Origin: Pseudomonadota bacterium
GTDB lineage: Bacteria; Pseudomonadota; Gammaproteobacteria; Burkholderiales; Burkholderiaceae_B
Assembly: GCA_023425645.1 (NCBI GenBank)
Contig: JAFACG010000053.1
Span: forward strand, 1-33,548
Length of the DNA stretch: 33,548 nt
Reading direction: 5' to 3'
Shown here: positions 1 to 33,548 of the stretch, piece by piece
Layout of the letters: each line of letters begins with the position of its first letter
Numbering within the stretch: position 1 is the first letter of the stretch
Made by a program: the position numbers and the translations under genes
Notes under the pieces: model-generated
Databases searched by the model: none
What the model was told of the DNA's origin: nothing
The model's input: the letters and a program-made list of their open reading frames with translations, nothing else

Positions 1-1799
1 ACATCAACATCCTGCAGGGCGCCAGCCTCCAGGGCGACATCCTGTCCAATTACTCCTCGCGCGATGAGGACGGCGAACTGCGCCTGACTCGCCTGAGCTT
101 CGGCCAGAAAGCCGATGCGCAAGGGCGCGCGACCTTGCAGGCCGACCCCGACTTCCGTCTGTACTACGAGGGCAACATCCAGGGCGGCGACAACCTGGCG
201 GTGGTCATCGCCGGCGGGGCGGCCTCGCTCAATGGCCAACATGAACTGTACGGTGTGCGCGTGGACCCCGGCGCCACGCTGGGCGGCAACAGCTCCTATG
301 CCATCAACCCCGAGGACAGGTTCGCCAATTACGGCACCCTCAACCCCGGCAACTCCATCGGCCAGATGGCCAAGCCGGACCACTCGTTTGGCCAGATGAC
401 CATCACGGGCCACTTCATCCAGGGCCCCCAAGGCCGCATTGTGATCGACGCCAACACTCACCAGAAGGACCGCATCGAAGTCCATGGCCTGGCTGAATTG
501 GCCGGCGAACTGAAGATACAGCTGCAACCCGACTGGTATGCGGATGGCTGGACGTTGAATCAAGACAAGGTGTTCAGCGCTACCCAGACGCAAGGCAGCT
601 TTGATCAGTTCAGCGCCAGCCTGGCTTCGCCCACGCTGGCCGTACAGACCGCCGCCGACGGCCGCTGGACCGTCAAGCGTAATCCGACTGCTTATTCGCA
701 ATACGCCGCCAACCCCAATGCGTATGCGGTGGGCCGCAGCCTGGAACAAGCGCCCACCGAGGCCCAACGTCCGCTGGCCGCCGCCTACCAGGCGCTGGAC
801 TTCTCCCGCCCTGACGGCAGCGACATCAACCAGGGCCTGGACCAGTTGAGCGCCGGCGCCTACGGCGCGCAGCTGGCCGCCAGCCTGCGCCGCGAACAGC
901 TCGTGTCCGAACAACTGCGCCAGCGGCCCGGCCTGGGCAAGGACGGCTGGCAGACCTTCATCCAGCCCTTTGGCGGCCGCTACCGCTGGCAGTTGGGCAG
1001 CGACGACGTGGACCACCGCAGTCAGACCTATGGCGTGCTGTTCGGCGCCGAGCATCGCGCATCGGGCAGCGACTGGAGCCTGGGCGTGCATGCCACGGCC
1101 AATGAGCAGCGCCTGAACATGGACGCCCCCTTCCAGGCCAAGAGCACGCTGACCGGCCTGGGCGCAGGCGTGCACGCCCTGTACCGCGCCGACGCCCGCC
1201 AAGGCTGGAGCGGCGCGGCCCAGCTGCGTGCCAGGCTGGAGCAGGGCAAGCTGAGCCGGCGCATCGACTTCGCCGGCTACCAGGCCAGCCCCTCGGCCGA
1301 CTGGACCGGGCATACCCTGGCCGCGGGCATCCAGGCGGCCTACCACTGGCCGCTGGGCGAGGCGGGCAGCATCGGCCCGGTACTGGCGCTGGACTACCTG
1401 CGCTACAGCCGTCCCGGCTTGAGCGAAGAGGGGGACGCGGCCAGTCGCCTGCGCCTGGATTCCTCGCGCGCCGATGCGCTGCAGGCATCCTTGGGCCTGG
1501 CTGCGCGCCAGAGCTGGGAGCTCAAGCAGGGCCGCCGCCTGCAGGCCGACGTCTCTGCGTCCTGGGAACAGGCGCTGCTGGGCCGCCGCCAGACCCAGCA
1601 CGCGCGGTTCGATGCCTCCCCGCAGACCGGCTTTGACGGGCGCTACGCCCGGGTCGACAGCCATGCGCTGGCGCTGCGCGCCGGGCTGACGCTGCACGCC
1701 TCTGAGCGCCTGCGCCTGGGCGTATCGGCCGGCACCCGCCTGCTGGGCAACAGCCGGGCGGACGTCAGCGGCAATGCAGCGCTGAACTGGGCGTTCTAG
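1..1799 (+). CDS. Autotransporter (type Va secretion), 3' part; gene starts before the window
   Basis: The frame is open from the first bases of the window to a TAG at 1797-1799 (about 598 codons visible), so the 5' end is missing. The visible passenger end has the repeat-like pattern typical of beta-helical adhesins, including a GTLNPGNSIG-type motif that occurs just before the barrel in many autotransporters. From about base 945 the protein turns into a C-terminal beta-barrel of roughly 280 residues, with alternating hydrophobic and polar strands and a final phenylalanine (..LNWAF), the usual signal for outer-membrane insertion. By family knowledge the barrel sits in the outer membrane and exports the passenger to the surface; the ligand is unknown. 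It converges on a FecR-like gene. The nearest family comparison would be Bordetella autotransporters, but the passenger type cannot be named from this part. Confidence 0.9.
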   Translation, partial: INILQGASLQGDILSNYSSRDEDGELRLTRLSFGQKADAQGRATLQADPDFRLYYEGNIQGGDNLAVVIAGGAASLNGQHELYGVRVDPGATLGGNSSYAINPEDRFANYGTLNPGNSIGQMAKPDHSFGQMTITGHFIQGPQGRIVIDANTHQKDRIEVHGLAELAGELKIQLQPDWYADGWTLNQDKVFSATQTQGSFDQFSASLASPTLAVQTAADGRWTVKRNPTAYSQYAANPNAYAVGRSLEQAPTEAQRPLAAAYQALDFSRPDGSDINQGLDQLSAGAYGAQLAASLRREQLVSEQLRQRPGLGKDGWQTFIQPFGGRYRWQLGSDDVDHRSQTYGVLFGAEHRASGSDWSLGVHATANEQRLNMDAPFQAKSTLTGLGAGVHALYRADARQGWSGAAQLRARLEQGKLSRRIDFAGYQASPSADWTGHTLAAGIQAAYHWPLGEAGSIGPVLALDYLRYSRPGLSEEGDAASRLRLDSSRADALQASLGLAARQSWELKQGRRLQADVSASWEQALLGRRQTQHARFDASPQTGFDGRYARVDSHALALRAGLTLHASERLRLGVSAGTRLLGNSRADVSGNAALNWAF

Positions 1800-1813
1800 G
1801 GCCCCAAAAGCAA

Positions 1814-1836
1814 GAGGCCGACGTTCAGTCGGCCTC
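1814..1836 (-). terminator. Hairpin at the end of the FecR-like gene
   Basis: A perfect 9-bp inverted repeat (GAGGCCGAC, 5-base loop, GTCGGCCTC) is followed on the minus strand by CTTGCTTTTG, a modest T-rich run. The stem overlaps the last codons and the stop of the FecR-like gene. It probably ends leftward transcription and may also serve the converging autotransporter gene. Confidence 0.6.
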
Positions 1837-2568
1837 GGGCGGCGATGCTGGAGCGGGCTGGACCCGCCTCATGCCCGCCCACCGGTCCACTTCGACATGC
1901 TGGCCGGGTATCAACACCCTGACCTGACGGCGCCACCAAGTGCCTCCCGCCACCTCGACCGAACCTTCCTCCACCTGAACGCGCGCAAGCTTGTCATCCA
2001 GGTCCATGCGGAAATTCGCATCATGCGTGTGGGCCTCTGCAAAACCAGCGTGTACATTAAAACTTTGCTGCGCCTGTTCGGATACTTGAAAAAAAACGCT
2101 CCCGCGTATCAATTCCACATTGCGTGAATGGGCAGACAGACGAATCCGGATTTCCGAATCCGGGTCAAGGCGAATGAGCGAGCCGTCGGGCAGGCGATGC
2201 TCCAGCACATGCGTGGTCGACTGTACATGATCGTCCTGCAGGACGGCTTCAGGCCAGAACCACGCGCTCACCGCCACGGCGGCAGCCGCGATCGCACCGG
2301 CGAGCAGGCGGCGGCGCCGACCTGACGGGCTGGTCGCAGCGCCCAGACTGGGCAAGAGGCGCCGCAATTCGTGTTCAGGGGCGTCCAGGCTGGCGTCGCA
2401 AAAATAGCAGATGTAGCGATAGCAGCGTTCATGCTCGGGATTGGAGCGGCGCCAATCTTCGAACTCGCGCAGCTCGGCTGCCGTGGCCTCGCCGGAATTC
2501 AGGCGAGTGAACCAGTAAGCAGCCTGCGCCCGCATCTGATCCAGAAACTCCCCTTGATGTGTGCTCAT
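1825..2568 (-). CDS. FecR-like anti-sigma/signal-transducing regulator, C-terminally short
   Basis: The 247-residue protein has the FecR order. A cytoplasmic N-terminal DUF4880-like segment (about residues 15-50, with WFTRLNSGE and EDWRRSNPEHERCY) comes first. Four arginines (84-87) precede one membrane helix (about 88-105), and a periplasmic FecR domain follows (about 115-228, with LPDGSLIRLDPDSEI and VEEGSVEV). Known FecR proteins of about 320 residues carry a signal from a TonB receptor to an ECF sigma factor. This one stops right after the FecR domain (ending PASPPEAD) and lacks the last 70 or so residues that normally contact the receptor. No ECF sigma gene or TonB receptor is visible nearby; the only neighbours are an autotransporter gene (convergent) and an unrelated membrane protein gene. 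Whether it controls an ECF sigma factor encoded elsewhere is an inference. Confidence 0.85.
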   Translation of the reverse strand: MSTHQGEFLDQMRAQAAYWFTRLNSGEATAAELREFEDWRRSNPEHERCYRYICYFCDASLDAPEHELRRLLPSLGAATSPSGRRRRLLAGAIAAAAVAVSAWFWPEAVLQDDHVQSTTHVLEHRLPDGSLIRLDPDSEIRIRLSAHSRNVELIRGSVFFQVSEQAQQSFNVHAGFAEAHTHDANFRMDLDDKLARVQVEEGSVEVAGGTWWRRQVRVLIPGQHVEVDRWAGMRRVQPAPASPPEAD

Positions 2569-2790
2569 GGCAGCAGCTAGCCCCGTTCAGTTACGCCCAG
2601 TAGTCGGATGAACTTGATGCAGTGCACAAAATGGCTGCACCCGCCATTGTAATTAAATAATACTGGACGCATGGTCGCTAATTCAAATATGGTTAATTCT
2701 TTTGCGCCACAAATTACGAGAAACACGGCCGCTTGAAACAGCTACATTAACTCAAATCCAGAATATCCAGAACAAATATTGACTTAATTT

Positions 2791-2819
2791 TTTACACAGA
2801 ATTTAAAGCAAGTTGTCAA
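2791..2819 (-). promoter_or_regulatory. Likely sigma-70 promoter for the FecR-like gene
   Basis: On the minus strand a perfect TTGACA (2819-2814) is followed after 17 bases by TGTAAA (2796-2791), a fair -10 hexamer. The surrounding 270 bases are AT-rich compared with the flanks. Transcription would start near 2784 and leave a leader of about 215 bases before the FecR-like start codon. Nothing else was recognised in the 2569-2848 gap. Confidence 0.5.
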
Positions 2820-2848
2820 TAAACAGTGCAATTCCTGCACAGAAGAAA

Positions 2849-3883
2849 TCACCCCCCCGGCTCTTCGGTCCCGGCAAGCAAGCGGCCCGTCAATAAATCA
2901 TGCTTGCGCAGGACTGTCGGCTCGTCCTGCGCCTCGGCAGTCCGCATCTGCAAGACCATGGGCCAATCAGGAAAAAGGCGGTAGTTCGGCGTGGATGCCT
3001 CCGTGCCGGGCGGATAGCTTATGCCTCCCAGCTCCACGGGCTGCATCAATTGCGCATGCACCAGATATAAGACGCGCTTGTGTTCATCCACGGCGAAATA
3101 CGCCCATTCGAGCGCCATTCCCCACAAAGAGAGACGCAGGCCGTCTCCTTCCACACGCACGGACCAGCGGTCCGCGTCGCGCGCCCCATCGGTATAAGCC
3201 GTCCCGCCCGGCACGGCCATCACTTGTGCGCCCGCCGGCACATCAATGGCCAGGGGCGGCGCCTGCGCCACGTTGGTCCCCGTCGCCAGGGGGCTCCAAC
3301 CCTTCAGGCCATTGCCCTGCGCCAAAGTGCAGCTGGCCATGCGAAAGCCGCCCTCCAGCTCCGGATCGGCCACCAGCTCCACCACCTGCCCGGCATCGCA
3401 CAGCCAGCCGTCCAGGCGTTGGTCCTGCGCCAGGCGCACCTGCCAGGGCGCATCCGCCAGGTCCGGCCGCGAACGCTCGAACGACACGACAGACGCTTGA
3501 CCCAGCAGTACAGGCTGCGGAAATCGGGCCCAGGCAACACTGTCCGGATCGCCCCAGCTCGCCAGCTCCAGGCGGGTGCCCGCCGGCATCTGCACGCCTG
3601 CCAGACGGGTATCGTGCGCCAGCGTATGCCGCCGGCTGGCGAGCTCGGCCGCCCTGTCCGGCTCGTACTCGTGCATCGACCACTGGAACGCCGCGTACCG
3701 GCCTCCCAACATCAATAAGGCCAGCAGGCCGGCCAGCCGTAGCCAGGGCTTCTGTCTGAAGCGCTCGCGCCGACGCGGCTGAAATGCCAGCAACAACAGC
3801 CAGGCCCCCAGCCAGATCAGGGCGATGGGACCCAGCACCAGAGTCAGCAGGACAGGCAGGGAAAGAGGAGCGACGGGAATCAT
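2849..3883 (-). CDS. Membrane protein of unknown function (344 aa)
   Basis: No family was recognised. The protein starts with two hydrophobic helices (about residues 9-33 and 47-66) separated by a basic loop (QPRRRERFRQKPWLR), so about 275 residues probably lie outside the cytoplasmic membrane. The soluble part is rich in Trp and Gly with no enzyme motif that I can identify. It contains stretches such as LPAGTRLELASWGDPDSVAW and PPLAIDVPAGAQV that look like repeated beta-type modules of the form 'VPAGAQV / MPAGTRLELASWGD / YPPGTE'. Start and stop are clear, but there is no good ribosome binding site at the ATG. It lies upstream of the FecR-like gene on the same strand with a 280-base AT-rich gap. 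It is divergent from the next gene. Confidence 0.75.
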   Translation of the reverse strand: MIPVAPLSLPVLLTLVLGPIALIWLGAWLLLLAFQPRRRERFRQKPWLRLAGLLALLMLGGRYAAFQWSMHEYEPDRAAELASRRHTLAHDTRLAGVQMPAGTRLELASWGDPDSVAWARFPQPVLLGQASVVSFERSRPDLADAPWQVRLAQDQRLDGWLCDAGQVVELVADPELEGGFRMASCTLAQGNGLKGWSPLATGTNVAQAPPLAIDVPAGAQVMAVPGGTAYTDGARDADRWSVRVEGDGLRLSLWGMALEWAYFAVDEHKRVLYLVHAQLMQPVELGGISYPPGTEASTPNYRLFPDWPMVLQMRTAEAQDEPTVLRKHDLLTGRLLAGTEEPGG

Positions 3884-4011
3884 GGCGAGAACATGGGCAG
3901 AAAAAAAAAGCGCTTCAGAGTAGCAGACAAGGCAGGCGACCCGACAGGGTCGCGCCCATCATCCGGACGAGACGCCGCAACTGTTCAGCTCCCAGGCAAA
4001 GCCTGCCTATA

Positions 4012-4680
4012 ATGACATCTGCTGAAAAATCAGGATATGCCGTCCTGCGGCAAGTCTCCCGACAACCGCCACCGCTGATCGAGCCACCTTTGAATTTCTA
4101 CCAATTGCATTGGCGCATCGCAGCCGGCACCGCCCTGGCCTTCCTGATCTTCACCGGGCTGGACCACCTGTTCTTCCATACATTCGAGCACGTGCGCGGC
4201 ATAGACTGGGTCTACCTGCCCGCCGGCATACGCCTGCTGTGCACCTTGCTGTTCGGGTTCACAGGCTCGGTGGGCCTGTTCCTGGGGTCATGCCTGGCCG
4301 CCTTCCTCTATTATTTCCCCGACGAGCCGACGCGCGCCCTGGTCGGCAGCGCCATCTCCGCGTTCGCCCCCTACCTGGCCTATGTGCTGGCCCAGACAAC
4401 GATGCGCCTGCGTCCCACGCTGAGCAATCTGACCGCCCGCAAGCTGCTGGCCTGCGCGCTGCTGTACGCCGGCTGCAATACGCTGCTGCACCTGCTATGG
4501 TTCATCACGACCGGGGACCCGGGCCCCCACCCCTGGCATTCCAGCGCGATCATGCTCATGGGGGACCTGTCGGGGTCGCTGATCGTGGTCTATCTGTTCA
4601 AGCACATCCTGTCGGCCACGCGCCGCTACCGCCGCCTGCGCCGGCGCGTATACCGCCACCAGCCTCCCCCGCTGGGCTGA
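4012..4680 (+). CDS. Integral membrane protein, MASE1-like, without an output domain
   Basis: This is a small polytopic membrane protein with about five to six hydrophobic helices. The stretch YLPAGIRLLCTLLFG followed by GLFLGSCLAAFLYYF resembles MASE1, a membrane sensor module usually fused to GGDEF, EAL or kinase domains. Here the protein ends in a short basic tail (RRYRRLRRRVYRHQ) with no output domain. The start is uncertain. The ATG at 4012 has no Shine-Dalgarno sequence and overlaps a TATAAT (4008-4013), so transcription may begin just downstream and the TTG at 4090 (giving MNFYQLHWR..., 196 aa) may be the true start. Longer upstream reading would run into the divergent gene and is unlikely. 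The role is not known. Confidence 0.7.
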   Translation: MTSAEKSGYAVLRQVSRQPPPLIEPPLNFYQLHWRIAAGTALAFLIFTGLDHLFFHTFEHVRGIDWVYLPAGIRLLCTLLFGFTGSVGLFLGSCLAAFLYYFPDEPTRALVGSAISAFAPYLAYVLAQTTMRLRPTLSNLTARKLLACALLYAGCNTLLHLLWFITTGDPGPHPWHSSAIMLMGDLSGSLIVVYLFKHILSATRRYRRLRRRVYRHQPPPLG

Positions 4681-5466
4681 TCACACCATGATGTGGCCTT
4701 CCAGGTAGAACACGGCCTGGCCGCGCAGGGCTACGCGGTCCCCCTGCAGATGGCAGTCCAGCACGCCCCCGCGCGGCGAGGCCTGGCAGGCCAGCAATCG
4801 GGCCTTGCCCAGGCGCGGCGCCCAATAGGGCATCAGGGCGCAATGCGCCGAGCCGGTGACCGGATCTTCGTCTATGCCATGGCCCGGCGCGAAGAAGCGG
4901 CTGACGAAATCGAAACGGCCGCTGCCGCGCGCCGTCACAATGCAGGCGTCCCGGCCGATCTGCAACAGGGCGCGCATGTCGGGCTCCAGTTCGCGTACCT
5001 GCTGCTCGGACTCCAGCACGGCCATGCACGCGAAGTCGTTGGCCCACAGCTCCAGCGGCTGCGCGCCCAGCGCCTGCGCCAAGGCCGGATCGTCGGGCTG
5101 GCGCTGCGCGGGGCGGGCGGGAAAGTCCAGGATGTAATCCGCGCCTTCGCGCCGCACGGTCAACGCGCCGCTCAAGGTGTGGAACACGACTTGATCCTCC
5201 TGGGGCCGCAGCCGCTCCAGCACCACGGCGGCGCTGGCCAGCGTGGCATGGCCGCACAAGGGAACCTCCACCGAGGGTGTGAACCAGCGCAACTGGTAAT
5301 CCGCGCCACGGGGGACCAGGAAGGCCGTCTCCGCCAGATTGTTCTCCTGGGCAATCGCCTGCAGGACCGCATCGTCCGGATAAGCGTGCATAGGCACGAC
5401 CGCCGCCGGATTGCCGGCGAAAAGAGTATCGGTAAAGGCATCGACTTGATAGATCGGCAAACGCAT
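4681..5466 (-). CDS. PhzF-family isomerase/epimerase-like protein
   Basis: A protein of about 261 residues of the PhzF fold (diaminopimelate-epimerase-like superfamily). It has the family signatures: IYQVDAFTDTLFAGNPAAV at the N-terminus, ENNLAETAF with the conserved acid E46 that is catalytic in PhzF, a CGHATLASA motif, and DPVTGSAHC towards the C-terminus. PhzF isomerises a phenazine precursor, but most family members sit outside phenazine operons and their substrates are unknown; no phenazine genes are seen here. I place the start at ATG 5466 because AGGAG lies 7-8 bases before it; an in-frame TTG at 5484 is less likely. It converges with the membrane protein gene, their stop codons being directly adjacent. 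Confidence 0.9.
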   Translation of the reverse strand: MRLPIYQVDAFTDTLFAGNPAAVVPMHAYPDDAVLQAIAQENNLAETAFLVPRGADYQLRWFTPSVEVPLCGHATLASAAVVLERLRPQEDQVVFHTLSGALTVRREGADYILDFPARPAQRQPDDPALAQALGAQPLELWANDFACMAVLESEQQVRELEPDMRALLQIGRDACIVTARGSGRFDFVSRFFAPGHGIDEDPVTGSAHCALMPYWAPRLGKARLLACQASPRGGVLDCHLQGDRVALRGQAVFYLEGHIMV

Positions 5467-5504
5467 CTCGGCTCCTGGACGCAAGGGGATATCAAGCGAT
5501 CAGT

Positions 5505-5534
5505 ATAAAAAGAAAACCGCCCCCGAAGGGGCGG
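5505..5534 (-). terminator. Rho-independent terminator after the kinase/regulator/GlcG unit
   Basis: Inverted repeat CCGCCCC (5517-5523), loop CGAA, GGGGCGG (5528-5534). On the minus strand the stem is followed by TTTTCTTTTT. It lies 25 bases past the stop of the GlcG-like gene and should end that unit before the PhzF gene. Confidence 0.85.
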
Positions 5535-5559
5535 CCGGAATGCAATGAGCCGTACGGAC

Positions 5560-6045
5560 TTATTTCAGCTCCGCTTTGAGCGTGTCCAGCGCCGCCACGG
5601 CGCAGGCTTCGTCCAGGTGGCCGCCGGGGGCTCCGCCCACGCCGATGGCGCCTATGGTGTCATTGCCCACCTTGACGGGCACGCCGCCGCCCAGCAGCAG
5701 AAAGCCCTGGATGTCGCCCAGGTTGGCGGCGCCGGCGTTCTTCTGCGAACCCTCCAGCATGGCGCTGGTCAGGTTGCGGGCCGAGGCGGAGGTAAAGGCC
5801 TTGTCGATGCTGGCGCTTACGGTGTGAGGGCCGGCCTGGTCGGCACGCTGGAAGGCGCGCAGCACGCCGGCGCGATCCACCACGGCGGCCGATACGTTGT
5901 AGCCTTTGGCCGAGCATTGATTGACGGTTTCGGCGGCCAGGCGGCCGGCCAGGTCCAGGGAGATGTTTTTCTCGGTCAGCACACCCTGGGCCTGGGCGGC
6001 GCCGGCGGCGAACAACAGAGCCATCAGCAGGGAAGAACGCAACAT
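5560..6045 (-). CDS. Secreted GlcG/HbpS-family (heme-binding-like) protein
   Basis: 161 residues with a clear signal peptide (MLRSSLLMALLFAAGAAQA, cleavage probably after AQA) followed by a full GlcG/HbpS domain (formerly DUF336). Family hallmarks visible are AAVVDRAGVLRAFQRADQAG, SIDKAFTSASARN, GGGVPVKVGNDTIGAIGVGGAPGGHLDEACA. The Streptomyces member HbpS binds heme outside the cell and modulates the SenS/SenR two-component system. Here the gene lies 50 bases downstream of a kinase/regulator pair on the same strand and ahead of a strong terminator, which suggests a shared unit. I chose ATG 6045 because GGAG lies nine bases before it; an in-frame ATG at 6060 would add MEIPA. Heme binding itself is not shown by the sequence. 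Confidence 0.85.
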   Translation of the reverse strand: MLRSSLLMALLFAAGAAQAQGVLTEKNISLDLAGRLAAETVNQCSAKGYNVSAAVVDRAGVLRAFQRADQAGPHTVSASIDKAFTSASARNLTSAMLEGSQKNAGAANLGDIQGFLLLGGGVPVKVGNDTIGAIGVGGAPGGHLDEACAVAALDTLKAELK

Positions 6046-6095
6046 AGCGGGAATCTCCATTAATCGTTTCCGACACCGTGGTCGGCATGGGGAAA

Positions 6096-6794
6096 CTATA
6101 GGGCCCGCCCCCGCCTGGCCGCCATTCGGACGCCTACCCGTCCGCCTCCGTATTTCTGCGTAGCGGTATCGACCAGGCTGGCGTAATGACGGATCAGATG
6201 GGCCAGCGTATCCACCTGCAGCTTGGCGAACAGATTGGCGCGGTGCGTCTCCACCGTGCGCGGCGACAATGACAGGGCCCGGCCGATCTCCTTGTTGGTC
6301 AGGCCCTCGACGATCAAGCCCAGCACGTCGCGCTCGCGCTCGGACAGGCTGGCGTAACGTTCCCGCGCCCATTGATCGGCCGCCAGACGCTCGCGCCGGC
6401 GCACGTGCTGGCGCACGGCCTGCTGGACCGTGTCCAGCAGCACGTCATCGCCGACCGGCTTTTCCAGGAACTCCGCCGCCCCTGCCTTGAAGGCGCGCCG
6501 GCACATATCCACCGTGCCGTGGCCGGTCAACAGGATGATGGGCTGATCCACGCCCTGGTCGATCAAGGTGTCCAGCCGCGTCAGGCCGCTGATGCCCGGC
6601 ATGCGCACATCCAGGATCAGAGCTCCGATGGCCTGCCGGTCGAAGGATTCCAGGAACAGCTGCGAATCCGCCCAGGCCTGCACCCGCAGGCCCACCGTGC
6701 TGATCAGCAGGGACAGGCTCTGCCGAACCGCGGCGTCATCGTCGAGCAGATGGATCAAGGGAGACAGGCTGGAGCTGGTTTCTGGCTGGTTCAT
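6096..6794 (-). CDS. Two-component response regulator, FixJ/TctD-like (receiver + LuxR HTH)
   Basis: 232 residues. The receiver domain has the acidic pocket DDD (18-20), the phospho-acceptor D62 in LILDVRMPG, T90 in LLTGHGT and K112 in EKPVG. A LuxR/FixJ-type helix-turn-helix follows (about 148-205, with LSERERDVLGLIVEGLTNKEIG and SPRTVETHRANLFAKL). It should bind DNA when phosphorylated by the kinase encoded immediately upstream. Its ATG overlaps the kinase stop in an ATGA arrangement, a sign of translational coupling. The C-terminal 20 residues are rich in Gly and Arg and lie beyond the usual domain end. Targets are not shown; the GlcG/HbpS-like gene 50 bases downstream is an obvious candidate. 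Confidence 0.92.
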   Translation of the reverse strand: MNQPETSSSLSPLIHLLDDDAAVRQSLSLLISTVGLRVQAWADSQLFLESFDRQAIGALILDVRMPGISGLTRLDTLIDQGVDQPIILLTGHGTVDMCRRAFKAGAAEFLEKPVGDDVLLDTVQQAVRQHVRRRERLAADQWARERYASLSERERDVLGLIVEGLTNKEIGRALSLSPRTVETHRANLFAKLQVDTLAHLIRHYASLVDTATQKYGGGRVGVRMAARRGRAL

Positions 6795-8257
6795 GATGGA
6801 TTGTCGTCGACTCGTTGCAGTTCCAGCGCGAATACGGCGCCGCCCAGCGGATCGTTGAACGCCGTCAGGCCGCCGCCCATGGCCTGAGCCAGGGATTCGC
6901 TCAGGCTCAGGCCCAGGCCCAGGCCGTCGGCCCGCGTGGTGAAGAATGGCTCGAACAGACGGTCCAGATGATGCGGATCTATGCCGGGGCCATTGTCGCG
7001 CACGGTCAGCACCACCCGTCCCTGGCGCGGCAGGATCTCCAGCCAGATGCGCGGGTCGGCGCGCTTGGCGCCGGCCAGGGCGGCCACGGCGTTGTTGAGC
7101 AGATTGTGGATGATCTGGCCCAGCGCCACCGGTTCGCCCAGCACATCCACGTCCTGCGGCGGCAGGCGCTTTTCAAGTTTGATGCCATGGCGCTCCAGCT
7201 CGGGCATCAGCAGATGTACGGATTCGTCCAGCACCTGCGTCAGGGACAGGGGATGGCACTGATCGGCCAGGCCGCTCTCGCGCAAGCTGTGGCGCAGGCG
7301 CGTCAATACGCTGGAGGCGCGCTTGATCTGCTCGACCGAGTGCCCCATGGCCTGGCGCGCCGGCTCCAGGTCCGGCGGATCCTCCTGCAACAGGCGCAGG
7401 CTGGCCTGGGTATTGGCCAGCACCGATGTCAGCGGCTGATTCAGTTCATGCGCCAGCCCCGCCGCCATCTCGCCCAGGGAATTCAGGCGAGCCACCTGGC
7501 CGATGCGCAGCAGTTCCTGGGCGCGCAGGGTCTGCTCGCGCTGCTTGCGTACATAGAAGGCCAGCAACACCAGCAGGGCGCTGGCAAGCGAGAACAGCAG
7601 CGCCTGTCCCCAGGGCAGATCCGCATAGGCGACCACGCGGCGCGTATGCAGCTGGAATGGCTGGCTGTTGGAAGCCAGCGTCTTGCCGGACTGGAACACC
7701 ACCGGACCGGAGCGGTCCTGTCCAGGGCTGATCACCCACTGCTGATCCTGCCATTCCAGCACCACGCGCACCGGGCTGCCATTGCGCCGGAAAGGCCATT
7801 CGTCCCAGGCAATGGCCGCGTTCAGGTCCAGCAGCACCGCGAAACTGGCCGGGTGCGCGGCCACCAGCAGCACGTAGCGGCCCTGAGACAGGCGCACGTC
7901 GGTCAGCACGGCGCGCTCGACCTTCAAGGACTGCTGCTGGGCTTGCCGCCATTGTGGGTCCGCCCAGGCCGCGTCGCCTTCCTCCCGGTAAATGGCCATG
8001 ACCTGCGGGAACATGGCCTCCAGCGCGCCCAGCCGCTCGATGCGCTGCACCGGCGGCTGCAGCAGCGCGAGCATCTGCAGGATGGCGTCATGCTGCGCCA
8101 GGCGCTGGCCCAGCAGACGGTAGGCGATGTTGCTCTGCACGGTGAAGGCTTCCTGCTGGCGGCCCAGCTCGATGCGCGTCAGCACCGCCGACCCAGCCAA
8201 CGACAGCCCGAGCCAGATCAGGAAACCGTACAGAAAGGAGCGGTGGCGCGTCTTCAT
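6791..8257 (-). CDS. Sensor histidine kinase (two-TM periplasmic sensor)
   Basis: About 488 residues from ATG 8257. The protein has a first membrane helix (about residues 9-27), a periplasmic sensor of roughly 185 residues and a second helix (about 217-236). The dimerisation/phospho-acceptor box is GEMAAGLAHELNQPLTS with H270. The ATPase domain has N-box (HNLLNNA, about 384-390), DNGPGI (421-426) and GLGLGLSLS motifs. The style is that of the DctB/DctS/FixL group that pairs with FixJ-type regulators. No PAS domain is evident between the second helix and the kinase core, and the ligand cannot be told. An in-frame start at 8320 would add 21 residues that do not look like part of the protein. 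It is the first gene of a unit with the response regulator and the secreted GlcG/HbpS protein. Confidence 0.9.
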   Translation of the reverse strand: MKTRHRSFLYGFLIWLGLSLAGSAVLTRIELGRQQEAFTVQSNIAYRLLGQRLAQHDAILQMLALLQPPVQRIERLGALEAMFPQVMAIYREEGDAAWADPQWRQAQQQSLKVERAVLTDVRLSQGRYVLLVAAHPASFAVLLDLNAAIAWDEWPFRRNGSPVRVVLEWQDQQWVISPGQDRSGPVVFQSGKTLASNSQPFQLHTRRVVAYADLPWGQALLFSLASALLVLLAFYVRKQREQTLRAQELLRIGQVARLNSLGEMAAGLAHELNQPLTSVLANTQASLRLLQEDPPDLEPARQAMGHSVEQIKRASSVLTRLRHSLRESGLADQCHPLSLTQVLDESVHLLMPELERHGIKLEKRLPPQDVDVLGEPVALGQIIHNLLNNAVAALAGAKRADPRIWLEILPRQGRVVLTVRDNGPGIDPHHLDRLFEPFFTTRADGLGLGLSLSESLAQAMGGGLTAFNDPLGGAVFALELQRVDDNPS

Positions 8258-8365
8258 GCAAGCATTGTGGGGACGGAAAACAACAGGGTAAATAGGCCGA
8301 CTGGTCGATAAAACCAGCATTTGCTATATTAATCAAGGTCTTTGACCATGTGCTTGCACACAAGC

Positions 8366-8421
8366 CTCGAGGAACGACCTCGCCAATTCTTGGTTTCAAT
8401 GTCCGGGACGGCCCGGCCCTT
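8366..8421 (+). promoter_or_regulatory. Guanidine-II (mini-ykkC) riboswitch candidate
   Basis: Two small hairpins precede the exporter gene. The first is CGAGG / CCTCG (8368-8382) with the loop AACGA, and the second is CCGGG ACGG CCCGG (8403-8416). Paired stem-loops with ACGR loops are the hallmark of the guanidine-II class, in which each loop binds one guanidinium. A Shine-Dalgarno GGAGGG follows at 8428-8433, so control is probably at translation. The first loop carries one extra A compared with the ideal tetraloop. A TATATT at 8325-8330 could be the -10 box. The downstream gene is exactly the expected one (Gdx/SugE). Confidence 0.75.
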
Positions 8422-8438
8422 TTAAGTGGAGGGTCGTC

Positions 8439-8753
8439 ATGGCCTGGTTCCTTCTTGTTCTCGCTGGTCTCTTTGAAGTCGTCTGGGCATACGCCATGAA
8501 ACAATCGGACGGCTTTTCCCGCCTCATTCCTTCCGTGGTCACCCTCGTGACCATGATCGTCAGCTTCGCCTTGCTGTCCGTGGCCATGCGCTCGCTGCCC
8601 CTGGGCACCGCCTACACCATCTGGACGGGCATAGGCGCCGTAGGCGCCTTTCTGGTGGGCATCCTGGTGCTGAACGAGCTGGCCAGCCCCATGCGCATCG
8701 CAGCCGCCGTCCTGATCATCAGCGGCATCATCCTGATGAAGCTCTCGAGCTGA
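8439..8753 (+). CDS. sugE: Guanidinium exporter Gdx/SugE (SMR family)
   Basis: 104 residues with four membrane helices. The essential glutamate sits in the first helix (MAWFLLVLAGLFEVVWAYAMK, E13), and the helix-3 signature PLGTAYTIWTGIGAVGAFL marks the SugE/Gdx subtype rather than the polydrug EmrE subtype. Family knowledge: Gdx proteins form antiparallel dimers in the inner membrane and exchange guanidinium for protons. The start is fixed by GGAGGG six bases upstream of ATG. The gene stands alone between a riboswitch candidate and a strong terminator. No guanidine carboxylase is seen in the window, although the urease cluster is about 6 kb away. Confidence 0.93.
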   Translation: MAWFLLVLAGLFEVVWAYAMKQSDGFSRLIPSVVTLVTMIVSFALLSVAMRSLPLGTAYTIWTGIGAVGAFLVGILVLNELASPMRIAAAVLIISGIILMKLSS

Positions 8754-8771
8754 ACGCGCCAGGCATGCATC

Positions 8772-8804
8772 AAACCGGCTTTCCCCCGAAAGCCGGTTTT
8801 TTTT
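8772..8804 (+). terminator. Strong rho-independent terminator after sugE
   Basis: A 12-bp perfect stem (AAACCGGCTTTC, 8772-8783; GAAAGCCGGTTT, 8788-8799) with a CCCC loop runs into eight Ts. It begins 19 bases after the sugE stop codon. Confidence 0.95.
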
Positions 8805-8845
8805 GGCCGCTCCCGGGCCCCGAGGAGAGCCGGTCTTCGAACGCC

Positions 8846-9199
8846 CTAGACGTTGGCAGCTTCCAGCAGACAGGCGGACAAGCGGTCGAAGTGGAGCAGG
8901 GCGGCCTGGCTGAGGTCCACCTGCTTGCGCCGGGTGTCTTCGGTATCGCTCAAGACGATCCAGCCCTTCTCGCGCATGGATTTCAGGCGGGTATGGATGG
9001 TGGCGGGCGAACCCAGCCGCTCCACGGCCATCACATCCCGTACGGACAGGCGCAAGGACTCCCTGGACGCCTTGGCCACGAGGGTGAGGATACGCTCCTC
9101 CAGCGGGTCCAGCGCCGGCAAAGACGGCAGATTGTGCAGCGCGTCGGCAAGCTGCAGGAAACGCATGTAGATATCAGCAGGTCTGGTGGCAAATTTCAT
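8846..9199 (-). CDS. Small winged helix-turn-helix regulator (MarR-like)
   Basis: 117 residues. The centre reads as a helix-turn-helix followed by a wing: LRLSVRDVMAVERLGSPATIHTRLKSMREKGWIVLSDTEDTRRKQVDLS, the usual pattern of MarR/winged-helix proteins where the 'D-x-R-x-K' wing contacts DNA. The N-terminal helix (IYMRFLQLADALHNLPSL) and C-terminal helix (LLHFDRLSACLLEAANV) are probably for dimerisation. It converges with sugE but is separated by the terminator. The target is unknown. The ATG has no strong Shine-Dalgarno sequence. Confidence 0.8.
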   Translation of the reverse strand: MKFATRPADIYMRFLQLADALHNLPSLPALDPLEERILTLVAKASRESLRLSVRDVMAVERLGSPATIHTRLKSMREKGWIVLSDTEDTRRKQVDLSQAALLHFDRLSACLLEAANV

Positions 9200-9701
9200 G
9201 ACAAAATCTTTATTCCTTTGAAGTCGCTACCGCAGTGACGTTTCTAGAAATAAGTTCTGGTTATTATTGTTTTAGTTCCTGTCTGGCAAAGCAAAAAACA
9301 AGCCCACTTTATGGGCAGACAGGCAGGTATTGGTTCGGTCCACGCTTTGGGCTCGGGTTTAAACGCTGAAGCCGGGGCCAGATCCCTGCAAGGAACAAAG
9401 CGGCCTGACCCGGCTGTTTGCCTGAGATTCTATCAGAACCCCCATGCCGTGGCGCTTCATGCCATGCGATGCGCCACATGAAATTGTAAGGAACCCGAGC
9501 CCGATGATTAGCCGGCAGACCATCCCTCATTAAACGCCTCCTTGGCCGCGTGCACGAGCCTCGGCCGACGGCAAACGGCCCGCGTCGGTCCTGCGACGTA
9601 TTCTTCCGCTCAGTTTTCGCGCACCTTTAAAATGGATTTCAGCAGGGCGGTCAGCCTTCGGCCCTCCACCTTCGGATCACCATGAAATCTGGAACATAAA
9701 A
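9200..9701. other. Gene-free interval of about 500 bases
   Basis: Nothing convincing is encoded here. The left part (9220-9300) is AT-rich and probably holds the promoter of the leftward winged-helix gene. The rest is GC-rich with only short reading frames of poor composition. No riboswitch, tRNA or terminator pattern was recognised. A small palindromic segment lies at GGCCGACGGCAAACGGCC (about 9553-9571). Confidence 0.5.
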
Positions 9702-10613
9702 ATGATTCTTCACCTGGACACGCCGCTTATTTATTCCCACGTCCTGAGCGACCAGCTCGGCAAGCACCTGTGGCTGAAGATGGATGCGCTGCAACCGAGC
9801 GGCTCGTTCAAGATCCGCGGCATCGGCCACGCCTGCCAGCACTACGCCCGACAGGGCAAGACCCGCTTCGTGAGCTCCTCCGGAGGCAACGCCGGCATCG
9901 CCGTGGCATATGCGGGCCGCCGGCTCAACGTCCCCGTGCTGGTCGTCGTGCCGGAGACCACCAGCGAACACGCCCGTCGCCTGATCCAGCGGGAAAAGGC
10001 GGAGCTGATCGTGGTCGGCAAGAACTGGAACGAAGCCAATGACCATGCCCAGGCCCTGCTGCAGGAAAGCGACGCTTTCATACACCCCTTCGACGACCCC
10101 TTGCTGTGGGAAGGCCACGCCAGCCTGATCACCGAAGTGGCGGCGCAGGACATACGCCCCGACGCCGTCTTGCTGGCTGTCGGCGGGGGCGGCCTGCTCA
10201 GCGGCGTGGCCCAGGGCATGCACGAGCAAGGCTGGGACGATACGCCCATCATCGCCGTGGAGACGCAGGGCACCGCTTCGCTGGGGGAATCCGTGCGTCA
10301 GCGCAGGCATGTCACCCTGGACGCCGTACAAGGGGTGGCAACGTCCCTGGCGGCGCGGCGCGTCTGCGACCAAGCCTATGCGCTGAGCCAGTCGCGCCCC
10401 CTTCAATGCGTGCAGGTCAGCGACGCGCAGGCCGTCAGCGCCTGCCTGCGCTTCCTGTCCGATCACCGCGTCCTGGTCGAGCCGGCCTGCGGCGCCGCCT
10501 TGGCGGCGCTGTACCTGGACCATGAAGCGCTGACTCCCTACCAGAACATCCTGGTCGTGGTCTGCGGAGGCTCGACCGCCACGCTGGAGCAATTGGTGCA
10601 GTGGCGAGCGTGA
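9702..10613 (+). CDS. PLP-dependent L-serine/L-threonine dehydratase-like enzyme
   Basis: 303 residues of the fold-type II PLP enzymes. The cofactor lysine is K37 in QPSGSFKIRG, the phosphate-contacting loop is SSSGGNAG (58-65), and the glycine loop is GGGGLLSG (161-168). The ending VVVCGGSTATLEQL is typical of the short catabolic serine dehydratases (like animal SDS), which lack the C-terminal ACT regulatory domain of biosynthetic IlvA. The expected reaction is conversion of L-serine (or threonine) to pyruvate (or 2-oxobutyrate) and ammonia. The length fits this short subgroup. The gene stands alone, with an unusually weak ribosome binding site. Confidence 0.88.
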   Translation: MILHLDTPLIYSHVLSDQLGKHLWLKMDALQPSGSFKIRGIGHACQHYARQGKTRFVSSSGGNAGIAVAYAGRRLNVPVLVVVPETTSEHARRLIQREKAELIVVGKNWNEANDHAQALLQESDAFIHPFDDPLLWEGHASLITEVAAQDIRPDAVLLAVGGGGLLSGVAQGMHEQGWDDTPIIAVETQGTASLGESVRQRRHVTLDAVQGVATSLAARRVCDQAYALSQSRPLQCVQVSDAQAVSACLRFLSDHRVLVEPACGAALAALYLDHEALTPYQNILVVVCGGSTATLEQLVQWRA

Positions 10614-10626
10614 AATCCGCGAAGAT

Positions 10627-10646
10627 CTCCGGCCTTGCGGCCGGAG
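10627..10646 (+). terminator. Hairpin after the dehydratase gene
   Basis: A perfect 8-bp stem CTCCGGCC / GGCCGGAG with a TTGC loop lies 14 bases past the stop. The following CTTGTTC is only weakly T-rich, so termination strength is uncertain. Confidence 0.6.
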
Positions 10647-10797
10647 CTTGTTCACCGTAAAAGTTTTTCACTTTAAGCAAATTTTTTATCGCCCTAATTT
10701 TTGAGACGTTTCAAAAAAACCACGACCATTACTCAGAAATCAATAAATTATCTATTTATTTATAGTTATATTTTTTATACTTAAATTGTGGAACAAG

Positions 10798-10813
10798 TGT
10801 TTCACGTGGAACA
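10798..10813 (+). promoter_or_regulatory. parS-like site (ParB-binding palindrome)
   Basis: TGTTTCACGTGGAACA matches the chromosomal parS consensus TGTTNCACGTGNAACA at every fixed base. It lies in an AT-rich intergenic stretch, past the 3' end of the leftward DUF4105 gene and about 20 kb from parA/parB. Confidence 0.85.
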
Positions 10814-10825
10814 AAACGATGAAAA

Positions 10826-11824
10826 TCACCCTTTGACCACGGGTACGCCACGGCGGATCAACAAGGAATAATCCTCGCCGTCCTGCTGGGCCAGAGCCCG
10901 TTCATTGACATGGCCAAGCCGGCGCAGTTCATCCAGGGTATGACCCGGCGCCAAGGCCCCTTGCGCAAACACATACTCGGGCAAATATCCTGAAGCCAGG
11001 ATGCGCCAATCCCAAGGCAGGCCTTCCACGATATGGCTCATCATGTCATAGACGATCGTGGTGCAGTTGGCCGTCAAGGTATTGTAGAAACGGGGGCTGT
11101 CGCGCAATTCATTGCCCTGCTGCAAATAAGACAGGAACAGCGCCTGCATGGCCGGCTTGGGCAGGGCCACGCTGTACAGGTAGACATCCTCGCCGCGGGC
11201 ATTGGCCCGCGTGCGTATGATGTCGCTTTCTTCGGCGGCAATCAGCGCCATCTCGAACTGCTTGAAAAAGCCGCCTATGGCGGAGAATTTTTCATGCCTT
11301 TCCTTGCGGATTTCGACGGAAAAGCTCACGTGGCGCCCATCGTCGAAGCCGAACGACACCAGGGTATGCGCAATGGCCGGCCCCATCCAGTACGACAGAA
11401 ACATGTCCACTGAAACGAGGCGGTCCAGATCATACCGGCGCGTCTGCCAGCGTTCATCAAAATCGGTTTCGCTGCGCCAGACGAAATCGCGCACATTGTG
11501 CAAGGTCACCACCGAGCCCTGAACCTGCCCGTAGCTGACCCTGTCCACGTCAGACGCCCATAGCCTGCCGTTGCTGGGGGCAATACCGTGCCACCACACC
11601 AGCAAAGCAAGCAGGCCCAGGGTCTGGGGCAGAGCGAGCCATCCATTTCCCTTGCCCAGGGCATACAGGCTGAACAAGGCCGCCACGCCCCATAACGCCA
11701 TCGCCCCTACACGCGCCACCCCAGCCTGAGTCTGAAACTGCAAGGCCAGCACGCCCCATGCCGTCGCTCCGGCGATCACCAGCAATAGAAACAGTTTCAG
11801 CAGCACATGCCACGCCATTTTCAT
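10826..11824 (-). CDS. DUF4105 (Lnb-type N-acyltransferase-like) membrane protein
   Basis: 332 residues. Three hydrophobic helices occupy about residues 5-25, 38-56 and 62-78. A soluble DUF4105 domain follows, with AHTLVSFGFDDGRHVSFSVEIRKE (152-175) and a conserved NCTT (C254). DUF4105 includes Enterococcus Lnb, which moves an acyl chain onto lipoproteins using a Cys/His type active site. Many proteobacterial members are uncharacterised, and H153 and C254 are the visible candidates here. The start is fixed by AGGGAGGA just before ATG 11824. Its upstream neighbour is psd, but a terminator separates them, so they are probably separate transcripts. The lipid-related setting is suggestive only. 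Confidence 0.8.
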   Translation of the reverse strand: MKMAWHVLLKLFLLLVIAGATAWGVLALQFQTQAGVARVGAMALWGVAALFSLYALGKGNGWLALPQTLGLLALLVWWHGIAPSNGRLWASDVDRVSYGQVQGSVVTLHNVRDFVWRSETDFDERWQTRRYDLDRLVSVDMFLSYWMGPAIAHTLVSFGFDDGRHVSFSVEIRKERHEKFSAIGGFFKQFEMALIAAEESDIIRTRANARGEDVYLYSVALPKPAMQALFLSYLQQGNELRDSPRFYNTLTANCTTIVYDMMSHIVEGLPWDWRILASGYLPEYVFAQGALAPGHTLDELRRLGHVNERALAQQDGEDYSLLIRRGVPVVKG

Positions 11825-11872
11825 GATTCCTCCCTGAATGTTCCGCCACTAGCATAGTGCCTTCCGGCGGAC

Positions 11873-11903
11873 AAAAAAAACCTGTGTCCGAAGGAACACA
11901 GGT
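11873..11903 (-). terminator. Rho-independent terminator after psd
   Basis: The minus strand reads ACCTGTGTTCC, TTC, GGACACAGGT and then eight Ts. The stem has one bulged base. It lies between psd and the DUF4105 gene. Confidence 0.9.
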
Positions 11904-11942
11904 CTGCGGGAGCAGGGCGGCGGCAGAAAAGCCCGCGCGCGG

Positions 11943-12791
11943 TCAATCCAGGTAGCCCATGGCCTGACCTTGCCGGATTATTCCCTGCGCCTGCCAGGCA
12001 GGATCGAAGCGGTACCCGCTGTCTCGCGGAAACAGCAGCACCACCGTGGAACCCAGCAGGAATCGGCCCATTTCCTCACCTTTGGCCAGCGACACGTCCT
12101 GGTCCTGATAATTCCATTCGCGCACCTGCCCGTCGCGCGAGGCATTGACCACCCCGTGCCACACCGTCGCCATGCTGCCCACGACGGTTGCGCCCACCAG
12201 CACCAGGGCAAAGGGACCGCGTTCGGAATCGAACAGGCACACCACCCGCTCGTTGCGGGCGAACAGGCCGGGCACGCCGCGCGCCGTGGTCGGATTGACG
12301 GAAAACAGCTCGCCGGGCACGTGTATCATGCGCGTCAGCCGCCCGTCGCATGGCATGTGCACCCGATGATAATCACGCGGGCTCAGGTACAGGGTGGCAA
12401 ACAGTCCGTCCTGGTAACGGGCGGCCAGGGCCGTGTCGCCGCCCAGCAGCGCCGCGGTCGAGTAGCTGTGGCCCTTGGCCTGGAAGACCTCGGCGCCGCG
12501 GATGGCGCCCAGCTGGCTGATGGCGCCATCCACGGGGCTGACCAGGGCGCTGTCGGCGACAGGCCTGGCGCCCGCGCGCAAGGCGCGGCCGAAGAACTCG
12601 TTGAAGGTCGCATAGCTGGCCGGATCCGGATTTTCGGCCTCGCTCATGTCGACCTGGTAGCGCCGGATGAAGCGCTCGATGGCCCAGGTGGTCCGCCCGC
12701 CCAGAGGCTTGGAAGCCAGGCCGCCCAGGAACTCGGTCAAGGCCTGCTTGGGCAGGAAATACTGGGGAAGTACGGCAAAACGAGAATACAT
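11943..12791 (-). CDS. psd: Phosphatidylserine decarboxylase proenzyme
   Basis: About 282 residues, aligning by eye with E. coli Psd from the first residues (MYSRFAVLPQYFLPKQALTEFLG..., then YQVDMSEAENPDPASYATFNEFFGRAL). The autocleavage motif LGST is present near the C-terminus (GRFLLGSTVVLLFP), where the Gly-Ser bond is cut and the serine becomes the pyruvoyl cofactor. YLSPRDYHRVHMPCDG, the conserved histidine-containing region, is intact. The enzyme makes phosphatidylethanolamine from phosphatidylserine at the inner membrane. I chose ATG 12791 because it matches the E. coli start; a GTG three codons upstream is possible. Confidence 0.96.
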   Translation of the reverse strand: MYSRFAVLPQYFLPKQALTEFLGGLASKPLGGRTTWAIERFIRRYQVDMSEAENPDPASYATFNEFFGRALRAGARPVADSALVSPVDGAISQLGAIRGAEVFQAKGHSYSTAALLGGDTALAARYQDGLFATLYLSPRDYHRVHMPCDGRLTRMIHVPGELFSVNPTTARGVPGLFARNERVVCLFDSERGPFALVLVGATVVGSMATVWHGVVNASRDGQVREWNYQDQDVSLAKGEEMGRFLLGSTVVLLFPRDSGYRFDPAWQAQGIIRQGQAMGYLD

Positions 12792-13022
12792 AGAATCCAC
12801 TCATCGACAGTCAATGCCCGGGAGCATGGCCCGGGACAGTCCCGCCAACCAAATGGCGCCTGCGGCGCCGGATCATGCGGCGCTTGTCCGACCCGTCATG
12901 AGGCCGGAGGGCGCGCGCATGAGCTCGTGGTCAAGACAAGAAGGGCATGAACAAAAGAATACGCTCTTGTAGCACAGCTTGTCGCCATATGGCATAGTCG
13001 CCGTTGAAATGAAGGCGCGCGG

Positions 13023-14390
13023 TCAGATGAATACGACGCGGTCGCGGCCTTCCTCCTTGGCCTGGTAAAGGGCGCGGTCCACACGGCGCAATGTACGCTC
13101 GTAGTCGGGGTGGCCGTCATACAACGCAATCCCCACGCTGGCCGTGATGCTCAGAGTCTGACTGTCCGACACGCGGAAAGTTTCCGCATGGATGCGCATG
13201 CGCAGGTTGCGCGCCGCGCGCAGGGCAGCGTCGGCATCCACATCCACCAGCAACACCAGAAATTCCTCGCCCCCCAATCTGAACACGTAATCGCCGGCAC
13301 GCGCGCTGTTGCTGAGCAATTCGGCAAACTGCTGCAGGACCCGATCGCCCGCGTCATGACCATAGGTGTCGTTGACGCTCTTGAAATAGTCGATGTCCAC
13401 GCCCAGCAGGGCGAAACGCGAGCCGCGCTGCTGGGCATAGCTGACCTCCCGGCTCAGGACCACAGGCAGGTACTTGCGGCTGAGCAGGCGGGTCAGCACG
13501 TCGCGTCCCGATTCCAGTTCATTCTGCTGCTCGAACAAGCGCTCCAGGTGCAGGCCGATGGCGCGCGTCTTGTCCCGCAAAGCATGCAGATGGCGGATCT
13601 GGCCGGCTTGGTCATCCCGGTCGAATCCGGGCACCAGCTCCGCGTCGATCAGGCGCATCAGCTCCAGGATCTCGCGACTTTCCACCGTGCCCTGGAAGGC
13701 ATGCGAGCCTTTGTGCTTGAACCAGACGCCGAAATCAGAATCGCCGATGCGCGGCAGGGGCGCCTGGCTGCCGTTGACGGCCATGGCGAACATGAACTGG
13801 TTCTCCCAGTCCAGCAGGGCGGCGCGCTGGCGACCGCGCTCGGCGGCGGCGTTCTGCACAATGGCGAACAGCCGGTAGGACTCCTCGGCCCGGGACTTGC
13901 GCTCGCGGGAATCGGCATAGGCGTGGCTCATGATTTCCATGGCCAGGTCGATGAAATTCTGCACATAGCTGTAACAGTCCCAGGCCTGCTCACGGCTGAT
14001 CTCCGTAGACTCGCACAGGTAGCGGGCATAGCGGCCCTTGAGCAGGCGCGCGCCACGCAGCACCAGATGCACCGGCACGCCGACCCGCGCATGCACCTCG
14101 CCGACCTGGTTCTGCAGCTTGACCTGTTCCTGCATGTCGCTGTCCACATCCACGGAGAACAGCTGGACCAGCCAGTTGCGCAGCGAACGGTGCAGGCGGG
14201 TCTGCACCTGCTCATGGGACAGATAGACCTGCGCGGCCGGATGGGTCAGCATATGCGTATAAAAATGCGTCGCCAGCTCATCCTGATGATCCAGGGTGAT
14301 GGCCAGCACCTGGGCACGCACGGCCAGCGGCACCGGCTGCAGCAAGGCATGCCAGTCCTGGGCGGATTCTTCGATATTCGGTTGCGGCAT
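13023..14390 (-). CDS. Globin-coupled diguanylate cyclase (DosC/BpeGReg type)
   Basis: About 455 residues. An N-terminal globin sensor domain carries the proximal heme histidine in GEVHARVGVP, at residue 100 when ATG 14390 is used (DosC of E. coli has it at 98, in the same AEVHARIGIP context). A helical middle domain (about 160-290) resembles DosC closely (for example DFGVWFKHKG). The GGDEF domain has the active-site motif GGEEF, and an RxxD inhibitory site (RAGD) lies five residues before it. By family knowledge oxygen binding to the heme controls synthesis of cyclic-di-GMP and so biofilm and motility. An in-frame ATG at 14456 would add 22 residues. No phosphodiesterase partner is adjacent. 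Confidence 0.95.
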   Translation of the reverse strand: MPQPNIEESAQDWHALLQPVPLAVRAQVLAITLDHQDELATHFYTHMLTHPAAQVYLSHEQVQTRLHRSLRNWLVQLFSVDVDSDMQEQVKLQNQVGEVHARVGVPVHLVLRGARLLKGRYARYLCESTEISREQAWDCYSYVQNFIDLAMEIMSHAYADSRERKSRAEESYRLFAIVQNAAAERGRQRAALLDWENQFMFAMAVNGSQAPLPRIGDSDFGVWFKHKGSHAFQGTVESREILELMRLIDAELVPGFDRDDQAGQIRHLHALRDKTRAIGLHLERLFEQQNELESGRDVLTRLLSRKYLPVVLSREVSYAQQRGSRFALLGVDIDYFKSVNDTYGHDAGDRVLQQFAELLSNSARAGDYVFRLGGEEFLVLLVDVDADAALRAARNLRMRIHAETFRVSDSQTLSITASVGIALYDGHPDYERTLRRVDRALYQAKEEGRDRVVFI

Positions 14391-14672
14391 GAAATACGGG
14401 AGGGGGTCGCGAAGCGATGATTGAAGGCTAAACAGCCATGATCGCGATTGTTGCATGAGGGAAGATTTCGCGCTATTTCCTATAGCGATCGGCGCGATCG
14501 GGCAAAATTTCCTGATTTCCTATAAAGAGAAGCATATATCAGTCATATGAAGTCTTGATACATTCTACGTCCCAAAAGCCTAAAAAACAGATCAAAAAAG
14601 CGTAGAATCCATGCTCTCTCAACGGTTTGTTCCAAATAAACCAATAACCTAGATTCATTCGCGGCATATTTC
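14391..14672. promoter_or_regulatory. Regulatory region between the cyclase gene and the urease cluster
   Basis: This divergent, partly AT-rich interval carries several possible operator elements. There is an inverted repeat ATTCTACG (14562-14569) / CGTAGAAT (14601-14608), a direct repeat ATTTCCTATA near 14474 and 14514 (the first copy within GCTATTTCCTATAGC) and GATCGGCGCGATC near 14486-14498. TTGATA (14555-14560) could be a -35 element but no good -10 was found at the right distance. No sigma-54 signature was seen. Confidence 0.4.
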
Positions 14673-15527
14673 ATGACCGAGGTCTACAGTCAGTGGCACG
14701 CCAAGCTGACGCTTGGCTTCTCTTTGCAGAATGGTTCCCGTTCTGTCCTGTCCACGCGTGTACACGAAGGCCCCCTGCTGATCCAGCGGGCCCTCTACCC
14801 CGAAGGTCCTGAAATCTGCCACGTCGCCATCCTGCACCCGCCCTCCGGCATCGCCGGCGGCGACATGCTGGACATCCAGGTACGCCTGGCCGAGCACACC
14901 CGCGTCACGATCACCACGCCCGGCGCCACCCGCTGGTACAAGTCCAACGGACGCCATGCCGCGCAGAACGTCCTGATCCAGGTCGGCGCCGGCGCCCAGC
15001 TGGACTGGCTGCCCTGCGAGAACATCTACTTCGAGCAGGTGGACGCCGCGGCGCGCAATCGCATCGAGCTGCACCCGGACAGCGCCGCCATCGGCTGGGA
15101 GATTTCCCAGCTGGGCTCGGCGCGCACGCCCGGACACTGGCTGGAGGGCCGCGTCGTCATGGACACGCAGCTCTACATCGGCCAGGAGCTGGTGTGGGTG
15201 GACGCGGGCGAGCTGGCTGCGGACGACGCCTTGCGCCAGGGCATTTGCGGGCTGGACGGCCTGCCCGTGCATGCCACGCTCTGGGCCTACGGGTCCGTCC
15301 TGGATACGGCCGAGCTCGAAGTCCTGAACGAACAGCTGGGATGGGGGCCGGAGCTGCGCGGCGGATTGACCGTCATGCCCCAGGAAGGCGGCAAGGCCCT
15401 GTACCTGCTGCGCGCCCTCGGCCTGCACGTCGAAGATGTGCGCGGCCTGCTGGTCCAGGCCTGGCAGCACCTGCGCCCCCGCCTGTTGCGGACGAGCGCA
15501 CAACCGTTGAGACTATGGACCACATAA
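14673..15527 (+). CDS. ureD: Urease accessory protein UreD (UreH)
   Basis: 284 residues with the UreD family pattern: an opening W-x-A-x-L motif (WHAKLTLGF), then TRVHEGPLLIQRALYPEG, HPPSGIAGGDMLDI and TTPGATRWYKSNG. The protein binds apo-urease and serves as the platform for UreF and UreG during nickel delivery. It is the first gene of the cluster, the usual place in betaproteobacteria. A gap of about 150 bases with two hairpins separates it from ureA, which is larger than any other spacing in the cluster. Confidence 0.97.
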   Translation: MTEVYSQWHAKLTLGFSLQNGSRSVLSTRVHEGPLLIQRALYPEGPEICHVAILHPPSGIAGGDMLDIQVRLAEHTRVTITTPGATRWYKSNGRHAAQNVLIQVGAGAQLDWLPCENIYFEQVDAAARNRIELHPDSAAIGWEISQLGSARTPGHWLEGRVVMDTQLYIGQELVWVDAGELAADDALRQGICGLDGLPVHATLWAYGSVLDTAELEVLNEQLGWGPELRGGLTVMPQEGGKALYLLRALGLHVEDVRGLLVQAWQHLRPRLLRTSAQPLRLWTT

Positions 15528-15561
15528 GCCTTTCAGGATTCGCCTAGCTACGCAGGCAGGC

Positions 15562-15637
15562 GCGGGCCGCACGGGCCCGCAATCGTGTGTTGGAAAACTA
15601 TTGTTGGGCAAGCTGCGCGCACCCGGAGCCCCGGGTG
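15562..15637 (+). repeat. Two small hairpins between ureD and ureA
   Basis: GCGGGCC, 5-base loop, GGCCCGC (15562-15580) and CACCCGG, AGCC, CCGGGTG (15620-15637). Neither is followed by a T run, so they are not classic terminators. They might stabilise or process the mRNA between the accessory gene and the structural genes. Confidence 0.5.
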
Positions 15638-15680
15638 GGCGAACCAAACCCGTCACCTATTTGTAAATGGAAGTAACGCC

Positions 15681-15983
15681 ATGGAATTGACACCGCGCGA
15701 AAAGGACAAACTGCTGATTTTCACCGCGGCCCTGGTGGCCGAGCGCCGGCGCGCCCGCGGCCTGAAGCTCAACTATCCGGAATCTGTCGCCCTGATCACG
15801 GCCGCCATCATGGAAGGCGCCCGCGACGGCATGACGGTGGCCGAACTGATGAGCGCCGGCGCCAAAGTGCTGACTCGCGACGAGGTCATGGAAGGCGTGC
15901 CCGAGATGATTCCCGACATCCAGGTGGAGGCCACGTTTCCGGACGGCACCAAGCTGGTCACCGTCCATCATCCCATCGTCTGA
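15681..15983 (+). CDS. ureA: Urease gamma subunit
   Basis: 100 residues, the standard length: [39 protein letters not shown] through to the VTVHHPIV C-terminus. It forms the smallest chain of the (alpha-beta-gamma)3 urease in the cytoplasm. The ATG at 15681 matches the family start; upstream in-frame sequence reads through the hairpin region and is not part of the protein. Confidence 0.97.
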
Positions 15984-16070
15984 CGCCGTGCCGCCGCTCG
16001 CCGGCCCCAGGGCGGGACGGCGCGGCGGACACGCAATCATCCATACGTCGCCCCTTATCAGGACATAACC

Positions 16071-16376
16071 ATGATTCCAGGTGAAATTATTGCCGAAGAC
16101 GGTCAGATCGAACTGAACGTCGGGCGGCAGACCCTCAGTATCGCCGTCTTCAACGAAGGCGATCGCCCCGTGCAGGTCGGTTCGCACTATCACTTTGCCG
16201 AGGTCAACAATGCGCTGAGCTTCGATCGAGAGCTGGCGCGCGGCTACCGGCTGAATATTCCCGCCGGCAATGCGCTGCGTTTCGAACCGGGCCAGCGCCG
16301 CACCATCGAACTGGTCGCCATGGACGGCGACCGCCAGATATACGGTTTCCAAGGCTTAGTGATGGGGTCTCTCTAA
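16071..16376 (+). CDS. ureB: Urease beta subunit
   Basis: 101 residues, the standard length: [54 protein letters not shown] and the VMGSL end. AGGA precedes the ATG. The stop is one base from the ureC start, so translation is coupled. The 87-base gap from ureA contains a GC-rich stem. Confidence 0.97.
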
Positions 16377-16377
16377 A

Positions 16378-18093
16378 ATGGCATTCATTTCTCGCAAGGC
16401 ATACACCGAAATCTACGGTCCCACCGTCGTCAACGGCGTGGGCGACCGGGTCCGCCTGGCCGACACCCAGCTGCTGGCCGAAGTCGAGCGCGACTTCACC
16501 ATCTTCGGCGAAGAGGTCAAATTCGGCGGCGGCAAGGTCATCCGCGACGGCATGGGCCAGAGCCAGCGCATGAGCGCCGACTGCGCCGACACCGTCATCA
16601 CCAATGCGCTGATCATCGACGCCGTCACCGGCATCGTGAAGGCCGACATCGGCATCAAGAACGGCTTCATATCGGGGATAGGCAAGGCCGGCAACCCCGA
16701 CATCCAGCCCGGCGTGAACATCATCATCGGCGCCTCCACGGAAATCATCGCCGGCGAAGGCATGATCGTGACCGCCGGCGCCATCGACACGCACATCCAC
16801 TACATCTGCCCTCAGCAGGTCGGGGAGGCCCTGTCCACCGGCACCACCACGCTGATCGGCGGCGGCACGGGCCCGGCCACCGGCACGCTGGCCACCACCA
16901 GCACGTCCGGCCCCTGGCACCTGGCCGCCATGATGCAGGCCACCGACGCCTTCCCCATCAACATAGGCCTGTTCGGCAAGGGCAGCTCCAGCTCGTACGA
17001 CGCCGTCATCGAGCAGGTGCGCGCGGGCGCCATGGGCCTGAAGATCCACGAAGACTGGGCCAGCACGCCGGCCGCCATCGACAACTGCCTGACGGTGGCC
17101 GACGACACCGACGTGCAGGTCGCCATCCACAGCGACACCCTGAACGAATCCGGTTTCGTGGAGGACACCTTCGGCGCCTTCAAGGGCCGCACCATCCACT
17201 CCTTCCACACCGAAGGGGCAGGGGGCGGGCACGCGCCCGACATCATCCGCGCGGCCGGCATGGCCAATGTACTGCCGGCCTCCACCAACCCCACCATGCC
17301 GTTCACGCGCAACACCATCGACGAGCACCTGGACATGGTGATGGTCTGCCACCACCTGGACCCCTCCATCGCCGAGGACCTGGCCTTTGCCGAAAGCCGC
17401 ATCCGCAAGGAAACCATCGCGGCCGAGGACGTGCTGCACGACCTGGGCGCCTTCTCGGTCATGAGCTCGGACTCGCAGGCCATGGGCCGCGTGGGCGAAG
17501 TGGTGATGCGCACCTGGCAGACGGCCGACAAGATGAAGCTGCAGCGCGGCGCGCTGGAAGGCGACAGCGCGCGCTCGGACAACGAACGCATCAAGCGCTA
17601 CATCGCCAAATACACCATCAACCCGGCCCTGGCCCATGGCGTAGGCCACCTGATCGGCTCGATCGAAGTGGGCAAGCTGGCCGACATCGTGCTCTGGAAG
17701 CCCGCTTTCTTCGGCGTGAAGGTCAATATGGTGCTCAAGAGCGGCATGGCCGTGGCCGCCTCCATGGGTGATCCGGGCGCCTCCATCTCCACTCCGCAAC
17801 CCGTGCACATCCGCCCGATGTGGGGCGCCCACGGCAAGGCGCTGCGCACCTCCGTGCTCTTCGTCTCCCAGGCCGGCATGGACAATCCCGCCCTGCACGC
17901 TCTAGGATTGAACAAGCGCCTGGAGGCCGTCGTGGGCTGCCGCAACATCAGCAAGCACCAGATGGTGCGCAACAGCTGGCTGCCCCACATCACGGTGGAT
18001 CCCCAGACCTACCAGGTATACGCCGACGGCCATCTGCTGCATTGCGATCCCGTCGACATCCTGCCCATGGCACAACGTTATTTCCTGTTCTAG
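16378..18093 (+). CDS. ureC: Urease alpha subunit (catalytic)
   Basis: 571 residues. All nickel and catalytic residues are present. They are H139 and H141 (in [11 protein letters not shown]), K222 (in LKIHEDW, the lysine carbamylated to bridge the two nickel ions), H251, H277, H325 of the mobile flap (VMVCHHLD) and D365 (in [12 protein letters not shown]). These are five residues on from the Klebsiella numbering. The enzyme hydrolyses urea to ammonia and carbamate. By sequence it should be active once loaded with nickel by UreD, E, F and G, all encoded around it. A small deviation is HEDWAST, where HEDWGAT or HEDWGTT is more common. Confidence 0.98.
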
Positions 18094-18095
18094 TC

Positions 18096-18761
18096 ATGCG
18101 AATCGCCAATAAATTCCTGCGGGCCGGCCAGGTCGCCAAGGCGCTCACCCGCGGCGCCCCCACGGTCACCCTGGACCTGGCGCAGCGCCGCCGCAGCCGC
18201 CAGAAGCTGGTTTTGGACACGGGAGAGGAGGTCGGCATGGCCATTCCCCGCGGAGCCGTGCTGCGTCACGGCGATCTGCTGGTGGCCGAGGACGGCCGCT
18301 TCATCCTGGTCCAGGCCGCGCCCGAGAACGTGCTGCGCGTCACCGCCGCCACCCCGACCGCGCTGGCCCGCGCCGCCTACCATCTGGGCAACCGGCACGT
18401 GCTGCTGGAGATAGGCGAGGGCTACCTGCAACTGGAATACGACCCCGTCCTGGTGGACATGCTGGCCCAGCTGGGCGGCGTGCGGAGCGAACGGATCCAG
18501 GCGCCGTTCGAACCCGATGTGGGCGCCTACGGGGGCGGCCACAAGCATGGCCATGACGAAACCTTCGAAGAAGACTACGCGCTGGCGCAGGCCGCCTTCC
18601 AGGCCCATGAGCCGCAGGCGCATGACCACGGCCATCGTCATGAGCACGCGCATCGCCACGATCATCATGGGCACTCCCATGCCCACCATGACCACGATCA
18701 CACGCATGATCACGGCCATGGCTGCTGCGGCCACGACCATACGCACCGTCATTCATCCTGA
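18096..18761 (+). CDS. ureE: Urease nickel chaperone UreE with long histidine-rich tail
   Basis: 221 residues. The peptide-binding and metal-binding domains typical of UreE occupy about residues 1-145. The last 73 or so residues are an extended metal-binding tail with about 26 histidines and a CC pair (GHGCCGHDHTH). UreE hands nickel to UreG. The tail is much longer than in E. coli-type UreE proteins and would store several metal ions. Start ATG 18096 lies two bases after the ureC stop. The next gene begins two bases after its own stop. Confidence 0.95.
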   Translation: MRIANKFLRAGQVAKALTRGAPTVTLDLAQRRRSRQKLVLDTGEEVGMAIPRGAVLRHGDLLVAEDGRFILVQAAPENVLRVTAATPTALARAAYHLGNRHVLLEIGEGYLQLEYDPVLVDMLAQLGGVRSERIQAPFEPDVGAYGGGHKHGHDETFEEDYALAQAAFQAHEPQAHDHGHRHEHAHRHDHHGHSHAHHDHDHTHDHGHGCCGHDHTHRHSS

Positions 18762-18763
18762 CC

Positions 18764-19459
18764 ATGCAGCTTTCTCCCGAACAACTGACGCTGCTGCAAC
18801 AACTGGCGTCGCCGGCGCTGCCCATCGGCGGCTTCAGCTATTCCCAGGGCCTGGAAGCCGCCGTGGAACTGCGCCTGGTCCACGACGAAGCCACGGCAGC
18901 GGCCTGGATACAGGACCAGCTGCACAGCGTCATAGGCCACTGCGAGGCGCCCTTGTGGGCCCTGCTGCATCAGTCCTGGCACGCGGGCTCGTCCGAGTCC
19001 GTCCGCCACTGGAATCGCTGGTTCTTTGCTTCACGTGAAACAAAGGAAATCCGCAGCGAAACCGAACAGATGGGCTGGTCCCTGTACAAGCTGGCCCTGG
19101 AACTGGACTGGCTGGGCGAGCATGCGCGCGCACTGCTGGAGGGCCTGCGTCCCCTGTGCCTGCCGACGGTGCACGCCGCCATCGCCGTGCAGGCCGATCT
19201 GCCGCTGCACGCGGGCCTGACCGCCTATCTGTACACCTGGTTGGAAAACCAGGTCATGGCGGCCATCAAAAGCGTCCCGCTGGGGCAGGTGGCAGGCCAG
19301 CGCGTGCTCAGCCAGATACGCAGGCAGATCCCGGATACGGCCCAGCTGGCGCTGCAGCGCAGCCAGCGCCAGCCCCCCGCGCTGCAAACCTTCGCCCCCC
19401 AGTTCTCCATCGTGTCCGCGCGGCACGAGAGCCAGTTCTCCCGCTTATTCCGATCCTGA
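18764..19459 (+). CDS. ureF: Urease accessory protein UreF
   Basis: 231 residues with the UreF pattern: [22 protein letters not shown], then [22 protein letters not shown] and the conserved [19 protein letters not shown] ending. UreF joins UreD and urease and controls GTP use by UreG. A parS-like palindrome sits inside the gene and encodes part of the segment FASRETKE. Spacing to ureE is two bases and to ureG eleven. Confidence 0.96.
19027..19042 (+). promoter_or_regulatory. parS-like site inside ureF
   Basis: TGCTTCACGTGAAACA differs from the consensus TGTTTCACGTGAAACA by one base (position 3). The core CACGTG and both outer arms are kept. It lies within coding sequence about 12 kb from parA. 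Confidence 0.65.
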
Positions 19460-19470
19460 TAGGTTCAACC

Positions 19471-20118
19471 ATGCACGATATTTCCTCCCTGTCCAACCGC
19501 AGCAAGTCCCTGCCACCGCTTCGGGTCGGCGTGGGCGGGCCCGTGGGCTCCGGCAAGACGACCCTGCTGGAGATGGCCTGCAAGAAGATGTACCCCGAGT
19601 ACGATCTGATCGCCATCACCAACGACATCTACACCAAGGAAGATCAGCGCCTGCTGACACTGTCGGGCGCGTTGCCGCCCGAGCGCATCCTGGGCGTGGA
19701 AACCGGCGGCTGCCCGCATACGGCCATCCGCGAGGACGCGTCCATCAACCTGGAGGCGATCGACCGCATGCTGGAGAAATTCCCCGATGCGGACATCGTC
19801 TTCATCGAGTCGGGCGGCGACAATCTGGCCGCCACCTTCAGCCCCGAACTGTCGGACCTGACGCTCTACATCATCGACGTGGCCAGCGGCGAGAAAATCC
19901 CCCGCAAGGGCGGTCCCGGCATCACCAAGTCGGATCTGTTCATCATCAACAAGACCGACCTGGCCCCGCACGTAGGCGCCAACCTGGACATCATGGCCTC
20001 GGATACCCGGCGCATGCGCGGCGACAAACCCTTCGTGATGTGCAACCTGAAGACCGGCGAAGGCCTGGACCAGATCGTGGATTTCCTGATCCGCGAAGGC
20101 CTGTTCAAGGCCGCCTGA
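19471..20118 (+). CDS. ureG: Urease accessory GTPase UreG
   Basis: 215 residues. The P-loop is GPVGSGKT (23-30), the nickel-binding CPH motif is at 81-83 ([11 protein letters not shown]), and ESGGDN and [10 protein letters not shown] supply the remaining GTPase motifs. UreG uses GTP to load nickel into urease. ATG 19471 is the family start ([23 protein letters not shown]). It is the last gene of the cluster and is followed by a terminator. Confidence 0.97.
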
Positions 20119-20138
20119 CGCCGTCGGGCAAGGCCTGG

Positions 20139-20167
20139 AAATCCCGCCGCCATGGAGGGATTTTTTT
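20139..20167 (+). terminator. Terminator after the urease cluster
   Basis: AAATCCC (20139-20145) pairs with GGGATTT (20157-20163) around an 11-base loop and ends in a run of seven Ts. It starts about 20 bases past the ureG stop. The remaining 240 bases to the permease remnant hold no gene; an AT-rich stretch at 20340-20400 may contain its former promoter. Confidence 0.8.
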
Positions 20168-20407
20168 ACCTGCCGCGCAGGCGCTTGCGCGCTGCGTAAG
20201 GCTTTCCCTAGTGGCGGCCGATCCGGTTTCTCCATCTCAAATGGCGGCTTGCCGGCAAGGCGATGATTTGTCGGGCCTATGCCCGTCACCTTCCTTAGCC
20301 GTCTGATCACCTTCTTCTCAAGCTCCAGCTTTTCCCCTCTGGTAAATATTTTTTTGCCCTAGACTGATTCGTAAAAATTATTTCATAACCCGATAAGGGA
20401 GGAGACC

Positions 20408-21657
20408 ATGACAGAAGCCCGACTGGGGACCATACCCCTTGCCAGTGCCGACTCCGCGCCAGCGACCCGCGCACGCTGCCCCAAGCTCAGCAATGAAGAC
20501 CTGCTACCAGTCGAAAAGCAGAGCTGGACCGCCTACAACCTGTTCGCCATGTGGATGTCCAACGTCCACAGCGTCGCGGGCTACGTCTTTGCCGCCAGCC
20601 TGTTCACGCTGGGCATACCCGGGTGACAGGTCCTGACAGCCTTGCTGCTGGGCATCCTGCTGACCAACTACTTCGTCAACAAGGTCGGCCAGATGGGGCA
20701 GCGCTACCGCATCCCCTTTGCCCTGTCCTGCCGCCCCAGCTTCGGCGTGCTGGGGGCGAACATCCCCGGCCTGATCAAGGCCTTCATCGCCACCTGCTGG
20801 TACGGCATCCAGACCTGGGTGGCCTCCACCGCCATCATGGTCAGCGCCTTGCGCTTCTTTCCGGAACTCACCCCTGGACCCAGGTCTCGTTCCTGGGGTT
20901 GTCCTACCTGGGCTGGGCGGCCTTCCTCATCCTGTGGCTGTTCCAGCTGATCGTGTTCTACCGCGGCCTGGAGGCCGTGCGCAAGTTCTGCGACTGGGCC
21001 GGTCCCGGAGTCTACGTGGTGATGTTCCTGCTGGCCGGATGGATCGTTTACAAGGCCGGCGGCATGAGCGAAATCAGCTTCACGCTCAGCTCGGTCAAAC
21101 TGCAGGGCGCGCCCGCCTGGGGCATGTTCATCACCGCCGTCGCGCTGGTGGTGGCCTACTTTGCGGGCACCACCCTGAACTTCGCCGATTTCGCCCGTCT
21201 GATCGAATCGCCCGCCAGCATGAAGCGCGGCAACTTCCTGGGCCTGCCCGTCAACCTGATGACCTTTGCGCTGATCACCGTCATCACCACCTCCGGCGGC
21301 CTGCAGGTCTTCGGCGAACTGATCACAGACCCGGTCGAGCTGGTGGCGCGCATCGACAATCACACCGCCGCCTTGCTGGGCGTGCTGACATTCTCCATCT
21401 CGACGGTTGCCACCAACATCGTGGCCAACTTCATCTCGGCCTCGTTCGATCTGGCCAACATGATCCCCAGCAGGATCAACTTCCGCCGCGGCGGCGTGAT
21501 CGCCGCCATTCTGTCCATCGTGGTGATGCCCTGGAACCTGTACAACAATCCGGTGATGATCCAGTACACCCTGGGCGCGCTGGCAGGCTTTACCATCTAC
21601 CCCATGCTGGCGCGTCATCCGCGTCTGGGCCTGAACGCCCAGCAGAACCTGAGCTAG
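20408..21657 (+). pseudogene. NCS1-type nucleobase/hydantoin permease, decayed
   Basis: The translated pieces join into a permease of the NCS1 family (cytosine, uracil, allantoin and hydantoin transporters): NEDLLPVEKQSWTAYNLFAMW, VAGYVFAASLFTLGIPG, then NYFVNKVGQMGQRYRIPF and later AGPGVYVVMFLLAGW, NFADFARL and MPWNLYNNP. Three lesions break it. An in-frame TGA (20624-20626) stands where the family has a tryptophan (GIPGW-QVLTALL). A frameshift near 20865-20890 moves the reading from the first to a second frame. The C-terminus is short and joins NPVMIQYTLGALAG to an unrelated-looking end, consistent with an internal deletion. A good GGGAGGAG ribosome site precedes ATG 20408. It most likely supplied substrate to the deaminase downstream. 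Confidence 0.88.
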
Positions 21658-21783
21658 CCGGCCTGCAGCCGCGCGGGAGCAGATCCTGCCTCTTTGCCGG
21701 GGCAGGACGCCCGCCATGCTTTCAGGACCTGCCGCAGGCAGGCCCGCTTCACCAACCTCGCTGTCCCATGTCTTGAGAACGCC

Positions 21784-22224
21784 ATGAAACATCACTACCT
21801 GCAACTGGCCCTGGATCAAGCCCGTCTGTCCGTCGCCCAGGGCGGCATGCCGTTCGGCTCCGTCCTGGTAGTCGACGGCGAAGTCGTCGCCCAAGCGCAT
21901 AATCGCCAGCTCCAGGATCAGAACTATTTTTCCCATGCCGAAACCAACTGCCTGCAGCAGTACCTGAAAAAGCCTTTCAGCTCCGACCAGGACGTGTTGC
22001 TGGTGGCCACGGAGGCCCCATGCCCCATGTGCGCCGGGGCCGCCCAGATCGCCGGCGTACGACGGCTTCTGGTGGGCGAGGCCCATCACTACCAGGGCGC
22101 CCTGGACTGGCTGCGCCAGGCAGGCGTGCACGTAGAGGTCCTTGCTGACCAGGCCTGCATCGATCTGGTCAGCAAGTTCCGCAATCAGTACCCGGACCGC
22201 TGGAACGCCTTCAGCGCCGGTTGA
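21784..22224 (+). CDS. Cytosine deaminase, yeast FCY1-like (CDA fold)
   Basis: 146 residues of the zinc-dependent cytidine/deoxycytidylate deaminase superfamily. The zinc ligands are H51 with the catalytic E53 (SHAETNC) and C80 and C83 (APCPMCAGA). The C-terminal part (VGEAHHYQGALDWLRQAGVHVEVL ... CIDLVSKFRNQYPDRW) follows the yeast cytosine deaminase layout rather than the tRNA adenosine deaminase TadA. The expected reaction is cytosine to uracil plus ammonia, but related members act on guanine, creatinine or other rings. It lies just after a broken NCS1 permease gene and behind the urease cluster, a nitrogen-release setting. A terminator follows. Confidence 0.87.
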   Translation: MKHHYLQLALDQARLSVAQGGMPFGSVLVVDGEVVAQAHNRQLQDQNYFSHAETNCLQQYLKKPFSSDQDVLLVATEAPCPMCAGAAQIAGVRRLLVGEAHHYQGALDWLRQAGVHVEVLADQACIDLVSKFRNQYPDRWNAFSAG

Positions 22225-22239
22225 ACCGCAACCTGCAGC

Positions 22240-22267
22240 CACCGTCCTGTGCGACGGTGTTTTTTTT
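22240..22267 (+). terminator. Terminator after the deaminase gene
   Basis: CACCGTC, 6-base loop, GACGGTG followed by eight Ts, starting 15 bases past the stop codon. Confidence 0.92.
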
Positions 22268-22298
22268 GGTTCTTCGAGGAATTCGGGGAGCCAATTTG

Positions 22299-22324
22299 CC
22301 AGTTCGATGCCGAACTGGTCTTTT
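22299..22324 (+). terminator. Second terminator-like hairpin
   Basis: CCAGTTCG, ATGC, CGAACTGG followed by TCTTTT. It lies 30 bases beyond the deaminase terminator and may be a back-up or the mark of a lost gene. Confidence 0.5.
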
Positions 22325-22563
22325 AAAAATGCCGCTCAAGGCGCAGAAAGATCGGGTAGGGCTGATGGCTTGCCGGCGCGACCTGCCTCGCGATAACCTG
22401 GGTTTCTTTCCGCTTGGCCCAAACAGCTCGCCAAACATGGAGGAATCCCAGAATTCCTTGAAGAACCTTCTTTGTGTCCCTCAATTCCCCCATGGAGCGA
22501 CTCTGCCCGGCAAGGACCGGTAACCTCCCCAAATGACGCCGTCCAAGCCCGCGAAGGCCTCAT

Positions 22564-22692
22564 CAGTACCGCCAGCCTGCCGGTACTGCGCACCGCTCCC
22601 CCCGCCGGGGGGCCGCGCCCGGGCAATTGTTCCGGGCGCGGCCTCGGCTTGCCGGCGACTCAAACGGCTCTCGGTCTCCAATGATCGAGACC
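22564..22692. repeat. Array of four GC-rich inverted repeats
   Basis: In 130 bases there are four perfect inverted repeats. They are CAGTACCG/CGGTACTG (22564-22588), CCCCCC/GGGGGG (22598-22612), a 12-bp pair GGCCGCGCCCGG/CCGGGCGCGGCC around a 9-base loop (22611-22643), and GGTCTC/GAGACC (22673-22692). None is followed by a T run. They sit just left of an AT-rich DnaA-box region. The role is unknown. Confidence 0.75.
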
Positions 22693-22839
22693 TTCAGGCA
22701 CCCGCGCCAGCGCGCTGGCTGACCGGCACAAATCCTTATCCGCCTTTCTCTGAAAAAGCATGGCCTGTCCTGATCATCCCTGCAGGTACGCGGAACTTGA
22801 AAAAGCAAGGCGTATTCCACGGGTTTCACATAAACCGGA

Positions 22840-23420
22840 AAATGAAAAACAGAAATCGGTATATGAAATACAAAATGGCAGTTTTGTATTTTGAGCTGAA
22901 GCCCGAATATTTTTATGACAATCGAAATAATATAAAGAAATTAAACTTATCCACAAGAAAGGATAAGCTGGAAATCCACAATTTTATTAACAGCTTCATT
23001 TATTCCATGGATGGAATTATTGATAGAGAGGAATAAACAGATTGGATAAAAAAGTGGATAAGATGTGGAAAGTATAACAGCACTCGCGCTCGACCAAAAC
23101 AAAGAATCCACGGCGCGTAAAAATCAATCCGAAAATCGATCACACCCTCTGCAAGCCTTGAACGGCGGGCGAAGCAAGGGCGCCACAGCCCAGCTCTTCG
23201 GCCTGAACGCCGCTGTGGATAAGCTCTGGGAGACCGACATGTGAACGCAATGTGGATGAAACGGGGATAAGTGCGCTATCTTGACATGGACAGGATTTTG
23301 TCCAGTTTCCTTCCACTGGCTCCCGTAGGCTGATGCACATGACGGCAGCGCAGGCAATGGATTGAAAACAAAGACGAAATCAGGGATATGCCACTTATCC
23401 ACAGACACCCATTATCCAAT
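22840..23420. other. Candidate replication-origin region A (AT-rich, DnaA boxes)
   Basis: About 200 bases (22840-23040) are strongly AT-rich and are followed by further DnaA-type 9-mers. Perfect TTATCCACA boxes are at 22947-22955 (+), 23214-23222 (-) and 23395-23403 (+). One-mismatch boxes are at 23053-23061 (AGTGGATAA) and 23251-23259 (TGTGGATGA), and a weaker AAATCCACA is at 22972-22980. AT-rich DNA next to clustered DnaA boxes is the usual oriC layout, and the base-skew change seen by sampling lies close by. No convincing gene was found between 22268 and 23464. A 64-codon frame in the AT-rich part has the composition expected of chance. Confidence 0.6.
23213..23259 (+). repeat. DnaA-box repeat module, copy 1
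   Basis: The module is CTGTGGATAAGCTCT, about 15 variable bases, TGTGAAC, a short spacer and TGTGGAT. It holds one perfect and one degenerate DnaA box 37 bases apart in the same direction. A related copy lies at 24560-24605 on the other side of the phosphoesterase gene. Confidence 0.8.
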
Positions 23421-23464
23421 ACTAATTTTATATATAGTTATTGTTAAGCAAAGAACACGTGCCC

Positions 23465-24523
23465 ATGAGCTCCTTTCTTGTACAGGCTCTGCCTGACGGT
23501 CCCTTGGACATCATCGGCGACTTGCATGGAGAACTCCAGGCATTGCATCGCTTACTAAAAAATCTTGGATATCAAGAAGATGGAACACATACAGACCAAC
23601 GCACCTTGGTCTTTGTCGGCGACTTCTGCGATCGAGGCCCAGATAGTCCAGGCACGATCGAATATGTCAAGTCATTGATAAATAAAGGAAAAGCATTTGG
23701 CATACTAGGCAATCACGAGATCAATCTGCTCATCGACGATGCCAAGGACGGATCAGGCTGGTTTTTTGACAGCCGACTCGAATCAGATCTGCCGTTCTAC
23801 GCGCCTTTTCAACGGGTCCAGCCTGAAAAAAAAGAAAATATCCGCCAATTTTTAGCCTCGCTCCCTCTGGTTTTGGAAAGAAAAGACCTGCGAGTCGTGC
23901 ATGCAGCGTGGAATAAAGAAGCAATTGACGCGATTCGGGATGTGAAAACAGAAAATATGCTGGATTTTTTCGTGGAATGCGACGAAAAAGCAAACGAATT
24001 TGCCAAAAAATCAGGAATATTAGAAAAATATCTGGAAGCAAAGCAAAAATGGAAGGAAAAAATAGAAGACCCTGCTGCGATCATTCCCATGCTTCAGGAA
24101 TATGCAGATTTTGACCTGGTTCAGAACCGTTTCAATCCCATTCGATTGCTGACTTCTGGAACGGAAGCGGCTGCTGAAACACCGTTTTTTGCGGGAAACC
24201 GTTGGCGATTTTCCGACCGCACCCCCTGGTGGGATCACTATGACGAGCCGGTTCCTGTGGTTTTCGGCCATTACTGGCGCCAGCTGGATCCGTCCCAGAC
24301 CCGTAAGCTTTCAAGATATTCCTTATTATTCAATGGGATAGATCCATTCCACTGGCACGGTAAATGTCACAACGCATTCTGCATCGACTTTTCAGTAGGC
24401 GCGCGTTGGCGTGAACGCCGGCAGGACCAGAACCCTGAGGCGACACGTTTTCACTTGGCCGCCTTGCGTTGGCCAGAGCAGATCCTGGTCACCGACACCG
24501 GATTTCAGCAGAAAATCAGCTGA
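23465..24523 (+). CDS. Metallophosphoesterase (calcineurin-like, PrpE/ApaH-like)
   Basis: 352 residues. The metal-binding motifs GDLHGE (18-23), GDFCDRGPDS and GNHE are intact, followed by HAAW and GHYWR histidine motifs. This is the order of a two-metal phosphoesterase, probably acting on phosphoproteins or nucleotides; the exact substrate is unknown. The insert between GNHE and the later motifs (rich in Lys and Glu) is longer than in simple ApaH proteins. Its base composition is clearly more AT-rich than the urease or parAB genes. I favour ATG 23465; GTG 23459 and TTG 23441 are in frame. It is flanked by two related DnaA-box repeats and has no operon partner. Confidence 0.9.
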   Translation: MSSFLVQALPDGPLDIIGDLHGELQALHRLLKNLGYQEDGTHTDQRTLVFVGDFCDRGPDSPGTIEYVKSLINKGKAFGILGNHEINLLIDDAKDGSGWFFDSRLESDLPFYAPFQRVQPEKKENIRQFLASLPLVLERKDLRVVHAAWNKEAIDAIRDVKTENMLDFFVECDEKANEFAKKSGILEKYLEAKQKWKEKIEDPAAIIPMLQEYADFDLVQNRFNPIRLLTSGTEAAAETPFFAGNRWRFSDRTPWWDHYDEPVPVVFGHYWRQLDPSQTRKLSRYSLLFNGIDPFHWHGKCHNAFCIDFSVGARWRERRQDQNPEATRFHLAALRWPEQILVTDTGFQQKIS

Positions 24524-25712
24524 TTTCGATCCTGTGCTCGGTTGTTACAATTTTCTTTTCTGTGGATAAGCTCTAGAGAGCTCGATGTGAACAGTATGTG
24601 GATTGGCTTGGCACAAGTAGCCTTTTCTTCTGGACGACAAAAAGTTGTGCCTATTCAGTCCACCAGCAATCCTCGGAGCTATCCCCTTCAAGACAGGCCC
24701 CCAAGAGATTGTTTTCATTGATGAAATACTGCTTGTTCGACTTATCAACAGGTTCTCATTCAATAATCTAAATAAAAAATTTAAGTGCTTGTTATAGAAG
24801 AGAAGTTTGCTCTTCCGGCCTGATTTGCTGCGCTCTTTGCATGCCGAATTTTCTGGACTAAGATGCACAGCATCGCAAGAGCGCAAGATTGTCCCGCCAC
24901 CGACAGCCATGCGGTTTTTGCATACAGCGAATTGGGATCCAACAGGCGACGAAAATACTTTTTCAGCACCGTTTTTCCGCACTATCACTGCTGAGTGGAA
25001 GGGACGGACTGTCTTGTCGACTCTCAATGCTGGCAAAGGTATTACATGAAAAAAACTCAAACTGGGCTTTGCTGCGATAAAGCCGGTTCGGGATTGCGGG
25101 CGCAGGGAAGCGCTTGACCTTGCTCCTGACCGGTTTTGCTTGATTTCACCGGCAGCGGCAAGGCTGACCCGAATGCGTATAGTCAACTTGTCCACAAAAA
25201 AGGGGTAAATGGCGACATGAACCCGGCGACAGTTTTTCATTCAAGGAGTTTGTCAGGGAGGCTGTTTTTTTACACAGTTCCATGCTGTGGCACAAACTCG
25301 TCTTTTGCATATAATTAGTTGTTTTTTTGGAATTATTTTTTGTTTTTTAGATTTCTGCCTTTGTTGACGGCCCTTGCTCCGGCTTTAGGTGGCGATTCGG
25401 AACGCAAGGCCTGAAAATTGCTCTTTGATGCAAAAACAGGCATTCACTGGGCAAAAAATCAGGGTTGCCCCCAAAGTTATCAACAGGCTGGCCAATAGAA
25501 GGCCATGTGTCGTGTTTGATGAATTCGGCTGCTCGTGCTGCAATACAAGGAGTTTGTTGAGCGAGGTTGACGGTTTGTTTGGCGGATCAGTGCTTGTGTC
25601 ATGCGCAGGCTCATTGAGCCGCATGGCAAGCCCAAGAAGCGGTTAGGGCAGGATCGGGCTTGTCCACAATTTCGGGGTGGACGGTTCTACCATGTCGAGA
25701 GGAACAAAAGCC
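24524..25712. other. Gene-free interval of about 1.2 kb with scattered DnaA-like boxes
   Basis: No convincing gene is seen on either strand; the longest frames have no recognisable domain and poor codon bias. The interval has a perfect DnaA box at 24561-24569, weaker boxes at 24597-24605, TTATCAACA at 24742-24750 and 25487-25495, and TTGTCCACA at 25188-25196 and 25660-25668. Several T runs (25264-25270, 25321-25327) occur. The sign of the G/C skew changes in this stretch by hand sampling. It may be part of the origin or degraded sequence. Confidence 0.5.
24560..24605 (+). repeat. DnaA-box repeat module, copy 2
   Basis: CTGTGGATAAGCTCT, a variable segment, TGTGAAC and TGTGGAT, the same order as at 23213-23259, with boxes 36 bases apart. 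The first 15 bases are identical in the two copies. Confidence 0.8.
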
Positions 25713-25736
25713 AAAAAAAACCGCCTTGCGGCGGTT
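25713..25736 (-). terminator. Terminator after the aminotransferase gene
   Basis: AACCGCC, TTGC, GGCGGTT. Read on the minus strand the stem is followed by eight Ts. It lies about 140 bases past the aminotransferase stop. Confidence 0.85.
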
Positions 25737-25874
25737 AGTTGAGTTTTCAAGGTGAAATTCCTGGCTTGGCAATCGGGACCTTCTGGAGCCGATACAAGAA
25801 TATTCTCTGCATGGCATCCTTTCGTTCTTGCTCGGGAACGCCGTCGACGACCAGGCCGCTGCGCAAGGGCAAGC

Positions 25875-27044
25875 TCAGACTTGTTGCAAACGGCGAATGG
25901 CTTCCTCCAGGGTTGCGGCTTGTTTGGCGAAGCAGAAGCGCACCAGGCGGTGGTTGGCTTGAGCGGCGTCAGGATTCTGATAGAACGCAGAGACTGGGAT
26001 GACGCCGACGCCGTGGTTTCGTGTCAGCCATTTGGAGAATTCCAGTTCCGATTGATCCGAGATGCCATCATAGCTTGCCAACAGAAAGAAAGTGCCTTCG
26101 CTGTGCAGAGGCGTGAAGCGGGTCTGTTGCAAACCCTGATAAAGCTGATCACGCTTGGCCTGATAGAAAGCGGGCAGGGACTGCCAGGTGGAGGGATCCT
26201 GCATGTAAGTGGCCAGGCCTGCCTGCAAGGGGGTCGGCACCGTAAACACCATGTATTGGTGAACCTTGCGGATTTCGGTCGTCAGTGCAGCTGGAGCGCA
26301 GCAATACCCGACTTTCCAGCCCGTGGCGTGAAAGGTCTTGCCGAACGAAGATACGATGATGGCGCGTTCGGCAAGGGCTGGTCTAGTGGCCAGGCTCAGG
26401 TGCTGTTGCTGATCGAACGTCAGGTGTTCGTAGACTTCGTCGGACAGGATCAGCAGAGGATGTCTGGCTACGATCCGTTCCAATGCATCCAGATCCTGAG
26501 GACGCAGATTGGTGCAGGTGGGGTTGTGCGGGAAGTTGACCACCAGCATCCGCGTCTTGCTGGTGATGGCTTTTTCCACGCGCTCCCAGTCGACGCGATA
26601 GTAGGGATTGTCAGGCGTAGGGGCCGTCATCGGTACAGGCACAGGCTTGCCGCCCGCCAGCTCTATGGCGGGAATATAGAGGTCATAGAACGGCTCGATC
26701 AGCACGACCTCATCACCAGCATGCACAAAGGCCAGAAAGCTGGCCATCAAAGCTTCGCTGGCTCCGCTGGTGACCGTGATTTCCATATCGCTGTCATACC
26801 GATGGCCGTAGCGGGCTGCCGTCTTGTCTGCAATGCGCGCCCGTAACGGCGTGTAGCCTGCCATGGCGGGATACTGGTTCAAGCCCTGCAGCATGGCTTG
26901 ATGGACGGCATTTATCAGTGCCGGATCCGGGTCGAAGTCCGGGAAACCCTGGCCGAGGTTGATGGCTTGATGTTCCACGGCCAGCTGGCTCATCACCGTG
27001 AAAATAGTGGTGCCCACCGAGGGCAGTTTAGAGTGGATCTGCAT
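25875..27044 (-). CDS. PLP aminotransferase, methionine aminotransferase (YbdL) type
   Basis: 389 residues of the class I/II aminotransferases. Visible features are INLGQGFPDFDPDP near the N-terminus, TSGASEALMASFLAF, NFPHNPTC, ILSDEVYEHLTFD (the aspartate that pairs with the PLP ring) and SSFGKTFHATGWKVGY with the cofactor lysine. The N-terminal and GK-T-x-x-x-TGWK patterns fit the YbdL/kynurenine-aminotransferase branch, which transaminates methionine and some aromatic amino acids. The length is normal. The ATG is well placed. It is transcribed leftward towards the gene-free origin-like interval. Confidence 0.9.
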   Translation of the reverse strand: MQIHSKLPSVGTTIFTVMSQLAVEHQAINLGQGFPDFDPDPALINAVHQAMLQGLNQYPAMAGYTPLRARIADKTAARYGHRYDSDMEITVTSGASEALMASFLAFVHAGDEVVLIEPFYDLYIPAIELAGGKPVPVPMTAPTPDNPYYRVDWERVEKAITSKTRMLVVNFPHNPTCTNLRPQDLDALERIVARHPLLILSDEVYEHLTFDQQQHLSLATRPALAERAIIVSSFGKTFHATGWKVGYCCAPAALTTEIRKVHQYMVFTVPTPLQAGLATYMQDPSTWQSLPAFYQAKRDQLYQGLQQTRFTPLHSEGTFFLLASYDGISDQSELEFSKWLTRNHGVGVIPVSAFYQNPDAAQANHRLVRFCFAKQAATLEEAIRRLQQV

Positions 27045-27462
27045 GAATGCGTGTAGCCCGAAAAAAGGGATAAGAACTGTTTTTACCCAAACAGGTGGAA
27101 TACGGGACGGCGGTTTTCTAAGTGTTTTTCCTGACGAAAAAATACCACACTATGCTGAATTTTCAATTGATTGTGGAATAAGCACTGAGTATGCTTTCTG
27201 AGATCAAGAGGCATGACCTGTAAGCTCAGTGCTTGGTACTTTTTCGGTAAGTTCACTTGCTGTTCTGTATATTCTGAGTCAACACGGCACGGTTTCCTTG
27301 GGTGAAGAAATTCGGCCTTGTCGGCCTGGCTTTCATCACCGTGATGTAAAGTCGCCTTCGGCGCTGCATCGATCTTGCCTTGCCTGACCTTGCCGCCAAC
27401 GGCGAAGTTTGCGCGAAGGCGCGTAGTCAATTTTTTTAGTTTTCTCAGGATTCAGTCAGATC
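27045..27462 (+). promoter_or_regulatory. Upstream region / 5' leader of the cold-shock gene
   Basis: No gene is supported here. A pair of complementary segments, CGCCTTCGGCGC (27353-27364) and GCGCGAAGGCG (27411-27421), would fold the end of the leader into a long stem, followed by a T run and the csp start. Long structured leaders are known to act as thermosensors in cold-shock genes. The promoter was not located with confidence. Confidence 0.4.
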
Positions 27463-27669
27463 ATGGTTCAAACTGGCAAAGTCAAATGGTTCAACGCTGA
27501 AAAGGGATTTGGCTTCATTACGCCTGACTCCGGCTCCGCTGATGTGTTCGCCCACTTCTCCGCTATCGAAGGACGCGGTTTCCGGTCCCTGAACGAAGGG
27601 CAAGCCGTCGAGTTCGAAGTCAAGGAAGGCCCCAAGGGCCTGCAGGCAGCGGGCATCCGGCCTCTGTAA
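27463..27669 (+). CDS. Cold-shock protein (CspA family)
   Basis: 68 residues, the normal length of a single cold-shock domain. The RNA-binding motifs RNP1 (KGFGFI, 14-19) and RNP2 (DVFAHF, 27-32) are intact, with [15 protein letters not shown] at the N-terminus. It is expected to act as an RNA chaperone in the cytoplasm. It is followed by a small hairpin and a strong terminator, so it stands alone. Bacteria of this group carry several such genes and which paralogue this is cannot be told. Confidence 0.96.
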
Positions 27670-27704
27670 GTCAGGCGGGTTCGCCAGCGCGAACCCACTT
27701 TGCG

Positions 27705-27730
27705 AAAAGCCGGCTAAGCCGGCTTTTTTT
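27705..27730 (+). terminator. Terminator after the cold-shock gene
   Basis: AAAAGCCGGC, TAA, GCCGGCTTTT continuing in Ts. A second hairpin, GGGTTCGC/GCGAACCC, lies just before it. Confidence 0.93.
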
Positions 27731-28117
27731 CATGCCCGCGTATTTCACTCCTATACGTCATGCCTGTATGGGCATAGGCTTTTCCACCGTACTTGTTTGG
27801 TCTGCCCATGCGGCGAATGTTGGTGTCCAGGAGTCGGGGCCGATAGCTCAGAGGGCCTTCCAGCAGCTGTTATCCACAATTTTGCCTCCTGGCAGAGCGC
27901 CTTGCCGGGAAGTTGTCTTACATTGAGGTGCGGAACGACGCTGTACATGTATTTTGTCGGCGCGCCCGCTATTTTTATGGGATTGGGCTCTAGGAGCGGT
28001 CCAGGACCCAAGCCGATGTGTCTTTTAAGAGCTCGGGAACATACTGTGTCGGCGCCCGTCTGAATATTCTTATTCTCCACAAAGTTATCCACAGGCCGCG
28101 TTGCAGGCTGGATGTTT

Positions 28118-28133
28118 TGTTCCACGTGGAACA
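28118..28133 (+). promoter_or_regulatory. parS site
   Basis: TGTTCCACGTGGAACA, a perfect 16-base palindrome and a full match to the parS consensus. It is 25 bases from a DnaA box and exactly 32 bases (about three helical turns) from the next parS. Confidence 0.95.
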
Positions 28134-28149
28134 AATTGTGAGCAGAGAC

Positions 28150-28165
28150 TGTTCCACGTGGAACA
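28150..28165 (+). promoter_or_regulatory. parS site overlapping a probable -35 region
   Basis: TGTTCCACGTGGAACA, a perfect palindrome. Its last six bases occupy the place of the -35 element for the TATAAT at 28183-28188. Confidence 0.95.
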
Positions 28166-28188
28166 GAAGAGTTTGGTGGTCGTATAAT
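28160..28188 (+). promoter_or_regulatory. Probable mnmG promoter
   Basis: A perfect TATAAT (28183-28188) is preceded at 17 bases by GGAACA (28160-28165), a poor -35 that lies within parS. Transcription would start near 28195, leaving a leader of about 265 bases before mnmG. Confidence 0.45.
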
Positions 28189-28459
28189 TGAGAGCGTACT
28201 GTTGCGCAAACCCTGCCGTAGACGGTGCGGCCAAGCAAGGCTATATGGATTCAGCAGTGGGGACGCCGCCATATTGTGGTGGAAAGCGCCGGCTGGAATG
28301 CCGGGACTCTTTATCGCGCGTCTTTGCCTGTGCTTGTTGTGACTGGTAGTTCCGGACGGGGCCGGACTGACGCGGCCCTGAAAGCGCCTCTGCCTTGCAG
28401 CAAAGCTGTTCCAGCTCCAGAACTGGCGGCCTTCATTTTTACTTTATTGCTGGTTAGAC

Positions 28460-30376
28460 ATGATTTATCCCGAAGAGTTTGACGTTATCGTCATCGGCGG
28501 CGGACATGCTGGTACCGAAGCAGCGTTAGCGGCTGCTCGAACCGGAGTGTCAACCTTGCTGCTTACCCATAACATGGACACCCTTGGGCAAATGTCCTGC
28601 AACCCGTCGATTGGCGGTATTGGCAAAGGACATCTGGTCAAGGAAGTGGATGCGCTGGGCGGGGCCATGGCCCTGGCCACTGACGAGGCGGGCATCCAGT
28701 TTCGTACCCTGAATAGTTCAAAAGGGCCTGCGGTGCGCGCCACCAGGGCCCAGGCCGACCGTTCCTTGTATCGTAAGGCCATACGACATCGCCTGCAGAA
28801 TCAAGCCAATCTGATGGTTTTCCAGCAGTCGGTGGAAGATCTGATTCTGGAAGGGGAGAAGGTCGTTGGCGCCGTCACCAAGATAGGGCTGGAGTTCCGC
28901 GCCAAGTCCGTGGTGCTGACGGCGGGGACTTTTCTGAATGGCTTGGTCCATGTGGGTTTGAATAACTATTCTGCTGGTCGAGCAGGGGATCCGCCTTCCA
29001 TCAGTCTGGCGCACCGCTTGCGAGAATTGAAGCTGCCGCAAGGCCGCCTGAAGACAGGCACGCCTCCGCGGATCGACGCCAATACGATCGATTTCTCTCG
29101 CCTGGAAGTCCAGCCGGGCGATACGGATCCGGTGCCCGTATTCTCGTATATGGGCAATGCCTCCATGCACCCTAGGCAGATGCCTTGCTGGATCACTCAT
29201 ACCAACGAACGCACTCACGAAATCATTCGCTCGGGTCTGGACCGCTCGCCCATGTACAGCGAGCAAGGCACTATCGAAGGCATAGGGCCGCGTTACTGTC
29301 CGTCCATCGAAGACAAGATCCATCGTTTTGCGGATAAGTCCAGTCACCAGGTTTTTCTTGAGCCTGAAGGCTTGAGCACCACGGAAATCTATCCCAACGG
29401 CGTTTCTACAAGCCTACCGTTCGATATACAGCTGGCCATGGTCCGCAGCCTGCCCGGTCTGGAGAACGCACGCATCATGCGCCCGGGCTATGCCATCGAA
29501 TATGACTATTTCGACCCGCGCGCCCTGCATCCGACATTGGAGACCAGGCAGATCCACGGCCTGTTCTTTGCAGGGCAGATCAACGGTACGACTGGCTACG
29601 AGGAGGCTGCCGCCCAAGGGCTGTTGGCCGGCGCCAATGCGGCTTTGCTGGCGCAAGGCAAGGAGCAGTGGTATCCGCGCCGCAACGAGGCTTATCTGGG
29701 CGTGCTGGTGGATGACCTGATCACGCGCGGGGTGACCGAGCCCTATCGCATGTTCACTTCCAGGGCGGAATATCGTCTGAGCCTGCGCGAAGACAATGCC
29801 GACCAGCGTCTGACGGAAATCGGCCGGGGGCTGGGCCTGGTGGATGATGCCCGCTGGGATCATTTCAACCGCAAACGGGATGCTGTTGCACGTGAAATCG
29901 AGCGTCTGAAGACGACCTGGGTCAATCCCCGCATCCTGCCGGCCGAGCAGGCCCAGGCCTTGCTGGGCAAAGCCATCGAGCGGGAGTATTCCTTTTATGA
30001 CTTGCTCAAGCGGCCTGAAGTCCATTATGGAAATCTGATGGCCGTCCAGGACGAGCAGGGCCAGACGATAGCCGGGCCGGGACTGCAAGACCCCGTCCAT
30101 GTGGAGCAGGTGGAGATCCAGGTGAAGTATGCCGGCTACGTGGCTCGCCAGCAGGACGAAGTAGAGCGGCAAGCCGCCCTGGAAGAGCAACGCATTCCCG
30201 AGGACCTGGACTATGACGATATCAAGGGTCTTTCCATTGAAGTGCGCCAGCGCTTGAAGGCGTCCCGTCCCGCCACCATCGGGCAGGCGGGCCGGGTGCA
30301 GGGCGTGACTCCGGCAGCCGTGTCCCTGTTGCTGGTTTACTTGAAACGCAAGCAGAAGAACCGAAACGCGGCATGA
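28460..30376 (+). CDS. mnmG: tRNA uridine 5-carboxymethylaminomethyl modification enzyme MnmG (GidA)
   Basis: 638 residues, the usual length. The FAD-binding fingerprint GGGHAGTE (13-20), [29 protein letters not shown] and [16 protein letters not shown] are intact, and the C-terminal helical domain ([24 protein letters not shown]) is complete. With MnmE it modifies the wobble uridine of several tRNAs. No mnmE is in the window. Its stop overlaps the rsmG start by four bases (ATGA). Position next to the origin with rsmG, parA and parB is a conserved arrangement. Confidence 0.98.
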
Positions 30377-31041
30377 GTGCAGACTTCAACCCCCGTTTGA
30401 TTCAGGCCATGAAGAACCTGGGCCTGGAGGCCGATCCGGATACGGTTCGCCAATTGCTGGCATACATACAGCAACTGCAACGTTGGAATAGAACCTACAA
30501 CCTGACCGCATTGCGTGATCCGGATCAAATGCTGGTGCAGCATATATTTGATAGCCTGTCCGTGGTGCGTCCTTTCCAGGAACATCTTGCCATTGACGCG
30601 ACAGTCGGCGAGTCCGTGCGTATCGTCGACGTAGGATCTGGAGCCGGCCTTCCAGGCGTGGTGCTGGCCGCGTCTTGTTCCACGTGGAACATTACTTGTA
30701 TCGACGCCGTCGAGAAGAAGATGGCGTTTGTCCGCCAGATGGTGGGTGCACTGGCTTTGCCCAATTTGCGGGCCCTGCATGTTCGCGTAGAGCAGCAGCT
30801 TCCCCTGGAGGCGGATATTGTGGTTTCCCGAGCCTTTTCTTCCTTGCTTGATTTTGTTAATTTGGCGGGCAGGCATGTCCGGGAGGGCGGCCGCATCGCG
30901 GCCATGAAGGGCAGGGTGCCCGAAGAGGAAATAGCGGCGCTGCAGGACCAGAGCGCCTGGAAGGTCGAGCGAATTGAACCATTAACCGTACCGGAGCTAG
31001 AAGCACAGCGTTGCCTAGTGTGGTTGGTGCAGCAAGGATAA
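30373..31041 (+). CDS. rsmG: 16S rRNA (guanine-N7) methyltransferase RsmG (GidB)
   Basis: 222 residues. The SAM-binding motif is [12 protein letters not shown] (83-94), preceded by [23 protein letters not shown], the family N-terminus. It methylates G527 of 16S rRNA. It overlaps mnmG by four bases and is followed by parA after two bases. A parS palindrome lies inside the gene and encodes SCSTWN, so the protein sequence at that point (about residues 101-106) may be shaped by the site. Confidence 0.96.
30676..30691 (+). promoter_or_regulatory. parS site inside rsmG
   Basis: TGTTCCACGTGGAACA, a perfect palindrome within coding sequence, about 350 bases before parA. Confidence 0.95.
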
Positions 31042-31043
31042 TC

Positions 31044-31859
31044 ATGAGTAAGAATGACGATAAATCTTCGGGCGCCTACATTTTTTGTATCGCCAACCAG
31101 AAGGGCGGGGTAGGCAAGACGACCACGGCCATCAATCTGGCGGCGGCCCTGGCCTTGCTGAAGAAAAAGGTTTTGCTGATCGACCTGGACCCCCAGGGCA
31201 ACGCCACCATGGGCAGCGGCATTGATAAAAATACCCTGTCCGGCAATCTGTATCAGGTATTGATCGGCCAGGAGACCATTTCGAACGTGAAAGTACGTTC
31301 GGAAACGGGTGGTTACGACGTGTTACCTTCCAACCGGGAGTTATCCGGCGCCGAGATCGACCTGATCCAGATGGAAGAGCGCGAACAGCAGCTCAAGCAA
31401 GCGCTGGCGCAGGTCGCGGACGACTATGACTTCGTGCTGATCGATTGCCCTCCCACCTTGTCCTTGCTGACGCTCAACGGCCTGGCCAGCGCGCACGGGG
31501 TCATCATCCCCATGCAGTGCGAGTATTTCGCACTGGAAGGGCTCTCGGACCTGGTCAACACCGTCAAGCGCGTCTATCGCAACATCAATTCGGACCTGCA
31601 GCTCATCGGGCTGCTGCGCGTCATGTTCGATAGTCGTGTAACCTTGCAGCAGCAGGTGTCCGGCCAGATCGAGACGCATTTCGGCGACAAGGTGTTCAAG
31701 ACGGTCATCCCGCGCAATGTGCGCCTGGCCGAAGCTCCCAGCCACGGCATGCCCGGCATCGTCTACGACAAGAATTCGCGCGGCGCCAAGGCATACCTGG
31801 ACTTCGGCAAGGAGCTGGTCAAGCGGCTCAAGAAAGAATCTCGCACCGACAAGGCATAA
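31044..31859 (+). CDS. parA: Chromosome partition ATPase ParA (Soj)
   Basis: 271 residues. The deviant Walker A motif is KGGVGKTT (20-27), followed by LLIDLDPQGNATMG and DFVLIDCPPTLSLLTLNGL (Walker B). These mark a chromosomal ParA/Soj. It forms a gradient on the nucleoid and moves ParB-parS complexes. The first ten residues lack the DNA-binding extension of plasmid type Ia ParA. The ATG at 31044 follows AAGGATAATC. parB begins 29 bases after its stop. Confidence 0.97.
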   Translation: MSKNDDKSSGAYIFCIANQKGGVGKTTTAINLAAALALLKKKVLLIDLDPQGNATMGSGIDKNTLSGNLYQVLIGQETISNVKVRSETGGYDVLPSNRELSGAEIDLIQMEEREQQLKQALAQVADDYDFVLIDCPPTLSLLTLNGLASAHGVIIPMQCEYFALEGLSDLVNTVKRVYRNINSDLQLIGLLRVMFDSRVTLQQQVSGQIETHFGDKVFKTVIPRNVRLAEAPSHGMPGIVYDKNSRGAKAYLDFGKELVKRLKKESRTDKA

Positions 31860-31888
31860 CGCACACAAGAATCAATAGGAACGTAAGC

Positions 31889-32827
31889 ATGGCTACTCGA
31901 AAACCCAAAGGTCTAGGTCGCGGACTGGACGCGCTGCTTGGCGCGGATGCCGGAGCGATCGCAACGATTGGGAAGACGGCGGCTGCCCCCGAGAAAGACG
32001 GCCTGCCCTCGACCTTGCCGGTCAAGCTGCTCAAGGCCGGCGTCTACCAGCCGCGCACGCGCATGGACGAGGGCGCCTTGAACGAACTGGCCGAGTCCAT
32101 CCGCGCCCAGGGCGTGATGCAGCCCATCCTGGTGCGGCCCCTTAGCGGCAAGGAGAAGGGCAAGTACGAAATCATTGCCGGCGAACGGCGTTTCCGCGCT
32201 TCCCAGATCGCCGGTCTGACCGAGGTGCCGGTCCTGGTGCGCGAAGTGGGCGACGAGAACGCGGCCATCATGGCGCTGATCGAGAACATCCAGCGTGAAG
32301 ATCTGAATCCGCTCGAAGAAGCGCAGGGCGTCAAGCGCCTGCTGGACGAGTTCGGCCTGACTCACGAACAGGCCGCCCAGGCCATCGGCCGCTCGCGCTC
32401 GGCAACCAGCAACCTGCTGCGCCTGATCAACCTGGCCGAACCCGTGCAGATCATGCTGCTGGCCGGCGACATAGACATGGGCCATGCGCGCGCACTGCTG
32501 GCCGTGGACGCGGCCCGCCAGATCATGCTGGCCAACGAAGTCATCGCGCGCCGCCTGTCCGTGCGCGAAACCGAGAAGCTGGTCGCCAAGGCCTTGCACG
32601 AAGACGACGCGCCCGCCAGCAAGCAGGCCGCCCGCAAGGCCGGCGCCAATGGCGATGTGCAGCGTTTCGAGAAGATCCTGTCGGATCACCTGGGCACCAA
32701 GGTCACGCTCAAGGTCGGTGCCAAGGACAAGGGGCAGCTGCAGATTGCGTTCCATGGATGGGAGCATCTGAACACCTTGCTGGAAAAGCAGGGCTTGTCG
32801 GCCTTGCTGCAGCAGCAGGACGACTGA
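31889..32827 (+). CDS. parB: Chromosome partition protein ParB (Spo0J), CTP-dependent clamp
   Basis: 312 residues. The ParA-interacting N-terminus (KPKGLGRGLDALLG), the CTP-binding boxes with GERRFR (98-103) and ENIQREDLNPLEEA, the helix-turn-helix (about 157-180, GLTHEQAAQAIGRSRSATSNLLRL) and the C-terminal dimer domain are all present. It loads at parS sites and slides as a clamp; matching parS sites are in the window. AGGAACG precedes the ATG. Confidence 0.98.
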   Translation: MATRKPKGLGRGLDALLGADAGAIATIGKTAAAPEKDGLPSTLPVKLLKAGVYQPRTRMDEGALNELAESIRAQGVMQPILVRPLSGKEKGKYEIIAGERRFRASQIAGLTEVPVLVREVGDENAAIMALIENIQREDLNPLEEAQGVKRLLDEFGLTHEQAAQAIGRSRSATSNLLRLINLAEPVQIMLLAGDIDMGHARALLAVDAARQIMLANEVIARRLSVRETEKLVAKALHEDDAPASKQAARKAGANGDVQRFEKILSDHLGTKVTLKVGAKDKGQLQIAFHGWEHLNTLLEKQGLSALLQQQDD

Positions 32828-32906
32828 GCGCTCGGCTGCGCGCCGGCCGCAGGCCTGCGCGTCCAAGAGCTGGAGCTCTTCACTTGGACATGTTTTGCAG
32901 CATCCC

Positions 32907-32933
32907 GCCGGCCTGTCAGGCCGGCTTTTTTTT
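32907..32933 (+). terminator. Terminator after parB
   Basis: GCCGGCCT, GTC, AGGCCGGC followed by eight Ts. It ends the mnmG-rsmG-parA-parB unit. Confidence 0.95.
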
Positions 32934-32972
32934 CGGAAAACGAGGAATTATTCAATTTTTCCCGCAAAAGGC

Positions 32973-33001
32973 TTGACGAAGCCCTAAAACATCTTCATAA
33001 T
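32973..33001 (+). promoter_or_regulatory. Promoter of the tRNA-tuf transcript
   Basis: TTGACG and CATAAT with an ideal 17-base spacer, just upstream of tRNA-Tyr. Such a strong arrangement fits a growth-rate-controlled tRNA/tuf operon. Confidence 0.85.
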
Positions 33002-33016
33002 TCGATTTTCGCTTCG

Positions 33017-33103
33017 GGTGGGATGTCCGAGTGGTTAAAGGAGGCAGACTGTAAATCTGTTGGCCCTGCGCCTACGCTGGTTCGAATCCAGCTCCCACCA
33101 CCA
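33017..33103 (+). tRNA. tRNA-Tyr (GTA)
   Basis: Acceptor GGTGGGA pairs with TCCCACC, then A and an encoded CCA. The anticodon GTA is at 33051-33053 in a CAGA/TCTG stem. The long variable arm expected of bacterial tRNA-Tyr is present, and GGTTCGAATCC forms the T arm. Confidence 0.97.
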
Positions 33104-33162
33104 GCACTATTCTAAAGCCAGCAAGCACAGCGGCTTTAGGACAGGGTGAAGAAAGTAATGCT

Positions 33163-33236
33163 GCGGGTGTAGCTCAATGGTAGAGCAGAAGCCTTCCAAG
33201 CTTAAGACGAGGGTTCGATCCCCTTCACCCGCTCCA
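33163..33236 (+). tRNA. tRNA-Gly (TCC)
   Basis: Acceptor GCGGGTG pairs with CACCCGC, then T and encoded CCA. The anticodon TCC is at 33195-33197. The D arm (AGCTCAATGGTAGAGC) and T arm (GGTTCGATCC) are standard. Confidence 0.97.
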
Positions 33237-33275
33237 GGTTTTTATGCCTTTAGCAGTTCTCGGCTAAATGCAAAT

Positions 33276-33350
<75 letters not shown>

Positions 33351-33394
33351 CATCTCTTTTATCTCATATCGCTTTATCCCTTCAGGAGTCTGCC

Positions 33395-33548
33395 ATGGCT
33401 AAAGGCAAGTTTGAACGGACTAAACCGCACGTCAACGTCGGTACCATCGGTCACGTTGACCACGGTAAAACCACGCTGACCGCTGCAATCTGCACGGTTC
33501 TGGCCAAGGAATTCGGCGGCGAAGCTCGCGACTACTCGCAGATCGACA
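33395..33548 (+). CDS. tuf: Elongation factor Tu, 5' part (runs off the window)
   Basis: The first 51 codons are visible: [19 protein letters not shown] followed by the P-loop HVDHGKTT and [14 protein letters not shown]. The protein delivers aminoacyl-tRNA to the ribosome. AGGAG lies nine bases before ATG. Placement after tRNA-Tyr, -Gly and -Thr is the usual tufB-type operon of proteobacteria. Confidence 0.98.

What the first reader, a model, noticed from the sequence alone, without database searches (positions are those of the whole stretch)
22840..25100. A chromosomal replication origin probably lies between the deaminase gene and the aminotransferase gene, not only beside mnmG
An AT-rich stretch (22840-23040) adjoins three perfect and several near-perfect DnaA boxes. 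In 60-base samples counted by hand, the + strand is C-rich to the left (G/C of 15/23 at 16921, 14/25 at 21241, 16/21 at 11941, 18/24 at 13201). It is near balance around 23581 and 24181, and G-rich to the right (19/10 at 25501, 22/12 at 25561, 24/12 at 26161, 23/15 at 29641). A skew reversal with DnaA boxes is the standard sign of oriC. The counts are samples, not a full calculation.
Basis: partly seen in the sequence, partly recalled or inferred. Interest (0 to 1): 0.75.

Follow-up and report, generated by a model that had tools for sequence, protein, structure and literature searches.

The report
Duplicated chromosomal replication origin in Alcaligenaceae
This stretch is very probably the place where the bacterium starts copying its chromosome; it is built like the E. 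coli origin but carries that origin unit twice, on either side of a gene, and several groups of relatives have kept two copies through species splits.

Summary
The window's cumulative GC-skew minimum is at 23,867, on a flat stretch from about 22.7 to 25.0 kb. Thirteen of the window's 15 DnaA boxes (up to one mismatch; 3.1 expected) lie in 22,947-28,093. No genome is held for the window, so the genome-wide minimum was tested in relatives. In sampled G002 the only minus-to-plus skew switch lies at this locus, about 52 kb from dnaA. G115 and G116 agree. G001 is mosaic.

The anatomy goes beyond the finding. Two copies of an E. coli-type module, two inverted DnaA boxes 181 bp apart followed by an AT-rich flank, stand in tandem (U 23,214-23,403; D 24,561-24,750) around a phosphoesterase gene. 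E. coli's R4-R1 spacing is 180 bp, with the same orientation towards mnmG. All 10 held Alcaligenes-genus genomes have both modules. 31 of 268 family genomes have two by a strict pattern; three of these have them 67-88 kb apart, each near a local skew minimum. Whether both copies fire is untested.

The parts
21694..22224 (+). deaminase gene (cytidine/tRNA-adenosine deaminase fold), left border
   Evidence: PF00383 E 9.7e-18; TadA model 46.9 bits, below its cut-off of 150
22840..23080 (.). AT-rich element with DnaA boxes 22947 (+, perfect) and 23053 (-, one mismatch); role unknown
   Evidence: 71.5% AT over 22840-23039; mean identity to four Alcaligenes-group relatives 0.58, box cores aligned
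23214..23403 (+). oriC module U: left box R4-like 23214-23222 (-, perfect), internal box 23251 (-, one mismatch), right box R1-like 23395-23403 (+, perfect)
   Evidence: U clade of window, G003, L001, L002 with support 98/90
23404..23453 (+). predicted DNA unwinding element of module U (GACACCCATTA then AT-rich, 74% AT; 4 trio-type triplets after a 15-base spacer)
   Evidence: identity 0.86 over 23404-23450 against 0.47 for 24830-25800
23465..24523 (+). calcineurin-like metallophosphoesterase gene between the two modules
   Evidence: PF00149 E 2e-12; 70, 69 and 75% aa identity in L001, L002, L192 at the same place
24561..24750 (+). oriC module D: left box 24561-24569 (-, perfect), right box 24742-24750 (+, TTATCAACA, one mismatch)
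   Evidence: D clade of window, G003, L001, L002 with support 100/99
24751..24800 (+). AT-rich flank of module D (76% AT), conserved but without GACACCC
   Evidence: identity 0.78 against 0.47 for 24830-25800
25433..25487 (.). short conserved block carrying TTATCAACA at 25477
   Evidence: 87-93% identity to L001, L002, L050
25875..27044 (-). methionine aminotransferase-type gene, right border
   Evidence: NF006569 573 bits, cut-off 420
27870..28093 (+). mnmG-proximal DnaA boxes 27870, 28073 (one mismatch), 28085, without module geometry
28118..28133 (.). parS-type palindrome TGTTCCACGTGGAACA
28150..28165 (.). parS-type palindrome
30676..30691 (.). parS-type palindrome inside rsmG
10798..10813 (.). 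parS-type palindrome, one mismatch, on the other side of the origin
28460..30376 (+). mnmG (gidA)
   Evidence: TIGR00136 913 bits
31011..31859 (+). parA
   Evidence: NF041546 E 2.9e-30, 105 bits, below its cut-off of 180
31889..32827 (+). parB
   Evidence: TIGR00180 187 bits, cut-off 58

Best explanation
The interval 22.84-25.1 kb contains the chromosomal replication origin of an Alcaligenes-like bacterium. It is an E. coli-type oriC module present twice in tandem. In each module DnaA would bind the two inverted high-affinity boxes 181 bp apart, fill weaker sites between them, and open the AT-rich flank beyond the right-hand box; helicase loading would start two forks, one leaving through mnmG. 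Module U, which keeps the perfect right-hand box and the GACACCCATTA junction, is most likely the main start site. Module D, whose right-hand box is TTATCAACA in the window and in nine of the ten genus genomes (TTATACACA in the tenth, G046/L003), is a retained but altered copy: an auxiliary or weaker origin, or a DnaA-binding control site. Shown: boxes, geometry, conservation, the skew switch in relatives, retention of both copies. Inferred: DnaA binding, unwinding, and which copy fires.
For: Window skew minimum and box cluster. G002: 20 sampled 20-kb blocks plus 120 kb contiguous give one minus-to-plus switch, with the contiguous minimum at 2,907,849 beside the modules (2,904,951-2,906,486) and not at dnaA (2,958,069). 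G115 and G116, 10 blocks each, are two-armed with the switch in the unsampled gap that holds the modules. E. coli K-12 oriC has the same inverted perfect boxes 180 bp apart, unwinding side towards mnmG. The module aligns in 24 copies from 16 sequences. It occurs in 158 of 268 family genomes (110 have none by the strict pattern), and the reversed control pattern gave 0 in every row. All 10 Alcaligenes-genus genomes have both modules (strict pattern: both in 8; G003 and G046 with one mismatch allowed). U and D copies form separate clades in window+G003+L001+L002 and in five other groups. Three perfect parS-type sites lie to the right and two weaker ones to the left.
Against: No genome of the window's own organism and no replication data. 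G001 (A. faecalis AU14) has four minus-to-plus switches in its samples, only one at this locus. In G001 and G002 the contiguous skew minimum lies about 1.4 kb outside module U, so skew does not tell U from D. Overall identity to E. coli oriC (0.47-0.57, four modules) is near that of shuffled pairs (mean 0.50, largest 0.61 of 200), so that kinship rests on geometry. The window's own U-D identity of 0.595 is below the largest of 200 shuffles (0.606). Both modules of L001 have only two trio-type triplets, below the published minimum of three. Copies of L003, in the same genus, do not all fall in the Alcaligenes clades: its U copy groups elsewhere (87/59). L011 (Pigmentiphaga humi), with a full 10-kb flank, has no such module.
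Confidence: 0.87

Rival explanations
1. Only module U is an origin. Module D is a decaying duplicate or a DnaA-titration or regulatory site of the datA, DARS or incompatibility kind (names recalled), which tunes initiation but never fires.
For: D has a mismatched right-hand box and lacks GACACCC in the five Alcaligenes-group D copies aligned (window, L001, L002, L050, L003), and likewise in G003; D's trio score in the window is marginal (3 triplets, spacer 1).
Against: D's left box region and AT-rich flank are conserved (0.82 and 0.78 against 0.47 for 24830-25800), so it is not simply decaying. In L007, L008, L009 and L163 both copies keep perfect boxes and the AT-rich flank.
Confidence: 0.5
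2. The origin is at dnaA or just before mnmG, and the boxes here serve transcription control.
For: dnaA has perfect boxes on both sides in G001 and G002; a perfect box lies within 1 kb upstream of mnmG in 12 of the 18 loci L001-L017 and L050.
Against: Skew does not switch at dnaA in G001 or G002 but 38-52 kb away at the modules; in the window the mnmG-side boxes lack the inverted 180-bp geometry.
Confidence: 0.05
3. U and D together form one bipartite origin of the B. subtilis or H. pylori kind, with the phosphoesterase gene as spacer; only U is unwound and D supplies extra DnaA boxes by looping. (This overlaps with the first rival: in both, D does not fire.)
For: Two box clusters split by a spacer gene within about 1.6 kb match the published description of bipartite origins (PMC4285127, passages).
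Against: That description gives only one half a DUE; here each half has both inverted boxes and an AT-rich flank. The spacer gene is not constant: L003 has twin modules with a 292-bp gap and no ORF of 90 aa or more, L007 and L009 have them about 440 bp apart, and G051, G011 and G232-G237 have other DNA between them.
Confidence: 0.35

Closest known systems
Escherichia coli oriC (NC_000913.3, fetched as L138)
   Same: Two perfect inverted DnaA boxes 180 bp apart, AT-rich flank beyond R1, R1 side facing mnmG
   Different: Single copy in the stretch read; 11 GATC sites against 0 in the window modules and 1 in each L001 module; 0.18 kb instead of 5.1 kb (U) from the right-hand box to mnmG; overall identity near background
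Bipartite origins (B. subtilis, H. pylori)
   Same: Two box clusters around a spacer gene
   Different: There the spacer is usually dnaA and one half alone has the DUE (PMC4285127, passages); here both halves are whole modules and dnaA is 38-52 kb away in G001 and G002
Cupriavidus metallidurans CH34 chromosome 1 origin region
   Same: Skew transition about 90 kb from dnaA, next to 213 nt with three perfect DnaA boxes (PMC2864759, passages)
   Different: One such short cluster at the transition in the passages read; not compared by sequence here
Predicted double origins in DoriC (Gao 2015, PMC4403523, whole text read)
   Same: More than one candidate origin on one chromosome
   Different: Those are unlike pairs (dnaA- with hemE- or parB-linked) or duplications that include dnaA; here the same module without dnaA is repeated and inherited in several lineages
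Kerstersia gyiorum SWMUKG01 predicted oriC (PMC6461280, passages)
   Same: Ori-Finder origin prediction in the same family
   Different: Coordinates only; no structure or duplication in the passages read

Membership tests
E. coli-type oriC | Two inverted high-affinity DnaA boxes about 180 bp apart | tested here: met
   181 bp in U (both perfect) and D (one mismatch); 180 bp in E. coli
E. coli-type oriC | AT-rich unwinding element next to the R1-type box | tested here: met
   74% and 76% AT in the 50 bases after the right-hand box; 0.6% and 0.5% of the window's 50-base stretches are as AT-rich. Unwinding itself not tested
E. coli-type oriC | Weak sites between R4 and R1, with opposite orientation in the two halves (recalled) | tested here: inconclusive
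   Conserved box-like words in both orientations in the alignment, read by eye
E. coli-type oriC | Dense GATC sites for Dam and SeqA control | tested here: not met
   0 in U, 0 in D, 11 in E. coli
Bacterial chromosomal oriC in general | Lies at the genome-wide GC-skew minimum | tested here: inconclusive
   Not testable in the window's genome; by samples met in G002, G115, G116; G001 mosaic
Basal unwinding system (box, spacer of at most 16, at least three DnaA-trios; PMC8287927) | At least three NTN triplets within 16 bases of the box | tested here: met
   U: 4 triplets, spacer 15; D: 3, spacer 1. Not met in L001 U or L001 D (2 each); the same rule is also met by some opposite flanks, so it is weak
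Bipartite origin | Two DnaA-box subregions split by a spacer gene, only one with a DUE | tested here: not met
   Spacer gene present, but both halves have an AT-rich flank
Chromosomal oriC in general | Autonomous replication or marker-frequency peak | not testable with these tools
   Needs an experiment or sequencing reads

The most novel reading that the evidence does not exclude
Alcaligenaceae chromosomes naturally carry two complete DnaA-dependent origins that can both fire.
Probability: 0.33. Interest if true: 0.85.

Novelty: new variant of a known kind. Interest (0 to 1): 0.58.

Why it matters
Gao (2015; [quoted passage not shown] A family in which the oriC module is duplicated and kept in several lineages gives natural material for that question, and suggests how an origin can move without a non-viable step. 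It also places the origin of Alcaligenes relatives 38-52 kb from dnaA, which matters for genome numbering and gene-dosage studies.

Tried and rejected
Rejected: origin at dnaA (no skew switch there in G001 or G002); mnmG-proximal boxes as the core (no module geometry). Overall sequence similarity as proof of kinship to E. coli oriC failed, being near shuffle level. Skew could not tell U from D. Promoter and terminator scans of 22.2-25.9 kb: promoters at chance (4 found, 4.0 expected), terminators 8 found against 5.1 expected. The first metallophosphoesterase comparison used a wrong reading frame and was replaced; the same off-by-one start was used for that gene, so its third-position value is not used. 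The explanation of the G104-clade W-shaped skew by inversion of the whole a-b segment is weakened, because dnaA stands to mnmG there as in Alcaligenes; a smaller inversion is not excluded, and one gene (G104 228129-229719) has moved relative to G001. Tree rows dropped before counting: L193 and L164 (same genomes as L003 and L008) and two weak third pairs in L167 and L168; L050 was in the alignment but not in the tree. G044 and G165 were not fetched, being the genomes of L007 and L009 by identical module sequence. Of 23 genomes with two perfect pairs, orientation came from the AT-richer flank; ties or conflicts in L161 and L164 were settled by the left-box motif or by L008. Named loci without a module: L011 (full flank), L015 and L016 (contigs end within about 0.7 kb of mnmG). 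Six papers were opened: PMC4403523 (whole text), PMC8287927 (outline, one methods section, part 1 of 2 of the results), and passages of PMC6461280, PMC2864759, PMC4285127 and PMC7174414. All other papers were seen as search listings only, and the listings were capped.
Full report
What was checked. Cumulative GC skew in the window falls to a flat minimum between about 22.7 and 25.0 kb, lowest at 23,867, and rises to the right. DnaA boxes with at most one mismatch number 15 against 3.1 expected, and 0 of 100 shuffles reach that. The 22,840-23,039 stretch is among the most AT-rich 200-base stretches of the window. Third-position skew of single genes is noisy and does not by itself show the reversal (10 of 17 negative to the left, 3 of 6 positive to the right).

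What organism. mnmG is 92% identical to Alcaligenes faecalis AU14 and to two other Alcaligenes records. The window is 60.7% GC while the three Alcaligenes loci are 50-51%, so it is a relative and not that species. No genome is held for it.

Where the origin is in relatives. In G002 (genome of L002, Alcaligenes sp. SORT26), 20 sampled 20-kb blocks are positive from 1 to 0.86 Mb, negative from 1.05 to 2.72 Mb and positive from 3.10 Mb on. A contiguous 120 kb places the minimum at 2,907,849, next to the modules at 2,904,951-2,906,486, while dnaA is at 2,958,069. G115 and G116, 10 blocks each, show the same two-armed pattern, with the modules in the unsampled gap where the sign changes. G001 (genome of L001, A. 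faecalis AU14) also switches at its modules (minimum 2,805,258; modules from 2,806,706; dnaA at 2,767,101), but its 20 samples contain three further minus-to-plus changes, presumably rearrangements. Exact TTATCCACA occurs 24 times in each of G001 and G002, and 7 of those lie within 5 kb here (the backward-read control gave 12 and 10 in the whole genomes).

What the anatomy is. A perfect box on the minus strand and a perfect box on the plus strand, 181 bp apart, form module U (23,214 and 23,395). A second copy, module D (24,561 and 24,742), has one mismatch in the right-hand box. In the named Alcaligenaceae-type loci L001-L010, L012-L014, L017 and L050 the spacing is 178-181 bp; L011 has none, and L015 and L016 are too short to tell. 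The right-hand box is followed by exactly GACACCCATTA in 15 of 24 aligned copies, and then by an AT-rich stretch; elsewhere in the family the junction differs. E. coli K-12 has the same arrangement: R4 and R1 180 bp apart, R1 side facing mnmG. Overall identity to E. coli is about that of shuffled sequence, and Dam sites are absent (0 against 11), so the likeness is one of layout. The published trio criterion is met by U (4 triplets, spacer 15) and marginally by D (3 triplets), but by neither module of L001 (criterion in PMC8287927).

Two copies, kept. With a strict pattern, 158 of 268 genomes of the family have at least one inverted pair at this spacing, and the reversed control pattern has none. 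Thirty-one have two places: 23 with two perfect pairs and 8 Alcaligenes with U plus the D variant. Among the 10 genomes of the genus, the strict pattern finds both modules in 8, one in G003 and none in G046; allowing one mismatch finds both in those two. In G046 (L003's genome) the two modules start only 478 bp apart, without the phosphoesterase gene between them. In 20 of the 23 genomes with two perfect pairs the copies are 0.44-3.6 kb apart and in the same orientation. A tree of 79 rows puts U and D copies in separate supported clades for window, G003, L001 and L002 (98/90 and 100/99) and for five other groups (L007 with L009; G219 with G221; G232, G233, G234 and G237; G151-G153; G051 with G011), so in these groups both copies passed through speciation together. 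L003's D copy joins the Alcaligenes D clade (97/75) but its U copy does not join the U clade; deeper branches are not resolved. The phosphoesterase gene stands between the copies in the window, L001, L002, L008 (also read as L164), L162, L163, L165 and L192, in pieces in L160, and upstream of a single module in L004, L005, L006, L012, L014 and L017; 39 of the 54 sequences compared show neither it nor the deaminase in the stretch held. So the D position is the more widely shared one, yet in Alcaligenes it is U that keeps the canonical junction. I infer that the main role passed from D to U after duplication.

Constraint. Against four relatives (L001, L002, L050, G003) the AT-rich flanks of U and D are 0.86 and 0.78 identical to the window, the modules 0.64 and 0.66, the gene 0.70, and 24,830-25,800 to the right of D 0.47. 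Both copies are therefore kept, not decaying freely.

Surroundings. parS-type palindromes lie at 28,118, 28,150 and 30,676 (perfect), 10,798 (one mismatch) and 19,027 (three mismatches), against 0.06 expected; the consensus is recalled. mnmG, rsmG, parA and parB follow.

A wider lead. Three unnamed, largely collinear genomes of the family (G104, G042, G108) carry two perfect modules 67, 88 and 73 kb apart in opposite orientation, copy b beside the aminotransferase gene (and mnmG where that was read, G104 and G108), with dnaA between the copies. Of the other 7 genomes of that genus, one (G112) has one module and six have none even by a loose pattern. In all three, cumulative skew has a local minimum within 0.75-1.2 kb of copy a, a maximum between the copies, and the minimum of the stretch read within 1.6 kb of copy b; the G042 stretch ends about 1.3 kb past copy b. 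In a 10-kb bin just right of copy a, third-position skew is positive on ORFs of both strands: G104 +0.17 and +0.21 (220 kb bin), G042 +0.03 and +0.12 (90 kb bin), G108 +0.07 and +0.13 (170 kb bin); the bins that contain copy a itself in G104 and G108 are negative, and later bins are mixed. This is what two active origins would leave. Because the three genomes share one ancestry it counts as one event, and a local inversion is not excluded.

Novelty. Ten library searches (capped listings) listed no paper whose title or abstract start describes a duplicated E. coli-type oriC module in this family. Kerstersia has an Ori-Finder prediction (PMC6461280, passages), and C. metallidurans has a skew transition with DnaA boxes about 90 kb from dnaA (PMC2864759, passages). 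An origin far from dnaA is therefore not new; the kept duplication of the whole module is the new variant.

Noticed in passing
L195-L203 (G104:C14:160001-340000), L204-L210 (G042), L211-L219 (G108): Two oriC modules 67-88 kb apart in inverted orientation, each near a cumulative-skew minimum, with dnaA between them: candidate two-origin chromosome.
   Followed up: partly
L029 about 4662 and 5445; L052 about 4296 and 5538 (Herminiimonas): Twin box modules with 122-bp spacing that face each other as inverted copies, with trio-like AT-rich flanks pointing inwards.
   Followed up: partly
window 22840-23080: AT-rich element with two conserved DnaA boxes left of module U; not part of the module geometry, role unknown.
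   Followed up: partly
window 25433-25487: Short conserved block with TTATCAACA in otherwise poorly conserved DNA right of module D.
   Followed up: no
window 16539-16828 (-): Rfam match to the 5' ureB small RNA (RF02514, 102.9 bits), on the strand opposite to the ORF 16378-18093; the gene there was not identified.
   Followed up: no
window 1-22500 against 25800-33548: GC content drops from 63.6% left of the origin to 57.6% right of it; in L001 the compared parts are 54.4% and 53.1%.
   Followed up: no
L160 (G201), between its two modules: The phosphoesterase gene matches only in four separate pieces, so it looks broken, while both modules remain.
   Followed up: no
G001, whole chromosome: Sampled GC skew changes sign many times, unlike G002, G115 and G116, suggesting large inversions or a mis-join.
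   Followed up: no
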